Part shown: positions 1 to 64,000 of the stretch, piece by piece | How the letters are laid out: every line of letters starts with the position of its first letter | Position numbering within the stretch: position 1 is the stretch's first letter | Origin: Flavobacteriales bacterium | Lineage (GTDB): Bacteria > Bacteroidota > Bacteroidia > NS11-12g > UBA955 | Direction: 5' to 3' | NCBI GenBank assembly: GCA_947496375.1 | Contig: CANMCY010000001.1 | Span: 1 to 64,000, forward strand | DNA length: 64,000 nt | Translations under genes and position numbers: made by a program | The notes under the pieces: generated by a model | Seen by the model: only the letters and a program-made list of their open reading frames with translations | What the model was told of the DNA's origin: nothing | The model's database searches: none

Positions 1-594
1 CAGAAAACCACTTTAAATCAATTCATCATCGGGGCCATTGTGCTGCTGATGATTTGGGTGAACATCGATCTGTTTTATCACTGGATGCCCAATGGAGAAA
101 AGTATGAGCCCGGTAAATGGGCTGTTTTGATTCTGGGACTGGGCAAATTGTGCATGCTGCTGCAGGGAAACAGCTCTGCCATGCTGATTTTCTCGCACCG
201 CTATTATTTGTCACTGATTATCAATGCGGCATGTCTGTTTGCGGGCATCCTGCTTAATAACTATATGATTCCGCTGTATGGCATTGAGGGTGCTGCTGCA
301 GCTACTGCTTTTGTGTGGCTGTTGGGTGCCATTATAACAGGCACCATCATTTGGTTTATGTTCCGTTTAAATCCCTACAATAGCAAAGTGTTGATTATGG
401 CGGGACTGCTGTCCGGTCTTTTGATTTTTATCAGCATGGTTAAGATTAGCCCTGTTTTTTGGCTGGACTTATTGCTAAAGAATGTCTTGATAGTTTCCTC
501 CACTATTTTCGTATTACTCAAGTTTAAATTGAGCGAAGACATTGAGAGCATGGGCAGGAAGCTGTTATCAAAATTCGGCATGGTAAAGCCATGA
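1..594 (+). CDS. Polysaccharide/oligosaccharide flippase, C-terminal part (cut by window edge)
   Basis: The reading frame is open from the first base, so this is the last 197 residues of a larger protein. About seven hydrophobic segments are seen, separated by short basic loops, and a segment reading P-x-YG-x-x-GAA lies between two helices. This is the look of the C-terminal half of Wzx/MATE-type polysaccharide biosynthesis proteins, which flip lipid-linked sugars across the inner membrane. The pseudaminic acid genes that follow fit such a role (inference). It ends in TGA 41 bases before pseB. The substrate cannot be told, and the N-terminal half is outside the window. Confidence 0.72.
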   Translation, partial: QKTTLNQFIIGAIVLLMIWVNIDLFYHWMPNGEKYEPGKWAVLILGLGKLCMLLQGNSSAMLIFSHRYYLSLIINAACLFAGILLNNYMIPLYGIEGAAAATAFVWLLGAIITGTIIWFMFRLNPYNSKVLIMAGLLSGLLIFISMVKISPVFWLDLLLKNVLIVSSTIFVLLKFKLSEDIESMGRKLLSKFGMVKP

Positions 595-622
595 GTCGGT
601 GGTATATCCGTCAATAAAATCT

Positions 623-630
623 TAACTTTG
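623..630 (+). promoter_or_regulatory. Bacteroidota -7 promoter element of pseB
   Basis: TAACTTTG is a perfect match to the TAnnTTTG element read by the Bacteroidota primary sigma factor. It ends 5 bases before the pseB ATG, so transcription would start at or next to the start codon. No clear -33 TTG is seen. Confidence 0.6.
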
Positions 631-635
631 CATTT

Positions 636-1670
636 ATGTTCGAAAATCACTTCCCTGATTTAAACAAAAAAAGTGTACTCATTACAGGCGGAACCGGCTC
701 GTTTGGTAAGAAATTTATGGAGACATTGCTGCAGCTGTATCCTCAGATGGAACGCCTTGTGGTGTATAGCCGTGATGAACTGAAGCAGTTTGAGATGAGC
801 CAGAAGTGGAGTTCCGGTACAGACCACAGAATACGCTATTTTCTCGGGGATGTTCGGGATCTCGACAGATTGCGCAGGGCGCTGGAAGGAATTGATGTGG
901 TGATTCATGCCGCTGCACTCAAGCAGGTTCCGGCCGCTGAATACAATCCATGGGAATTTGTAAAGACCAACGTGATGGGTGCACAGAATATTATTGAAGC
1001 GTCTTTGGATCAGGGCGTGGAAAAAGTAGTGGCATTAAGTACAGACAAAGCAGCGGCCCCTATTAATTTATACGGTGCTACAAAATTGTGCAGCGATAAG
1101 TTGTTTACGGCTGCAAATAACATTCGCGGCAAGAGAAATATAACGTTTTCTGTGGTGAGGTATGGCAACGTGATGGGAAGCCGGGGTAGTGTAATGCCCT
1201 TTTTTCTGGAAAAATCTAAAACCGGGAAATTGCCTATTACAGACACCCGAATGACTCGTTTTAACATAACCCTTCAGGATGGTGTTAATCTGGTTTTACT
1301 GGCCCTGAAAAATGCCTGGGGAGGCGAAATTTTTGTCCCCAAGATCCCTTCATATAAAATCGGTGATGTGGCAGAAGCGATAGGGCCAAATTGTGAGCGT
1401 GAGATTGTAGGAATCAGGCCCGGTGAAAAAATCCATGAAGAAATGATTACTGAGAGCGATAGCTTCAATACCTTTGATTGTGGAGATTATTACGCCATTT
1501 TGCCTACGGTTCCGAATTTTAACCTAAACGACTGGCAGCATCATTTCGGAGCAGCTTCTGTAGCACAGGGTTTCAAATACAATAGTGGTGAGAACGATCA
1601 ATGGCTGTCTGTTGAGGCCATCCGTGAACTCATCAAAATCCACATGGATTCTGAATTTACCCCCGTATGA
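636..1670 (+). CDS. pseB: UDP-N-acetylglucosamine 4,6-dehydratase (inverting)
   Basis: First enzyme of CMP-pseudaminic acid synthesis: it converts UDP-GlcNAc to UDP-2-acetamido-2,6-dideoxy-beta-L-arabino-hexos-4-ulose in the cytoplasm. The 344-residue protein has the extended SDR Rossmann motif GGTGSFG at residues 18-24. Catalytic residues match FlaA1/PseB: Asp137-Lys138 in STDKA, Tyr146 and Lys150 in YGATK. Length is normal for the family. The ATG at 636 follows a -7 element by 5 bases. The stop overlaps the pseC start (ATGA), so the two are co-translated. The related retaining dehydratases (legionaminic or QuiNAc routes) are longer membrane proteins, and the pse gene context settles the choice. 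Confidence 0.93.
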   Translation: MFENHFPDLNKKSVLITGGTGSFGKKFMETLLQLYPQMERLVVYSRDELKQFEMSQKWSSGTDHRIRYFLGDVRDLDRLRRALEGIDVVIHAAALKQVPAAEYNPWEFVKTNVMGAQNIIEASLDQGVEKVVALSTDKAAAPINLYGATKLCSDKLFTAANNIRGKRNITFSVVRYGNVMGSRGSVMPFFLEKSKTGKLPITDTRMTRFNITLQDGVNLVLLALKNAWGGEIFVPKIPSYKIGDVAEAIGPNCEREIVGIRPGEKIHEEMITESDSFNTFDCGDYYAILPTVPNFNLNDWQHHFGAASVAQGFKYNSGENDQWLSVEAIRELIKIHMDSEFTPV

Positions 1671-2815
1671 AAAATATTCCCTACGGCCGCCAGCATATAA
1701 CGCAGCAGGATATTGATGCTGTGAGTGCTGTATTAACGGGTGATTTTTTAACCCAGGGTCCGGCTGTAGAGAAATTTGAAAAAGGATTTTCGGCCCATGT
1801 GCATTCATCCCATGCGGTTGCCGTGGCCAATGGGACGGCCGCCTTGCATTTATGTGCCATGGCCTTGGATGTAAAGCCGGGCGATCGGTGGTTAACAACG
1901 CCAATATCCTTTGTGGCCAGCGGAAACTGCATTTTGTATTGCGGTGGCCAGGTAGATTTTGTGGATATAGATCCCGCCACACTGACCATGGATTTGAATC
2001 AGCTGGAGGATAAACTAAAAACCGGTCGTTACAAAGGCGTAGTACCGGTAGATTTTGCAGGATATCCGGTGCGAATGGATGAGGTAAAAATCATGGCAGA
2101 CCAATACGGCGCCAGGATCATTGAAGATGCCTGCCACGCACCGGGCGGGTACTTTACAGACAACACAGGCGAAATCCGCTACTGTGGTGATGGTCAGCAT
2201 GCCGATCTGGCGATTTTTTCGTTTCATCCCGTTAAGCACATTGCCTGCGGCGAAGGAGGGATGATTACGGGCAATAATCCTGCACTCATAGATAAAGTAA
2301 AATTGCTCCGCACCCATGGCATCACCCGCGATCCGCAGAAAATGCATGAAAACCATGGTGGCTGGTATATGGAAATGCAGGAACTGGGCTACAATTATCG
2401 TATGCCGGATGTGTTGTGCGCTTTAGGTTCATCGCAGCTCACACGTGCCGACGAAGGACTCGTGAAACGCAGGGCCATAGCCCGCCGATACGGTGAGGCA
2501 TTCGAAGGTTGTAATCTATCTTTTACCCATGTTCCGGATGGTATGGGTCATGCGTACCACTTATACGTTATCACTACCTCCAATAGAAAGGCGCTCTACG
2601 ACTTTTTGAGGGAAAATGGGGTTTTTGCACAGGTTCATTACATACCCATGCACACCATGCCCCATTACCAAAACATGGGTTTTAAACAAGGCGATTTTCC
2701 CAAAGCAGAAAAATATTACGAGGAATGCCTGAGTCTGCCCATGTATCCGTCGCTGTCGTCAGAAGATCAGGAATATGTTATTGATTTGGTAAAGGAATTT
2801 TTGCGAAAGCAATAA
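1667..2815 (+). CDS. pseC: UDP-4-amino-4,6-dideoxy-N-acetyl-beta-L-altrosamine transaminase
   Basis: PLP-dependent aminotransferase of the DegT/DnrJ/EryC1 family. It aminates C4 of the PseB product using glutamate as donor. The 382-residue protein shows the family signature SFHPVKHIACGEGG, in which Lys190 is the expected Schiff-base lysine, preceded by EDACHAPGG near residue 153. It overlaps pseB by four bases and pseF starts 7 bases downstream, so pseB-pseC-pseF form a tight operon. Substrate assignment rests on the neighbours, because sugar aminotransferases of this fold are hard to separate by motif alone. Confidence 0.92.
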   Translation: MKNIPYGRQHITQQDIDAVSAVLTGDFLTQGPAVEKFEKGFSAHVHSSHAVAVANGTAALHLCAMALDVKPGDRWLTTPISFVASGNCILYCGGQVDFVDIDPATLTMDLNQLEDKLKTGRYKGVVPVDFAGYPVRMDEVKIMADQYGARIIEDACHAPGGYFTDNTGEIRYCGDGQHADLAIFSFHPVKHIACGEGGMITGNNPALIDKVKLLRTHGITRDPQKMHENHGGWYMEMQELGYNYRMPDVLCALGSSQLTRADEGLVKRRAIARRYGEAFEGCNLSFTHVPDGMGHAYHLYVITTSNRKALYDFLRENGVFAQVHYIPMHTMPHYQNMGFKQGDFPKAEKYYEECLSLPMYPSLSSEDQEYVIDLVKEFLRKQ

Positions 2816-2822
2816 ATGCAAC

Positions 2823-3503
2823 ATGAATAAAATTCTGGCGTTGATACCTGCCAGGGGAGGCAGTAAGCGAATTCCCGGTAAAAATAGCCGCCTGTTTATG
2901 GGTAAACCCATTATCCAGTACAGCATAGATGCAGCGAGTGCTTCAGAAATATTCACGGATATTTGGGTTAGCACAGACAAGGATGAAATTGCTGAATTGT
3001 GCAGGTCAGAAAAAATTCATGTGCACGACCGCAGCGCAGAGGCGGCCTCTGATGTGGCAACCATTAGTGAGGTGCTGAAAGAAGTTCTTGTCGATTTGGA
3101 CATACATCAGGGTACGCTGTGCCTGATATACGCCACAGCGCCATTTGTGGATGCGGATATGCTCAAAAAATCATACCGGGAATTTGTGACATCCGGAGCG
3201 GACAGTTTGCTTCCGGTGGTTCGCTATTCATTCCCTATTCAGCGGGCCATGAAGTCGGAGGATGGCTGGTTACAGATGATTCAACCCGAAAACATGCATG
3301 TTCGTTCTCAGGATTTACCGGCTTCATTTCATGATGCCGGTTTATTTTTCTGGATTAACGTAGAAAAATTCTTGCAGTCCGGTAAGGTATTCATGGATAA
3401 AACCCTGGCTTTTGAGGTAGATGAAATGTATTGCCAGGATATAGACAACGAAAGCGACTGGAAGGCCGCCGAGTTGAAATACAAAATCATGCATGCCGGC
3501 TAG
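2823..3503 (+). CDS. pseF: Pseudaminic acid cytidylyltransferase
   Basis: Activates pseudaminic acid with CTP to give CMP-pseudaminic acid, the donor for glycosyltransferases. The 226-residue protein begins with the CMP-sugar synthetase signature ALIPARGGSKRIPGKN and has the family LIYATAPF and DAGLFFW segments. Length fits PseF/NeuA-type enzymes. It lies 7 bases after pseC. Its stop is 11 bases from the stop of the convergent pseG. CMP-sialic or CMP-legionaminic acid synthetases share the same fold, but pseB, pseC, pseG and pseI around it support pseudaminic acid. Confidence 0.9.
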   Translation: MNKILALIPARGGSKRIPGKNSRLFMGKPIIQYSIDAASASEIFTDIWVSTDKDEIAELCRSEKIHVHDRSAEAASDVATISEVLKEVLVDLDIHQGTLCLIYATAPFVDADMLKKSYREFVTSGADSLLPVVRYSFPIQRAMKSEDGWLQMIQPENMHVRSQDLPASFHDAGLFFWINVEKFLQSGKVFMDKTLAFEVDEMYCQDIDNESDWKAAELKYKIMHAG

Positions 3504-3514
3504 ACAATGCCGCA

Positions 3515-4492
3515 CTAAAAGCTATCTTTTAATAGGTTTTTAAAATTTTCCGGGTCAGCGGCCTTCATTAGGTTGTACTGATTCATTTTCAGCTCATCTG
3601 CATTCATTAGTATCAGCTGCGACAATACATCCAGGGCATTTGCTGTGTGTAAATCTCCTGCATTCAGGGCGGTTTGGTATTTTTCGCAAGTTGCGGCAAT
3701 CATTTTTTGATTTTCATGGGTATAGCCGGTAGCAATGCAAGAGCCCACGCACATGGCTTCCAGGGTAAGCGTTGAGGCCGTTAACAATGAAAATTTACAG
3801 GATTGAATCAGCGCAACCATTTCATCGGCATTGAGTCCAATATGCAAGTGTATCGCTTCATTGCATCTTTCCCTGAGGGCGGGTAATCTGTTGTTTAAGT
3901 GACTGGTAACGAGGTGAACAGGCGCAATACCCAGTTCTATCGCAGCTTGCAGGAATTTTTCTGTCAGCTGCTCAGGGTCGGTCCCGCCCAATGCGATTAT
4001 CAGCCCGGACTGAGGGGAGGTTTGATGATGGTTTTTAAGCGCATCCAGAAATGGTTTTCTCAGCATCAGGTATGCTGATCCAAGCAGCAAGCGCGTTTCA
4101 GGTAGGTGATCAAACCCATTTTTTTCAGCAGCGGGCAAATGATTGATGATAACATTGCAGGGCAGGGCGTCGGCCGGTATATCGTTAATGCCAATGGTCC
4201 ATAAGCCATGTGCCTGTAATTGGTGTACATCTTCCTTGGTCAATGCGTAATCATCCAGTATCACATGGTCCCCGGGTTTTGATTGTTGCAAAACGAAGCT
4301 CAATCTGTCTGTGTTATAAACACAAGGGAAATGGCCATATTGGAGGGATTCGTCTGTTTTATTGAAAACGAAGCAAATGTGGGTGAAATATTGCCTGATG
4401 CTGTCGGAAATGGAGGTGCAACGATTTACATGGCCCAGTCCAACACTGGGATTGCCTGTGGTAATTACGAATAAATCGGGTCTTTGCAACAC
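3515..4492 (-). CDS. pseG: UDP-2,4-diacetamido-2,4,6-trideoxy-beta-L-altropyranose hydrolase
   Basis: PseG removes UDP from the diacetamido sugar to release 6-deoxy-AltdiNAc for PseI. The protein is about 325 residues and keeps the GT-B-like PseG signatures: GLGHVNRC near the N-terminus, LDDYAL, LLLGSAYLMLRKPF and ALGGTDPE. The start is chosen at GTG 4492 because a -7 element (TACATTTG) ends only 3 bases upstream; a TTG two codons earlier would lie within that element. It is transcribed against pseBCF and divergently from pseI, an unusual order for a pathway normally in one direction. MurG-like nucleases or transferases share the fold, but the motif set and location make PseG likely. Confidence 0.88.
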   Translation of the reverse strand: MLQRPDLFVITTGNPSVGLGHVNRCTSISDSIRQYFTHICFVFNKTDESLQYGHFPCVYNTDRLSFVLQQSKPGDHVILDDYALTKEDVHQLQAHGLWTIGINDIPADALPCNVIINHLPAAEKNGFDHLPETRLLLGSAYLMLRKPFLDALKNHHQTSPQSGLIIALGGTDPEQLTEKFLQAAIELGIAPVHLVTSHLNNRLPALRERCNEAIHLHIGLNADEMVALIQSCKFSLLTASTLTLEAMCVGSCIATGYTHENQKMIAATCEKYQTALNAGDLHTANALDVLSQLILMNADELKMNQYNLMKAADPENFKNLLKDSF

Positions 4493-4495
4493 GTG

Positions 4496-4503
4496 CAAAT
4501 GTA
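4496..4503 (-). promoter_or_regulatory. -7 promoter element of pseG
   Basis: On the minus strand this reads TACATTTG, a full match to TAnnTTTG, 3 bases before the GTG start of pseG. It lies 13 bases from the -7 element of divergent pseI, so the two promoters must overlap back to back. Confidence 0.5.
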
Positions 4504-4516
4504 CCCCAAAATGGGT

Positions 4517-4524
4517 TAACTTTG
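4517..4524 (+). promoter_or_regulatory. -7 promoter element of pseI
   Basis: TAACTTTG, a perfect TAnnTTTG match, ends 6 bases before the ATG of pseI. It shows that the longer open frame starting with TTG at 4522 is not the real start, because that TTG is part of the promoter. Confidence 0.58.
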
Positions 4525-4530
4525 CTGAGC

Positions 4531-5580
4531 ATGAGCAGCATTGTTTTTGGCAAGAAACACATAGGGCACGGACTGCCTGCCTTGATTGCGGGAGAGCTGA
4601 GCGGCAATCACCGGGGCGATTTTGAGATTGCCAGAAAGTCGGTGTTGTCCATGAAAGAGTGTGGGCTGGATGCGGTGAAAATTCAAACCCTCAAGCCCGG
4701 AAACATTACGCTGGAAACAGATAATAAAGATTTTGTGGTGGGTGGCGGAACCCTGTGGGACGGCACTCCCTATTACAATTTGTATCAGGATATTTATACC
4801 CCTTGGGAATGGACGGTACCGCTGATGCAGCTGGCACATAGTCTGGATATGGAGTTTTTCAGTTCTCCGTTTGGGCATGAGGAGGTTGAGTTTTTGGATC
4901 AATGTGGTATTACGGCATTTAAAATAGCCAGTTTTGAAATAACGGATATTCCGCTCATTGAACATGCTGCTTCCAAGGCAAAACCCATCATTATCAGCAC
5001 GGGTATAGCCGGCTATGATGATATAAAGCTTGCAATTGATGCGTGCCGCCGCATGGGGAATAATCAGATTGTGATACTGAAGTGCACCAGCAGTTATCCT
5101 ACACCGCCGGAAGAAGCCAATCTGAGCATGATACCCCGTATTCGGGAAGATTTCAATGTGGAGGTCGGACTCAGCGATCACACCTTGGATATTGTGGCCC
5201 CTATCAGCGCTGCGGTTTACGGCGCTTGCCTCATAGAAAAACATTTTATACTGGATAAATCACTCGGCGGACCGGATGCGGCCTTTAGTTTAGAGCCCTC
5301 GGACTGGAAAAGTTTGGTGACTTCGGTTAGAATGGCCGAAAAAATGAGAGGGACCGACGATTACCGGTTAACAGAGAAAATGATTTCGGGAAGGACGCAT
5401 TCCCGCAGTTTATACGTAGCTGAAGATGTTGAAGCAGGAGCAGTGGTAAATGAAGAGAATGTTCGCAGTGTGAGGCCCGGTTTTGGTCTTCATCCTAAAT
5501 ACTGGCCGGAGGTTAAGGGGCGCAAGTTTAAAACGCCCTGTAAGAAAGGCGATCGCCTCAGTCTGGATATGCTTGAATGA
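4531..5580 (+). CDS. pseI: Pseudaminic acid synthase
   Basis: Condenses 6-deoxy-AltdiNAc with phosphoenolpyruvate to make pseudaminic acid. The protein has 349 residues from ATG 4531: an N-terminal NeuB-type TIM barrel with AGELSGNHRGDFEIA, AVKIQT, FFSSPF, IASFEITD and GLSDHT, then a C-terminal SAF domain in the last 60 residues (RSLYVAEDVEAG to GLHPKYWPEVKG). The start is fixed by the -7 element just upstream. It is followed after 13 bases by an unrecognised gene on the same strand. NeuB and LegI are close relatives; the pse neighbours and the AGELSGNH segment favour PseI. Confidence 0.91.
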   Translation: MSSIVFGKKHIGHGLPALIAGELSGNHRGDFEIARKSVLSMKECGLDAVKIQTLKPGNITLETDNKDFVVGGGTLWDGTPYYNLYQDIYTPWEWTVPLMQLAHSLDMEFFSSPFGHEEVEFLDQCGITAFKIASFEITDIPLIEHAASKAKPIIISTGIAGYDDIKLAIDACRRMGNNQIVILKCTSSYPTPPEEANLSMIPRIREDFNVEVGLSDHTLDIVAPISAAVYGACLIEKHFILDKSLGGPDAAFSLEPSDWKSLVTSVRMAEKMRGTDDYRLTEKMISGRTHSRSLYVAEDVEAGAVVNEENVRSVRPGFGLHPKYWPEVKGRKFKTPCKKGDRLSLDMLE

Positions 5581-5593
5581 AATAGATTGCGGC

Positions 5594-6520
5594 ATGGATA
5601 AAATCATACTATTCACACAGCATCTATTTTATACAGTTTTATCAATTGTAAAGGTTGTAATTAAAGCCAAAAAACATAAAAAACCCGTTGTAAACCCTTC
5701 GGAAGATTGCTATGTCATGGGAAATGGTCCGGCCCTATCTGCCGCCATGGAAAAGGACCCAAATTATTTTTCAGGTAAACATGTCTGCGTGGTAAATGGT
5801 TTTTCCACCACTGATATTTATGCAAAAATTCAGCCGCAGTCTTATTTTATCAAGGATGGATTGTTTTTTTGGATTGATGAAAATGAGTATGCCAATCCGG
5901 AACAAACCTGGAGAGAAAAAAAATCGATGGGTGAAAAAAATACGGTAATAGCGGCCGTTAATACCATCAAATCTATCAAAGAAAAAACCACATGGAAACT
6001 GAATTTATATATTCCCGTGTGGGCAAAAAAGTCACTATTGGTTAAAGAAGTTTCAACCAATCCTAACATTCATATTGTTTATTTTAATAATATTAAAGTA
6101 GAGGGTTTTCGCTGGTTTCTATACAGATTTATATTTCCTGCCGGTCTGGGTAATCCTCAGTTTATGAATGTAGTTCAGATGGCATTGTTTCAAAAAATAA
6201 ACGAAGGATTTAAAAAAATATACATATCGGGGGTCAATGCCAATTTTCATCAATATCTGGAGGTGGGTGATGACAATAAGGTATACATGGTTCAGCATCA
6301 TTTTTATGATAAATCGCCTACCCGAAATATATTGTCTGATCGGGATGCTTCCGGTAATTATATTCCCCAGCCCATCTGGAAACAATTTGAGAATCTGAAG
6401 CGTCTTTTCCGTGGGTTTGCCCAGATAAAAATGTATGCAGATTATAAACAATGTAGCATTATCAATACCTCTAAAGAATCTTTTATTGATTCATTTGACA
6501 GGGAATATATTTTTGATTGA
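5594..6520 (+). CDS. Unrecognised glycan-cluster protein with a GNGP motif
   Basis: 308 residues from ATG 5594, 13 bases after pseI. A frame reaching further upstream overlaps pseI and is not needed. There is no signal peptide, but residues 5-20 are hydrophobic and followed by a Lys-rich stretch. At about residue 40 it reads CYVMGNGPALSAAMEKDP, which resembles the nucleotide-sugar-binding GNGPSL motif of DUF115/Maf-like proteins, known in other bacteria to transfer nonulosonic acids to flagellin. The rest includes YISGVNANFHQYL and an Asp-rich loop. I do not recognise the family with confidence. Transfer of pseudaminic acid or another late glycan step is an inference from position. The gene looks more A+T-rich than the pse genes before it. 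Confidence 0.55.
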   Translation: MDKIILFTQHLFYTVLSIVKVVIKAKKHKKPVVNPSEDCYVMGNGPALSAAMEKDPNYFSGKHVCVVNGFSTTDIYAKIQPQSYFIKDGLFFWIDENEYANPEQTWREKKSMGEKNTVIAAVNTIKSIKEKTTWKLNLYIPVWAKKSLLVKEVSTNPNIHIVYFNNIKVEGFRWFLYRFIFPAGLGNPQFMNVVQMALFQKINEGFKKIYISGVNANFHQYLEVGDDNKVYMVQHHFYDKSPTRNILSDRDASGNYIPQPIWKQFENLKRLFRGFAQIKMYADYKQCSIINTSKESFIDSFDREYIFD

Positions 6521-6619
6521 CCTGTTTTATAATTAGGTGCTTTTTGCATCATGATTTCAGGGTTTATCCGCCATGGAAGTTGTTGATGTAATAATTTGTC
6601 ATTTTCTTTGCTCACTTTT

Positions 6620-7198
6620 ATGCTAAACCTCATCATATTTGGTCCTCCCGGTGCCGGAAAAGGCACACAAAGCGAAAAAATTATTGACCGCTATCAGCTT
6701 GTACACATTGCCACCGGAGATTTGCTCAGGGCAGAGCGTAAAGCAGGCACAGTGCTTGGAAACGAGGCCAATGAATACATTAGCAGAGGCGAACTGGTGC
6801 CGGATTCGGTTGTGGTGGGTATGGTGCGCAATTTTATGTCATCCCATGCCGGTGCCGGTGGGTTTATTTTCGACGGATTTCCCAGAACGATTCCGCAGGC
6901 AGAGGCATTGGATGCGATGCTCCTGGAGTTTAATACTGCCATTTCTGCGGTGCTGGGACTGGAAGTAGTGGAGGATGAGCTGGTGAAGAGACTGATGCTT
7001 CGCGGCCAAACTTCAGGCAGGGTGGATGACCAGGATGAAGACACCATCCGAAATAGATTCCGTGAGTATCAAAACAAAACATTGCCGCTGCAGGGTTACT
7101 ACAGCGAACAGGGCAAATATCAAAGTGTTCAAGGTATTGGGGAAATTGATGAAATTTTCACTAACTTGTGTGCTTGTATAGATACCGTTAAATCATGA
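6620..7198 (+). CDS. adk: Adenylate kinase
   Basis: Interconverts ATP + AMP and 2 ADP in the cytoplasm. The protein has 192 residues from ATG 6620; the open frame begins at TTG 6596, but ATG 6620 places the P-loop (GPPGAGKGT, residues 8-16) at its normal position. AMP-binding segments HIATGDLLR and FDGFPRT are present, and the short LID reads GRVDD. This is the short, zinc-free form without the four-Cys LID. It overlaps the next gene by ATGA. The 99 bases upstream hold no gene and no clear terminator. Confidence 0.95.
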   Translation: MLNLIIFGPPGAGKGTQSEKIIDRYQLVHIATGDLLRAERKAGTVLGNEANEYISRGELVPDSVVVGMVRNFMSSHAGAGGFIFDGFPRTIPQAEALDAMLLEFNTAISAVLGLEVVEDELVKRLMLRGQTSGRVDDQDEDTIRNRFREYQNKTLPLQGYYSEQGKYQSVQGIGEIDEIFTNLCACIDTVKS

Positions 7199-7920
7199 TT
7201 AAAAATAACATTCACTACCTGATTCTCGCATTGGCGGGGATTGTGGCTGCCTGGTTCATTGGCAATGGTTTTAAACGCAAACCCCATGGTGAGTATATTG
7301 CTGTTACCGGGATGGCTGAGGTGAGTTTTACCAGCGATGATATTCACTGGTCAGGCAGTTTTTCCCGTTCCAGTGCCGAAATGAAAGATGCTTACCAGCT
7401 GATCAAGGCGGATAAAGATAAAGTATATCAGTATTTTAAGGGGCAGGGGGTGCATGATTCAGAAATGGTTTTTGGAACGGTAAATCTGGACAGACAGTAT
7501 GAAGATATTCGTTCGGATGGTAATTATCGGTCGGTTTTTGTGGGATACAAGGCCACCCAGGGCATTAAAATTCGCTCCCGCCGCATTGATGCCATAGAGG
7601 CCATAGTAAAGGAAAGTATGAACCTGGTGGAAAATGGAATTGAATTTAATGCCAATTCGCCAGAGTTTTATTACACGCGCTTGTCAGAGTTGAAGCTGGA
7701 GTTGATTAGCCAGGCCGCCTCAGATGCCAGTGCTCGCGCCAAAAAGATTGCCGAAGCCAGTGATTGTAGTTTGGGTTCACTTAAATCTTCAGACTTGGGC
7801 GTATTTCAGATTACAGGTGAAAACGACAATGAAGAATATAGCTGGGGCGGCGTTTTCAATACTTCCAGTAAGCGAAAAACCGCACGCGTGACGGTTTCGT
7901 CCAATTTCGCCACCCACTGA
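7195..7920 (+). CDS. SIMPL-domain (DUF541) protein
   Basis: 241 residues. One N-terminal hydrophobic segment (about residues 7-25) acts as signal anchor or signal peptide, so the rest is periplasmic or surface exposed. The remainder matches SIMPL/DUF541 proteins: the EYIAVTGMAEVSFTSDDI opening strand, a central helix, and DASARAKKIAEASDCSLGSL near the C-terminus. Family members form large oligomers in other bacteria, but their biochemical role is poorly defined. It is translationally coupled on both sides: ATGA overlap with adk and TGATG with the HAD gene. Confidence 0.8.
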   Translation: MIKNNIHYLILALAGIVAAWFIGNGFKRKPHGEYIAVTGMAEVSFTSDDIHWSGSFSRSSAEMKDAYQLIKADKDKVYQYFKGQGVHDSEMVFGTVNLDRQYEDIRSDGNYRSVFVGYKATQGIKIRSRRIDAIEAIVKESMNLVENGIEFNANSPEFYYTRLSELKLELISQAASDASARAKKIAEASDCSLGSLKSSDLGVFQITGENDNEEYSWGGVFNTSSKRKTARVTVSSNFATH

Positions 7921-8651
7921 TGCAGCCGCGCAATTTATTGCTGCTGGATCTGGATAATACCCTTTGGGATTTTGACGGTAATGCCGAGGAAGCCCTTGCT
8001 GAGTTATTTCACAGGCACCGCCTGCACGTGCGCACGTCGCACTCCGTGCATCAGTTTATTGATACCTATAAATCCATCAACAAAACCTATTGGAAACGAT
8101 ATGAAGCCGGCGAAATCCAAAAGGATTTGCTAAGGACAGGCCGTTTTATCGATACTTTCCGTGCCTTGGGTATTCCCGATGAGGAGCACCCCGAAAATGT
8201 ATGGGATGAATACCTTGAAATTTGTCCGCTGATGACCCGCATGATGCCAGGTGCTATGGCTTTTGTGCAGGAAATGAAGGAGATTTTTGTGCTGGTATTG
8301 CTCACCAATGGATTTGAAAAGACACAGCGCACCAAAATTCAGGCCTGTGGCCTTGACAGCTATGTGGAGTTAATGATTACCAGTGAATCGGTGGGTATTG
8401 CCAAGCCGGATAAAGCCATTTTTGATGTGGCAATCGCCGCCGCTACAGAAAAGTGCGGTGCTTTTAACCGTGTTTTTTATGCAGGCGATACCTGGGATAC
8501 GGATGTGAAAGGCGGGGTGAATGCAGGTATTCCTACCTTCTGGTATAATCATGCAGCCATAGAAATGCCGTCCGATGAAGTGTCTAAGCACCCGATGTTT
8601 ATGGGTAGCTGCGAAACCTTGTCTGAACTGGCCGGAAACCTGCTGTCCTAG
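7920..8651 (+). CDS. HAD-family hydrolase, YjjG-like nucleotidase
   Basis: 243 residues with the HAD motifs in order: motif I LLDLDNTLWDF (nucleophile and acid/base Asp), motif II LLTNG, motif III with the Lys of GIAKPDKAIF, and motif IV YAGDTWDTDVKG. The cap is the helical C1 type. YjjG-type members are 5'-nucleotidases that dephosphorylate (non-canonical) pyrimidine nucleotides; this substrate is inferred from overall resemblance. Its ATG overlaps the stop of the SIMPL gene by one base, and the adk-SIMPL-HAD trio is probably one operon. Confidence 0.82.
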   Translation: MQPRNLLLLDLDNTLWDFDGNAEEALAELFHRHRLHVRTSHSVHQFIDTYKSINKTYWKRYEAGEIQKDLLRTGRFIDTFRALGIPDEEHPENVWDEYLEICPLMTRMMPGAMAFVQEMKEIFVLVLLTNGFEKTQRTKIQACGLDSYVELMITSESVGIAKPDKAIFDVAIAAATEKCGAFNRVFYAGDTWDTDVKGGVNAGIPTFWYNHAAIEMPSDEVSKHPMFMGSCETLSELAGNLLS

Positions 8652-8664
8652 GTTTGACATTTTA

Positions 8665-8698
8665 TTGACCTGAAATTAAATTAATCTGATTATCTTTG
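8665..8698 (+). promoter_or_regulatory. Promoter of the T9SS type A protein gene
   Basis: TTGAC at 8665-8669 (-33 element) is followed 23 bases after its TTG by TATCTTTG at 8691-8698 (-7 element), both good Bacteroidota matches. The ATG lies 7 bases after the -7 box. Confidence 0.62.
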
Positions 8699-8705
8699 TA
8701 GTACT

Positions 8706-9389
8706 ATGAAGAAGGTTTTAAAATGTCTGAATTTACTGGCCGTAGCAACGTTTTCTGTTTCGGCATTGTCTGCCCAAACCATCGAGATTCTGGGCGGCAA
8801 GTCACAAGACTTTTATCCCCAAGCTACGAATCCTTTTGATTGTCAGATCTATTTAAAAAACAAGGATTCAAAACCCCTTCGCATTGCATACGAAAAGGTA
8901 CTGGTGGATTATCCAAGCGGCTGGGGTTCACCGGCTTTTTGTGATAATGTAGGTTGTTACCTCACATTTGTAGACAGCGGAAAGTTTTCAGATATTGCAC
9001 CCGGCGAGAAAGCCAGTATTAAAATTAGCATATCTGCTCAAGGTGTTGCCGATACGGCGACCATCAAATACGCGGTTTGGGATGTTAACAATCCCTCTGT
9101 CAGAGATACGCTTACTTTCAATGTAATGGTACGCTGGTCAGCCGGAGCACATCTTACATGCATGCCTCAACAGGCAATTTATCCGGTTCCTGCTGACCAA
9201 CAACTTCAGGTAAATACGCTCGGTGTAGATTATATAGAAATTCTCAGTCTTTCCGGTCAAAAGGTTATGCAATACTACCCCAATGCCGATTGGTCCCGCC
9301 TGGATATTGCGCTGCTCAACCAGGGCAGTTATGTCATTGTGCTGAGGGGCAACAACATCCATCGTAAATATACTTTTCTCAAAAAGTAA
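8706..9389 (+). CDS. Secreted protein with T9SS type A sorting domain
   Basis: 227 residues. A signal peptide ends near residue 22 (VSALSAQT). The middle 110 residues look like an immunoglobulin-type fold with conserved Cys pairs in an SPAFCDNVGCYL segment, similar to DUF1573-like or extracellular adhesion modules. The last 75 residues carry the type A C-terminal signal: IYPVPADQQLQV, then IEILSLSGQKV and a terminal YVIVLRG to KYTFLKK. Such proteins are exported across the outer membrane by the type IX system and either released or attached to A-LPS. The specific function is unknown. Confidence 0.8.
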   Translation: MKKVLKCLNLLAVATFSVSALSAQTIEILGGKSQDFYPQATNPFDCQIYLKNKDSKPLRIAYEKVLVDYPSGWGSPAFCDNVGCYLTFVDSGKFSDIAPGEKASIKISISAQGVADTATIKYAVWDVNNPSVRDTLTFNVMVRWSAGAHLTCMPQQAIYPVPADQQLQVNTLGVDYIEILSLSGQKVMQYYPNADWSRLDIALLNQGSYVIVLRGNNIHRKYTFLKK

Positions 9390-9410
9390 CGGGTAATACT
9401 ACCTAAGGGC

Positions 9411-11471
9411 ATGCTGCTTTTCGCTTTTCAAACGCTGACCTCAGGTTGGTTTTTGATAGTGTGTTTGCTCGCTGCAGCAGCGCTTACCTTCTTGCTGTAT
9501 CGTAAAGCGGTAAAATTTCAAAAACCATGGAATTACGTGCTGCCGACTTTGCGTTTTATAGGTTTATTCTTTTTATTTATATTGCTTTTGTCGCCGTTTG
9601 TGGTTCTGCAACTACAACGGGAAGATAAGCCCACACTGCTGGTTTACCTGGATCATAGTGCTTCGGCAATATCCCAAACCCGAGAGGTTTATGCGCAAGG
9701 CCTGGATAAGCCCCTGTCAGCATTAAAAGAAAAATACAATGTTCGTGTATTTCATTTTGCCGATAAGGTTTATTTACCCGGAGATACCATCTTGGGGAGA
9801 TACGCAACCGACCTGGGCATCATTGCAGAGCATGCCAATGAATACAGGGATGCCCGCCGGGTTTCTGCTGTTTTGGTAGTTTCAGACGGTATACAAAACC
9901 GGGGGATAAGCCCATTGGTAAAGCCGTTTGTGAGCAATCCGCTGCTCTATTGCATCGGAATCGGTGATACCACACCGCAAACTGATATTCGAATTGCCGG
10001 TATACAGGTTAATGAGTCTGTGTTTTTGGGCAGTGAGTATACCCTTGAAGTTCAGCTGAGGTTTGATGCACCTGCAGCAGTTGCCTATAACCTGCAATTG
10101 CAGGAGGGTGGCCGTGTGTTGCAGTCGCAAGCCGGTAATTTTGAAAAGGGGAGTACATACAGGCGCATTGTTTTCAACTTAAAAGCAGCATCGCCAGGGC
10201 TGAAGCAATACAGGGTTGTGGTTTCTCCGGTAGCCGGCGAAAAAAATCTGGCCAATAATCAGGCAACTGCAGTAACGGAGGTGGTGGATGATCGCAAAAA
10301 TATTGTGGTTGTGCAGGCCGCAGCACATCCTGATGTGGGGGCCATCAAACGGCTACTCGAAGGAAATGCCCGGTACAGCGTAAATCTTGCCGACCCGGGG
10401 CTCATGCCCAACCCTGACGCTGCAGATTTGTTCATAGTGCATGGAATGCCCGTAAACGAAAGTCAGGCGGGTTGGTTAAAGCGGCTGTCAGATGCGGGCA
10501 AACCCTTTCTTCATGTGAGCACGCTGCAAACCCGCAGGGGGTTGCTGGGTGCACTTCCGGGTGGGGCATCGCCGCCCGCCTCCATGCAATCTGAGGAAGT
10601 GTTGCCACAGCCGTCTGCAGATTTTACAGAAATCACGTTTGAACCGGAAGTCATTCGGCGAATCCGTTCTTTTCCCCCGCTCAAAGCGGCCTTTGGCCGA
10701 TGGCAATCGGATGCCACCCAGAAAGTGTTTTTGAAGCAGCGTATTGGCAATATCGAGACTGCCTATCCGTTGTATTATTTCAGAGAGATTAATAATCACA
10801 GAACCGTATGGCTCTGTGGAGAAGGATTCTGGCGGTGGAAATTGAAAGAATTTGCGGTGCATGGAGATGCACTGGCATCAGAATCACTGCTGTTTCAATC
10901 CCTTCAGTATCTTTCGTTGAAAGCCCGGCCCAGGTCTTTTGTGTTAAAATCAATCAAGAATGATTACGAGGCGGGAGAGTCAGCGGTGTTGCAGGCAACA
11001 TATCTTGATGCAGCGGGTAAAAAGGAAAATAGTGCTGCCTGTGAACTTTTGCTGGAAGGCGAAAACGGCTATCGTCAGTTATTTCCGATGGTGGCCTACA
11101 ATGACGTGTACAGATTGGAAACTGCCGGTTTGCCTGCCGGGCAGTACAAAGCCACGTCTAAACTCAATAAAAATCCCAAACTGACTGCCTCTGCGGTCTT
11201 TTATGTGAATCCCATGGTTACGGAAATAAGCCGCACTCAGGCCGATCACGCGGTATTGAGGCAATGGGCCGCAAAGTATAACGGCTATTTTGCCGGTTCC
11301 GATAAAACTAAGGATTTGGTTAATGAGATGGAGAAGCAAGAGGCCGCCAAACCTATTATTTTCAGTGAAACCAAAGTAACAGAGTTGATTCATGCCAAAT
11401 GGTTTTTCTTTATCATTATTGTTTGCTTTGCCGGTGAATGGATATTGCGAAAATATCTTGGCAGTTATTAA
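9411..11471 (+). CDS. Membrane-anchored VWA-domain protein
   Basis: 686 residues. Two membrane segments (about 10-30 and 45-65) are followed by a soluble region and a third membrane helix near 660-680, so the bulk lies between N- and C-terminal anchors. A von Willebrand A domain starts at residue 75 with a complete MIDAS: D81-x-S83-x-S85, T133 in ATDLG, and D159 in VSDG. The later part resembles proteins with a glutamine amidotransferase-like fold that follow VWA domains in Bacteroidota BatA-type and related membrane proteins. Function is unknown; metal-dependent protein binding in the periplasm is an inference. It lies 21 bases after the T9SS gene. Confidence 0.72.
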   Translation: MLLFAFQTLTSGWFLIVCLLAAAALTFLLYRKAVKFQKPWNYVLPTLRFIGLFFLFILLLSPFVVLQLQREDKPTLLVYLDHSASAISQTREVYAQGLDKPLSALKEKYNVRVFHFADKVYLPGDTILGRYATDLGIIAEHANEYRDARRVSAVLVVSDGIQNRGISPLVKPFVSNPLLYCIGIGDTTPQTDIRIAGIQVNESVFLGSEYTLEVQLRFDAPAAVAYNLQLQEGGRVLQSQAGNFEKGSTYRRIVFNLKAASPGLKQYRVVVSPVAGEKNLANNQATAVTEVVDDRKNIVVVQAAAHPDVGAIKRLLEGNARYSVNLADPGLMPNPDAADLFIVHGMPVNESQAGWLKRLSDAGKPFLHVSTLQTRRGLLGALPGGASPPASMQSEEVLPQPSADFTEITFEPEVIRRIRSFPPLKAAFGRWQSDATQKVFLKQRIGNIETAYPLYYFREINNHRTVWLCGEGFWRWKLKEFAVHGDALASESLLFQSLQYLSLKARPRSFVLKSIKNDYEAGESAVLQATYLDAAGKKENSAACELLLEGENGYRQLFPMVAYNDVYRLETAGLPAGQYKATSKLNKNPKLTASAVFYVNPMVTEISRTQADHAVLRQWAAKYNGYFAGSDKTKDLVNEMEKQEAAKPIIFSETKVTELIHAKWFFFIIIVCFAGEWILRKYLGSY

Positions 11472-11486
11472 CGAACTTTGCAGTAA

Positions 11487-12671
11487 ATGGCCAGGGTAGT
11501 AGTGGGCTTAAGCGGTGGCGTTGACAGCAGTGTGGCGGCGTGGTTGCTCAAAGAGCAGGGGCATGATGTAATTGGCCTGTTCATGCGCAACTGGAATGAT
11601 GCCTCCCCAACACTGGAAGACGAGTGTCCCTGGATAGACGATAGTAGAGATGCCATGATGGTGGCCGAGCAGTTGGGTATTCCGTTTCAGATACTGGATT
11701 TAAGTGCTGCTTACAAAACGCGGATTGTAGATTACATGTTTTCTGAGTATGCCGCAGGTCGAACCCCCAATCCTGATGTGCTTTGCAACCGTGAAATAAA
11801 GTTTGATTTGTTTTTGCAGAACGCTTTAAAGTTGGGTGCTGATTTTGTAGCAACGGGTCATTATGTGCAAAAAGACAGCGTGAATGTGGATGGGGAAGAT
11901 TTTTACAGATTGCTGCGTGGCAAGGATCCCAATAAAGATCAGAGTTATTTTTTATGTCAGTTAAATCAGGGGCAGCTTGCCAAAGCCATGTTTCCCATAG
12001 GTCATCTTCAAAAATCGGAGGTAAGGGATTTGGCCACAAAAGCCGGATTGCATGTTCACAATAAAAAAGACAGCCAGGGACTATGTTTTATTGGCAAGGT
12101 ATCCCTTCCTGACTTTTTACAGCAGCAGTTGAAACCCAAAGAGGGTGACGTAATTTTAATTGACAGGGATGCCCCTTCGGTTCTGGCACATGTTCAGCGA
12201 ATGCAGGAGCATGAATCGGTTGATTCATGGGTCCGGAAGCCCGGGCTTTCACGCAGTGAGGGAAAGGTTTTAGGAAAACATAAAGGCGCCCATTTTTACA
12301 CGATTGGGCAACGTCGAGGATTGCATATTGGGGGAACAGGATTGCCACTATTTGTTTTGCAGACTGATGTGAAAGAAAATATTATTTATGTAGGACTTGG
12401 CGAAGACCATCCTGCGCTGCTAAGCAGGGCTTTGGAGGCAGATATGGCAGGCATTCACTGGGTAAATCCATCGGCTTTGAAACAGGTTCTAAATGGCGAA
12501 AAACTGAAGGCCAGAATTCGCTATAGACAGGCACTTTTTGACTGTAATTTAAAAATGACAGAAAACCGACAATTCTGTACCTTCCATATACCGCAGCGTT
12601 CAGTAACCCCCGGACAATTTTTAGCTGTTTATTTAGATGAAGAATTAATATGTAGTGCAACGATTCAGTAA
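11487..12671 (+). CDS. mnmA: tRNA-specific 2-thiouridylase
   Basis: Makes s2U34 in tRNA-Lys, tRNA-Glu and tRNA-Gln using sulfur from the relay proteins and ATP. The 394-residue protein has the PP-loop GLSGGVDSS at residues 7-15 and the two active cysteines Cys100 (DVLCNREIKF) and Cys200 (GLCFIGK), in the places known from E. coli MnmA. The GQRRGLHIGG segment is also typical. A residue 34-50 insertion (NWNDAS to CPWI) is common in Bacteroidota members. A near-match -7 box (GAACTTTG, 11473-11480) ends 6 bases before the ATG. Confidence 0.95.
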   Translation: MARVVVGLSGGVDSSVAAWLLKEQGHDVIGLFMRNWNDASPTLEDECPWIDDSRDAMMVAEQLGIPFQILDLSAAYKTRIVDYMFSEYAAGRTPNPDVLCNREIKFDLFLQNALKLGADFVATGHYVQKDSVNVDGEDFYRLLRGKDPNKDQSYFLCQLNQGQLAKAMFPIGHLQKSEVRDLATKAGLHVHNKKDSQGLCFIGKVSLPDFLQQQLKPKEGDVILIDRDAPSVLAHVQRMQEHESVDSWVRKPGLSRSEGKVLGKHKGAHFYTIGQRRGLHIGGTGLPLFVLQTDVKENIIYVGLGEDHPALLSRALEADMAGIHWVNPSALKQVLNGEKLKARIRYRQALFDCNLKMTENRQFCTFHIPQRSVTPGQFLAVYLDEELICSATIQ

Positions 12672-12688
12672 ATTTTAGCGTCTATACA

Positions 12689-12696
12689 TAAATTTG
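12689..12696 (+). promoter_or_regulatory. -7 promoter element of the PKD protein gene
   Basis: TAAATTTG, a full TAnnTTTG match, lies 9 bases before the ATG at 12706 in the 34-base gap after mnmA. This suggests the large secreted protein is transcribed on its own. Confidence 0.5.
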
Positions 12697-12705
12697 TAAA
12701 AATTT

Positions 12706-15700
12706 ATGAAAAGCCCAAAAGCAGCGGTGATAAAGCCAAGTGGATTAACTAAAATACTATTACTATTTTTCTTCTCGTTGGTATACAACGGGTTGAGTGC
12801 CCAGATATCTTCTACGGGTAAGGTATTTTACATGAGTTTTATGGAGATGGAAGCCCGTTCAGGGGGGTATCCTGATTCTTTGCTTATTTACATAACTTCC
12901 GAAAAAAACACAACGGTTGTGCTGGATAACCCCCGACTGGTGGGTTCTGCAGTAACCCTGAACATTACAGCAGGTGTGGTAAATCGCAGGGCGGTAGATC
13001 CTCAGTTCTACTATCCGCAGGGTTCAGAGTTTAACGCTTCAGACCTGAACAGTAAGCGTGGACTGCGCATTGTGGCTAAAGACCCGGTGAATGTATATTG
13101 CATGAATCTTGAGCAGAACCGCTCTGACGGAACCTTTGTGATGCCCTATGAATCCATCCCACAGGCCCCTCAATTTTATGTGACGGCATTTACTCCCACC
13201 CAAAGATCGGGAACGTTTGGAACAGGGCCTTACATGCCAAGCCAAGCCACCATCATTGCTATGGATAATAATGTAACAGTGGAAATTGTACCCACCGTGC
13301 GTACCAAAGGTGGCAAGACAGCCAACACAGCTTTCACAGTTTCCATGTCAAGGGGACAGGTATATCAGTTGCAGAGCGACGGTGCAGACGGAAGTACCAC
13401 TGATCCTCAAAGTGCATCCGGAGATTTAACCGGAACCCGGATCAGGGTAATCAATGGCTGTGGTAAAATAAACGTGTTTTGTGGAATGCGGTCTGTGAAG
13501 ATTCCCAATAATTCATGTGGTGCAGCAGTAGATCATATTTACACCCAGCTTTTCCCAACCTCTGTGCTGGGTACCAAGCATGTAGTAATGCCTTTCAAAG
13601 ACCAGACCAAGGGGTATGTGCTGAGGGTACTTGCCACTAAGCCAAACACGAGAATTTCTGTCGACGGAACCTATATTGGATCCACCCGAGCAGCCGGCAA
13701 ATACTATTACCTGGATGTTACCTCGTCTGTGGCAAGGTGCATCACCTCCGATAGCCCTGTTTATGTGGTGCAATATATGAAAAATGGAGGTAGCTGTGCA
13801 GGTACCTCAGGGAACGTCGGAGATCCGGCTATCCTCATCATGCCGGATCAGTCTCAGAAATTGCTTAAGACCGTTATTGGTACGGCGACTACCAACAACA
13901 TGAACAAGCATTATGCAAACGTGCTTGTTGCTACATCGGCTAAGAAGTTTGTAAAACTGAACGGAAGCTTTGTACCATCCACTTCATTTACGGATGTGCC
14001 CTGTGCGGGCCATTCTTATGCCCAGCTTAGTCTGGGTAACCCCTCATCGAATATGCTGGAGTGTGACTCAGGTCTGATTGTGGTGGCATATGGAGTGGGT
14101 CAATACGAAAGTTACAGTTACTGTTCGGGTGCGCTCTTTGAAAACCTGGAATACGATATTAAAATTAGCCGTACCAGCAAATGCCCAAAAACTCCCGTGA
14201 ACATTGAGGCCACGATTCCTAAAACAGTTAAACCACTTGCCATCATATGGGATTTCGGTGATAATACGCCCAGGGATACAGGAATGAAAGTGACCCATGA
14301 GTTTATGAAGACAGGAGCTTTCTACATTACCATGAAGGTAGTGGTAAAAGTTCCCTGTGGTTCTAATGATACATTCACAAGATCAAAAATCATCGATATT
14401 TTGCCGGGTCCAACGATAAATTTCCCGGATACCATCATCAAATGTGGTAATGCGAGAATTAACGAAGTATTTGATGCAGGCGCCAGTGTGAAGTTCTTGT
14501 ATAAATGGCAGGATAGTTCGGCTAACCGGTTTTACACTGCCACCAATACCGGTAAGGTATGGGTGAGGGTGCGAGATACGTCAACCAATTGCATAGCTAA
14601 GGATTCTACCGTAATTACCCGGGCCGCGCAAATTGATGCCAAGCTTAACTACGATACGGCACTGAATTGTATCAATGTGAACCGCTACGTTCTGTCAGAC
14701 AATACCAATTATTTCGGGGATAGCCGTAAATCGGTGCTTTGGAAACTGGCCAATCCCTATCTGCCTGGCGATACTACCCGACTTATTGACCTGACTTTCA
14801 GGAAGACATTTGATACCATTGGACAGTATTACCTGGAGTATATTGTATATACACGAAAAGGATGCTCTGATACTGTAAAAACAGTGCTGAACGTAAATGG
14901 TATGCCAACGGCCAAGTTATGGTCATCTAAAACCTTTTATTGTCAGAATGCCAATACGAATTTGATTGACTCCAGTTTTGGAGACGGGGGTATTGGAAAG
15001 ACTTACTGGAATTATGGTGATGGCAACGCAGATACCGTAACGAATCGATTTGGTTTGCACCAATATTCAAATTATGATACATTCAGTGTAAACATGATTA
15101 CGGAAACCATACACGGTTGCCGCGATACATTGGATTCTGCATTTGTGGTTCATCCTGTGCCCATTTCTAAAATCTCAAAGACCACGAATAATCAGTGTTT
15201 TAAACAAAATAGTTTTGACTTTTCTGATAACAGCAATCCCCTGCCATACGGAACTTACAACCGTTACTGGAGGTATAATGGTACCTCAAGCAGCGGCGTT
15301 TCATCACTTTCAGCAGTGAACTTCAAGGATACTGGTTTCTGGACTGTAACCCGCATTGATACTTCAGAATATGGTTGTATGGATTCTGTGAAAACGACAG
15401 TGTATGTGGCACCGGAGCCAAGGGCCAGAATTTCGGTTACAGACAGCAATAAGTGTTTCAATCAACATTTCTTTAACCTGGATGATCGCTCTGTGATTGG
15501 TTCAGGAACAGTAGCAACCCGCAAGTGGAGCTTTTCTGACGGCAGTAACAGTACTTCCAAGACCATAAGCAACAAAAAGTTTGTTGCCTGGGGAGTGTAT
15601 ACAGCCAAACTGGTGGTTACTTCAGGTTTGGGGTGCAAAGACAGTACAACCCGATTGCTGGGTGTGAGTCCTTCTCCCAATTCCAGCTTCACTGCCAATA

Positions 15701-17220
15701 AGAATATTCAGTGTTTAACAGGAAATAGCTTCTCTTTTATTCCTGATAATATATTGAGTGTTCCCGGCATTACAGTGTCTCATAAATGGGATTTTGGAGA
15801 TAATGCCACCTCTACAGCGCAAAGTCCCGTTTATTCTTATGCTGATACCGGGTCTTACAAGGTTACCTACATACAATCAACCAACATTGGATGCAGTGAC
15901 ACAACGATTAAAAATGTAAGGGTAGAGCCCACCCCCAGGCCTTCGTTTACCAATTCACCCGATAGTACTTGTTTGGGTAAAGCTAAATTTGATTTTACCA
16001 ATACAACCATATTTAATGGCACATTAAGCTACAATTGGTCACTGGGCGATGGTTCAAAAGCCACAACCCAGAATGTAGTGCAGAAAGACTACACCTCGGC
16101 GGGTACCTATATAATAAAACTGGTGGCAACCTCTACTGCAGGATGTAAAGATTCTGTAACACGCTTGGTCAAGGTGTTTCCGATTCCGCAGGCCAATTTT
16201 AGCATCAACGACGACTTGCAGTGTCTTAGCGGGAACAATTTTGTTTTCACCGAAAATTCAAATACCAATGGAGCAACCGGAGTTACCTACAACTGGACAT
16301 TAACCCCAGGTGGCACTTTTACCGGAAAAAATTATCCCAATCAGATCTTTACTGATACCGGCAACTATTCTTTGAAACTGGATGTTTTGTCTGACAGGGG
16401 CTGCGGAAGTAGTATAACCAAAACCATGTATGTGGCTGAGACGCCTTATGTAGACATCAACTTTGATCAGGATGCGTGTCAGGGTGAGCTGGTGAATTTC
16501 ACATCAAATACCATTATTAACAAAGGCACGATTACCGCTTATAACTGGAATTTCGGTGATGGATCCAGCGCTACAGTGGCTAATCCATCCAAGACCTATA
16601 ACAGTTCCGGCGGTTTTAATGTGAGTCTTGCCGTAACTTCCAGCAATGGATGTACCGCTACGTCTACTGCTTTGCCCATGACTGTTTTTGCAAAACCTGT
16701 CGCCAACTTTACCTCGGAGTATCTGCTTTCACGCGGCATGGAAACCGATTGGAAGTTTGTTTTCACCGGCAGCAATGCATCGGCGTATGACTGGAGATTT
16801 GAAGACGGACAAAACAGCAATGCGGGTGGTCCATTATTCCTGACATTCAATGATACCGGCAATTTCCTGGTAAAACTCATTGTAACCAGCCCTGATTTTT
16901 GCGTGGATAGCACATCCAAGTTTATCTATCTTAAGCCCGAACTATTGTTTTGGTTGCCTACCTCATTCTCTCCCAATAATGACGGTTTGAATGAGACGTT
17001 TGGTCCAAATACCACCTTTGGTTTGAGTAAGTATAACATGCAGATTTATGATCGCTGGGGTGGATTGTTGTTTACGACCAATGACCCTGCCAAAAACTGG
17101 AACGGAACGGATGCCAGTGGCAAGCCATTGCCTGAAGGGGTTTATGCCTACGCCATCAATTTCCGATACATAGACGGCAAATTATTCGTGTACAAGGGCT
17201 CAGTTACCATTATACGATAA
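12706..17220 (+). CDS. Giant surface protein: IgGFc-binding-like N-domain, PKD repeats, T9SS type B sorting domain
   Basis: 1504 residues. The signal peptide ends near residue 33 (GLSAQ). Residues about 40-480 resemble the IgGFc-binding N-terminal domain found in Bacteroidota surface proteins (IPQAPQFYVTAFTPTQ; QATIIAMDNNVTVEI). Then come PKD-like Ig folds with WDFGD, WNFGDG and WNYGDG motifs. Between residues 830 and 1330 at least six units of about 86 residues each start with a Cys (QCF, KCF, QCL, TCL) and end with GC-x-D/S. The last 85 residues form a CHU_C/type B signal (LPTSFSPNNDGLNETF, YDRWGGLLF, GVYAYAI, KGSVTIIR). It is presumably surface exposed and adhesive. A PorP/SprF-like partner, often next to type B cargo, is not present here. 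Confidence 0.85.
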   Translation: MKSPKAAVIKPSGLTKILLLFFFSLVYNGLSAQISSTGKVFYMSFMEMEARSGGYPDSLLIYITSEKNTTVVLDNPRLVGSAVTLNITAGVVNRRAVDPQFYYPQGSEFNASDLNSKRGLRIVAKDPVNVYCMNLEQNRSDGTFVMPYESIPQAPQFYVTAFTPTQRSGTFGTGPYMPSQATIIAMDNNVTVEIVPTVRTKGGKTANTAFTVSMSRGQVYQLQSDGADGSTTDPQSASGDLTGTRIRVINGCGKINVFCGMRSVKIPNNSCGAAVDHIYTQLFPTSVLGTKHVVMPFKDQTKGYVLRVLATKPNTRISVDGTYIGSTRAAGKYYYLDVTSSVARCITSDSPVYVVQYMKNGGSCAGTSGNVGDPAILIMPDQSQKLLKTVIGTATTNNMNKHYANVLVATSAKKFVKLNGSFVPSTSFTDVPCAGHSYAQLSLGNPSSNMLECDSGLIVVAYGVGQYESYSYCSGALFENLEYDIKISRTSKCPKTPVNIEATIPKTVKPLAIIWDFGDNTPRDTGMKVTHEFMKTGAFYITMKVVVKVPCGSNDTFTRSKIIDILPGPTINFPDTIIKCGNARINEVFDAGASVKFLYKWQDSSANRFYTATNTGKVWVRVRDTSTNCIAKDSTVITRAAQIDAKLNYDTALNCINVNRYVLSDNTNYFGDSRKSVLWKLANPYLPGDTTRLIDLTFRKTFDTIGQYYLEYIVYTRKGCSDTVKTVLNVNGMPTAKLWSSKTFYCQNANTNLIDSSFGDGGIGKTYWNYGDGNADTVTNRFGLHQYSNYDTFSVNMITETIHGCRDTLDSAFVVHPVPISKISKTTNNQCFKQNSFDFSDNSNPLPYGTYNRYWRYNGTSSSGVSSLSAVNFKDTGFWTVTRIDTSEYGCMDSVKTTVYVAPEPRARISVTDSNKCFNQHFFNLDDRSVIGSGTVATRKWSFSDGSNSTSKTISNKKFVAWGVYTAKLVVTSGLGCKDSTTRLLGVSPSPNSSFTANKNIQCLTGNSFSFIPDNILSVPGITVSHKWDFGDNATSTAQSPVYSYADTGSYKVTYIQSTNIGCSDTTIKNVRVEPTPRPSFTNSPDSTCLGKAKFDFTNTTIFNGTLSYNWSLGDGSKATTQNVVQKDYTSAGTYIIKLVATSTAGCKDSVTRLVKVFPIPQANFSINDDLQCLSGNNFVFTENSNTNGATGVTYNWTLTPGGTFTGKNYPNQIFTDTGNYSLKLDVLSDRGCGSSITKTMYVAETPYVDINFDQDACQGELVNFTSNTIINKGTITAYNWNFGDGSSATVANPSKTYNSSGGFNVSLAVTSSNGCTATSTALPMTVFAKPVANFTSEYLLSRGMETDWKFVFTGSNASAYDWRFEDGQNSNAGGPLFLTFNDTGNFLVKLIVTSPDFCVDSTSKFIYLKPELLFWLPTSFSPNNDGLNETFGPNTTFGLSKYNMQIYDRWGGLLFTTNDPAKNWNGTDASGKPLPEGVYAYAINFRYIDGKLFVYKGSVTIIR
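15190..16690 (+). repeat. Degenerate in-gene repeat encoding Cys-bounded PKD modules
   Basis: Six units of about 260 bases each. Their first cysteine codons lie near 15197, 15455, 15714, 15970, 16221 and 16477, and each unit closes with a GC(M/K/S/T)-D-type segment. DNA identity between units is low, so this is an old protein-level repeat rather than a recent duplication. Pairing of the opening and closing cysteines within a unit is inferred. Confidence 0.6.
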
Positions 17221-17234
17221 TCAGACATAGAGAT

Positions 17235-17268
17235 AAAAGAAAAGCCCCGGAAACGGGGCTTTTCTTTT
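17235..17268. terminator. Bidirectional intrinsic terminator
   Basis: A perfect inverted repeat of 15 bases per arm flanks a GAAA tetraloop, with a GC core GCCCCG/CGGGGC and A-rich and T-rich outer arms. It sits between the stop of the PKD protein gene (plus) and the stop of rpoD (minus), so it can end transcription from both sides. It is the clearest terminator in the window. Confidence 0.9.
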
Positions 17269-17287
17269 GGTATAAAGAATGATAAAA

Positions 17288-18151
17288 TTATCCCAGGTAT
17301 GATTTAAGAATCTTGCTTTTGCTGCTTTTACGCAGGCGGCGCAGGGCCTTCTCTTTGATCTGACGAACACGTTCACGTGTCAGTCCCACCTTTTCTGAAA
17401 TATCCTCCAGGGTGTGTGCGGGGTTTCCATCAAGACCAAAGTAATATTTAAGTACATCGCGTTCTTTATCGCTGAGTGTGCTGATTACACGATTGATTTC
17501 ATTTTGTAGCGACTCATTGATGAGTGGCATATCCGGATTGGGCTCGTCATTCTGGTCAAGAACGCCCAACAGGGTGTTGTCTTCACCTTCGGCCAGTGGA
17601 GCATCAATGCTGAGGTGACGCCCGCTGCTACGGAGTGCATTTTCAACTTCAGTGAGGGGGATTTGCAGGTGTTCGGCGATTTCCTCAGGGGTGGGCTCGC
17701 GCTCCAGTTCCTGCTCCAGGCGGGCTGATGCCTGTGTGATACGACCCAGACTACCTACTTTATTCAGCGGAAGTCGTACAATACGGCTTTGGTCGGCCAG
17801 GGCCTGAAGGATGCTTTGGCGAATCCACCATACGGCGTAGGATATGAATTTAAAACCGCGGGTTTCATCAAAGCGGCGGGCGGCCTTGATCAGTCCCATA
17901 TTTCCTTCATTGATTAAGTCACCGAGGGTGAGGCCCTGATTTTGGTATTGTTTACTTACAGAAACCACAAATCGAAGGTTGGCGTTTACCAGTTTTTCCA
18001 AAGCGGCCTGATCTCCCTCGCGGATTCGGCGGGCTAATTCCACCTCTTCCTGCGCATCAATCATCGGTACTTTGGAAATTTCGTTAAGGTATTTGTCGAG
18101 GGATTTATTCTCCCGGTTGGTAAACTGCTTCGAAATTTTTAGTTGTCTCAT
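17288..18151 (-). CDS. rpoD: Primary RNA polymerase sigma factor (RpoD/SigA)
   Basis: Housekeeping sigma-70 of 287 residues, the short Bacteroidota form without region 1.1. The start MRQLKISKQ at 18151 matches the conserved N-terminus of this group; the frame extends 16 codons upstream but those codons are not needed. Region 1.2 ([13 protein letters not shown]), region 2 ([27 protein letters not shown] to [15 protein letters not shown]), region 3 (PLNKVGSL) and region 4 ([28 protein letters not shown]) are all present. This sigma reads the TAnnTTTG promoters described in this window. Confidence 0.96.
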
Positions 18152-18184
18152 GAATGCTTTGGCTCCTGAATATATTTTGCCTTG

Positions 18185-18192
18185 CAAATATA
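18185..18192 (-). promoter_or_regulatory. -7 promoter element of rpoD
   Basis: On the minus strand this reads TATATTTG, a full match, 33 bases upstream of the rpoD ATG at 18151. This gives a true leader, unlike most promoters in this window. It lies just after the feoB terminator hairpin. Confidence 0.55.
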
Positions 18193-18194
18193 CA

Positions 18195-18216
18195 AACAAA
18201 AAGCCGTTTTGGCTTT
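18195..18216 (-). terminator. Intrinsic terminator of feoAB
   Basis: On the minus strand AAAGCC-AAAAC-GGCTTT is followed by TTGTTT, a short stem with a U-rich tail 18 bases after the feoB stop. The rpoD -7 element follows within three bases. Confidence 0.6.
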
Positions 18217-18233
18217 AAAAAGCGTCATGTTTT

Positions 18234-20207
18234 TTACAATAAAGCCAATGAAAGCGTATTAACCACCCATGCGCTTACCCATGCCAGTGCCAAAAATGCC
18301 GTAAACTGGATAATAGGCCATTTCCAACTGCCTGTTTCACGTTTCATGATGGCGATGGTGCTCATGCATTGCAAGGCAAATGCATAAAAAATCATCAGAC
18401 TGAGGGCATAGGGCAAACCATATAAGGGCTTTCCGGTTGTTTTATTTCGGGTTTGACTCATGACCTCCCGAATGGTTTCCGGGTTCTCGGAGTCGCCACG
18501 GAAAAGGGTTGCCATGGTGCCTACGAACACTTCACGTGCAGCGAATGAAGATATGATGGCAATGCCTGTTTTCCAGTCGTAGCCGAGGGGTTTAATGGCG
18601 GGTTCTATGAATTTGCCCAGGTGACCGGCGTAGCTGGCTTCCAGCTTTGCTTCTGCCAGGGCAATGCTATGCTGCCGGGATGTAATGGCCAGGTTTTTTG
18701 CCACGGTTTTGTTTACTTCTGCTTCAGCGCTATCCATGGCATTCCCGGGCCCATGGCTACTTAGCCACCAAAGAATGAGGGAAATAATCACAATGACTTT
18801 GCCCGCAGAATTGATAAAACTCAGGCATTTCTGAGACATTTGCAGCAGTACGGTCTGAATTCTGGGCACCTGGTAGGTGGGCATTTCCAGAATGAATTCG
18901 GAGGGTTCGGAATTTCTGTTTCTTCGTTTAAACATTAATGAAAAGCCCATGGCGGCGATAATTCCGGCAAAATAGGCCAGGGTCATAATCAAACTTCGCA
19001 AACTGAATGGGCCGATTCCATTGGTTTCCGGAACTGCCAGAGAAACCAACAAGGTATAAACCGGTAATCTCGCGCTGCAACTCATCAGCGGAATAACAAA
19101 CATAGTGGCCAGCCGTTCGCCTTTGTGTTTGATGCTTCTGGTGGCCATGATGCTGGGAATGGCGCAGGCAAATCCACTGATCAATGGAATGACAGAACGT
19201 CCGTTTAGCCCGATGCGACGCATAACACGGTCTGTAATAAAGCTGGCTCGAACCATGTAGCCACTGTCTTCCAGCAGGCCAATGAAAAGGAAAAGTATGG
19301 CAATCTGAGGTACAAATACAACCACTCCGGCTATACCCGGGATAAGACCATCGGTGAGGAGGGATGTGAATTGGCCGGCGGGCAATGCAGATGCAGTCAG
19401 GTCAGAAAGTGCTGCAAAAGCTTGTTCTATCCAGTTCATGGGATATTCTGCCAGGGTAAAAACCCCCTGAAAGATGCTGAGCATTATGAATGCGAAAATC
19501 AGGTAGCCGAAGATTCGGTGGGTGAGCCAGTAATCGAGCCGGTTGCGCCAAGCCCTATTGCCGTTCGTTTTTTGAATGACACATTCAGCGATCATTTTTT
19601 CAATGTGTGCATACCTGGAGAGGGTTTCGGCGGCTATACCGTCTCTTTTACCGGTTTGAATATAGGCAACGAGCCGCTCATGGGTATTTCCCATAATCTG
19701 TACCGCAGCAACCCTTGCATTGTTTAGGGCAGGAACGATTTTTTCCATGCCATCGCCTTTTCTCGGATTGATGGTCACCACAGGCACTCCTAGTATGTTT
19801 TCCAGGGCCGCGGTGCTTACCTCCAGGTTTTTTTTGAGCGCGGTATCGTTCATGGTGAGCAATACCACCATGGGGATCTTCAATTCAGCTACCTGAGTAA
19901 ATAATAGCAGATTTCTCCTCAGGTTAGAGGCATCCAATATGAAGAGAATTTTTTTTGGAACTTCTTCATTATTGGCTAGGAGGGCTTTTACCACTACTTT
20001 TTCATCTTCAGCTTCTGAATACAAACTGTATATGCCCGGGAGGTCCTGAAGGAAGTAGGTTTGTTTTTCGGTTTTCCAGGAACCATATTTTTTTTCGACG
20101 GTAGTTCCGGGAAGATTGCTCACTTTCTGTCTCAGGCCTGTCAGGTGATTGAACAGGGTGGATTTACCGCAATTGGGATTCCCGATCAGGGCAATATTTT
20201 CATCCAT
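18234..20207 (-). CDS. feoB: Ferrous iron transporter B
   Basis: Inner-membrane Fe(II) importer with an N-terminal GTPase. 657 residues from ATG 20207; a GTG three codons upstream is possible. G1 motif GNPNCGKST, G2 region PGTTVEKK, G3 DLPGIYSL (usual DxxG form) and a TMNDTALKK segment in the G4 place, where NxxD reads MND. The membrane part has the two Gate halves with CAIPSIMATRSI and SCSARLPVY, and many helices to the C-terminus. feoA lies upstream and overlaps by 8 bases, so the pair is translationally coupled. A helical insert rich in Glu, Ala and Lys (around VAKNLAITSRQHSIALAE) lies between helices. Confidence 0.94.
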   Translation of the reverse strand: MDENIALIGNPNCGKSTLFNHLTGLRQKVSNLPGTTVEKKYGSWKTEKQTYFLQDLPGIYSLYSEAEDEKVVVKALLANNEEVPKKILFILDASNLRRNLLLFTQVAELKIPMVVLLTMNDTALKKNLEVSTAALENILGVPVVTINPRKGDGMEKIVPALNNARVAAVQIMGNTHERLVAYIQTGKRDGIAAETLSRYAHIEKMIAECVIQKTNGNRAWRNRLDYWLTHRIFGYLIFAFIMLSIFQGVFTLAEYPMNWIEQAFAALSDLTASALPAGQFTSLLTDGLIPGIAGVVVFVPQIAILFLFIGLLEDSGYMVRASFITDRVMRRIGLNGRSVIPLISGFACAIPSIMATRSIKHKGERLATMFVIPLMSCSARLPVYTLLVSLAVPETNGIGPFSLRSLIMTLAYFAGIIAAMGFSLMFKRRNRNSEPSEFILEMPTYQVPRIQTVLLQMSQKCLSFINSAGKVIVIISLILWWLSSHGPGNAMDSAEAEVNKTVAKNLAITSRQHSIALAEAKLEASYAGHLGKFIEPAIKPLGYDWKTGIAIISSFAAREVFVGTMATLFRGDSENPETIREVMSQTRNKTTGKPLYGLPYALSLMIFYAFALQCMSTIAIMKRETGSWKWPIIQFTAFLALAWVSAWVVNTLSLALL

Positions 20208-20442
20208 TTGCAGCACCGGCTATTGGTTCAACTATCAGGAGTTTTGCTTCAGATTTCCGAAGTCCGAGCAGGTAGCCTTCTACATTAAAAGCCAAAGGAT
20301 CGCCTGAAGGAGCGATGAACTCAAGCGTAATTTTCGTTCCGGGCACACATCCCATGGCACTGAGTCTTTCTTCATGGGGCGAGGGCAACAGGGCACTGAT
20401 TTTGGCTGTCATGCCTTTGCTTAGTTTATCTGCCGTTACCAT
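20200..20442 (-). CDS. feoA: Ferrous iron transport protein A
   Basis: 80-residue SH3-like cytoplasmic partner of FeoB. The order of elements is typical: LSKGMTAKISALL, an MGCVPGTKI turn and VEGYLLGLRKSEA near the C-terminus. It is the first gene of the feoAB pair. A -7 element ends 7 bases upstream of its ATG. No Fur-like palindrome was recognised in the 38 bases between it and the next gene. Confidence 0.9.
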   Translation of the reverse strand: MVTADKLSKGMTAKISALLPSPHEERLSAMGCVPGTKITLEFIAPSGDPLAFNVEGYLLGLRKSEAKLLIVEPIAGAANG

Positions 20443-20449
20443 CGTTCCG

Positions 20450-20457
20450 CAAAATTA
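20450..20457 (-). promoter_or_regulatory. -7 promoter element of feoA
   Basis: On the minus strand TAATTTTG, a full match to TAnnTTTG, ends 7 bases before the feoA ATG. Confidence 0.52.
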
Positions 20458-20480
20458 AGGGTTAAAGTCGGGTTAACGCC

Positions 20481-23054
20481 TTACTCAACAGATGTTTTGA
20501 CCAATTTTTCAGCTATGGAAAACCATGCGGGTTTATCTTCTTTCGAATATGCTTCTAATGCAGGTTTTATGATGTTGGCAGCTACTTTAAGCATGCGTTT
20601 ATTTTCAGCTCGGGTAAGTTCTGCGGCTATAAATTCCATTTGCCGGGTTTTCGTAAATTCACTGACCTCCATGGCTGCAGTTCCAAAAAACCAGGTTGTG
20701 AATACATTTTCAAAAGACACCAATCCGGCTTTGGGGTTTTTGTGAAGTAACAGCATGGCATTCAGGGGTTGCATGCCTGAATCATGAAGCATCCATTTTT
20801 TTACCCATTCTGTGGCGATGGCTTTGGTTGCATATTTTACCGCTTTAAGAGCGGTGTCAGCATAACGTGGTTCCCAGTTTATATAGTTAATGGCATTTGT
20901 TGCCGCTTTTGGGCTGGGATCTGAGGTGAGGCGTGGCAGAATTTCGGCACTAAGCTCCGGGAAAAGGGATTGAATTGCCCACAGGGATTTTTCTCTGACA
21001 TTAGCGTCATAATTGCCTAGTGCAATGCGGGATAGGTGATTTTTTAGGGTAACGCTGTCATATACTGTATTGTTATTGCAGTAATCAAGTGCATCTATCA
21101 TTAATGGACTCCAATTTGAATTTAGTGCTATAAAAACCATACTGTCTGCGATTGCAGGAACCACACCTGATGTATCCGGAAATTGGCGGATTGCCCGATT
21201 GAATATGGTCCTCTGTGTGGTTGGGTTTTTCAGGGTTTGAAGGGCATTGAGAAATTGGACTGGAGTAAAGGTCTCGTCTGAGGGATAGTTTACATCGCAT
21301 AGCAACTGGTAGTCGGGATCCAGTATTACAAAATCGGGTTTTTGCGGTAATTTAAAAGTAAAGTTCTGTTCTCTCTTATCGATAGTTAAGGACATTATTT
21401 GAGAGTTTTTACCGTACAAAATTTGCATGGAGGGTTTAAGTAGGTAAGTGTTTCGATGGTACTGGGTTTGGGTAATCATCACTTCAAGCGTATGATTAGA
21501 TTCATCCCAAGAATGATTTAGGTTAAGCTCGGGGTGTTTTTCAGTAAAATACCACTGGTTGAAAAACGTGTGAAGGTCACGGCCGGTAACGGCCTCCATA
21601 GCCAGTCTCAGATGATCCACTTCGGCTGCGCGAAAACGATTATCGGTCAGGTATTTTTTCATTCCTTCCCTAAAAGCGGCATCCCCAATTTCTTGTCTGA
21701 GCATGTGGAGAATCAATGCTCCTTTCTGGTAGCTGACCATATCAAAAACATCATCGGCACGGTGATAATTATAGCGCACCAGTTTTTTGAGAGCGCCGCC
21801 CATAAAGTTATTTAGCCGGGTATACAATCTAAAATCTTCCAGCAATTCATCAGCTTTTGCCTTGCCGTATTTGTGTTCACGCCAGAGGTATTCGCCATAG
21901 GTGGCAAAGCTTTCATTGAGGGTGATGTTGCTCCAGCTTTCCGCCGTTACCAGATCGCCAAACCAATGGTGAAAAAGCTCGTGACTCACATAATCTTCGT
22001 AGGTTTCATCCCTGTATTCTTCTTCTGTGGTCTGCAGGTTTTCCATGTGTACGGTGGCGCTGGTGTTTTCCATGGCGCCGCTCACAAAATCGCGCACGAC
22101 AACCTGACTGTACTTATCCCATGGGAAATCTACGCCGGTATATGTGCTGAAAAACTCTATCATTTCGGGGGTTTTGCCAAAAATTTGTTTGGCACGCGAT
22201 GCATATGGTTTTTCTACCAGGTAGGTAACCGGTTTATCGCGCCATTTGTCCTGGATTTCGGCCCAGTCGCCAATGGCCATCATTGCCAGATAAGGCGCAT
22301 GGGGAAGTTTTTGTTCCCAGCAATCGGTGCGGGTGCCATTGTTGTTTTTTTGGAGTGAAATTTTGAGCCCATTGCTTAGGGAGACCATGCTGTCTGGGAT
22401 GGTCATGCAAATTCGTTGGGTCATTTTCTGGTTGGGTGCATCAATGGTGGGAAACCATCGGCTGTTACTTTCGGTTTCACCCTGGGTCCATATTTGTCGG
22501 GGTTTGAGCGGGTCTGAGCCATCGGGATTGATGAAGTAGAGTCCACGATCCTGGGTAATTGCCGATCCCCCTTCAACCTCAGCTGCATAGGGCTTTGCTG
22601 TATATTTTATTCTCAGGTTAGCTATCGGGTTTGCCGATGTGAAGGTTATGCCCGGTTTTATGACAAGTATGAGGCTATCCGGATATGTGAAGTTGGCAGT
22701 TTGCCAATTGCCATTATGCTTTATCTGCACAGATTCTATGTCCATGTTTTTGGCATCGAGTACAATGCTGTCGGTTTCATAGAAATGCAATTTCATGGTG
22801 ATTTCTGCCTCGCCATTCAGTTGTTTTTTTGCGAAATCAAAACTGACATACAAGTTGGTATGTTGCAGGTCCCAGTCGCTGTAGCGCGCTGCTCGGTAAT
22901 CTGAAGGCAGAATTTCATTATCGCCGAGCCAACCTACTGCCACGGCGGTATCCACGACTGTGCTGTCTACCGCCCAGTCTTCCGTATTTTTGTTAAAAAC
23001 GCTGCAGGAAGATAAGGTGAGGATGGTTCCAAGTATCAGAATGGTTTTTTTCAT
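20481..23054 (-). CDS. M1-family metallo-aminopeptidase, lipoprotein
   Basis: 857 residues beginning with a lipoprotein signal peptide (LTLSSC, lipid on Cys17), so it is likely anchored in the periplasm or on the cell surface. The zinc site is HEXXH-x18-E: His358, Glu359, His362 and Glu381 in NESFATYGEYLW. The exopeptidase motif GAMENT lies before it. After the thermolysin-like domain come about 350 residues of helical repeat (HEAT/ERAP1-C-like). It removes N-terminal amino acids from peptides. It is the last gene of the dedA-aroE-M1 unit, 7 bases after aroE. Confidence 0.92.
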   Translation of the reverse strand: MKKTILILGTILTLSSCSVFNKNTEDWAVDSTVVDTAVAVGWLGDNEILPSDYRAARYSDWDLQHTNLYVSFDFAKKQLNGEAEITMKLHFYETDSIVLDAKNMDIESVQIKHNGNWQTANFTYPDSLILVIKPGITFTSANPIANLRIKYTAKPYAAEVEGGSAITQDRGLYFINPDGSDPLKPRQIWTQGETESNSRWFPTIDAPNQKMTQRICMTIPDSMVSLSNGLKISLQKNNNGTRTDCWEQKLPHAPYLAMMAIGDWAEIQDKWRDKPVTYLVEKPYASRAKQIFGKTPEMIEFFSTYTGVDFPWDKYSQVVVRDFVSGAMENTSATVHMENLQTTEEEYRDETYEDYVSHELFHHWFGDLVTAESWSNITLNESFATYGEYLWREHKYGKAKADELLEDFRLYTRLNNFMGGALKKLVRYNYHRADDVFDMVSYQKGALILHMLRQEIGDAAFREGMKKYLTDNRFRAAEVDHLRLAMEAVTGRDLHTFFNQWYFTEKHPELNLNHSWDESNHTLEVMITQTQYHRNTYLLKPSMQILYGKNSQIMSLTIDKREQNFTFKLPQKPDFVILDPDYQLLCDVNYPSDETFTPVQFLNALQTLKNPTTQRTIFNRAIRQFPDTSGVVPAIADSMVFIALNSNWSPLMIDALDYCNNNTVYDSVTLKNHLSRIALGNYDANVREKSLWAIQSLFPELSAEILPRLTSDPSPKAATNAINYINWEPRYADTALKAVKYATKAIATEWVKKWMLHDSGMQPLNAMLLLHKNPKAGLVSFENVFTTWFFGTAAMEVSEFTKTRQMEFIAAELTRAENKRMLKVAANIIKPALEAYSKEDKPAWFSIAEKLVKTSVE

Positions 23055-23061
23055 TTTCTTT

Positions 23062-23805
23062 TCATTTTTTTAATATTTGCCAAGCGTATTCGGCCTGTTT
23101 CTGTAGCATAAGCATGCCATTATATGCCGAGGCGCCTTGGGCCATTACGTTCTTCATAAATAGTGTTTTTTCCGGGTTGTAAACCAGGTCAATGGCCATG
23201 TGTTCGGGTGAAATCAAGTCATACGGAATGGGTGGGCAATCATTCAATGACGGACTCATGCCCAGCGGTGTGGTATTGATGACAAGCAGGTGAGATCTTA
23301 ATATTTCATTGTCGATGTCAGCATAGCTTTTCTGGTCTTTGTTTGGATTGCGGCTGACGACCGTGTAGCCAATGCCTCGTTTTTTCAGTACGTGGCAAAC
23401 AGCCTTGGCGGCACCGCCGGAACCCAATACCAGGGCTTTTTCTGCCTTTTCTGCTTTGGCTGAAATAAGCAATGCTTCAAATCCGTATGTATCTGTATTG
23501 TAACCGATCAGCCCGATTTTGCTGTTTTTGCGACGAATACTGATGGTATTTACAGCTCCCAATTCTAGGGCATCCGGTGCGATATGGTCCAGCAGTGGCA
23601 GGATTTCCGTTTTGTAAGGGATTGTAACATTCAGTCCTATCAACGTGGGCTGATTTTCAATTAATTCCGTCAAGTCGTTAATGTGGGACAATGGGAAAAG
23701 TCGGTATTCCCAGTCAACTAAGTTTTCTTGGCGAAAAATATCAGCAAACAACTCCGGTGATTTGCTATGGCCCAGGGGGGTGCCAATGAGGCCCAGCAAT
23801 GGCAT
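23062..23805 (-). CDS. aroE: Shikimate dehydrogenase
   Basis: NADPH-dependent reduction of 3-dehydroshikimate to shikimate in aromatic amino acid synthesis. The 247-residue protein is a little shorter than the E. coli enzyme. Shikimate-binding Ser14 and Ser16 lie in GHSKSP, the catalytic Lys65 in NVTIPYK, and Asp105 in GYNTD. The nucleotide fold starts at VLGSGGAAKA. The position after Asp105 is Thr rather than the usual Gly, which is a small oddity. It sits 2 bases after dedA. Confidence 0.93.
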   Translation of the reverse strand: MPLLGLIGTPLGHSKSPELFADIFRQENLVDWEYRLFPLSHINDLTELIENQPTLIGLNVTIPYKTEILPLLDHIAPDALELGAVNTISIRRKNSKIGLIGYNTDTYGFEALLISAKAEKAEKALVLGSGGAAKAVCHVLKKRGIGYTVVSRNPNKDQKSYADIDNEILRSHLLVINTTPLGMSPSLNDCPPIPYDLISPEHMAIDLVYNPEKTLFMKNVMAQGASAYNGMLMLQKQAEYAWQILKK

Positions 23806-23807
23806 GG

Positions 23808-24458
23808 TTATTTTGCGAATTTCGATTTGAGGGCCTGAAAAATCATGGGTAGTATGGAGATGAAGATGATACCAAGCACTACTTTTTCAAAGTTTTTCAT
23901 CACCCACTCGTTACTGCCCAGCAGATAACCTGCAATACTGATGCTGCATACCCAAAGAACGGCCCCTGAAATACAGTATCCAATAAATTTACGGTAACCC
24001 ATAGTTCCCAGTCCGGCCGCAAATGGTGCGAATGTGCGCACAATAGGAACGAAGCGAGCCATGATGAGGGTTTTGCCGCCGTGTTTTTCATAAAAGGCAT
24101 GGGTTTTATCGAGGTATTCTCTTTTCAGTAATTTCCATTTGAGGTCAAAAATGCGCACACCGATTCTGCTGCCAATAAAATAGTTGGTATTATCACCCAG
24201 CAGCGCTGCAGTAATCAGCAGGGGGATGAGGACGAATATGCTAAAATCATTGGCCGGATTGGCGGCCAGGGCACCGGCAGCAAAAAGCAACGAATCTCCG
24301 GGTAATAATGGCATAACCACCAGTCCGGTTTCAACAAATACTATCAAAAAAAGAATGGCATATAGCCAGTTGCCGTATTCTCGGATCCACACATTCAGAT
24401 AATCGTTGAGGTGGGTGATGAAATGCAGTCCGTCTGCAAGGATATTTAACACAATCAT
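23808..24458 (-). CDS. DedA-family membrane protein (VTT domain)
   Basis: 216 residues with about five to six hydrophobic segments. It has the DedA/VTT signature: an ETGLVVMPLLPGDSLLF segment, a re-entrant-type GDNTNYFIGSRIG, and FVPIVRTFAPFAAG with the conserved Arg. DedA proteins act in the inner membrane and several are lipid scramblases or flippases for undecaprenyl phosphate or phospholipids; the substrate here is unknown. It is first of three tightly spaced minus-strand genes. A weak -7 (TAAAATTG) ends 8 bases upstream of its ATG. Confidence 0.88.
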   Translation of the reverse strand: MIVLNILADGLHFITHLNDYLNVWIREYGNWLYAILFLIVFVETGLVVMPLLPGDSLLFAAGALAANPANDFSIFVLIPLLITAALLGDNTNYFIGSRIGVRIFDLKWKLLKREYLDKTHAFYEKHGGKTLIMARFVPIVRTFAPFAAGLGTMGYRKFIGYCISGAVLWVCSISIAGYLLGSNEWVMKNFEKVVLGIIFISILPMIFQALKSKFAK

Positions 24459-24481
24459 TGGTACTGCAATTTTACTTCAAA

Positions 24482-24514
24482 TTGATGGTTTATTGTATAG
24501 GAGGTGTATTTTTG
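24482..24514 (+). promoter_or_regulatory. Promoter of the 40-residue lipoprotein gene
   Basis: TTG at 24482-24484 and TATTTTTG at 24507-24514 are separated by 22 bases. The -7 box ends 4 bases before the ATG at 24519. Confidence 0.55.
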
Positions 24515-24518
24515 AATA

Positions 24519-24641
24519 ATGAAATTCAGAATTGTATTGCTTGTTTTGGTTTTAGCAGTAGCCAATGCGGGTTGCAAAGCCATACAGGGTAAGCAACCCA
24601 AAAAACCCAGGGCCAAATCGGGCTGTAACTGCGGATTTTGA
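24519..24641 (+). CDS. Tiny Cys-ending lipoprotein (40 residues)
   Basis: A 40-codon gene below the usual ORF cut-off. It encodes a signal peptide (MKFRIVLLVLVLAVANAGC) with a lipobox ending at Cys19, then a short Lys/Pro-rich stretch and the C-terminal residues GCNCGF. Support: a well-spaced promoter directly upstream, a normal signal-peptide pattern, and its place in an otherwise empty 236-base gap between dedA and the Uma2 gene. The Cys-x-Cys end could bind metal or form a disulfide (inference). Similar very small Cys-ending lipoproteins occur in Bacteroidota, but I know of no function. Confidence 0.6.
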   Translation: MKFRIVLLVLVLAVANAGCKAIQGKQPKKPRAKSGCNCGF

Positions 24642-24659
24642 GGAAAGTTTGTGAAATAT

Positions 24660-24690
24660 TTGTATTTTATTTGTGTTTTTAGTAGTTTTG
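24660..24690 (+). promoter_or_regulatory. Promoter of the Uma2 gene
   Basis: TTG at 24660-24662 and TAGTTTTG at 24683-24690, 20 bases apart. The -7 box ends 4 bases before the GTG start, which supports that start. Confidence 0.52.
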
Positions 24691-24694
24691 GAGG

Positions 24695-25531
24695 GTGGAA
24701 AAGAAAAAATATCCCGATTTGGAAAAGGGTATGTTCCATGGATTGCACAAGGCAGTACAGGAGCGCACTGGTATTTCTCTTCCTGTTATTCACCAGGCAT
24801 TGACCGAGCAGGATGACCGCTCTAAGAAGAAGTTGCAGGCCATCCGTGTGGCTTTGGAAATCATCCGGGAGCGGGGTTTGCTTGCTGAGGATGAGTATTG
24901 CGAACCCGATCTAAATAACCCAGCCGTGAGTGAGCCGGTTGCAGAATATGCCATGCTGGATCTTCAAAAAGCATACACCTACTGGGATTATTTGAAATGG
25001 ACCTTTCTGGATCGTGTTGAGCTTATTCGCGGCAAGGTGGTGAAAATGAGTCCGGCGCCCAGTAGCATCCATCAGTTGGTAGTGAGGGTAGTGAACCGAT
25101 ATTTTGACCAGTTTTTCATTGATAAGCCCTGTGGATTGTTTTATGCGCCGTTTGATGTTCGCCTGCCGGTTCCCGGAGCGAGGAAAGACAGCACGGTTGT
25201 GCAGCCCGATTTGACGGTCATTTGTGATGTCAGTAAGATTGACGAAAGGGGTTGTTTTGGTGTTCCTGACATCATGGTGGAAATTCTCTCTCCTGGCAAT
25301 TCTCGCCATGATATGAACGTAAAATTTAATCTTTATGAGGCCAGCGGGGTTCAAGAGTACTGGATTATTCAGCCGCAGGAGCGCAGCATCTTAATCTACC
25401 TGCTGGAGAATGGACGCTACATAGGTTTGCCACCGTTCACAGAAGGGACTGTAGCTTGCGGGCGGTTGTTTTCCGGGTTGATTTTGCCTGTAGATGAGGT
25501 TTTTGGGTATCTGCCGAAGGAGCATATTTAA
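24695..25531 (+). CDS. Uma2-family (PD-(D/E)XK fold) protein
   Basis: 278 residues from GTG 24695; the start is chosen from the promoter 4 bases upstream, with ATG 24731 as an alternative. The first 75 residues are a helical, Lys/Glu-rich segment not seen in the core family. The rest is the Uma2 fold: LIRGKVVKMSPAPSSIHQ, DSTVVQPDLTVICD and DIMVEILSPGNSRHDM with the expected acidic and Lys/Glu residues, then YWIIQPQERSILIY. The fold is that of restriction-type nucleases, but activity in most members is unproven. These proteins are very common in Bacteroidota and cyanobacteria. No partner gene is seen. Confidence 0.8.
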   Translation: MEKKKYPDLEKGMFHGLHKAVQERTGISLPVIHQALTEQDDRSKKKLQAIRVALEIIRERGLLAEDEYCEPDLNNPAVSEPVAEYAMLDLQKAYTYWDYLKWTFLDRVELIRGKVVKMSPAPSSIHQLVVRVVNRYFDQFFIDKPCGLFYAPFDVRLPVPGARKDSTVVQPDLTVICDVSKIDERGCFGVPDIMVEILSPGNSRHDMNVKFNLYEASGVQEYWIIQPQERSILIYLLENGRYIGLPPFTEGTVACGRLFSGLILPVDEVFGYLPKEHI

Positions 25532-25567
25532 CCTTCGTTTTTATCTAGAAAAATCACTTATTTCCAG

Positions 25568-25575
25568 TAACTTTG
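25568..25575 (+). promoter_or_regulatory. -7 promoter element of ahcY
   Basis: TAACTTTG, perfect match, 16 bases before the ahcY ATG. This leaves a short leader of about ten bases. Confidence 0.55.
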
Positions 25576-25591
25576 CACCCCAATTTACGAC

Positions 25592-26908
25592 ATGACTACA
25601 GAAACCAATTCTTACTTGCCTTACAAAGTTAAAGATATCACCTTGGCCGAATGGGGCCGCAAGGAAATCCGCATGGCGGAAGCTGAAATGCCAGGCTTGA
25701 TGGCTATTCGTGAGGAATATCGCGGCAGTCAGCCCCTCAAGGGTGCCCGTGTTGCCGGTTGTTTGCACATGACCATTCAGACGGCTGTGCTGATTGAAAC
25801 CTTAAAAGAACTTGGAGCCGAAGTTACCTGGAGCTCCTGCAATATCTTTTCTACTCAGGACCACGCTGCTGCAGCGATTGCGGCTGCGGGAATACCTGTT
25901 TACGCATGGAAGGGAATGACGGAGGAAGAATACGAGTGGTGCATAGAGCAAACCTTGTATTTCGGATCTGATCGTCAGCCATTGAACATGATTCTGGATG
26001 ATGGCGGTGACCTAACCAATGTGGTTTTGGACAAATATCCTCACCTGGCTGCCGGTATCAAAGGCATCAGTGAAGAAACCACCACCGGTGTGCACCGTTT
26101 GTATGAGCGGGTAACCAAAGGTACCCTTCCCATGCCCGCCATCAATGTGAACGACAGCGTTACCAAAAGCAAGTTTGACAACAAATATGGTTGCAAAGAA
26201 TCTCTGGTGGACGCCATCCGCCGCGCTACCGACGTAATGCTGGCCGGAAAAGTGGCTGTGGTATGTGGTTATGGTGACGTAGGAAAAGGAAGTGCCGATA
26301 GCCTTCGCGGTGCCGGTGCCCGTGTGATTGTTACGGAAATTGACCCTATTTGCGCACTGCAGGCCGCCATGGATGGTTATGAGGTTAGAACCCTTGAAAA
26401 TGCTATACCAAAGGCCAATATAGTGGTTACCGCCACCGGCAATTGCCAGATTGTGACCGGCAAACACTTCAAGTTAATGAACGATAAAACCATCGTATGC
26501 AACATTGGCCATTTCGATAATGAAATAGATATTGCCTGGTTAAACAGCAACTATGGCAGCACCAAGTACACCATCAAACCTCAGGTTGACGTTTACAATG
26601 TAGACGGAAGAGAGGTTGTTGTGCTCGCTGAAGGCCGTCTTGTGAACCTGGGTTGTGCCATGGGCCATCCTAGTTTTGTAATGTCGAATAGCTTTACCAA
26701 CCAGACCCTTGCGCAGATTGAGTTGTGGAAAAATCACAGCAATTACGATAACAAGGTGTATGTGTTGCCGAAGCATCTGGATGAAAAGGTGGCAAGGCTT
26801 CACCTGGCCCATATTGGTGCTGAACTGACCGAGCTTACCACGGAGCAGGCCGATTATATCGGTGTTTCTGTGCAGGGCCCATTCAAGAAAGATCAGTACC
26901 GTTATTAA
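25592..26908 (+). CDS. ahcY: Adenosylhomocysteinase
   Basis: Splits S-adenosyl-homocysteine into adenosine and homocysteine, closing the methylation cycle. 438 residues, full length. Seen: [13 protein letters not shown] with the substrate-site His and Thr, [16 protein letters not shown], the NAD-binding [10 protein letters not shown], and [13 protein letters not shown]. The C-terminus ends KKDQYRY, matching the usual Lys and Tyr that reach the neighbouring subunit. It is transcribed alone: own promoter upstream and a terminator 19 bases downstream. Confidence 0.97.
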
Positions 26909-26926
26909 ACAAAACAGTATTCAGTT

Positions 26927-26955
26927 AAAAGCCATTCTACGGAATGGCTTTTTTT
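26927..26955 (+). terminator. Intrinsic terminator of ahcY
   Basis: Stem AAGCCATTC / GAATGGCTT with a TACG loop, followed by a run of T. It stands 19 bases after the ahcY stop. A longer open frame of the next gene begins within this hairpin, so that upstream start is false. Confidence 0.85.
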
Positions 26956-26960
26956 ATGGC

Positions 26961-26968
26961 TATTTTTG
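26961..26968 (+). promoter_or_regulatory. -7 promoter element of the GT-C gene
   Basis: TATTTTTG, full match, begins 6 bases after the ahcY terminator and ends 5 bases before ATG 26974. Confidence 0.52.
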
Positions 26969-26973
26969 TCGCA

Positions 26974-28095
26974 ATGCCCGACGGTAATAAATATCTTAAA
27001 CGTGCCTTACTGTTCGCTTTCGGACTAAAACTTTTTTACCTGCTTCTGGGCAATTTGCTTCCGAATGGCTGGAATGGTCTTGAGCATGTGCTGGATGTAT
27101 TTGCACGCAACGATTCCGGCTGGTATCATCAAATTGCCAGGGATGGCTATCCTACATCCCCACCTGCACTTGGTGTTCAAACGTCATTTGCGTTTTTTCC
27201 GCTGTATCCTGCTATTATCAGCTTGTTCCGCCAACCCATATTGTTGTTTACCCAAAACAATGATCTGGTTTATGTGTTGGCATCATTTTTAGTCCACCTG
27301 CCACTCACTTGGTTGTGGGTTGTTATGTTATTTAAATGGCTGGGAGGAATGGGTTTCGATTCTCGAAGGGCTTTTATTTACAGTATTTTCTTTCAGGTGT
27401 TTCCTTATCATTTCTTTTACCACATGTTCTACAGTGAGGTATTGTTTTCCATATTGTTTATGTGGGCTTTAATTGCGGTTCAGAAGAAGATGCACCTGTC
27501 TTTGGCAATGGCTGTGGCCTTGCTTACGTTGTGTAGGCCCACAGGGATAGTATTTTCTGCAGGTTTGGGATTGTGGCTGCTGGCAGAAAATGGGTGGTTT
27601 CGGGTGTTAAGGCAGCGTGATAATTTAATTCAGTTGCTGGCGTTATTTGCTGCACCTGCGGCTTTGGTTTTGTGGATGATTTACCTCTATTTTCATTGTG
27701 GTGATCCTGTTGCATTTAGCAGCACACAAGCCGCCTGGGGGCACGCGTATACCTGGCCATGGGAGCCACTTTTTGCCGGAAGACAATGGTATTTACAGCT
27801 CATTTCTATCTATATATTGCTACTGATATTGTCATCCATATTGCTGTTAAGAAAAACCCGTTTGGGTGAGCAATTGTTTTTTTGGTTGAATGCGCTATTC
27901 CCCTTAATCACAGGGAGTATTGCCAGTTATTATCGCTACTTTTCGGTCATCCCAACTTATTTTCTCCGCTTGTTCACGGTGCTGGAAACACGATGGAAGT
28001 GGGTATTTACTTTTGGTATGTTGCTGAATATATTGCTTTATTATGTTTGGGTTTCCCTTTCGTCACGGGCATCGGAAGAGTGGCTCACATTTTGA
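26974..28095 (+). CDS. PIG-V-like mannosyltransferase family (GT-C) membrane protein
   Basis: 373 residues from ATG 26974. An earlier ATG at 26944 lies inside the ahcY terminator and upstream of the -7 box, so it is rejected. About nine membrane helices. The first loop carries DSGWYHQIARDGYP, the acidic WY-x-IA-x-x-GYP motif of PIG-V-type GT-C glycosyltransferases, followed by FAFFPLYPAI, also typical. Family members use lipid-linked sugar donors at the outer face of the inner membrane. The acceptor is unknown. Its end overlaps the convergent neighbour by 11 bases. Confidence 0.75.
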   Translation: MPDGNKYLKRALLFAFGLKLFYLLLGNLLPNGWNGLEHVLDVFARNDSGWYHQIARDGYPTSPPALGVQTSFAFFPLYPAIISLFRQPILLFTQNNDLVYVLASFLVHLPLTWLWVVMLFKWLGGMGFDSRRAFIYSIFFQVFPYHFFYHMFYSEVLFSILFMWALIAVQKKMHLSLAMAVALLTLCRPTGIVFSAGLGLWLLAENGWFRVLRQRDNLIQLLALFAAPAALVLWMIYLYFHCGDPVAFSSTQAAWGHAYTWPWEPLFAGRQWYLQLISIYILLLILSSILLLRKTRLGEQLFFWLNALFPLITGSIASYYRYFSVIPTYFLRLFTVLETRWKWVFTFGMLLNILLYYVWVSLSSRASEEWLTF

Positions 28096-29455
28096 GACTA
28101 TCAATAAAGTAGGGTTTTTCATCCAACTTAAAATAAACGGAATTAAGCGTTTTTACATGAAATGGAGGCATGAATGTAGCGCCCAGATACAAAGTATCAC
28201 CAACGGCCATGGAATCTGGTTTCAATCGGCCATTTTCGCTGTATCTAATGCTTACAGTTGGCTGTTTTTCAATTGCAGCAATACACATACTCTCGTAGGG
28301 TAAGGCCCATGGCGTTCCAATGGCTTCGTTATAGTGGTTTACAATCACTTTTTGGTAACCATCTTTTGTGTATTGCTTGCTTTGGAATGCTACTTCTTTG
28401 GCTCGCTGCCGGTAAAAATATCCGTTGCCATGCAAAAGAAAAAACACAATTCCTGATAGCCAAAAAACTGCAGTATATGTGTGAACGAGCTTAGCATAGC
28501 TGTTATGAGAAAAGAACAATAATGCAGCTACGACTAACACGGGATAAAAAAATTTTTGCATCATTACCGTTGCGTCTCCCGATTGGTAAACCACAACCAG
28601 CATTAGACAGCAAATGACGATATAGGCCAATCCCAGTATTGTTTTCAGGGGTTTTACTTGCTTAAAGCCAATTACCGCCAGGGTGACAAACATTGCGATA
28701 AGCGGCCACATCCATCCGGAAAGGTTAGCGCACAAATAATCCCAGCTGTAGTGACTGGTTATGTGCAGCCACCCTGATGGGGTCTTTATTTTTTCCAACA
28801 ATCCGCTGTCGTAGTTATTGGTTGCGGGTGAAATAAGATATTGTAGAAAAGCAGCCGAGATGTTTATCAAGATTAAATCACGCCATTTTTTTGATTCATT
28901 AGAGCTTATCCAAACCGCCAATAGGGAGCCACCCATTAGCATTAAGGCAGCAGGATGGGCCATAAATGCGCCAAGGGAGGTTACAAACAGTGCCCATTTG
29001 GGCGGATTTGCCTCCGTACTCAGAAACCAAAACAAACTACAGCAGAGCACGGCCATGTGAATTTCGGAGTAGCCAATAAACAGCATTTCCGGCCCGGAAA
29101 GCCAAAGCATAAGGGGGAAGACCAGTGCTTTGTGGGTTGAAATCCGTTGGGTGAAAAACCAGGCAGCGACAAAAAATAAGGGGAGTGTGATATTGACAAG
29201 ATGCACCACCACATTGGCCGGAAGGGCCATTTTTACTGCAAGAACTGCCGGAGCCAACTGCAGGTAATTGGTAAATCTGTCATAAACGAGGGCTTCTTTG
29301 TTCAGTAATCGAAATAATGTGTAGGCGCTATCGGTGTGTAACCAACGCGGAAGAGTGTAATAAACCACTGCACTAAGCCAGCTGGCCAGCATTAAAATTC
29401 CCAGCAGCCCGGAAAGTTTTTCCTGTGCAAGATATTTTTTAAGGTATGAAATCAA
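28085..29455 (-). CDS. Polytopic membrane protein of unknown function (GT-C-like topology)
   Basis: 456 residues with about ten hydrophobic helices. The N-terminal half contains [13 protein letters not shown] and [20 protein letters not shown], and the last 90 residues form a soluble domain ([21 protein letters not shown]). Topology and loop lengths resemble GT-C glycosyltransferases or dolichyl-phosphate-mannose mannosyltransferase-like proteins, but I see no diagnostic motif. It starts by ATGA overlap with the parE stop and is probably co-transcribed with parE, an odd pairing. A second GT-C-like gene lies directly against it on the other strand. Confidence 0.6.
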
Positions 29456-31347
29456 GCCGCTGCGGTTTCTTCTGTTCCTTCAGCTTTTTCAGACTCATCT
29501 TCTGTAATATCTTTTTCAATGACCAGGTTATCGATGATGAATTCCTGTCTTTCCGGGGTGTTTTTACCCATGTAGTAGTTTAGCACTTTTTCGATGCTGC
29601 TGTCAGCGCTTAATACAACCGGTTCGAGGCGAATATCGGAACCGATGAATCGGGCAAATTCATCCGGTGATATTTCACCCAGTCCTTTGAATCGGGTAAT
29701 TTCGGGTTTGCCCCCCAGTTTTCTAATGGCCAGTTGTCTTTCCTGATCGCTGTAGCAATAGATGGTTTCTTTTTTGTTTCGAACCCTGAACAGGGGCGTT
29801 TGCAGGATATACAAATGCCTGTTTCTTACCAGGTCGGGGAAGAATTGCAGGAAGAACGTCATCATCAGCAAACGGATATGCATGCCATCAACATCGGCAT
29901 CGGTAGCCAGCACTATTTTATTGTAACGGAGATTATCAACCGTTTCTTCAATATCGAGGGCATGTTGAAGCAGGTTAAACTCTTCGTTTTCGTATACTAC
30001 TTTTTTCTTAAGGCCATAGCAATTCAGCGGCTTGCCTCGAAGGCTGAATACGGCTTGGAGATCGGGATTGCGGCTTTTGGTGATACTGCCGCTGGCGCTG
30101 TCTCCTTCTGTAATAAACAGTGTGGTTTCGAAGCGTTTTTCGTTTTTCTCATCCGGAAGGTGAATGCGGCAGTCACGCAGTTTTTTATTATGCAGATTGG
30201 CCCTTTTTGCACGCTCTTTGGCCAGTTTCTGCACGCCGGCCATGTCTTTTCGCTCGCGCTCGTTTTGCAGGATTTTTTTCAGCAGTGCATCGGCGGTGGC
30301 AGGATTTTTATGCAGGTAGTCGTCTACCTGTTTTTTTACGAATTCCAGTATACCTGTTTTGATACTGGGACCATCGGGGCCCATATCGGTGCTGCCGAGT
30401 TTGGTTTTGGTCTGACTTTCAAAAACGGGTTCCTGAACGCGCACGCTGATGGCTGCTGTGATAGAACTTCGTATATCTGAAGCATCAAATTCTTTTTTGT
30501 AGAATTCACGTATCGTTTTCACCATGGCTTCGCGGAATGCCTGCAGGTGTGTTCCACCTTGGGTGGTATACTGACCGTTCACAAAGGAATAGTAATCCTC
30601 GCCGTAGCTGTCTGTATGACTAAAGGCAATTTCTACATCGGTACCTTTTGCGTGCATTACGGGATACAGCATGGTTTCGGGGTTTACCTTGTGTTCCAGC
30701 AAATCCAGCAAACCTCGCTTGCTGCTGTAGTTTTCACCATTGTAGTGAATGGTGAGGCCTGCGTTCAGGTAGGTATAATTCTTAATCTGTTCACGCAGAT
30801 AGTCATTGACAAACTTATAGTTTTTGAAAATGCTGTCATCCGGTTCAAAAATGGTGAGGGTACCGTTGGAATCCTTCGACTCAAATTCCGGTACATCTTC
30901 TTTCAGTTCACCACGGCAAAATTCAGCTTTTTTGGTTTTCCCATCGCGGAAGCTTTGCACGCAGAAATAGTGGCTGAGAGCGTTAACGGCTTTGGTACCA
31001 ACCCCGTTTAAGCCCACTGATTTTTGAAATGCGCGGCTGTCATATTTACCCCCAGTATTGATTTTACTGACACAGTCAATCACCTTTCCAAGTGGTATTC
31101 CGCGACCGTAATCCCTGACTGTAACCCTGTGCTCTTCAACCTTTACATCGATTTTTTTACCATTCCCCATTACATGTTCGTCGATGGAGTTATCGATAAT
31201 TTCCTTCACCAGCACATAGATACCATCATCGGCAGCGGTTCCATCGCCCAATTTGCCGATATACATACCCGGACGAAGCCGTATATGTTCTTTCCAGTCG
31301 AGACTTCGTATTTCGTCTTCGGTATACCTGGGTGTATTTTCTGTCAT
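29452..31347 (-). CDS. parE: DNA topoisomerase IV subunit B
   Basis: ATPase subunit of topoisomerase IV. 631 residues from ATG 31347; the open frame runs 23 codons further upstream, but a near-match -7 box (TAATATTG) ends 5 bases before this ATG. GHKL ATPase motifs are seen: [22 protein letters not shown] and [14 protein letters not shown]. The Toprim domain has TEGDSASGS, and [10 protein letters not shown] carries the metal-binding Asp residues. The C-terminus has [10 protein letters not shown]. Length favours ParE over GyrB. The partner parC is 24 kb away on the other strand. Confidence 0.93.
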
Positions 31348-31405
31348 AATTGCAATATTATCATCGGAAATGGCTTTGCTCCACCATAGTTGTTCACAGT
31401 CTTTA

Positions 31406-31413
31406 TAAATTTG
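31406..31413 (+). promoter_or_regulatory. -7 promoter element of the TPR lipoprotein gene
   Basis: TAAATTTG, full match, ends only 3 bases before the ATG at 31417, so the start further upstream at TTG 31390 is unlikely. Confidence 0.52.
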
Positions 31414-31416
31414 CAC

Positions 31417-31932
31417 ATGCGTTTTTTGATTTTTATACTATTGCCGATTGTGTTTTTGTCCTGTCAGACAGATTTGGACAGGAAGCTGGGTCTGATACAG
31501 CCCTATCTGTCGCAGGTTCAGGATTCCATGAATGTAAACCGCATTCCGGATTCTATGGCCAATCATTTTCAGCAGTTTGCCGCCCAGTATCCTCAGCACA
31601 AAGCCAGTGAAAAGCTGTTGTACGCATCTACCTTGATTGCGGAGCGCAGCGGGCGTCACTATGAGTGTGGTAAATGGTGTGAAATGTACGTGGCTCACTA
31701 TCCAAAGGGTCAATATGTATATCCGGCCATGGTAGCAGCTGCTCATAATTTCGAGAGAACAGAGCAGTTTGGAAAGGCCATAGAATTCTATGACAAAGCG
31801 GCATTAACACAGCCGGAGTCCATACTGGGTAAGCAATGTGCTCAAACATCTACCATGCTTAAAAAGGGCCTTATCACACCCGAACAGCAGCTGGAGTACA
31901 TCCTGAATCATAGTACCGATACAGCCAGGTAA
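31417..31932 (+). CDS. Small lipoprotein with TPR-like helices
   Basis: 171 residues from ATG 31417. Signal peptide with lipobox LSC and lipid on Cys16. The mature part is helical; segments such as [23 protein letters not shown] and [22 protein letters not shown] look like two to three tetratricopeptide units. This pattern is common in periplasmic assembly or tol-pal-like factors, but no precise function can be given. It is divergent from parE and its stop abuts the stop of the convergent gene. Confidence 0.7.
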
Positions 31933-32586
31933 TTACTTCTTTTTTTTCTTTTTAAAATCTCCTCGTTTCCAGGCATCCAGAAACTGCATCCATGCCATGG
32001 GGCTAAGATAATTTTGCGGTGGGGCTTGTTTGTAGTAGTATAATTGCTGAACGCGGCTTTGCGCAATCATTTGCTGACTGGCCTTGGCATCGGCAGGCCT
32101 CAATTTCAGTTCTTCTTTTGCGGCTTCCAGTTCCAGGTTTTTACGGGCAATTTCGTAGGCATCATCGGGGGGGACTGTATTTACAAATTCATGGTCAAAG
32201 AAAGATTTTGATGGGAGTGCTCTGATAAAAATGACCGGGATATTGATGGTGTCCTGCACCATGGTTTTGATGATGTTGTATCGATTTGCAGTGAGGGTAT
32301 CCGGGATTACGTGCCATGAGGCGGTTTTTTCTGCCTGAGTAAACCACAGGGTGTCCCCTTTTAGTGCAACGATATCAAAATGTCCGAGTAAATCTGTATA
32401 TCCTGCCAGTCCGCGGCGGCCATTTTTAATAGCCACATAAGGGATGGGTTTTAAACTGTCAGAGGTAAGTACCAGTCCGGTAAACAAAATATAGGGATTG
32501 ATGCTTTTTTGTGCATGGATATTCCGGGGAATGAGGGCCAGAATGGCTAAAATTCCGAGTAAACAATATTTAAACCTCATTTTCAT
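31933..32586 (-). CDS. Exported protein with carboxypeptidase-regulatory-like domain and poly-Lys tail
   Basis: About 217 residues if started at MKMRFKYCLLG (32586); starts at 32619, 32601 or 32580 are possible. The signal peptide ends at NIHAQ. Residues 40-90 read like a CarboxypepD_reg-type beta-sandwich (TGLVLTSDSLKPIPYVAIKNGRRGLAGYTD to LGHFDIVALKGDTL), a module found at the front of many Bacteroidota surface proteins. The C-terminal third is helical and ends in six lysines. Function unknown. It lies 35 bases after the ChrA-type gene. Confidence 0.7.
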   Translation of the reverse strand: MKMRFKYCLLGILAILALIPRNIHAQKSINPYILFTGLVLTSDSLKPIPYVAIKNGRRGLAGYTDLLGHFDIVALKGDTLWFTQAEKTASWHVIPDTLTANRYNIIKTMVQDTINIPVIFIRALPSKSFFDHEFVNTVPPDDAYEIARKNLELEAAKEELKLRPADAKASQQMIAQSRVQQLYYYKQAPPQNYLSPMAWMQFLDAWKRGDFKKKKKK

Positions 32587-32621
32587 GTATAATATACGCA
32601 TTTTTTTCCGGATTTCCAAAT

Positions 32622-33869
32622 TTACCAGCCGTTAATGGTCCATATCACACCGGCAATGACCGTGCCAAGCACTATGATTGGCGGGGATATTTTTTGAGAG
32701 AATATGAGGGCGGCTGCCATAATAAATATCCCAATTTCGGATGCATCAGTTTTGATATGGCTTATCTGCCCCCAAAAGTGTTGGTTGATAATAAGGGCAG
32801 CAGACAGGATGAAACCTACGGAGGCCGCGAAGATTCCATCAAGAGAGCGCTTGATGATTGGATATGTCTGAAGCCGGTTCCAAAGGGGGAATGCGAAGAA
32901 AACCAGTAATATCCCCGGTAGGAAAATTCCGACAAGACCGATGCCGCATCCCAGCAACTGCCCATCAAATCCGAAACCTGAGCTTCTCATGGCCATGCCA
33001 TTGAGGTATACGGCCAGGTTGAAATTAGGTCCCGGCATGCCTTGAATCAGGCCCAGTCCGGTATTGAGCTGGTCCATGCTCATGTAGGGTTTGTGGTACA
33101 CGTAATGTTCCATGGCCATGGCGCTGAGAATGTTGCCTCCCCCAAAAGACAGTGCCCCCATTCTGTATGTATTTTCAAATAAAATGATGGGTTTGCTGAG
33201 TCCAAGGGTGTCTTCATTGGCGCTTAATACCATTCCCAGACCGCCGATGAGCAGAAAAATGAGCAATAATAAACTCAGGTTTGCCCACCGGATTTTTCCA
33301 AATGGCTGTGGATTGGGTGTAAACTGTCTGTTGCCGAAATTGCTGCTGATAATGCCGCCCAGGATGACGCCAAAGGGGAAAATCAGGGGATTCCGGAATA
33401 TAAAGCCGGCTGAACCTGCCAATAGGAAAATCAGGTAATTGATGTTGTCTTTACGAATCATTCTGAACATGCTGTATACCGCATAGCATAGAAATGCGGC
33501 CACCATAGATTCCAGAAAACGCAAATGACCTTTGCCGAGAAAGGTTGGTGACAGCGTGAAAAGGGTCATGATAAAAGCGCCGGGCAAAACCCAGGCAAGC
33601 AGGGTCATAAATGCCAGGCCCGGGCCCCCCAGTTTAAAACCAATTGCTGTGATAGTCTGTGTGGTGCTGGGACCGGGGAGTATGCTGCAAAATGCGTTGA
33701 TATCAATTAAATCCTCCTTAGACAGAAAGTTTTTGTCTTCTACCAGTCTTTTGTTGAACAGTGGCAGGTGCATCTGAGGGCCTCCAAATGCGGAACAGCC
33801 GAGCCAGAATGCAGATTTAAGAAATTGCCACTGCTTAAGTTTTCCTATTTTTGTGCTGTTATGTGGCAT
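32622..33869 (-). CDS. ChrA-family (CHR) chromate/anion transporter
   Basis: 415-residue inner-membrane protein with about ten to twelve helices in two related halves. The first half opens with FLKSAFWLGCSAFGGPQMHLPLF and has FCSILPGPSTTQT; the second repeats the pattern with MGALSFGGGNILSAMAMEHYV and IQGMPGPNFN. These FGGP/FGGG and PGP elements mark the CHR family, whose best-known member exports chromate. Native substrates of many homologues are unknown, so chromate is not assured. Its start overlaps head to head with the start of the divergent lipoprotein gene if that starts at 33861. Confidence 0.85.
   Translation of the reverse strand: MPHNSTKIGKLKQWQFLKSAFWLGCSAFGGPQMHLPLFNKRLVEDKNFLSKEDLIDINAFCSILPGPSTTQTITAIGFKLGGPGLAFMTLLAWVLPGAFIMTLFTLSPTFLGKGHLRFLESMVAAFLCYAVYSMFRMIRKDNINYLIFLLAGSAGFIFRNPLIFPFGVILGGIISSNFGNRQFTPNPQPFGKIRWANLSLLLLIFLLIGGLGMVLSANEDTLGLSKPIILFENTYRMGALSFGGGNILSAMAMEHYVYHKPYMSMDQLNTGLGLIQGMPGPNFNLAVYLNGMAMRSSGFGFDGQLLGCGIGLVGIFLPGILLVFFAFPLWNRLQTYPIIKRSLDGIFAASVGFILSAALIINQHFWGQISHIKTDASEIGIFIMAAALIFSQKISPPIIVLGTVIAGVIWTINGW
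33846..33853 (+). promoter_or_regulatory. -7 promoter element of the divergent lipoprotein gene
   Basis: TATTTTTG, full match, ends 7 bases before ATG 33861. It lies within the first codons of the ChrA-type gene on the other strand. Confidence 0.42.
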
Positions 33870-34442
33870 TTCTACAGCAAATCAACGAAAATATGGTCAA
33901 ATATGGCAGTTTTGACCCCGGTTTTTATCATGATTTTCGCTTCCTGTGGTGGGGGAGCGATCTCTGAGAATAGGACTGAGTGCACGCGCGGTATGGATTC
34001 ACTATGGACTTCGCTGAATGAAATCAGAGGTCGGTTTGGGTATAAAATTAATGAAATAGATGAACGACGTCATGAGATGGACAGCGTTTTGCAATGGCTG
34101 AAATTTGCCGGAGAAAATGAATTATCTCCCGATATCAAAACCCAGATTATGCAGTATAGCTCTGTGTACCGCATTTACAAGGATTTTTCACCAAGGTATA
34201 GACAAAATATTCTCAAAGCAGAGGAGCTGTTTTATGAGATTAAGGCCCTTGACAAACAAGTGAAGGCGGGTGATTTTGATAAGGATTTAGCTGCCTTTGG
34301 AAAAGAATACAGAAGATTGATGGGCGCCATTACAAGGTTGCGAGCCGATGTGGAAGAAACCTTGGGCCGATTAAATGCCGTGGAACCTACCTATCGCAGG
34401 ATTGCTGAAAATGTTGAGAGTTTTGCGGAAACCCTTCGCTAA
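33861..34442 (+). CDS. Lipoprotein of unknown function, coiled-coil
   Basis: 193 residues from ATG 33861; ATG 33903 gives a shorter but still valid lipoprotein signal. Lipobox FASC with lipid on Cys29 when counted from 33861. The mature part is rich in Glu, Arg and Lys with heptad-like spacing (GMDSLWTSLNEIRGRFGY; LRADVEETLGRLN), so it is mostly coiled coil. The last four bases overlap the stop of the convergent GSCFA gene. Function is not recognisable. Confidence 0.65.
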   Translation: MWHFYSKSTKIWSNMAVLTPVFIMIFASCGGGAISENRTECTRGMDSLWTSLNEIRGRFGYKINEIDERRHEMDSVLQWLKFAGENELSPDIKTQIMQYSSVYRIYKDFSPRYRQNILKAEELFYEIKALDKQVKAGDFDKDLAAFGKEYRRLMGAITRLRADVEETLGRLNAVEPTYRRIAENVESFAETLR

Positions 34443-35413
34443 TGCCATTCTGCCGGCCATAGCTGTTTCTCCGGCCAACGTTTTTTAAGCTGTTCTAAAG
34501 CATCGCTGCATTGTTTCATCCATATATCGTTGTTTTCAGCACCGGGTCGGTGTCGTTTTAGGCGAAGCCAGTTCCATGTTTCTGTAATATACTCCAACGT
34601 CTTTGGGGGCATGCTGCTTTCACAGAAACGCTGAAAGATATATTGAATCGCCCATTCCGAGGGATGGGCAAGGTCCTCGGCGTAGTAGCGATGGTCTCGC
34701 AGCTCTTCCGTTACAATCTCGTAAGCCGGGAAATACAGAATTTCCGGATGTTCAGTTCTTACTGCAGCCAGCGCACTAATAAGTCTGCTCTTGCTGATAA
34801 GGTTTTCCTGAATGCCTTCCCTCAGGTGTTTAACGGGACTGATCGTATACATGATTTTAATTCCGGGGTTAATCAGGCGAAGATTATAGATGGTATCAAT
34901 GATGGCTTTTTGAACCTCGGTATCCGACAGTATTCGTGTATTGAACTCATGATTGGGTATTTTATGACAATTCCCGACAATTATAGAAGGCTCGCGCATT
35001 TGCCATATTTTGGCAGTTCCGGGTGTGATGATGGCTATGTCAGCGGCTGCGATAAATTCGTGCGCCTTTTCTATGGCGTTGTTGATTTTTACTGCCAGTG
35101 AATCCGCATCTCTGTCTTTAAAGCTGCCATGGTGCTGCATACTGTGAAATTCACCCGCGTGGTAGGTGAAATCATGTGCGCTGTAGCGGTATTCCGATGC
35201 AACTTTTTCCAAAGCTGCTGCGATGCTGTAGGGATTGTATAAAATTCCAAACGGATTGCTGTAGCAAGACATGCCTGTCATTTCAAGGCGCGAGGCCATA
35301 TTTTCTGAAAAACATGAGCCCATAAAAAAGTATCTGGAATTGAGGTCTCCGGCATTTATAGGGGTTATCGGGAAATGGGTGCTCTGTTTTGATTTTAGTA
35401 ATTCAGAAGGCAT
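34439..35413 (-). CDS. GSCFA-domain protein
   Basis: 324 residues from ATG 35413; an ATG 18 bases upstream is also possible. It opens with RYFFMGSCFSENMASRLE, matching the GSCFA family named for this motif (here GSCFS), followed by NPFGILYNPYSIAAALE. Further on are FTYHAGEFHSMQHHGSF and IMYTISPVKHLREG, also typical. There is no signal peptide. The family is uncharacterised; it sits near SGNH-hydrolase-like proteins by fold prediction in my understanding, with Ser and His residues possibly catalytic. The pattern TTTTGCAACA just before ATG resembles the -7 layout of its neighbours. Confidence 0.8.
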   Translation of the reverse strand: MPSELLKSKQSTHFPITPINAGDLNSRYFFMGSCFSENMASRLEMTGMSCYSNPFGILYNPYSIAAALEKVASEYRYSAHDFTYHAGEFHSMQHHGSFKDRDADSLAVKINNAIEKAHEFIAAADIAIITPGTAKIWQMREPSIIVGNCHKIPNHEFNTRILSDTEVQKAIIDTIYNLRLINPGIKIMYTISPVKHLREGIQENLISKSRLISALAAVRTEHPEILYFPAYEIVTEELRDHRYYAEDLAHPSEWAIQYIFQRFCESSMPPKTLEYITETWNWLRLKRHRPGAENNDIWMKQCSDALEQLKKRWPEKQLWPAEWH

Positions 35414-35448
35414 TGTTGCAAAATAAAACAAAACACCCCAGTTGTATA

Positions 35449-35456
35449 TATTTTTG
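35449..35456 (+). promoter_or_regulatory. -7 promoter element of the small membrane protein gene
   Basis: TATTTTTG, full match, ends 4 bases before ATG 35461, showing that frames starting upstream at 35389 are not used. Confidence 0.48.
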
Positions 35457-35460
35457 CTGC

Positions 35461-35808
35461 ATGGATTTGGATTTGAGGAAAAAGGAAAACCTTCATGTGG
35501 TTTTTTGGCTGATTAAAGATTTTGCATGGCTGGCCAACTATAAAATGCTGGGTATGGGCATGGCCCTTCCTACCATTCTACTTTCTTTTTGGCTAACCTA
35601 TAAAAGTCGCTTTAGCCGCATGGATTTTTTTCACAATCTCGCAGTTTCATTCTGGATAACAGGCAATTCCATGTGGATGACAGGTGAGTTTTATTTCAAC
35701 GACGGAATCAGAGAATGGGTTAAACCATTGTTTTTATTAGGCATGGCAATCATCGCCTATTATTATTTGAGTGATTATTTGATTAATAAAAGAAAAGAAA
35801 TTCAATAA
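35461..35808 (+). CDS. Small membrane protein of unknown function
   Basis: 115 residues. Two to three hydrophobic helices (about 32-50, 60-75 and 88-106), ending in a Lys-rich tail NKRKEIQ. The Trp-rich segment SFWITGNSMWMTGEFYF and an LDLRKKENLHVVFWLIKDFAW opening are similar to short conserved Bacteroidota membrane proteins, but I cannot name the family. The following 153 bases hold only the icmF promoter. Confidence 0.62.
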   Translation: MDLDLRKKENLHVVFWLIKDFAWLANYKMLGMGMALPTILLSFWLTYKSRFSRMDFFHNLAVSFWITGNSMWMTGEFYFNDGIREWVKPLFLLGMAIIAYYYLSDYLINKRKEIQ

Positions 35809-35944
35809 CATAAATTTATCATGAATAGGCCGCTTCTGCTGCGCTCTAACACATCTTTTTTCAAATCATTTGATGGTAATTAAAAATTGAAATGTCCATA
35901 ATTTCATTGGGCTTTACAGGAAAAAGTTATTGGCGGGTATTGCG

Positions 35945-35952
35945 TAACTTTG
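35945..35952 (+). promoter_or_regulatory. -7 promoter element of icmF
   Basis: TAACTTTG, perfect match, ends 9 bases before the icmF ATG. With this start no leader long enough for a cobalamin riboswitch would exist. Confidence 0.55.
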
Positions 35953-35961
35953 CAGGCAAGT

Positions 35962-38900
35962 ATGTCTGAAATACAGGTTTATCAGCCCAAAAACAACGTT
36001 CGTATTGTAACTGCAGCCAGTTTATTCGATGGCCACGATGCGGCCATCAATGTGATGAGAAGAATCATTCAGGCCACCGGATGCGAGGTAATCCATCTGG
36101 GGCATGACCGCAGTGTTCAGGAGGTGGTTGAAACAGCCATACAGGAAGATGCGCATGCCATCGCACTTACCTCATATCAGGGCGGCCACAACGAGTATTT
36201 TAAATACATGTATGATCTGCTGAAAGAACGCGGGGCCTCACATATTCGTATTTTCGGCGGTGGTGGCGGTGTAATCCTTCCCGATGAAATCAGCGAACTG
36301 ATGGCCTATGGTATAACCCGCATTTACAGTCCGGATGACGGACGTGAGATGGGTCTTCAGGGGATGATTAATGATCTGGTTCAGCAAAGTGATTTTTCTG
36401 CCGGTGAAACCCTTAAGGGCAAGCCATCAGATTTGTTGGTTGCCAACAAGGGGCAGATTGCCAATTTTATATCTGCCGCAGAAAATCATCCTGAAAAACA
36501 CAGAACTGAGCTGGACGAAATTCGGAAAAGGGCTGCGGAAATAAAAACCCCGGTTTTGGGGATTACCGGAACCGGTGGTGCCGGAAAGAGTTCCCTGGTG
36601 GATGAGCTGGTAAGGCGTTTTCTGGCTGATTTTCCTGACAAGCACATTGGTATCATCAGCGTAGATCCCAGCAAGCGCAAAACAGGCGGGGCATTACTCG
36701 GCGATAGAATTCGCATGAACAGCATTCATAACGAGCGGGTGTATATGCGGAGCATGGCAACGCGTCAGGCCAATCTGGCACTAAGCGGTCATGTAGATGA
36801 GGCAGTGAATATACTCAAGGTGGCCGGCTATGACCTGATTATCGTAGAAACCAGCGGCATCGGACAAAGCGATACGGAAATCACTGAACACAGCGATGTT
36901 TGTCTGTATGTGATGACACCCGAGTATGGAGCCGCTACCCAGCTGGAGAAGATAGATATGCTTGACTATGCCGATGTTGTAGCCCTAAACAAATTTGATA
37001 AGCGGGGTGCATTGGATGCCTTACGCGATGTTCGCAAGCAGTTTCAGCGCAACCATAAACTGTTTGATAAAGACACCGATACGATGCCGGTATTTGGAAC
37101 CATTGCAAGTCAGTTTAATGATCCCGGGATGAATACCCTGTATCTGTCGCTCATGCAGGCCATAGCGGCCAAAACCCAGGCCCCGCTGCATAGTCAGTGG
37201 AAGTCAGCTACGGAAATGAGTGAAAAAATCTTCATTATCCCTCCGGCACGTACCCGTTACCTCAGCGAAATCAGTGAAAATAACCGTCAGTATGATAAGC
37301 ATGTGAAGAAGCAGAGCAGCATTGCCGATGCTATGTATGGACTGTGGCGTACCATTGAAACTTTATCGGGTGTTGAAATGTCGGTGTCTGAAGGTGTTGA
37401 GGTCTTTTTTGCAGCTGTGAAACAGCCACAGGAGGGAAAACAACATATTGATACACTGAATGTGCTGATGGCGGAATTTGATACGCTTAAACGCAGCCTG
37501 GACGGACATGTGTGGGATATGATTCAGGGTTGGAATGCTGAAGAACAGAAGTATAAAGACGAGCACTATGTATATTATGTAAGGGGTAAAGAAATTAGGG
37601 TGCCCAATTACACCCAAAGTCTCAGCCACCTGCAAATACCTAAGGTGGCGATGCCTCGAATGCAGAGCTGGGGTGATAAAGTGCGCTGGGCCATGCAGGA
37701 AAACACCCCCGGATTTTTCCCGTACACGGCCGGTATATATCCATTTAAACGGGAAGGAGAAGATCCAACTCGCATGTTTGCAGGTGAAGGAGGACCCGAG
37801 CGCACCAATAAACGTTTTCATTACGTAAGTCTGGGAATGCCCGCCAAACGATTGAGTACTGCGTTTGACAGCGTTACGCTCTATGGACGCGACCCAGATA
37901 CCAGACCCGATATTTATGGTAAAATTGGAAATTCAGGGGTGAGTATTTGCTGCCTTGATGATGCCAAAAGATTATACAGCGGGTTTAACCTGGCCGATCC
38001 CAAAACTTCGGTATCCATGACCATCAACGGGCCGGCTCCGATGATGCTGGCCTTTTTTATGAATGCCGCCATTGATCAGCAGTGCGAACTGTACATCAAA
38101 AAACAGGGTCTTGAAAAAGAAGTAGATGCCAGAATTGAAGCCATTTACGCACAGAAAGGGGTGCCCAGGCCTCGTTATCATGGCGACCTGCCCGAGGGAA
38201 ATGACGGACTTGGATTAATGCTGCTAGGTGTTACCGGTGATCAGGTGCTGCCTAAAGAAGTTTATGAAGAGATAAAGGCCTACACCCTCAGCCAGGTGCG
38301 GGGTACCGTGCAGGCAGATATTCTTAAGGAAGATCAAGCCCAGAATACCTGCATTTTCAGTACGGAATTCGCCTTGAGACTGATGGGTGATGTACAGCAA
38401 CATTTTATCAGTAACAAGGTAAGAAATTTTTACAGCGTAAGTATTTCAGGTTATCACATTGCGGAGGCAGGTGCCAATCCCATTACCCAGCTCGCATTTA
38501 CCCTTGCCAATGGTTTTACGTATGTGGAATATTATCTCAGCCGTGGCATGCATATCGATGACTTTGCGCCCAACCTGAGTTTCTTTTTCAGCAACGGAAC
38601 CGATCCTGAATATGCAGTAATCGGTAGGGTGGCCAGGCGTCTTTGGGCCAAAGCTATGAAGTTGAAATACGGGGGCAACGAGCGCAGTCAGATGCTCAAA
38701 TACCATATTCAAACCAGCGGTCGCAGCTTACATGCCCAGGAAATTGATTTCAACGATATTCGCACTACGTTGCAAGCCCTGTACGCCATTTATGATAATT
38801 GCAACAGTTTGCATACCAATGCATACGATGAGGCCATTACAACACCCACCGAGGAAAGTGTGCGCCGGGCCATGGCCATACAGCTGATTATTAACCGTGA

Positions 38901-39399
38901 ACTGGGTTTGGCTAAAAATGAAAACCCTTTGCAGGGAAGCTTTATCATCGAGGAACTTACCGATCTGGTGGAAGAGGCCGTACTTAAAGAGTTTGACCGC
39001 ATTACAGAACGGGGTGGAGTATTGGGATCTATGGAAACCATGTACCAGCGCAGTAAGATTCAGGAAGAAAGCTTGTATTACGAAACCCTCAAACATTCCG
39101 GTGAATTGCCCATAATCGGTGTAAACACATTCCTAAGCAGTAAGGGTTCTCCCACCGTTTTGCCTCAGGAGGTAATTCGCAGCACCCGCGATGAGCAAGA
39201 TCGTCAGATTGCTACCGTGCGAAATCTTCACAAAGGCAATGAGGAGTCTGCACTGTCTGCGTTACAATCGATACAGGATGCAGCCATTCACAATGGCAAT
39301 GTGTTTGAACAGCTCATGGAAGCCGCTAAGGTTTGTACCTTGGGTCAAATAACCCGGACCTTGTTCGAAGTTGGTGGGCAGTATCGCAGGAATATGTAA
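35962..39399 (+). CDS. icmF: Fused isobutyryl-CoA mutase with MeaB-like G-protein domain
   Basis: 1145 residues from ATG 35962; the frame runs four codons upstream into the -7 box. Domain order is that of IcmF: B12-binding domain (residues 1-150, with DGHDAAI around His25 as cobalt ligand), MeaB-like GTPase chaperone (P-loop GTGGAGKS at 203-210), linker, then the acyl-CoA mutase barrel. The substrate pair differs from methylmalonyl-CoA mutase: Phe606 in RMFAGEG replaces its Tyr, and Gln794 in QAQNT replaces its Arg, the pair known for isobutyryl-CoA/n-butyryl-CoA. [11 protein letters not shown] supplies the active His. It needs adenosylcobalamin. The stop abuts the convergent stop with no gap. 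Confidence 0.93.
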
Positions 39400-40137
39400 T
39401 CAGGGTTGATTGGCTCCTGAAAAGGATGCAATTTGCCTGTGCTCAACGATTTTATTATCTATAAACACAAACAGATCACAAAAGCGATAGGGCTTACCTT
39501 GTTTGATTCCGTCGCTATAAACGTTAACATGGTTTCCTTCTCCAATTACATTTAAAATGTTGTGGTAGGATTGTTTTTTGATGTTTTGTGCAATAATTCG
39601 CATGGAATCGGTTCCCGCTTCCTTCAGTTTTTGGTGTAGGTTGTAAAATTTAAAATGTGTCGGATGGGTGTATTTTTTCAATAATTTGGGATTGTTTCCA
39701 ATTAACACATCCGATACAAAATCCACAGCCAGTTTTTTATTGGATTCGGTTTTGTTGCGATCCTGTATTTTAGATTCAGCAATTCCGGAAATGCTGTGCC
39801 CTAAGTCAATTGCGGGGGCTGTTTCGTGGTTTTCCCAGTGTTCAATAATTTTACTCCCTTTAAACCTAAAGATATCGATACCCATACCGGAAAAAACACC
39901 GCTGATAAATGAGAGAGCGGATACAAAATCACCATCCTGAATTACCTTAATTGGCCTAATTTCAGTGGCAAACTGTTGCTGCCGAAGCATTTTTTCTGCA
40001 AATCCAAGCAGGCCGGGATATTGAAAATGTTTGTTACATTGATAATGCCTGGGGTGAATAAATTCGAGCGCCTGCGGATTCTTTGTGCTATATGCCGACA
40101 GAAAAGAAATAGCTGCATCTTTTTTTGTGATTTGCAT
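39400..40137 (-). CDS. SnoaL/NTF2-like protein with two tandem domains
   Basis: 245 residues with no signal peptide. Two halves share the SnoaL-like layout: first FIHPRHYQCNKHF, IKVIQDGDFVSAL and DIFRFKGSKIIEHWE; second YTHPTHFKFYNLH, ILNVIGEGNHVNVYSDG and CDLFVFIDNKIVEHRQ. The SnoaL fold serves many hydrolases, isomerases and non-catalytic proteins, so no reaction can be given. It follows an AraC regulator gene on the same strand by 86 bases; the pair may be one regulatory unit (inference). Confidence 0.72.
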   Translation of the reverse strand: MQITKKDAAISFLSAYSTKNPQALEFIHPRHYQCNKHFQYPGLLGFAEKMLRQQQFATEIRPIKVIQDGDFVSALSFISGVFSGMGIDIFRFKGSKIIEHWENHETAPAIDLGHSISGIAESKIQDRNKTESNKKLAVDFVSDVLIGNNPKLLKKYTHPTHFKFYNLHQKLKEAGTDSMRIIAQNIKKQSYHNILNVIGEGNHVNVYSDGIKQGKPYRFCDLFVFIDNKIVEHRQIASFSGANQP

Positions 40138-40223
40138 GGCCTGAGATAATTAAGGCCTCAAAACTCTCACAATAGAAGTTTTTGGGAATGATAAAATTGG
40201 TACTTTTTATGGTAATTTTTGCC

Positions 40224-41114
40224 TTATTGATGCATTTCCCTAAATGTAGATGGTATGATATTTTCTTCGTTCTTAAAGTATTTTACAAAATTCGTGGGTT
40301 CATCAAATCCCAGTCGAAAGCCAATCTCTTTGATGCTGAGGTTGGTGTGTGCCAACAATCTTTTGGCCTCCAGTATGGTTCGGCTCTGGATCATTTCTTT
40401 GGCCGTTTTGCCAATGGTTTCCATGGTGCATTTTGCCAGTTTTTTCTCTGTGAGATGCAATTTTTCGGCATAAAAGGACACCTTTTTGCATTGATGATAA
40501 TGGATTTCAAGGATGTTTTTGAACTGAATTAATACAGTCAGTGCGTTACCTTTCTTGATTTCCTGCAGATGAAAAATTCTGTAGAGTCTTTCGCTGTTTA
40601 GCATCAGATTGTGCAGTAGATTCTGCAGAATAATGGGTTTATATTCATCATAACTATTTTTAAATTCAATCTCCAGCTGGGAGAAAATGGATGCAATAGG
40701 AGATGAATTGTCCTTCTGAATCTGAAGGTGCGCTACATTAAAGAAATCGTTAAATAACACGGACGTGTTCAGGTATGACGAATGATGTTGCTGTGTGCTG
40801 AAAAAGGTATCTGTAAACAGAATGATTTTCCCTTTGAACTCAGGTTTTACATCAAATTGTTTCACCATGTCCTTATGGATAAATAACAGACTTCCCGGCG
40901 ACGTAGAAACCGGAGTAAAGTCAATGAACTGGGTGCCTTTGCCTTCTTCAAACCAAACAATATGGTAAAATCCGGTTCGGTGCGGTGTTGTAAGCTGCTC
41001 CTTATTTTTTGTATATAAATCTTGTATATCGATGATTTCAAATTCCTGTGTTAGCCCTTCCTTAAAATGATATTGCTGTATGGTTTTGGTTATGTCTTTT
41101 TTTGAGGGAAGCAT
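40224..41114 (-). CDS. AraC-family transcriptional regulator
   Basis: 296 residues. The N-terminal half is a cupin-like sensor (GFYHIVWFEEGKGTQFIDF; SPGSLLFIHKDMVKQFD). The C-terminal 100 residues hold the double helix-turn-helix: KVSFYAEKLHLTEKKLAKCTME, then the second helix pair LAHTNLSIKEIGFRLGFDEPTNFVKYFK. Likely target is the SnoaL-like gene downstream or itself. A -7 box lies 38 bases upstream of its ATG. The DNA is visibly A+T-rich compared with icmF. Confidence 0.88.
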   Translation of the reverse strand: MLPSKKDITKTIQQYHFKEGLTQEFEIIDIQDLYTKNKEQLTTPHRTGFYHIVWFEEGKGTQFIDFTPVSTSPGSLLFIHKDMVKQFDVKPEFKGKIILFTDTFFSTQQHHSSYLNTSVLFNDFFNVAHLQIQKDNSSPIASIFSQLEIEFKNSYDEYKPIILQNLLHNLMLNSERLYRIFHLQEIKKGNALTVLIQFKNILEIHYHQCKKVSFYAEKLHLTEKKLAKCTMETIGKTAKEMIQSRTILEAKRLLAHTNLSIKEIGFRLGFDEPTNFVKYFKNEENIIPSTFREMHQ

Positions 41115-41152
41115 GTTGGAAAGAAAGTAAACTGAAGGGTTTAAATTGTCGA

Positions 41153-41160
41153 CAAAAATA
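41153..41160 (-). promoter_or_regulatory. -7 promoter element of the AraC-type regulator
   Basis: On the minus strand TATTTTTG, full match, 38 bases before the ATG at 41114. The regulator therefore has a true leader. Confidence 0.4.
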
Positions 41161-41214
41161 AAATAAAAAACGCATTTGTAAGAAAAAATGAGATTTAAAA
41201 TCAGGCGATTTTGG

Positions 41215-41222
41215 TATATTTG
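41215..41222 (+). promoter_or_regulatory. -7 promoter element of the Pif1-like helicase gene
   Basis: TATATTTG, full match, 21 bases before ATG 41244. The frame starting at TTG 41211 would begin upstream of this element and is rejected. Confidence 0.45.
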
Positions 41223-41243
41223 AACAATTTATTTTTATTTATT

Positions 41244-43421
41244 ATGAGTGATTCTATGTTTGATTTAGCTTCTGAATTTATTTCTTCTACCCGTGCACAC
41301 ATTTACTTGACGGGCAAAGCCGGAACCGGCAAAACCACCTTTTTGAAAACTGTAGTACCTGCCTGTGGCAAAAGATACGTAGTGGCGGCACCTACCGGTG
41401 TTGCGGCAATCAATGCAGGCGGTGTTACCCTGCATTCGCTGTTTGGTTTGCCTACCAAGGCATTTATACCATCAGCAGATCCGGTGGATCCCAACCTGGC
41501 CAACAATACCTTGATGATGCTTCGTCATTTTCGTTACCCTGCCCAAAAACGTGAACTGTTGCGGGAGTTGGAACTGCTGGTAATTGACGAGGTTAGCATG
41601 GTTCGGATGGATATCCTCGATGCGGTGGATCTGGCCCTGAGGACTGTTCGCAGAAATGCAGATCCTTTCGGAGGGGTCCAATTGCTGCTTATAGGAGATC
41701 TGTATCAGCTGGCTCCGGTAATCAAAGAAGAGGAAGCAGCATTGCTGGGCCAGTATTACGGCGGACGATATTTCTTTGATTCGCACGCATACAAAAAAAT
41801 ACAGCCCGTTCAACTTGAGCTTGAGACGGTCCACAGACAAACCGACCGGCAGTTTGTGGGTTTGCTTAACCGAATACGCCATGCCGAATTTGACCGTGAT
41901 GATTACGATACTTTAATGCGCTACCACAAACCGGATTTTGAGCCGGAGAAAGAGTCGGGATTTGTAACACTCACTACCCACAATGCCATAGCCGATCGCA
42001 TGAACGAGGAGGCGCTGAAAAAGCTGGATGGGGAAGAAAAATACCTGGTTGCAAAAATTATCAAGGATTTTCCCGAAAATCTCTATCCTACTGAAAGTGC
42101 TCTGCGCGTGAAACTGGGCGCGCAGGTGATGTTCGTGAAAAATGATACCTCTGCAGACAAGAATTACTTCAACGGTAAAATTGGGGTTATACACTCCATA
42201 GACGAAGCCCATATTGAAGTGTTGTTTACCGAAACAGGGCAAGTCATTAAAGTGAAGCCGGAAACCTGGGAAAATAAGCGCTATGCCCTTAGTAAAGCCG
42301 GAGATAAACTGGATGAGGAAGTCCTGGGAAGTTTTGTTCAATATCCCATTCGGCTGGCTTGGGCCATTACGATCCATAAAAGTCAGGGACTCACATTTGA
42401 AAAAGCCGTGATTGATGCCGGTAAATCCTTTGCTCCCGGCCAGGTTTACGTGGCACTGAGCCGCTGTCGCAGCATGGATGGGCTGGTGTTGAAGAGCGAA
42501 ATTACCTCGCGAAGTATACAGTGCGACCCGCGCATAGTGGAGTTCACTGCCGTAAAACCCGGACGCGCGGCACTGGATGACCGCCTTTGGCAGGAGCAAC
42601 AAATGTATGTGCGTGCCAGGTTACTCAGGGTATTTAGTTTTGATGAACCCCTGAACCAGATGCAGGCATGGCGTGATGAAAACAGAGAGTATTCATCGGC
42701 GCTGCCCAAAGAAGTATTTGAAAAGGCAGACAACTGGTCAGCAGAACTGATGGCCATAGAGGAAGTTGCGTTGCGCTTTCGAAGCGAGATTATACAGATT
42801 TTCCCCCAGGATTTTGAAAGTGAAGAAGAAGTGTCTCGCCTCGCAGACCGCATTACTAAAGGAGCCGATTATTTTGCAGGGCAGTTGTTTACCCGCGTTA
42901 TTGAACCATTAACCGCTTTACACCAATCGCTTTCGGTGCGTTCACGCGTTAAGAAGTATTTTGAAAAAGCCGATACCCTGCTGGAAAGACTCTGGTTTAG
43001 TCTTAATAATCTGTATGGTATGCGTTTGAACGGCAACTCACTATACACCGGACAATCCAGGATTACACGCACAATGCCGGAAGCACAGGTTGTGGCTGTC
43101 TCAAAAGTTAAGAAACCGAGCAAGGGTGAATCTCAGGAAATTACCCTGCAGCTCCACCGCGAAGGCCATTCTATTGAGGATATTGCACAAATGCGGGGGA
43201 TAACCCCTGGAACCGTTGAAACCCATCTGGGCATTTGTATAGCGGCCGGCAAATTACAGGTAGAAGAGCTGCTGACCCCAGAGCAAATTCATGAAATCAC
43301 CGCTGCCATGGAAAAAGCCGAGGAGCCATCGTTAACCGCAGTGAAAAGTTTGCTGGATAAAAGCTATAGCTATGGCATGCTTAGGTGGGTGACTCAAAGC
43401 CGAATCCATGAAAAAAACTGA
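41244..43421 (+). CDS. Pif1-like superfamily 1 helicase with C-terminal HTH
   Basis: 725 residues from ATG 41244. Helicase motifs in order: Walker A GKAGTGKT (residues 24-31), motif II VIDEVSM, GDLYQLAPV, ETVHRQTD, then WAITIHKSQGLTFEKAV and VYVALSRCRSMDGLVL. This is the Pif1/RecD-type SF1B set. The last 120 residues hold a RecQ-type winged-helix-like HTH (LHREGHSIEDIAQMRGITPGTVETH). Pif1 enzymes unwind DNA 5' to 3' and help at G-quadruplexes and forks. The gluQ-like gene starts within its last 14 bases. Confidence 0.88.
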   Translation: MSDSMFDLASEFISSTRAHIYLTGKAGTGKTTFLKTVVPACGKRYVVAAPTGVAAINAGGVTLHSLFGLPTKAFIPSADPVDPNLANNTLMMLRHFRYPAQKRELLRELELLVIDEVSMVRMDILDAVDLALRTVRRNADPFGGVQLLLIGDLYQLAPVIKEEEAALLGQYYGGRYFFDSHAYKKIQPVQLELETVHRQTDRQFVGLLNRIRHAEFDRDDYDTLMRYHKPDFEPEKESGFVTLTTHNAIADRMNEEALKKLDGEEKYLVAKIIKDFPENLYPTESALRVKLGAQVMFVKNDTSADKNYFNGKIGVIHSIDEAHIEVLFTETGQVIKVKPETWENKRYALSKAGDKLDEEVLGSFVQYPIRLAWAITIHKSQGLTFEKAVIDAGKSFAPGQVYVALSRCRSMDGLVLKSEITSRSIQCDPRIVEFTAVKPGRAALDDRLWQEQQMYVRARLLRVFSFDEPLNQMQAWRDENREYSSALPKEVFEKADNWSAELMAIEEVALRFRSEIIQIFPQDFESEEEVSRLADRITKGADYFAGQLFTRVIEPLTALHQSLSVRSRVKKYFEKADTLLERLWFSLNNLYGMRLNGNSLYTGQSRITRTMPEAQVVAVSKVKKPSKGESQEITLQLHREGHSIEDIAQMRGITPGTVETHLGICIAAGKLQVEELLTPEQIHEITAAMEKAEEPSLTAVKSLLDKSYSYGMLRWVTQSRIHEKN

Positions 43422-44235
43422 GGTTATCACCCGGCTGGCTCCCACCCCCAGCGGGTTTCTTCATAAAGGAAATCTGTTTAATTTTATGCTGAACTGGCTG
43501 TATGCCAGAAAATGTGGGGGCAAGGTGTTTTTACGCATCGATGATCTTGATTCAGAAAGGGCAAAACCGGAGTTTGTTGAGGCCATTTTCAGGGATTTGG
43601 AAGCAATAGGAATGGACTGGGATCTCGGTCCCTCCGGACCGGACGATTTTTATAAAAAATGGTCGCAAAAATACCGTACCGACCGGTATGTTGAATTGAT
43701 AAAAACATTATCAGATAAGGGTTTTACGTATGCGTGTGAATGCAGCCGAAAATTGCTTCATGAACAGGGAGTATCGGCTGAATATCCGGGAATTTGCCGA
43801 ACCAAAAACCTGGATTTTGAGCAAAATATCACCTCACTTAGGTTTAACCGAGAGGCATTGGGATTTGCATCCGGCGATCCGATCATTTTGAGGAAGGATA
43901 ATATACCGGCCTACCACATTGGAAGTATTTGCGATGATATAGATTTTGGTGTTACCCATGTTTTTCGTGGAAAAGATCTGATAGAATCCACCCAGCTGCA
44001 GAAAGAGATGGCAAGTGCGGCAGCGATTTCGGATTATGATGATATTCAGTTTCAACACCATGATTTGTTATTGGACAGCAAGGGGCAAAAAATTTCCAAA
44101 TCTGCAGGCAATGCCGCGGGAAGTCAGGAGGGTTTACTGATCAAGGAATTTGCTGTTTGGATGGGACTTTCACCTCAAAGTAACCCAATTCATAATTTAG
44201 CGGATTTGATGGCGTTGCCATTGTCAATAATTTGA
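43408..44235 (+). CDS. Glutamyl-Q tRNA(Asp) synthetase-like protein
   Basis: 275 residues, a shortened glutamyl-tRNA synthetase without the anticodon-binding domain. ATP-site motifs: APTPSGFLHKGN in the HIGH place and QKISKSAG in the KMSKS place. The zinc signature CEC...YPGIC fits GluQRS proteins, which attach glutamate to queuosine in tRNA-Asp. Whether this organism makes queuosine is not visible here. It overlaps the Pif1-like gene by 14 bases and lies 39 bases before tex. Confidence 0.78.
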   Translation: MKKTEVITRLAPTPSGFLHKGNLFNFMLNWLYARKCGGKVFLRIDDLDSERAKPEFVEAIFRDLEAIGMDWDLGPSGPDDFYKKWSQKYRTDRYVELIKTLSDKGFTYACECSRKLLHEQGVSAEYPGICRTKNLDFEQNITSLRFNREALGFASGDPIILRKDNIPAYHIGSICDDIDFGVTHVFRGKDLIESTQLQKEMASAAAISDYDDIQFQHHDLLLDSKGQKISKSAGNAAGSQEGLLIKEFAVWMGLSPQSNPIHNLADLMALPLSII

Positions 44236-44274
44236 GGAAATCCGCCCGTTGCGAAAACGTATTTTCGTGACTCT

Positions 44275-46404
44275 ATGTTGGAAAAACGTATTGCCACAGC
44301 ACTTAGTATTCGTGAATCGCAGGTAAAAAGCACACTCAAGTTATTTTCCGAGGGAAGCACCGTGCCCTTCATTTCCCGTTACCGTAAGGAAGTGACCGGA
44401 AACTTGGATGAGGTGCAGATACAGCGAGTGAAGGATTTATGGGAAGAGCTTCAGGAGCTGGAAAAGCGACGGGCGTATATTCTTCAGCAAATAGCAGAGC
44501 AGGGCAAACTCACACCGGACTTGAAACAGGCGATTGAAACTGCACAGGAGATTCAGCAACTGGAAGACCTATACCTGCCATACAAACCCAAAAAACGCAG
44601 TAAGGCAGACGCTGCCCGAGAAAAAGGCCTTGAACCGCTGGCTTCCATGATTTTTGAACAGAAAAGTGATCGTTTTTGGCAGGAAATTGATAATTTCATT
44701 AACGAACAGGTAGGCAATAGGGAGGAAGCCCTTCAGGGAGCCCGCGATATTATTGCTGAATGGATTAGTGAAAATGCTGCGGTGAGAGGCAATCTGCGTT
44801 TGCTGTTTGAAAAAGAAGGGGTTCTTACATGCAAGGTTACCCGCGGAAAGAAGGAAGATCAGGAGGCGCAGAAGTTCCGTGACTATTTTGAATACAACGA
44901 AAATTTATTGAAATGTCCTTCTCACAGACTTTTGGCCATGTTTAGGGGGGAGTCATTGGGTTTTTTGAAAATATCCGTTTTCCCCGATGAAGAAAAAGCC
45001 ATACAAATAATCCGTCGGCAGGTGCTGCGAGGATATTGTGATGCCACTGAACAGGTAAAAATGGCCTTGCAGGATGCCTGGGAGCGACTGCTTCAGCCAC
45101 AGCTGCAAAGTGAAATGCTAAACAAGGCGGCAGAAAAGGCCGATGAAGAGGCCATTGCTGTGTTTGCGCTAAATGCGCGTCAGTTGCTGTTATCACCGCC
45201 CTTGGGTGAAAAGCGTTTGCTTGCCATTGATCCCGGCTTCAGAACCGGCTGCAAAATGGTGGCACTGGATGAGAAAGGGAATTTTCTGGAGCACACCACT
45301 TTGTATCCGCACGAGCCCCAGCAAGATGTTGCAGGAGCAGGAAAAACACTGCAGGATTGGGTTGCAAAGTATAATCCCGAGGCCATTGCGGTGGGGAACG
45401 GTACAGCCGGACGGGAAACGGAAGCTTTTTTAAAAGGTTGTTTGTCCAATGCCATTCCGGTTTACATGGTCAATGAGGCCGGTGCCAGCATTTACAGCGC
45501 GGGGGAGGTGGCGCGCGAGGAGTTTCCCAATCTGGATGTGACTGTGCGCGGTGCCATTTCCATTGGACGCAGATTGATGGATCCGCTTGCTGAGCTGGTG
45601 AAAATTGACCCCGGAAATATCGGTGTGGGGCAATATCAGCATGATGTAAACAAGACCTTGCTGAAAAAGCGCCTGGATGCTGTGGTGGAAAGTGCGGTGA
45701 ATGCTGTGGGCGTGAACCTGAATACTGCCAGCAAGCATTTGTTGGCCTATGTGAGCGGACTGGGGCCGGTTTTGGCACAAAACATCCTGGAGCAGCGCAA
45801 AAAACTGGGTGGTTTCAAAAGTCGTGAACAGTTAAAGGAAGTGCCACGGCTGGGAGCCAAGGCATTTGAACAAAGTGCCGGTTTTTTACGAATCAGGGGT
45901 GCTGCCAATGCCCTCGATAATAGCGCGGTTCACCCTGAAAGATACGATTTGGTGAAGCGGATGGCTGCAGATACCGGATATGCTGTTGCCTCTCTGCTCG
46001 CCGATACAGAGCTCGTAAAAACCGTAAAACCGGAAAAGTATGTGAACGAATTGCAGGGCATTGGGTTGCCCACGCTGCATGATATTATTAAAGAGCTGCA
46101 AAAGCCGGGTCTGGATCCCCGTGGTGAATTTCAGGCAGTGGGTTTCAGTGATCAGGTCCGGAGTATATCCGACCTGGAGTCCGGGCTGGAACTCAACGGA
46201 ATCATCACGAATATCACGGATTTTGGCGCATTTGTCGATATCGGGGTCAAGCAGGACGGGCTGGTGCATGTGAGTCAGCTCAGCAACCGTTTTGTAAAAC
46301 ATCCCACAGAAGTAGTATCGCTGTGGCAGCACGTAAAGGTTCGGGTAATGGAGGTGGATGCTCAGCGTAAGCGAATCAGTTTAACCATGAAATTTTCCGG
46401 CTGA
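44275..46404 (+). CDS. tex: Tex-family transcription accessory protein with S1 domain
   Basis: 709 residues. Seen: N-terminal Tex helical region (VPFISRYRKEVTGNLDEVQ), YqgF-like RNase H fold (LLAIDPGFRTGCK; AVGNGTAGRET), helix-hairpin-helix modules (LNTASKHLLAYVSGLG and FKSREQLKEVPRLGAKAFEQSAGFL), and a C-terminal S1 domain (LNGIITNITDFGAFVDIG to KRISLTMK). Tex binds nucleic acids and affects transcription; its exact activity is not settled. A 7-of-8 -7 box (TATTTTCG, 44260-44267) ends 7 bases before the ATG. Confidence 0.93.
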   Translation: MLEKRIATALSIRESQVKSTLKLFSEGSTVPFISRYRKEVTGNLDEVQIQRVKDLWEELQELEKRRAYILQQIAEQGKLTPDLKQAIETAQEIQQLEDLYLPYKPKKRSKADAAREKGLEPLASMIFEQKSDRFWQEIDNFINEQVGNREEALQGARDIIAEWISENAAVRGNLRLLFEKEGVLTCKVTRGKKEDQEAQKFRDYFEYNENLLKCPSHRLLAMFRGESLGFLKISVFPDEEKAIQIIRRQVLRGYCDATEQVKMALQDAWERLLQPQLQSEMLNKAAEKADEEAIAVFALNARQLLLSPPLGEKRLLAIDPGFRTGCKMVALDEKGNFLEHTTLYPHEPQQDVAGAGKTLQDWVAKYNPEAIAVGNGTAGRETEAFLKGCLSNAIPVYMVNEAGASIYSAGEVAREEFPNLDVTVRGAISIGRRLMDPLAELVKIDPGNIGVGQYQHDVNKTLLKKRLDAVVESAVNAVGVNLNTASKHLLAYVSGLGPVLAQNILEQRKKLGGFKSREQLKEVPRLGAKAFEQSAGFLRIRGAANALDNSAVHPERYDLVKRMAADTGYAVASLLADTELVKTVKPEKYVNELQGIGLPTLHDIIKELQKPGLDPRGEFQAVGFSDQVRSISDLESGLELNGIITNITDFGAFVDIGVKQDGLVHVSQLSNRFVKHPTEVVSLWQHVKVRVMEVDAQRKRISLTMKFSG

Positions 46405-46439
46405 TTGTGCAGGGATTTCACCCGGTAAATAAAACAATC

Positions 46440-46473
46440 TTGCCCGCAAAAAGGCAACTTATGCGTAATTTTG
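46440..46473 (+). promoter_or_regulatory. Promoter of hutU
   Basis: TTG at 46440-46442 and TAATTTTG at 46466-46473, 23 bases apart, the same spacing as the promoter at 8665. The -7 box ends 4 bases before the ATG. Confidence 0.58.
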
Positions 46474-46477
46474 CAGC

Positions 46478-48148
46478 ATGACTCAACCCGCATCAGGACC
46501 GCGTATTGTAACCGCCCCAACAGGCACCAAACTTAACTGTAAAGGATGGATTCAGGAGGCCGCTTACCGCATGATTCAAAACAATCTGGATCCGGATGTG
46601 GCTGAAAAACCCGAAGATCTGATTGTGTATGGTGGTCTGGGAAAAGCTGCCCGAAACTGGAAGGCATTTGATGATATTCTGAAATCCCTTCGGGAATTGA
46701 ATGATAATGAAACCCTGATAGTGCAGAGTGGTAAGCCTGTCGCAATTCTGCCTACCCATAAGGATGCCCCCAGGGTACTGATTAGCAATAGCCAATTAGT
46801 GCCCAATTGGGCCAACTGGGATCATTTCCGTGAGTTGGAGGCCAAAGGTCTGATTATGTACGGACAGATGACCGCCGGTAGCTGGATTTACATTGGTTCT
46901 CAGGGCATTGTACAGGGAACCTATGAAACCTACGCAGAATGCGCCAGACAACATTTTGGCGGTACGCTGAGAGGAACCCTGAATGTAACAGCCGGACTGG
47001 GCGGTATGGGCGGTGCGCAGCCGTTGGCTATTACCATGAATGAAGGAGTTGCCCTGGTGGCAGAGGTGGAGGAATGGAGAATTCGCAAACGCCTGGAAAC
47101 CCGCTATCTGGATGTAATGAGTCGCGATGTAGATGAAGCCATAGACATGGCGTTGGCGGCCAAAGAAAAGGGCGCTGCCGTGAGTATCGGTGTGCTTTGC
47201 AATGCCGTAGAATTACTGGAGCGACTGATAGCCAGAAACATCACCCCAGAAACCCTCACCGATCAGACCAGCGCGCACGATCCATTGATTGGATATTATC
47301 CGGAAGGCATGGATGTGGAAGCCGCCGATAAACTGCGACGCATCGACCCCGAAAAATATACCGAACTCAGCTACGATACCATGGTACACCATGTAAAACT
47401 CATGCTGGAATTGCAACAACGTGGCAGCATCACTTTCGATTATGGCAATAACCTGCGTGGACGTGCCTTTGAAAAAGGACTGAAAAATGCATTTGATTTC
47501 CCCGGATTTGTTCCTGCATTCATCCGCCCACTTTTCTGCGAAGGCAAAGGACCTTTCCGTTGGGTGGCGCTGAGCGGTGATCCTGAAGATATTTACACCA
47601 CCGATAAAGCCATTCTGGAGCTGTTTCCCGAGAACCAGAGTCTGAAACGCTGGATGACCATGGCCAAAGAGAAAATATCATTCCAGGGTCTGCCTGCTCG
47701 TATTTGCTGGCTTGGCCAGGGTGAAAGGGAAAAAGCCGGACTGATGTTTAACGAGCTGGTGAGAACGGGCAAGGTCAAAGCCCCCATTGTGATTGGCCGC
47801 GATCACCTCGATACCGGCTCTGTGGCGTCGCCCAACCGCGAAACTGAAGCCATGCTGGATGGCAGCGATGCCATTGCCGACTGGCCCATCCTCAATGCCC
47901 TTGTGAACACAGGCGGCGGCGCCAGCTGGGTGAGTTTGCATCACGGCGGTGGCGTGGGCATGGGATACAGCATTCACTCAGGCATGGTAATCGTGGCAGA
48001 CGGCACCGATGATGCAGAAGCCCGCCTGAAACGTGTGCTGCACAACGACCCCGGAATGGGTGTAATCAGGCATGCAGATGCCGGCTATGAGATTGCCAGA
48101 GAAACATCGCGCAAACATGGCCTGGATTTGGCAGCCCGCATTGGCTGA
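46478..48148 (+). CDS. hutU: Urocanate hydratase
   Basis: Converts urocanate to 4-imidazolone-5-propionate in histidine breakdown, using tightly bound NAD+ as an electrophile. The 556-residue protein is the full family length. Conserved segments seen: [19 protein letters not shown] (dinucleotide site), the cysteine-containing [33 protein letters not shown], and [20 protein letters not shown]. The other histidine-utilisation genes (hutH, hutI, hutG) are not in the window, so this gene stands alone. Confidence 0.95.
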
Positions 48149-48202
48149 TTGATTCCCCTTTTTTACCTGATTCTACTCATCTTTTGAGCCAATACACTCG
48201 GC

Positions 48203-48210
48203 TAATTTTC
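48203..48210 (+). promoter_or_regulatory. Probable -7 element of the M23-like lipoprotein gene
   Basis: TAATTTTC matches 7 of 8 positions of TAnnTTTG and ends 4 bases before GTG 48215. It is the main support for that start. Confidence 0.35.
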
Positions 48211-48214
48211 CCGG

Positions 48215-48928
48215 GTGAATTATTGGCGAATATGTAAATTACTGGTCCTGGGAATTGCCATTGTTGGAGTTTTTTGTCAATCCTCTTGCAAAAAGAAAAA
48301 CAACAATGGTCCTGCGGAGGATACCTGGGATATTGAAACACAAGGCATTCCTAAGTTTGCCGGACATTACCTGGAACTGAATAAAATAAGCCGGATTTCA
48401 AGGTTCAGGTCGTCTGCAGGTCATGATTACAGCGACTTTACTGAACAATGCCGAAGTATGAAACACTACTTCTATCCCAAAGATACAATAAACTGGCAAA
48501 ATATCCAAATATTTTCGCCTGTTTCAGGTACTGTAACCCGTTTTGAACAGGAGTGGGCAGGATTTAAGATTGAGATACAATCGGATGAATACCCCGCATT
48601 TCGGATGATGCTTTTCCATGTAGCTCCGCTAAGAGAATATTTTATCGGAGACAAATTGTTTCGTGGACAGCAAATTGGCTACCATATTGGTTTTGAGACC
48701 TGGTCGGATGTGGCCGTTTTCGTGAATGACCCCACCCGGCAAGGTCGTCTTGTTTCGTATTTCGAGACCCTTACCGATAATGTTTTTCAGGATTATCAAT
48801 TGAAGGGTATTGCTGCACGATCCGATTTTATCATTTCCAGAGCACTCAGGGATTTACATCCTTTACAATGCAACGGTGACGCATTTTTACCCGGCGATAC
48901 ATTGCCGGTTTGGGTCCAGCTTCCATAA
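48215..48928 (+). CDS. Lipoprotein with degenerate M23 (LytM)-like domain
   Basis: 237 residues from GTG 48215. Signal peptide with lipobox QSSC and lipid on Cys25, then Lys/Asn spacer. The rest looks like an M23 fold: GHDYSD in the place of the H-xxx-D zinc motif, MKHYFYPKDT, the strand IQIFSPVSGTVTRF, LFHVAPL in the place of HxH, and GQQIGYH. Only part of the zinc ligands seem kept (HDYSD, but FHV rather than HxH), so catalytic activity is doubtful. It is 7 bases upstream of a P-type ATPase gene and probably co-transcribed. Confidence 0.62.
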   Translation: MNYWRICKLLVLGIAIVGVFCQSSCKKKNNNGPAEDTWDIETQGIPKFAGHYLELNKISRISRFRSSAGHDYSDFTEQCRSMKHYFYPKDTINWQNIQIFSPVSGTVTRFEQEWAGFKIEIQSDEYPAFRMMLFHVAPLREYFIGDKLFRGQQIGYHIGFETWSDVAVFVNDPTRQGRLVSYFETLTDNVFQDYQLKGIAARSDFIISRALRDLHPLQCNGDAFLPGDTLPVWVQLP

Positions 48929-48935
48929 TGGGCTC

Positions 48936-51413
48936 ATGAGTGAAGGATTAAGTCATCAGGAGGCAGCTTTGCGCCTGAAACAATACGGATATAACGAGTT
49001 GAATGTGTCCGGGCAGCCCGCGGCATGGCGAACGCTGAAGGAGGTAATGAGTGAGCCCATGTTCTTATTGCTGCTGGCATGCGGTTTACTGTATGTGCTG
49101 ATTGGTGACTACCGGGAAGGCATTATTTTGATGGTGGCCTTTAGTGTAATTATGGTCATTACCTACTGGCAAGCCCAAAAAACCCGCAGAACCCTGGATG
49201 CACTCCGCGCATTGTCTGCTCCAAGGGTTTTGGTTAGGAGAGAAGGAAATGTATACAGAATTGCGGCAAGAGAGGTTGTGCCCGGAGATTTGATGTTACT
49301 TTCAGAGGGCGACAGGATTTCGGCAGATGCTCTGTTGATTTCTGCTTTGGGGCTGATGGTGGATGAATCCATACTCACGGGAGAATCTGTGCCGGTATAT
49401 AGGAGCATTAAACAGGGCGAAAACCGTGTCTATTCAGGTACACTGGTGGTAAAAGGCAGTGCAGAAGCTGAGGTACTAAACACGGCAGGACGGTCTGAAG
49501 TGGGTGGAATTGCTTTGTCGCTGGCCGGCATTGCCGCTACCGATACCCCTATGCAAAAGGAGCTGAAAGCGCTTACCCGAAAATTGGCATGGATGGGCCT
49601 GGGTATCAGTATTTCCGTAATTTTTATTTTCTATGTTACCCGACATAATTGGGTGCAGGCGCTGTTGACAGGTTTGTCGTCTGCTATGGCCATTATGCCT
49701 GAAGAGTTTCCGGTGGTTCTCACTGTTTTCATGGCGCTTGGGGCCTGGCGATTGTCTTCAAAACAGGTTCTTACGCGAAAGCCGTCTGCCATTGAAACGT
49801 TGGGTTCTGCAACTGTGCTGTGCACAGATAAAACCGGGACGCTTACCCAAAATAGAATGACACTTGTCCAATTGTCGGATGGTGACCAAATATACCCCCT
49901 AGATGAATCATCATTGCCGGAACCTGGCAGGCAGTTACTGAAAGTGGCAGCTTTATGCAGTCGGGTGCGGACAGCCGATCCCATAGACAATGCTGTGATG
50001 CGGGAATGGCAAACCAGACAAGGGGCTTTTGTGCATCCGGGACAGCCGATTTGGGAAATGTCTCCTGACAATGAAATCCGGCTGATGGCTGCGGCCTACC
50101 ATATCCCGGGGTCGGGCATTACAGAGGTTTACTGCAAAGGGGCCCCGGAAACGGTGCTTGCATTGTGCGGTTTGGACAACAATGAGCCCATACAGCAACA
50201 CCTTCGGCAGCAGGCCCGTGAGGGTTTTCGTTTGCTTTGTCTTGCATCGGCACAAATAGAGGGGAATACCCTGCCATCAGATTTGGCTGATTTTGGCTTT
50301 TCCTTTGCCGGATTTGCAGCATTTTACGATCCCTTGAGACCGGAGGTCGTTGAGGCCATGAAAGCTTGTGTAATGGCAGGAATAAGGCCCATTATGATTA
50401 CCGGAGATTATCCGGTTACCGCTGTCAGCATTGCCCAAAAAGCCGGTATGCCCCATGGGGAAGTTGTTACTGGGGAAGATTTGCAGCGTTTGAGCCCTGA
50501 GGCCCTTGTAGAAAGGGTAAAGACAGCGGTTGTTTTTGCCAGGGTAACGCCTGGACAGAAGCTAACCATTGTAAACGCCCTGAAAGAAGCGGGTGAGGTG
50601 GTTGCCATGACAGGTGATGGGGTGAACGATGCCCCTGCATTGAAAGCTGCGGATATCGGCATCGCCATGGGAAACCGTGGAACAGATGTGGCCAGGGAAG
50701 CCGCTGCACTGGTGCTGCTGGATGATAATTTTGCTTCTATCGTATCCGGCATTCGCATGGGGCGAAGGATTTATGATAATCTGCAGAAAGCCATAACCTT
50801 TATTTTTTCGGTTCATATACCCATTATCGGTCTCACGCTGTTGCCTGCCTTTTTCTCTGTTTTGCCTATAATTCTCTTACCCATTCATATCGTATTTCTT
50901 GAGTTGATTATTGATCCTGTATGCGCCATTGCGTTCGAGTCTGAGAGGGAAGAGCCCGATATCATGAGGCGCAAGCCGCGACAGCTTTTAAGGCGTTTTT
51001 TTGGTGGCAGGGAAATGGGTTATGCCTTGCTCAGAGGTATGGTGCTGCTGGGGATGGTGATTTTTATTTACCTGATGAGTCAGGCGCAGGGGCACACTTC
51101 CGGTGAAGTAAGGGTGTTGGCTTTTTCAGCACTGGTTCTGGGAATCAATATGTTGATTATTTCCGGCTTGTCTGAATCCAGGGGTTTTTTTACTGAACTA
51201 TTTTCGCTGGGTAAGGCACCTGCACTGATTCTAAGTGCGTCGTGGGTAGTGTTGGTTTTGATTTTTTGGCTTCCGCCTTTGCAGTTATTTTTTGGATTTG
51301 AGATTCCTGCTATTAAACATTTTATTCCCGTACCCATTATTTCACTTTTATTTCTGGGTTTAATAGAGAGCTTTAAATCCCTAAGGAAGTACCGCGGAAA
51401 TCCCTATCCCTAG
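48936..51413 (+). CDS. Cation-transporting P-type ATPase (P2-like)
   Basis: 825 residues from ATG 48936, just after the lipoprotein stop; a longer frame from TTG 48810 overlaps that gene. All core motifs are seen: TGES in the actuator domain, the phosphorylated Asp298 in DKTGT, the hinge MTGDGVNDAPALKAADIGIAMG, and ten or so helices with six after the nucleotide domain. The ion-site helix reads MPEEFPVVLT instead of the PEGLP typical of calcium pumps; this PEEFP form is a separate bacterial subgroup. There is no N-terminal heavy-metal domain or CPC motif. Substrate is likely Ca2+ or another hard cation, but not proven. Confidence 0.88.
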   Translation: MSEGLSHQEAALRLKQYGYNELNVSGQPAAWRTLKEVMSEPMFLLLLACGLLYVLIGDYREGIILMVAFSVIMVITYWQAQKTRRTLDALRALSAPRVLVRREGNVYRIAAREVVPGDLMLLSEGDRISADALLISALGLMVDESILTGESVPVYRSIKQGENRVYSGTLVVKGSAEAEVLNTAGRSEVGGIALSLAGIAATDTPMQKELKALTRKLAWMGLGISISVIFIFYVTRHNWVQALLTGLSSAMAIMPEEFPVVLTVFMALGAWRLSSKQVLTRKPSAIETLGSATVLCTDKTGTLTQNRMTLVQLSDGDQIYPLDESSLPEPGRQLLKVAALCSRVRTADPIDNAVMREWQTRQGAFVHPGQPIWEMSPDNEIRLMAAAYHIPGSGITEVYCKGAPETVLALCGLDNNEPIQQHLRQQAREGFRLLCLASAQIEGNTLPSDLADFGFSFAGFAAFYDPLRPEVVEAMKACVMAGIRPIMITGDYPVTAVSIAQKAGMPHGEVVTGEDLQRLSPEALVERVKTAVVFARVTPGQKLTIVNALKEAGEVVAMTGDGVNDAPALKAADIGIAMGNRGTDVAREAAALVLLDDNFASIVSGIRMGRRIYDNLQKAITFIFSVHIPIIGLTLLPAFFSVLPIILLPIHIVFLELIIDPVCAIAFESEREEPDIMRRKPRQLLRRFFGGREMGYALLRGMVLLGMVIFIYLMSQAQGHTSGEVRVLAFSALVLGINMLIISGLSESRGFFTELFSLGKAPALILSASWVVLVLIFWLPPLQLFFGFEIPAIKHFIPVPIISLLFLGLIESFKSLRKYRGNPYP

Positions 51414-52090
51414 GGTTGCTGAACCGGCCACACATCGTCGTGCTGCAATGTTCTGTGAGTCCCTTTGTAGTAATGCTTTCGCTGTGTTGCGTACCAATGC
51501 CACTGCAATCCTGCATGGAAGCCGTTCAGGAGCTTACCCTGATTGTCAGCATTAAAAACAACACCGGTAAAAATGTTAATTCTACGTTTATCATTCTCTG
51601 TAAATCGAATTAGCTGCACCGGAACCAGCATTTGGGATTTTGGGAAATAGGTGATGGGTTGGTTTCCTGTGAGCAACCAGTCACTGCTTTCATGAATTTT
51701 TTTTCTGAATAAAATTCCCCCGCTTAGTTCAAGACCGGTTTGTTTTCGGGATGTGTAAACCCGCAAATTCAGATTCATGCCTGCCCGGAGATACTGTGCC
51801 CGTGCAGTTTGCAGTGTTTTGCCCGTATTGTTGCTTTCTACACGCATGAGTGCGTATTCCCATCCAAAATTGGGCGTAGCGCTGATCAGTGAAGATAACA
51901 AAGGTATTTTTCCGTCTGCCTGCAGGGCTATGGCTGCAGCTGTTCCTGATTTCCCGGGAAGGTTTAAAATGGTACCGGGTGACATGCCTGCACCTACGGA
52001 TATTGGCTCAGACTGGGCAAATAGAGAGTACGTGATTAAAAAAGTACCAATGCAAACGAGGGTTCTCAGAAGTTTGAAATTCAGTGCCAT
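51410..52090 (-). CDS. Putative outer-membrane beta-barrel protein
   Basis: 226 residues. Signal peptide ends at SLFAQS. The mature part has alternating polar and hydrophobic strands (ISATPNFGWEYALMRV; AQYLRAGMNLNLRVYTS; LELSGGILFRKKI; INIFTGVVFNADN; FHAGLQWHWYATQ) and Arg/Tyr-rich turns, as in 8- to 10-stranded barrels. The last residues are not the usual C-terminal Phe signal, so the barrel call is inferred. Its stop shares the palindrome CTAG with the stop of the convergent ATPase gene. 61 bases separate it from secG. Confidence 0.58.
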   Translation of the reverse strand: MALNFKLLRTLVCIGTFLITYSLFAQSEPISVGAGMSPGTILNLPGKSGTAAAIALQADGKIPLLSSLISATPNFGWEYALMRVESNNTGKTLQTARAQYLRAGMNLNLRVYTSRKQTGLELSGGILFRKKIHESSDWLLTGNQPITYFPKSQMLVPVQLIRFTENDKRRINIFTGVVFNADNQGKLLNGFHAGLQWHWYATQRKHYYKGTHRTLQHDDVWPVQQP

Positions 52091-52120
52091 GCCCCCATTG
52101 TTTTTGGTGTGATACTGATA

Positions 52121-52149
52121 AGGGCTTCAGGTTGTTTACCTGAATGGGC
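52121..52149 (-). terminator. Possible terminator after secG
   Basis: Imperfect hairpin GGGCTTCAGG / CCTGAATGGGCC around a loop of seven bases, directly after the secG stop. The tail on the minus strand (CCCTTATCAG) has few T, so efficiency is doubtful. Confidence 0.4.
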
Positions 52150-52151
52150 CT

Positions 52152-52466
52152 TTATTTACCCTTCGGTGCCTTAATGTCCGGTAATTCTTCCGTTTCGGTT
52201 TGTTCAGTCTGGGCTTTCTGCTTACCCGGTTTGTTGTCGTCTTTCTTTTTTACATTGAAGCCGGCAGCAAGGAGTGAAATTACCAAAATAAGCCCTGCAC
52301 CACCCCAGGTAATCTTTTCTACGATGTCGGTGGTTTTTTCAACGCCAAAAATCTGGTTTCCCTGGCTGAAATTCGATGCCAGTCCGCCACCTTTGGGGTT
52401 TTGCACCAGGATAACTAACATTAATAGTATCGCAACTATGATTCCGAGTATAAGTATAATGGTCAT
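52152..52466 (-). CDS. secG: Preprotein translocase subunit SecG
   Basis: 104 residues. First helix IILILGIIVAILLMLVILVQ, followed by the SecG signature NPKGGGLASNFS, and a second helix ITWGGAGLILVISLLAAGF. The C-terminus has a Lys/Asp/Glu tail. It is a subunit of the SecYEG channel. Its ATG overlaps the stop of the TPR gene (ATGA), closing the four-gene unit. Confidence 0.93.
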   Translation of the reverse strand: MTIILILGIIVAILLMLVILVQNPKGGGLASNFSQGNQIFGVEKTTDIVEKITWGGAGLILVISLLAAGFNVKKKDDNKPGKQKAQTEQTETEELPDIKAPKGK

Positions 52467-53641
52467 GGGTTGTTTTCTTGTTTGATTTTTTCTATGAGGT
52501 CTGCAAAGTACGTATTTTTTTCGGGAAATTTCAACATTAATCGTTCGTAAATTCGAATTGCTCCATCTGTATTGCCTTGTTGCAGGTATACCTTAGCCAG
52601 GGTTTCGGTTGCCAGGTTCTCGGGTAAATGCTCGCTTTTTTTGGCGGCTGTTTCGGGCGTGAAAAAATCTTTACGGGGCCGTATAACGCCCGGATTTGTT
52701 TCTATAAACCTGTCTATGATCGACCGCTGTTGCGATTTTGGGTTATCCGTAATTTCGGGCTGTATCTCTTCTGGGATCTCTGTTTCCGGTCGGGAAGAAG
52801 GATTGCTTAGCCAGCTGTAAAAATCGTTGGGTTGCTCGCCGGAATCAAATCCTGTCTCGGGGTAAAATTGTTCTATTTGGTAAGGCGCTGCCGCGATAAA
52901 CAAGGTTTCACTGTCCGATTGAATTGTTAATTCCGACCCAATTTCAGACATGGTGGTTTCCTCTGTATCCGGCAAAATCATGCCACCGGCTCCCAAGACT
53001 TCATGGGCTGAAATAAGGGTTGCGGGCTCTTCAAGTTCCCTTTTTTCAGGATTGCTGTAACCCAGTATGGATGCTTCGTTTCCGGTTTCGAAGGACTCAA
53101 TTTCTTCAAAAATACAGTCGTTAGGGTCTTCAGGAATAAACAGCGAAGAAACTGTCAGACTCTCAATGCTAGATTCAGCCACAATAACATCCTGCGTTTT
53201 TTCAGTTGTTGTTTCCTCTGCTGTTTCACTGTAATCTGTTGATTCTGTCGCCACCGGTTCATGGTGGAATTCAATATCCTGTAATTCCTGCAAATCATTT
53301 GCAACCGTGTTGATTTCATCCTGCCCGCTATCGGGGTTCTCAATTTGCGGGGTCGAAAAATCATCTTTGACTTCTTCTTCTAACAGCGTATCTCCGTTCG
53401 TTTGCGTGGTTTTATCCAGAATGAAATCGGCAAGCCAGGAGCGGTTATGAACCCTTAGAGCCGCCTTTTGTATGGCTTCTTCGGCCCTGTAATCACCGGT
53501 TTGGTGATAGTATTTGGCAAGGAGTATAAAAGGTGTGGAGAATGCGGGGAATTTGCGGCAGAGTTCCTCCAGTTCAAGTGCGTCTTGCCCCGAAATTCGG
53601 TTGGTGTTTTGAGCGATATAGGTTAAATGCTCACTGTTCAC
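52463..53641 (-). CDS. TPR-containing acidic protein
   Basis: 392 residues. N-terminal 70 residues are helical with TPR-like KYYHQTGDYRAEEAIQKAALRV. The middle (about 90-330) is very rich in Glu, Asp, Thr and Ser and low in structure. The C-terminal 45 residues form a TPR (LAKVYLQQGNTDGAIRIYERLMLKFPE). No signal peptide, so probably cytoplasmic. The same order, LptE-TPR-SecG, is found in other Bacteroidota in my knowledge, which suggests a link to secretion or envelope biogenesis (inference). Overlaps both neighbours by four bases. Confidence 0.7.
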   Translation of the reverse strand: MNSEHLTYIAQNTNRISGQDALELEELCRKFPAFSTPFILLAKYYHQTGDYRAEEAIQKAALRVHNRSWLADFILDKTTQTNGDTLLEEEVKDDFSTPQIENPDSGQDEINTVANDLQELQDIEFHHEPVATESTDYSETAEETTTEKTQDVIVAESSIESLTVSSLFIPEDPNDCIFEEIESFETGNEASILGYSNPEKRELEEPATLISAHEVLGAGGMILPDTEETTMSEIGSELTIQSDSETLFIAAAPYQIEQFYPETGFDSGEQPNDFYSWLSNPSSRPETEIPEEIQPEITDNPKSQQRSIIDRFIETNPGVIRPRKDFFTPETAAKKSEHLPENLATETLAKVYLQQGNTDGAIRIYERLMLKFPEKNTYFADLIEKIKQENNP

Positions 53642-54141
53642 CAGTCTAAAGCTATGGCTGCGAAAATTTGCTGCACGATATTATCTGAAATTTCTGATGA
53701 AAGGTTACCTTCTACAGCACTCAAATTTTGCGTAGCATCATAGGTGCGGAAGAAGGAAAATTCCCTTGTCTGGTTTTTTTCCGGATGTTTATCGCAAACG
53801 AAATCCAGTCGAATGGTAATAGTCAATTGGTTTTCAGCTGTTCCTGTATTGGCATTTCGGGTGGCAGGTTCAATGCGGTAATCTTTGATAATACCCCCAA
53901 ACTTATAATCTCCGTCTCCATTGATAAGCTTAAGTCTTGTCTCTGACTGAAATTTGGTTTTCAGTTTTTCGGTGAACTGCAGACTTAACTGGGGATTGAC
54001 AATGGCGGCTTCATTGTTGAAAAAATCAACAGAAAAGGTCTGCACATCTTCCGGGATGAAGGTTCCTCGGGGATCGTACGCTTTAAAAAAACCACAACCC
54101 GAAAACAGCAGCGCGAAAACAGCCCATTTACTCCAGCTCAT
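53638..54141 (-). CDS. lptE: LptE-family LPS-assembly lipoprotein
   Basis: 167 residues. Signal peptide with lipobox FSGC and lipid on Cys16. It has the short LptE opening FFKAYDPRG, TFSVDFFNNEA and the repeat of beta strands and helices with LSLQFTEKLKTKFQSETRLK and FGGIIKDYRIEP, as in Bacteroidota LptE. It partners LptD to place LPS in the outer leaflet of the outer membrane. It overlaps the sigma-54 activator gene by 14 bases. Confidence 0.82.
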   Translation of the reverse strand: MSWSKWAVFALLFSGCGFFKAYDPRGTFIPEDVQTFSVDFFNNEAAIVNPQLSLQFTEKLKTKFQSETRLKLINGDGDYKFGGIIKDYRIEPATRNANTGTAENQLTITIRLDFVCDKHPEKNQTREFSFFRTYDATQNLSAVEGNLSSEISDNIVQQIFAAIALDW

Positions 54142-55405
54142 ATTGTTTGATTTTGCGATACAGGGTTCTTTCAGATATGCCCAATGCTTCGGCCGCTTTT
54201 TTTCTCCGTCCTTTACTTTTGTTGAGTGCCTTTCGAATCATTTCCAGCTCTTTCTCTTCCAGACTCAAATTGTCATCTGTTGTGGGGTATGAAACGGCCT
54301 CTACATATTCATGTTCAACCTCTATGGGGTTTTCATTTTGTGATTGTATGATCACATTGCTTTCGGGACCGGGCTGCAGGGGTTTCAGCTGCTGTGTGTC
54401 TATGGCTGAACTTAACTGAAGGGGTGTTGTGTTTTGAGACGGTGATGTAACCGGTATGTTGGCAGGAGCAGAGGTCAGAGGGTTTTCCAGCATACCAAAT
54501 ACCAGCTTTTTCAAATCGGTCACATCGCGTTTCAGGTCAATGAGTACTTTGTAAAAAATATCGCGTTCGCTAAGCCCTTCACCGTAGTTTTCAGATTTTC
54601 CGAGCAGAACGGGTAAACTGGGCTCTGCAGGAGGCAGATATTTCGAAATAGTTTCAGCAGTAAGGGTTCCGGGGTCTTCCAAAACACAAATTTGTTCAGT
54701 TACGTTTTTCAACTGACGCACATTTCCGGGCCATGCGTATTGAGACAGTAATTGTTGAGCTTCGGGAGTAAGATCAATGTGCCCGCTGCGGTGAGTTTCC
54801 GCAAAATCACTGGCAAATTTGCGAAAAAGCAGCGCAATGTCTTCGCGCCGTTCAGCCAGTTTGGGAACCCTGATGGGCACAGTTGCAAGACGATAATATA
54901 AATCTTCTCTGAATTTGCCTTGTCTGGACCGTTCCAGTAAATCTCGGTTGGTTGCGCATACTACCCTCACATCGGTTTTTTGAACCACGCTGGACCCCAC
55001 TTTGATGAACTCCCCGTTTTCCAGTATTCTAAGCAGACGGGCCTGCGTTCCAAGTGGCAATTCACCCACCTCATCCAGAAAAATGGTACCTCCGTTTACG
55101 GTTTCAAAATAACCTTTACGCTTGTCTGTGGCACCGGTAAATGCTCCTTTTTCATGGCCAAATAACTCACTGTCTATGGTTCCCTCGGGTATGGCACCGC
55201 AGTTTACGGCAATGAAAGGCGCGTGCTTGCGTCCGCTGAGATGATGAATGATCTTTGAAAAACTTTCTTTACCCACACCGCTGTCTCCCAGTATCAGCAC
55301 ATTCATATCGGTAGGAGCCACCCTGATGGCGGTTTCCAGCGCATTGTTCAGCATGACGCTGTTTCCCACAATGCTGAATCTTTGTTTTACCTGAATTAAT
55401 TCCAT
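54128..55405 (-). CDS. Sigma-54-dependent transcriptional activator without receiver domain
   Basis: 425 residues. The AAA+ domain starts almost at the N-terminus: Walker A GDSGVGKE (about 40-47), the sigma-54 contact loop GAFTGA (87-92), and GGTIFLDEVGELP, RVVCATN and FREDLYYRL. The linker is Pro/Gln/Ser-rich. A Fis-type HTH ends the protein (KAAEALGISERTLYRKIKQY). With no receiver or sensor domain, activity must be set by level or other proteins. First gene of the activator-lptE-TPR-secG unit, so it may control envelope genes (inference). Confidence 0.88.
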   Translation of the reverse strand: MELIQVKQRFSIVGNSVMLNNALETAIRVAPTDMNVLILGDSGVGKESFSKIIHHLSGRKHAPFIAVNCGAIPEGTIDSELFGHEKGAFTGATDKRKGYFETVNGGTIFLDEVGELPLGTQARLLRILENGEFIKVGSSVVQKTDVRVVCATNRDLLERSRQGKFREDLYYRLATVPIRVPKLAERREDIALLFRKFASDFAETHRSGHIDLTPEAQQLLSQYAWPGNVRQLKNVTEQICVLEDPGTLTAETISKYLPPAEPSLPVLLGKSENYGEGLSERDIFYKVLIDLKRDVTDLKKLVFGMLENPLTSAPANIPVTSPSQNTTPLQLSSAIDTQQLKPLQPGPESNVIIQSQNENPIEVEHEYVEAVSYPTTDDNLSLEEKELEMIRKALNKSKGRRKKAAEALGISERTLYRKIKQYELE

Positions 55406-55427
55406 GAATTAATGCAATTCCGGATTG

Positions 55428-55435
55428 CAAATATA
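55428..55435 (-). promoter_or_regulatory. -7 promoter element of the activator-lptE-secG unit
   Basis: On the minus strand TATATTTG, full match, 22 bases before ATG 55405. It would be read by the primary sigma factor, not sigma-54. The rest of the 164-base gap to parC holds no clear gene; short frames there are not convincing. Confidence 0.48.
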
Positions 55436-55569
55436 AGGCCAATATGACAAAATGGCAGTATTTTTAATGTAAAAAATGGCCAAAGTCATACCGCCCGGTT
55501 TGCTGTGTGGTTGCATTGTGTACAACTCGGATGGAACTGAGAGCGGGAATTGTGTTTTTTCGCAGTTGC

Positions 55570-58194
55570 ATGTCAGAGCAAGACCCCGAAGAAATATTGG
55601 ATGGTATGGAGCAGGATGGTGGGGAGCAGGCCGATGGTCAGCTGGGGTCTGTATTGCCTGTTAGTGCACAGTACCGCAACTGGTTTCTGGATTATGCCTC
55701 TTACGTGATTTTGGAGCGCGCCATTCCTGCCATGGAAGATGGCCTCAAGCCGGTGCAGCGGAGGATTTTGCATGCCATGTATGAGATGGATGACGGCCGG
55801 TTCAATAAGGTTGCCAACATCATTGGTGCTACGATGGCTTATCACCCGCATGGTGATGCTGCTATCGGAGATGCGCTAGTAAACATGGGGCAAAAGGATT
55901 TGCTCATTGATACGCAGGGAAACTGGGGTGATGTGCGAACAGGTGATAGTGCCGCAGCACCTCGTTACATCGAAGCCAGATTGAGCCACTTTGCCAAAGA
56001 GGTGGCTTTCAATGAAAAAACCACTGAATGGCAGCTCAGCTATGATGGGCGTAAGCGCGAACCGGTTACGCTTCCCGTTAAATTTCCTTTGTTGCTTGCT
56101 CAGGGTGTGGAGGGCATTGCCGTTGGTCTCAGCACCAAAATTCTGCCTCATAATTTTTTAGAATTGTGTGAGGCAAGTATCGATATATTCAGGGGCAAGA
56201 AAACCCAGATAGTTCCGGATTTTCCCACCGGAGGTCAGGCCGATTTTAGCCAGTATAATGCAGGTAAAAAAGGTGGAAGGGTGCGAGTAAGGGCCAAAAT
56301 TGAGGTGGATGATAAAAGCACACTCCGCATTAGGGAAATACCTTTCGGTACCACCACAGGATCGCTGATTGAAAGCATTATCAAAGCCAATGACAGCGGT
56401 AAAATCAAGATCAAAAAGGTGATTGACAACACCGCCGCCAATGTGGATGTGGAAGTGCAGCTGTCACCGGGTGTCAGTGCAGATCTGGCCATCAACGCAT
56501 TGTACGCTTTTACGGATTGTGAAGTGAGTATTTCGCCGCTGGCTTGCATCATCATGGATGAAAAACCACGGTTTATGTCTGTGAATGAAATTCTGGAGGA
56601 ATGCACACGAAATACGCTGCATTTGCTTAGAAGAGAGCTCGAAATTCAACTGCATGAACTTGAGGAAAAATGGCATTTCAGCAGTCTGGAAAAGATTTTT
56701 ATTGAGAACCGAATCTATCGGGATATTGAAGAGGCGGAAACCTGGGAAGCTGTAATCTCTGCTATTGATGAAGGTCTTGAGCCCTTTAAACCCAGATTCA
56801 GGCGTGAAATCACCGAAGATGATATCGTACGTCTGACCGAGATTAGAATTAAGCGCATTTCCAAGTTCGACAGTTTTAAAGCGGATGAATATATCCGCAC
56901 CCTGGAGGATGATATCGCCATGGTGAAACACCACCTGAATACCCTGGTGGACTATGCGGTTGAATATTTTAAAAACCTCATTAAAAAATACGGAAAAGGC
57001 AAGGAGCGCAAAACTGAAATTCGCACTTTTGATACCATTGAAGCCAACGTAGTGGCTGCAGCGAATGTGAAGCTGTATGCCAATCTGAAGGAAGGTTTCG
57101 TGGGAACTTCGCTCAAGAAAGACGAATTCATTACAGATTGCAGCGATATTGATGATATCATCGCCTTCCGAAAGAACGGAAAATACATGATTTCCAAGGT
57201 GAGCGATAAATCATTTTATGGCAAAGACCTGATTCATGTGGATGTGTGGCGCAAAAACGATGAACGAACCACCTACAACGTGGTGTATTGGGATGGTGCG
57301 GCAAAAAGGGCCATGGTAAAGCGCTTCAATGCTACCGGTCTCATACGCGATAAAGAATACGATGCAACCGGCGGCGGCGCAGGAAATGAAGTTCTCTATT
57401 TTACGGCGAACTCCAACGGAGAAGCAGAACGGGTTGTAGTTCATCTCAGCAGTATGGCCAATGCCCGTATCAAACAGTTTGACTATGATTTTTCACAGCT
57501 GTCCATCAAAGGCAAAACAGCACAGGGTAATTTGCTCACCCGCTATCCCATTCGACGTGTAGATTTGAAGGAAAAGGGAGTCAGCACCCTGGGCGGAGTG
57601 AAAATATGGTTTGATGAAATGACCGGCCGTCTCAGCGGTGAAGCCAGAGGTCAATTTTTGGGAGAGTTTGACGGTGAAGATCGTGTGCTGGTGATTTACA
57701 AAGACGGTAACTATGAACTCACCAACTACGAACTCATCAACCGATACGAACCTGAACAGGTTTACCTGATTCAGAAATTCTATTCGTCACAGGTTATCAG
57801 TACTGTTTATGTGGATGGTAAAACAAAAAATTATTTTGTTAAACGCTTCCTGATTGAAACGACCACCCTCAGCAAAAAGTTTCCCTTTATTTCTGAAGAA
57901 AAGGGTTCTCAGATGCTTTGTGCAAGTACTGTGCAGCAAGCATTGGTGAAAGTAACCACCGAGAATAAAAAGGGGGAGAAAGAGGAGTTGACAATGCAGA
58001 TGGATACTTTTATGGATGTGCGAGGATGGAAAACCCTTGGACAAAAGCTGACCGCCGATAAAGTGAAGAAAGTGGTGCTGGAAAGCCCGAGAATTGGGGA
58101 AGCACCACCCACACCGGTTCAGAATACTTTGTCAGCTGATTCAATGGAAAATTCCCCCGGTTCCGGAGATGAACCCCAGCTGAATTTACTTTGA
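55570..58194 (+). CDS. parC: DNA topoisomerase IV subunit A
   Basis: 874 residues from ATG 55570; the frame extends 21 codons upstream without a clear start signal. The active Tyr133 lies in AAAPRYIEARLS. The quinolone region reads YHPHGDAAIGDALV, with Ala97 at the position of the E. coli Ser80. The C-terminal domain is long and beta-rich (YKDGNYELTNYELINRYEPEQVYLIQ). Together with ParE it unlinks daughter chromosomes. Bacteroidota ParC proteins are of this length; GyrA would carry the GyrA box and repeat blades differently. Confidence 0.92.
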   Translation: MSEQDPEEILDGMEQDGGEQADGQLGSVLPVSAQYRNWFLDYASYVILERAIPAMEDGLKPVQRRILHAMYEMDDGRFNKVANIIGATMAYHPHGDAAIGDALVNMGQKDLLIDTQGNWGDVRTGDSAAAPRYIEARLSHFAKEVAFNEKTTEWQLSYDGRKREPVTLPVKFPLLLAQGVEGIAVGLSTKILPHNFLELCEASIDIFRGKKTQIVPDFPTGGQADFSQYNAGKKGGRVRVRAKIEVDDKSTLRIREIPFGTTTGSLIESIIKANDSGKIKIKKVIDNTAANVDVEVQLSPGVSADLAINALYAFTDCEVSISPLACIIMDEKPRFMSVNEILEECTRNTLHLLRRELEIQLHELEEKWHFSSLEKIFIENRIYRDIEEAETWEAVISAIDEGLEPFKPRFRREITEDDIVRLTEIRIKRISKFDSFKADEYIRTLEDDIAMVKHHLNTLVDYAVEYFKNLIKKYGKGKERKTEIRTFDTIEANVVAAANVKLYANLKEGFVGTSLKKDEFITDCSDIDDIIAFRKNGKYMISKVSDKSFYGKDLIHVDVWRKNDERTTYNVVYWDGAAKRAMVKRFNATGLIRDKEYDATGGGAGNEVLYFTANSNGEAERVVVHLSSMANARIKQFDYDFSQLSIKGKTAQGNLLTRYPIRRVDLKEKGVSTLGGVKIWFDEMTGRLSGEARGQFLGEFDGEDRVLVIYKDGNYELTNYELINRYEPEQVYLIQKFYSSQVISTVYVDGKTKNYFVKRFLIETTTLSKKFPFISEEKGSQMLCASTVQQALVKVTTENKKGEKEELTMQMDTFMDVRGWKTLGQKLTADKVKKVVLESPRIGEAPPTPVQNTLSADSMENSPGSGDEPQLNLL

Positions 58195-58226
58195 TTTTTC
58201 ATTTTTTTTTCGTATATTGCTCTAAA

Positions 58227-59195
58227 ATGAGAACCATAAAAACTTTCCTTTTTTTGAGCGTCCTGTTGATGAGCACAAAAGCATCCGCATGGGGGTTTTT
58301 AGGTCATCGGCTTATCAATAACAGAGCGGTGTTTGCCTTACCCCCGCAAATGTTTGGCTTCTATAAACAGCATATCGAATACATTACCCAGCACAGTGTA
58401 GATCCTGACAGCCGCAGATACATGATGGCAGATGAGGCATGCCGACACTATCTGGATTGCGACCGTTATGAAAAAGCAGCCCCGCTGGACACCATTCCCC
58501 ATCGCTGGCATGAAGCCGTAGAGAAATATTCGGAAGATACGCTCCTCAGTCATGGAATCGTGCCCTGGCATTGTCTGGCTATGCTTAGCCGGCTCACCAA
58601 AGCTTTTGAAGAAAAGAATTTGCAGAAAATACTGAAGTTAAGTGCCGATATCGGACATTACATCGGGGATGCGCATGTGCCCTTGCACAGCAGCCGCAAT
58701 TACAATGGGCAGCTCACCGGGCAGGAAGGGATTCATGCCTTATGGGAAAGCCGCATACCACAGCTGTTTGTAGATTCATTTGATTTGCTTACAGGTTCCG
58801 CAGTATATCTGTATAAACCCTCCGATTTTATTTGGGGAACCATGGGCAGAAGTTACATGCTGGTAGATTCTGTGCTGAAATTAGAGCGCATGGCCACCAC
58901 CAACCATCCTGAAAATAAGTACAGTTTTGAAGCAAGGGGCACCCAAACCTTGGAGGTCTACTCCGTACCATTTTGCAATGATTATCATCAAATGATGGGC
59001 AATATGGTTGAGCGAAGGATGAGACAGGCAATATTCTCGGTGGCCTCATTCTGGTATACTGCCTGGGTGAATGCCGGACAACCCAACCTAGATGGACTGT
59101 CCGGAGAAATTATTCCGGATCCGGAAGATGTGGAATTAGAGAAAGCCGTGAAATCCGGCAAAATGAAAGGCCGGGAAGAGCACGGTAAAGACTGA
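58227..59195 (+). CDS. Exported S1/P1-type nuclease / zinc-dependent phospholipase family
   Basis: 322 residues from ATG 58227. Signal peptide ends at KASA, leaving Trp22 as the first mature residue. In S1/P1 nucleases this N-terminal Trp is a zinc ligand, so the cleavage site itself supports the family. Also seen: GHR (His27), HYLDCD, and the core ADIGHYIGDAHVPLHSSRNYNGQ with the His and Asp zinc ligands, then GIHALWES. The trinuclear zinc site cuts single-stranded nucleic acids in nucleases and phospholipids in the PLC relatives; which applies here is unclear. Confidence 0.83.
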   Translation: MRTIKTFLFLSVLLMSTKASAWGFLGHRLINNRAVFALPPQMFGFYKQHIEYITQHSVDPDSRRYMMADEACRHYLDCDRYEKAAPLDTIPHRWHEAVEKYSEDTLLSHGIVPWHCLAMLSRLTKAFEEKNLQKILKLSADIGHYIGDAHVPLHSSRNYNGQLTGQEGIHALWESRIPQLFVDSFDLLTGSAVYLYKPSDFIWGTMGRSYMLVDSVLKLERMATTNHPENKYSFEARGTQTLEVYSVPFCNDYHQMMGNMVERRMRQAIFSVASFWYTAWVNAGQPNLDGLSGEIIPDPEDVELEKAVKSGKMKGREEHGKD

Positions 59196-59201
59196 AGGTT
59201 A

Positions 59202-59927
59202 TCAGAAGTTGGGTTTCAGCGAATATTTGCTGTAAAAATCAAGGATTTCAGAAACCGCTTCGTCAGACGTATCCACCAGCTTGAAAAGTCCCAGATCTCC
59301 CGGACTGATGTATTCGTATTCCTTTAACAATGAATTGTGGATGAAATCCATCATGGGCGCCCAGAATGTTTTATCTACCAGCACAATCGGGAATTGGGCT
59401 CTTTTATCGGTTTGCACCAGGGTTAAGGCCTCAAACAGCTCATCGAGGGTTCCAAATCCGCCCGGTAGCACCACAAATCCCTGTGCGTATTTCACAAACA
59501 TGACCTTGCGAACAAAAAAGTAATCAAAGTTGAGTTCTTTGTCGCGGTCTTGGTAGGGGTTTGGGTCCTGCTCAAAAGGAAGATTTATGTTCAGTCCCAC
59601 ACTGGGGCCACCACCGGCTTTGGCGCCTTTATTGGCAGCTTCCATAATTCCGGGGCCACCGCCGGTAATGATACCCAGCCCTGCCTCTGATAGTTTCTGA
59701 GCAATCTCTTCTGCAAGTTTATAGTGGGGGTGGTCTTTTTGGGTTCTGGCCGATCCAAATATGGAAACACAGGGTCCAATCCTGGCCAGCGCCTGATAAC
59801 CATCTACAAATTCCGCCATGATTTTAAAAATACTCCAGCTCATGGTGCTCGCCACTTCGGGCCATCGTTTGTTGGAGAAGGCGCGTTTTATGCGGCGTTC
59901 CTGTTCGGGTGTTAAGTGTTTAGACAT
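59202..59927 (-). CDS. LOG-family Rossmann-fold nucleotide phosphoribohydrolase
   Basis: 241 residues. FGSARTQKDHPHY opening, GIITGGGPGIMEAANKGA, FFVRKVMFVKYA and the LOG signature PGGFGTLDELFE. Such proteins release adenine or modified adenine from nucleoside 5'-monophosphates; in plants the product is active cytokinin. The bacterial physiological substrate is often unknown. It starts 3 bases after the PorE-like gene stop and ends 6 bases from the convergent nuclease gene. Confidence 0.87.
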   Translation of the reverse strand: MSKHLTPEQERRIKRAFSNKRWPEVASTMSWSIFKIMAEFVDGYQALARIGPCVSIFGSARTQKDHPHYKLAEEIAQKLSEAGLGIITGGGPGIMEAANKGAKAGGGPSVGLNINLPFEQDPNPYQDRDKELNFDYFFVRKVMFVKYAQGFVVLPGGFGTLDELFEALTLVQTDKRAQFPIVLVDKTFWAPMMDFIHNSLLKEYEYISPGDLGLFKLVDTSDEAVSEILDFYSKYSLKPNF

Positions 59928-59930
59928 ATT

Positions 59931-61835
59931 TTATTGTTTAATTAAACCTATAATTTTCATTTCTATCCGGCGGTTCTGTGCTCTTCCAAATGCTGTGTTA
60001 TTATCTCCGATAGGTTTCAAAGCCGCATAACCCGCAGTTTTAATGGAATTAGCAGGAATGCCCGCTTTTACCAGATATTCTTTTACTGATTTTGCCCGTT
60101 TGTCGCTCAGGAGGGTGTTGTGGGCTTCAGAACCCTGATTGTCAGTATGACCTGAAATCTCCACCAGCACGTCGGGGTTGTTTTTAAGCAGCGTATATAA
60201 TTTTTGAAGCTCCGGGTAACTTTCCGGTCTCAGATCAAATTTATCTGTTTCAAAGAATATGTTGTTCAAAACCACACTTTGATCAATTTTTATTGGTTTT
60301 AGAAGCGCTGTAACCAAAAACGGCGAATCCAGGGTAGATAGGGTGGGCTGGAAATTGGCTGAATAGAAAAGATATCCGTTCCTGTATACATTCAGGCCAT
60401 ACATGCCGTGAGGTTCCAGGGTAGTGAAAAAACGGGTGGAGGAATCTGAAAGAACCGACTTTCCGTTACCCAGGTTTATCAGTTCTATACGGCCGGAAAT
60501 TTCGTTTTTGGTATCGAAATCGAGTATGGTTCCTTTCACATAAGTAACAGGATTGGGTTTCTTATCTTTACTAAGTTTAAGACTGTAAATATCAAGTCCT
60601 CCAAAGCCACCTTCCCTTGAGCTGGCAATGTATGCCCGTTCCCCCTTAAAATCAACATAGAAACCGGCTTCATCCGCATCGGAATTAATTCCTCGTCCCA
60701 TATTTTCGGGGTTGGTCCACTCACCGCCACCCAGCATCTGGCTTCTGAAAATATCATGTTGCCCATAGCCGGTGTGCCCTGAACTGGAGAAATACAGGGT
60801 TTTCCCATCGTAGTGCAGATAGGGGGCCTCTTCGTCATCGGCAGTGTTGATGGTTTTACCCGGATTTTCGGGAATAGTCCAGCTTCCGTTTTTCCATCGG
60901 CTGATCCAAAGATCTTTGCCACCCATGCCCCCCGGTCGGGCGCTCGAAAATATAAGGGTTTTGCCGTCGGCACTGATGGCGGGCTGTGCATCCCAGGCAG
61001 CAGAATTGATACGTTCGCCTAGGTTCATCCTTCGGCTCCATGCGTTTCCCTTTAGAAAACTGTAGAAAATGTCGCAGCTGCCATATCCATCCTGGTTGCA
61101 AACCGAGAAAAAAATGTAACGACCATCGGCACTTACGGATGTGTAGCCCTCATTATTGCTGGTATTGATGTTTCCCGGCAACGGACGTGCATTAATCCAT
61201 GAATCCTGCAATCTGGAGCTGACATAAAAGTCTTCCTGACCATTAACCAGCCGGGTGAAGATAAGGGTTTCACCATCCACGGTCATTCCGGGCCAGTATT
61301 CATAATTAGCTGAATTTACCCCGGGGCCGAGGTTGCGAATTTCAAGGTCTTCAATTTTCTGTTGGTCTTCCATGGCCAGTCGACAACTTTCTCCCAGTTT
61401 ATCCGCCTGTGTTTTAATGGTGGCTGAAGCTTTATCCTTGGCAGGGTCAAATCCGGATTCATTGGGAGCATTGTTGAATTTGGCAAGTAAATCAATTGCT
61501 TTTTCGTATTGTCCGTGCCTGAAGCAATATTTTGCGTAGTAATAATAATGGTTCTGAAAGCGCGGTTCATATTTGATACATGCTTCGTATGAGGTGCGTG
61601 CAAGGGCTGTGTCGTTGGATTTTTCAGCAATTTCGGCCTGCAAAGACCATGCATTACCAAAGGTAATATCTGCTTTCAGTGCTTTTTTAATAAACTGCAT
61701 AGCCGCAGGTTTATTGCCTTCGGAATATGCTTTAAATGCACTTATAAACTCAGTTTCAGCTTTTTTGCGGTTGCCTTTCTGGGCAGTGGCGCAGGAGCCC
61801 ATGAATGTCAATATCAATAAAAATGCAACTCTCAT
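59931..61835 (-). CDS. PorE-like OmpA-family protein (TPR, PD40 propeller, CRD, OmpA)
   Basis: 634 residues. Signal peptide with possible lipobox MGSC (Cys15). Domain order: TPR helices (30-130), PD40/WD40-like propeller with repeated ISADGKTLIFSS, YTSVSADGRYIFFS and YDGKTLYFSSSGH blades (about 170-410), a carboxypeptidase-regulatory-like fold (VTYVKGTILDFDTKNEISG), and a C-terminal OmpA peptidoglycan-binding domain (FFETDKFDLRPES; ISGHTDNQGSE; LSDKRAKSVKEYL). This is the architecture of PorE, which holds the type IX secretion complex to peptidoglycan. Several OmpA proteins share it, so the exact orthology is not settled. Confidence 0.8.
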   Translation of the reverse strand: MRVAFLLILTFMGSCATAQKGNRKKAETEFISAFKAYSEGNKPAAMQFIKKALKADITFGNAWSLQAEIAEKSNDTALARTSYEACIKYEPRFQNHYYYYAKYCFRHGQYEKAIDLLAKFNNAPNESGFDPAKDKASATIKTQADKLGESCRLAMEDQQKIEDLEIRNLGPGVNSANYEYWPGMTVDGETLIFTRLVNGQEDFYVSSRLQDSWINARPLPGNINTSNNEGYTSVSADGRYIFFSVCNQDGYGSCDIFYSFLKGNAWSRRMNLGERINSAAWDAQPAISADGKTLIFSSARPGGMGGKDLWISRWKNGSWTIPENPGKTINTADDEEAPYLHYDGKTLYFSSSGHTGYGQHDIFRSQMLGGGEWTNPENMGRGINSDADEAGFYVDFKGERAYIASSREGGFGGLDIYSLKLSKDKKPNPVTYVKGTILDFDTKNEISGRIELINLGNGKSVLSDSSTRFFTTLEPHGMYGLNVYRNGYLFYSANFQPTLSTLDSPFLVTALLKPIKIDQSVVLNNIFFETDKFDLRPESYPELQKLYTLLKNNPDVLVEISGHTDNQGSEAHNTLLSDKRAKSVKEYLVKAGIPANSIKTAGYAALKPIGDNNTAFGRAQNRRIEMKIIGLIKQ

Positions 61836-61867
61836 TTCAATTTGTGTTCAAATTCAGTACCAATATG

Positions 61868-62455
61868 CTATTTCCACCTAAAAGTTTGAATCAAATGCCC
61901 AACATCTTTTCTCATTCGCTCAAAAACAGGGGCTGTTGAGTCTGCGGATGCCTGACTATTAAAGTATAATGCGCCTCTTAAAAAGTGTTGCATACTGTCT
62001 GTAATGTAAAAGTTTAAATTGGTGGCGGTATTGCCTTCAATATCGAACATTATGCCTTTCACTGTAGGCGAGGATATGAACGGTTCCTCTATAATGTCTT
62101 CAGCCCGCTGTATGTGCTTATTTACCAGTTTTCGCGTATCGTCTACCAGAGAATCAAATTCACGGGGGCTCTGAAAACGATAATAGGTAATATGCAAGGT
62201 GGCGTTAAAGGGCTTAAAATTGAGGTTGAACCAGTTTGGTTGCCGGGTATATACGTTCAGGGTGTCTTTTTCCATGGCCGAATACGCGGGCATTTCAAAC
62301 GCGTAGGGGATACCCGCTGAATCGAATTTTCGGTAGCTCATTTCGGGTAGCAACATTTTAGGGAAAGCCCTGGGTTTTGGCACATAAGCATCAGATCCTC
62401 CGCATGCAGCCAGCGTTAAGGTCAATACTATTGCACTAGCTGTCAGTATCTTCAT
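61868..62455 (-). CDS. gldD: Gliding motility lipoprotein GldD
   Basis: 195 residues. Lipobox LAAC with lipid on Cys18. The mature start YVPKPRAFPKMLLPEMSYRKF, then YAFEMPAYSAM, WFNLNFKPFNATLHITYY and the helix HIQRAEDI are the GldD signature. It is required for gliding in Flavobacterium johnsoniae; its biochemical role is unclear. It overlaps gldE by 20 bases, as in other Bacteroidota where gldE-gldD are coupled. Confidence 0.92.
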   Translation of the reverse strand: MKILTASAIVLTLTLAACGGSDAYVPKPRAFPKMLLPEMSYRKFDSAGIPYAFEMPAYSAMEKDTLNVYTRQPNWFNLNFKPFNATLHITYYRFQSPREFDSLVDDTRKLVNKHIQRAEDIIEEPFISSPTVKGIMFDIEGNTATNLNFYITDSMQHFLRGALYFNSQASADSTAPVFERMRKDVGHLIQTFRWK

Positions 62456-63779
62456 GGATGGTGATTTTTATACGGTTGATTTTTCGTAAATCAGCAGAAT
62501 CTATTACAATTTGGAGATTCTTGTAGTAAAAGGTTTCACCCCGTTTGGGGATTTTGCCGGAAAGCTCTGTAACAAAGCCCCCCAGCGTTTCCATTTCATC
62601 CCCGGCGTCATCAAAAAAGTGGATGGGGAGTTTGGTGATTCTCAGGAAGTCTACCAGGGGTATTTTCCCTTCAAACAGGAATGTATTGTCATCCAGGCGG
62701 CTGTATTGCTCCTGAATGTCATCAAATTCGTCATTCAACTCACCAAACACCTCTTCCAGGATGTCTTCCAGGGTTACTATGCCGCAGGTACCACCGAATT
62801 CATCAACCACCACTGCCAGGTGATTTCTGTTATGTCTGAATTCGTGAAGTAAATCATCAATCATTTTATTTTCCGGAACAAAAAATGGCTGAGACATTAA
62901 TTTTTTCCAATCAAAGTCATCCGCTTCATTCAAGTGTGGCAACAGGTGCTTTATATTGAGTATACCGATGATATTGTCCAGATTTTCCTGATAAACCGGC
63001 ATTCGGCTGAAACGCATTTCCCTGATAATATCAATGAGTTTATGGAATGTGGTATCTGCATCAATACCCACCATATCCATTCTGGGCTTCATGATTTGCC
63101 TTACCTGTATCTGTGCGATGTTAACAATGCCTTTTAAAATGTCTTTTTCCTGCTGAGCATCATCGGGATCAGAGGCCATGTCAATGGCGTGACTTAATTC
63201 CTGTGGGGTTAATTCCGGCGTTCGCTGTTTGATTTTTTTCTCAATGAGTCCGCTCATTTTTACCAATAATCCGGTGAAAGGCCACAATAAAAACATGAAG
63301 GCACGCATGGGATAACTGAGGAAATTGGCAGAGCGCCTGTAGTGCTGGGTAGCATAAACCTTGGGCATTAACTCGGCAAAAATTAATATGATCAGGGTAA
63401 CGAGGATAGCATCAATCAAAAATCTCAGCAAGGGTTTGTTTTCTAAGTCAAAGATGGTTTCGTTAAAAAGGGTTGAAACCACTACAAAAGCAACCATTCC
63501 CAAGCTATTTAGCACCAGAATGGTGGCTAGCAGATGCTTTGGATAGGCCAGCAAATGAAGGATGTTTTTCGCCGATTGTTGTTTTGAAGTGCGCAAATCT
63601 TCAAGGTCGCTTTCACGATGACTGAAAAAGGCATTTTCTGATGCAGCGCAAATGGCAGTAACAAGCAAACAGGCCAGCATAACCAATACAAGGCCAATAA
63701 GGCCCGGTATTTCTGCATTGTCTACCGGTCGCAGAATTCCGGTTAAAACGCTCATGACAGCAGGGCCGGGGTCATCCAT
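62436..63779 (-). CDS. gldE: Gliding motility-associated protein GldE (CNNM/CBS/CorC family)
   Basis: 447 residues. N-terminal CNNM/DUF21 membrane region with three to four helices (IPGLIGLVLVMLACLLVTAICAA; FLIDAILVTLIILIFAELMPKVYA). Then two CBS domains (MKPRMDMVGIDADTTFHKLIDII; HLAVVVDEFGGTCGIVTLEDILEEVFGE) and the C-terminal CorC_HlyC domain. GldE resembles magnesium-efflux-type proteins and partly compensates for GldD in F. johnsoniae. Position between ssb and gldD gives the name. Confidence 0.9.
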   Translation of the reverse strand: MDDPGPAVMSVLTGILRPVDNAEIPGLIGLVLVMLACLLVTAICAASENAFFSHRESDLEDLRTSKQQSAKNILHLLAYPKHLLATILVLNSLGMVAFVVVSTLFNETIFDLENKPLLRFLIDAILVTLIILIFAELMPKVYATQHYRRSANFLSYPMRAFMFLLWPFTGLLVKMSGLIEKKIKQRTPELTPQELSHAIDMASDPDDAQQEKDILKGIVNIAQIQVRQIMKPRMDMVGIDADTTFHKLIDIIREMRFSRMPVYQENLDNIIGILNIKHLLPHLNEADDFDWKKLMSQPFFVPENKMIDDLLHEFRHNRNHLAVVVDEFGGTCGIVTLEDILEEVFGELNDEFDDIQEQYSRLDDNTFLFEGKIPLVDFLRITKLPIHFFDDAGDEMETLGGFVTELSGKIPKRGETFYYKNLQIVIDSADLRKINRIKITIHEDTDS

Positions 63780-63796
63780 CTATTGCTTTTTTCGGT

Positions 63797-64000
63797 TTAA
63801 AAAGGTAAATCATCTTTGTACTCCGGGCCTTCAGGCAAACCCGCACTGCGATTTTCCGATTCTTTGAAACCGGTTTCCTGCTCACTTACCATGTTTCTTG
63901 TGTTGGATTCTTCGTCCTCGTTCTTATTTAGTCCGCCCATGGTCTGCATTTGCAATACGCGTATCTTTTTTATTTGTTTTTCTACCCCTTCGGCATCCGT
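63797..64000 (-). CDS. ssb: Single-stranded DNA-binding protein, C-terminal part (cut by window edge)
   Basis: The frame is open to the right edge and encodes the last 67 residues. It begins within the end of the OB fold (KQIKKIRVLQMQTMGG), then a Gln/Glu/Asn-rich linker and the acidic tip DDLPF. The DDLPF end is the SSB tail that recruits repair proteins. Its stop lies 17 bases before gldE. The order ssb-gldE-gldD is known from other Bacteroidota. Confidence 0.85.
   Translation of the reverse strand, partial: TDAEGVEKQIKKIRVLQMQTMGGLNKNEDEESNTRNMVSEQETGFKESENRSAGLPEGPEYKDDLPF

Follow-up and report, generated by a model that had tools for sequence, protein, structure and literature searches.

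The locus analysed here raises the question of why two neighbouring genes of a pse cluster, pseG and pseI, point away from each other, and whether the two -7 boxes found between their starts act as a regulatory device. A preliminary description of this DNA (the window, i.e. the whole stretch of 64,000 nucleotides from the assembly of a Flavobacteriales bacterium) had proposed that the promoters of both genes overlap so that RNA polymerase can serve only one gene at a time, and that this could balance or exclude the two steps performed by PseG and PseI.

The pse genes of the window

The genes pseB, pseC, pseF and pseI were all assigned by family models with scores above the respective cut-offs (Table 1). 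The assignment of PseG is weaker: the score with TIGR03590 is 121.2 bits, which is under the curated cut-off of 153.55, and the protein is for this reason referred to as PseG-like. Four of the six other strong TIGR03590 matches in the order also score under this cut-off. A GxGH motif near the N-terminus, as expected for PseG, is present (GLGH), the later blocks align with those of five relatives from the order, and pseB, pseC, pseF and pseI are the neighbours. The reading frame is intact and exhibits the family motifs in this six-row alignment, with no ATG near its start. TTG at 4498, GTG at 4492 and TTG at 4489 are the candidate start codons, and TTG 4489 is the most likely one, judged by eye from its best N-terminal fit in the alignment. 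The GC content of pseG (0.454) agrees with that of the window (0.455), and its composition shows nothing foreign. A sequence search for solved structures of PseG gave no relevant match, and no close PseG relatives were found in named genomes with six peptide patterns.

Table 1. Features of the pse locus (positions refer to the window).
Feature	Position	Strand	Evidence or remark
pseB	636..1670	+	TIGR03589, 510.5 bits, above cut-off
pseC	1667..2815	+	TIGR03588, 464.3 bits, above cut-off
pseF	2823..3503	+	TIGR03584, 232.4 bits, above cut-off
pseG-like gene (UDP-sugar hydrolase family)	3515..4489	-	TIGR03590, E 6.2e-35, below curated cut-off
pseI, pseudaminic acid synthase	4531..5580	+	TIGR03586, 418.1 bits (cut-off 340.25)
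-7 box of pseB, TAACTTTG	623..630	+	5 nt upstream of the pseB ATG (636)
-7 box of pseG, TACATTTG	4496..4503	-	3 nt before GTG 4492, 6 nt before TTG 4489
Spacer between the pseG and pseI boxes, 13 bp	4504..4516	.	imperfect palindrome with the box ends, TAcCCCAaaaTGGGtTA
-7 box of pseI, TAACTTTG	4517..4524	+	6 nt upstream of the pseI ATG (4531)

No pseH gene was noticed in the cluster, and the highest-scoring PseH match of the genome, located on another contig (G000:C6:109375-109701), is sub-threshold (51.2 bits vs. 93.1). Downstream of pseI lies a gene (5594-6520; GC content 0.347) with a 52% identical counterpart in a same-genus relative and no family match above cut-off; as a guess, it possibly encodes a sugar transferase. 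Upstream of pseB, a gene cut by the window end (1-594) is 83% identical to its counterpart in the same relative and gave no NCBIfam match. Its product looks hydrophobic, from which one might guess at a flippase.

Two outward-pointing -7 boxes

Two exact TAnnTTTG boxes point away from each other between pseG and pseI, separated by 13 bases, and this part of the preliminary description was confirmed in full. The distance of 38 bases given there between the two genes applies if pseG starts with GTG 4492; with the best-fitting TTG 4489, the gap comprises 41 bases. Spacer and box ends form an imperfect palindrome that is symmetric about 4510, and its full pattern occurs once in a 372-kb sample of the genome. 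Both boxes stand at a distance plausible for promoters of the housekeeping type (6 nt, inside the peak observed in this genome; see below). The box of pseI is very probably a real promoter, judging from its spacing within this peak and from its conservation in the same-genus relative. The box of pseG is probably one as well, as TTG 4489, the start codon in agreement with the PseG N-terminus, follows it after 6 nt.

A TTG at a spacing of 17-23 is absent upstream of both boxes, and neither promoter shows the TTTG/TTG at -33 of the classical B. fragilis consensus. In the genome sample, TTG at this spacing was counted 6 times for 43 promoter-like boxes and 50 times for 278 others, i.e. without enrichment, and five of the six occurrences at promoter-like boxes have a spacing of 23. 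We do not regard the missing -33 element as decisive for membership in the housekeeping class, because the promoters of F. johnsoniae hardly show it either; there, the motif is described as 'much less evident' (PMC6847099). It had also been proposed that the -33 regions lie over the opposite -7 boxes; this holds as geometry, but no such elements are visible. With the promoters of the Bacteroidota factor sigma-ABfr (-7 TAnnTTTG) the locus shares exact -7 boxes and, as reported for F. johnsoniae, the lack of a prominent -33 motif. It differs in that the boxes stand 6 nt before the start codon, whereas 87% of the probable-promoter transcripts in the F. johnsoniae report have leaders of more than 10 nt (PMC6847099).

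Placement of the boxes in the genome

The genome sample consisted of the window and 19 further stretches (L064-L082; together 372 kb of readable sequence), in which a simple script, and not a gene finder, took the longest ORFs of at least 100 amino acids. TAnnTTTG was found 4-8 nt before an in-frame ATG at 36 of 305 ORFs, in comparison to 1-7 for seven altered boxes. Altogether, 43 of the 321 boxes in the sample stand 4-9 nt ahead of an ATG, among them those of pseI (6 nt) and pseB (5 nt). For GTG and TTG starts the excess is modest, with eight boxes at 3-9 nt (that of pseG included), while the four control boxes gave 1, 3, 2 and 4. The boxes as such are not overrepresented: the window contains 57, with 56.7 expected from shuffled sequences, and in the whole genome they are rarer than the reversed control (2,057 vs. 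2,769). The promoter signal is therefore the placement of the boxes, not their number.

The same preference is seen when only the 96 boxes of the sample with a gene-starting ATG at most 60 nt further on are counted: 41 of them stand at 4-9 nt, and two control boxes gave 1 and 3. The corresponding counts in 100-kb samples of other genomes were 13/28 (G059), 6/27 (G032), 6/20 (G098), 5/23 (G412), 2/11 (G389), 4/23 (G332), 1/2 (G291) and 8/29 (G373). In published transcript maps of two Bacteroidota, leaderless mRNAs are few: that of F. psychrophilum reports 5.5% (PMC9723704), and for B. thetaiotaomicron about 3.7% of the 5' UTRs are given as shorter than 10 nt (PMC7366714); these values refer to mapped starts and ours to sequence counts, so they are not directly comparable.

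Tightly spaced outward boxes are also found elsewhere in this genome. Eight outward pairs at most 40 bp apart occur in the 372 kb, where 3.4 were expected and the maximum of 30 Markov simulations was 6. Of the 54 divergent ORF pairs, 6 carry such a box pair, pseG/pseI included. At a distance of at most 13 bases, two pairs were found vs. about 1.0 expected per 372 kb of Markov sequence. What is striking about the pair of pseG and pseI is that it stands at two gene starts, not its existence as such. Close outward boxes are a trait of the genome and not of this locus. The excess of about twofold over the Markov model would be in keeping with divergent promoters that are real. It also leaves some room for selection, and the pairing may not be wholly neutral. 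A tighter pair, with boxes only 1 bp apart, is located between divergent ORFs at G000:C2:8934-8950.

Orientation of pseG and pseI in other genomes

The statement of the preliminary description that pathway genes are normally co-directional is borne out by all loci compared. pseG and pseI share one strand in 26 of 26 other loci of the order and the class that hold both close together, and in 47 of 47 named loci holding both; the two sets were not deduplicated against each other. Among 108 genomes of the order, seven have a strong PseG match (11 matches in total, from which four weak, partial ones of about 20 bits were left out), and the six besides that of the window have both genes on one strand. 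Of 395 genomes of the class, 62 have a match. Besides the window's own, 29 of the remaining 61 had a locus and were examined; nine of these loci were left out, as no pseI was present within about 1.5 kb, or less at contig ends, and all 20 with an adjacent pseI match have it on the same strand. For the named set, the 80 best of 404 loci identified with PseI were used; 47 of them have a PseG match and 33 do not, and only the best PseG match per locus was read. One of the 26 (G077) has a pseI under the PseI cut-off, and those of L096 and L097 are only 28% identical to that of the window; these may be related synthases.

The divergent order was thus found in no other locus examined, and the arrangement appears, so far, only in this lineage. 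A limited literature search for divergent pseG and pseI turned up Campylobacter papers, and an absence of the arrangement from print does not follow from it. The window has pseB, pseC, pseF and pseI in the arrangement usual for the clusters of other Bacteroidota, and pseG occupies the same place as in G037, G038, G039 and G083, where it lies between pseF and pseI with all genes on one strand. The window differs in the opposite strand of pseG and in a pseI with its own -7 box.

The locus of the same-genus relative

At genus level, the comparison rests on one genome, G001, which is a MAG; the five other genomes of the genus lack a PseI over the cut-off. In G001, pseB-pseC-pseF is followed by a gap of 211 bp (L055:8587-8797) and by a pseI whose product is 80% identical to that of the window. 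The pseI box and leader (window 4516-4530) match in 14 of 15 bases and the spacing is kept, whereas no similarity to G001 was detected upstream of the box, and the spacer palindrome is not present before pseI there. G001 likewise retains the boxes of pseB and of the gene at 8706, and in the case of pseB the similarity extends further upstream. A pseG was found neither in the gap between pseF and pseI nor elsewhere in G001 by TIGR03590, and tblastn revealed no remnants of it in the gap. Lack of conservation of the divergent order in close relatives had been set in advance as speaking against a functional divergent arrangement, and this is what was observed as far as it is testable, with G001 only at genus level.

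The Pse pathway of this relative (pseB, pseC, pseF, pseI) is without a recognised hydrolase, and the MAG may be incomplete. G001 also carries a minus-strand ORF of 843 amino acids (L055:10633-13164) between the gene following pseI and adk, and no such insert is present in the window.

Origin of the reversed gene

In this lineage, pseG has ended up in reverse orientation within the pseF-pseI gap, either by inversion in place or by loss and later separate acquisition; both would fit. In the trees, the PseG of the window clusters with six PseG homologues that all come from one other family (support 95/88). The PseI of the window is placed beside that of G001 (100/100); three family members and two class genomes join them more loosely (97/91). 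The two trees lean towards differing histories, though on long PseG branches. Four of the six homologues (L160, L161, L162 and L163) occur without pseB, pseC, pseF and pseI of the window's type in the fetched stretch, and L160, L162 and L163 have neighbours in common, judged by eye on the N-termini.

A phase-variable, invertible pseG segment was also considered and is not supported: 18 inverted pairs occur in 1,241 bases and the flanking repeats are unremarkable. An inverted repeat of 10 nt (3504-3513 / 4535-4544, 90% complementary) flanks pseG with its right arm in pseI, and a longer, weaker one (18 nt, 78%) spans the gene with its left arm inside pseG.

Two ordinary promoters or a switch

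Taken together, sequence comparison makes it quite probable that the locus consists of a gene reversed in this lineage and of two separate, ordinary, adjacent promoters of the Bacteroidota housekeeping type, which stand back to back. Each -7 box is followed after 6 nt by the probable start codon, so that both mRNAs would be nearly leaderless. If the distance of 4-5 nt between box and start reported for F. johnsoniae applies, transcription would start at 4490-4491 on the minus strand and at 4529-4530 on the plus strand, 38-40 bp apart, and TTG 4489 would be the only one of the three pseG candidates inside the transcript. The pseI promoter would be independent of pseG, because it is kept in G001, where pseG is missing. 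From the geometry, both promoters would never be occupied at the same instant, which should have little effect at ordinary firing rates. What the sequences show are the boxes, their spacing, the conserved pseI box and a divergent order not kept in the loci examined; the transcription starts, leaderless translation and the lack of coupling are what we infer. As a caveat, pseG would need a non-ATG start, and its box has no ortholog for comparison.

These two facts, together with the score of PseG under the family cut-off and its long branch in the tree, would also suit an explanation in which only the pseI promoter is real and the pseG box matches by chance, pseG being weakly expressed or transcribed from elsewhere. 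We consider this unlikely. With about one box per 2,421 strand positions, the chance that one given start is preceded by a box at 4-9 nt is about 0.25% at mean genome density, a value that rises in A+T-rich gaps and is to be read with the three candidate starts of pseG in mind. Furthermore, the frame is intact with its family motifs, and a few other genes of the sample pair a box with GTG or TTG.

A mutual exclusion of the promoters through polymerase occupancy, selected to balance the output of PseG and PseI, appears very improbable. Footprints on boxes 13 bp apart must overlap, the boxes stand symmetrically 6 nt before both likely starts with an imperfect palindrome between them, and outward pairs exceed the Markov expectation in this genome. 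Against this, the divergent order is absent from all other loci examined, the pseI box exists without pseG in G001, and similar and even tighter pairs occur elsewhere in the genome. In addition, Warman et al. report for five bidirectional promoters of E. coli that basal transcription is too low for polymerase competition, which arises once one direction is substantially activated (PMC12825309); this is a precedent from another phylum. Of the proposal that only one polymerase fits at a time, the geometry would stand; the balancing or exclusion of the two steps is not supported. The E. coli promoters are likewise short, roughly symmetric segments with outward transcription and no room for two polymerases. 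They are described as using one shared -10 element with starts mostly 18 bp apart, 10 and 23 bp also being common, whereas the window has two boxes 13 bp apart with more distant putative starts and would be nearer to the separate divergent promoters of these authors (PMC12825309). A wider version is very improbable as well: leaderless transcription would be common in the lineage, and the overlap of polymerase sites at back-to-back leaderless promoters would fix the proportion of two successive enzymes. A common regulator that binds the palindrome and controls both genes jointly is likewise very improbable. The symmetry of TAcCCCAaaaTGGGtTA and a similar CCCCAATGGGG in another outward box pair (G000:C2, about 45004) would agree with it, but the full pattern is found only once in 372 kb, it is missing before pseI in G001, and its short arms may be due to chance.

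As a switch, the pair of pseG and pseI does not stand. Of more interest than the locus itself is a by-product of the analysis, namely the large number of boxes in this genome that show a leaderless-type spacing, at only 4-9 nt before an ATG. The locus with its two probably ordinary promoters represents a clear, small case of a pathway gene that has the reverse orientation in one lineage and now faces the promoter of its neighbour.
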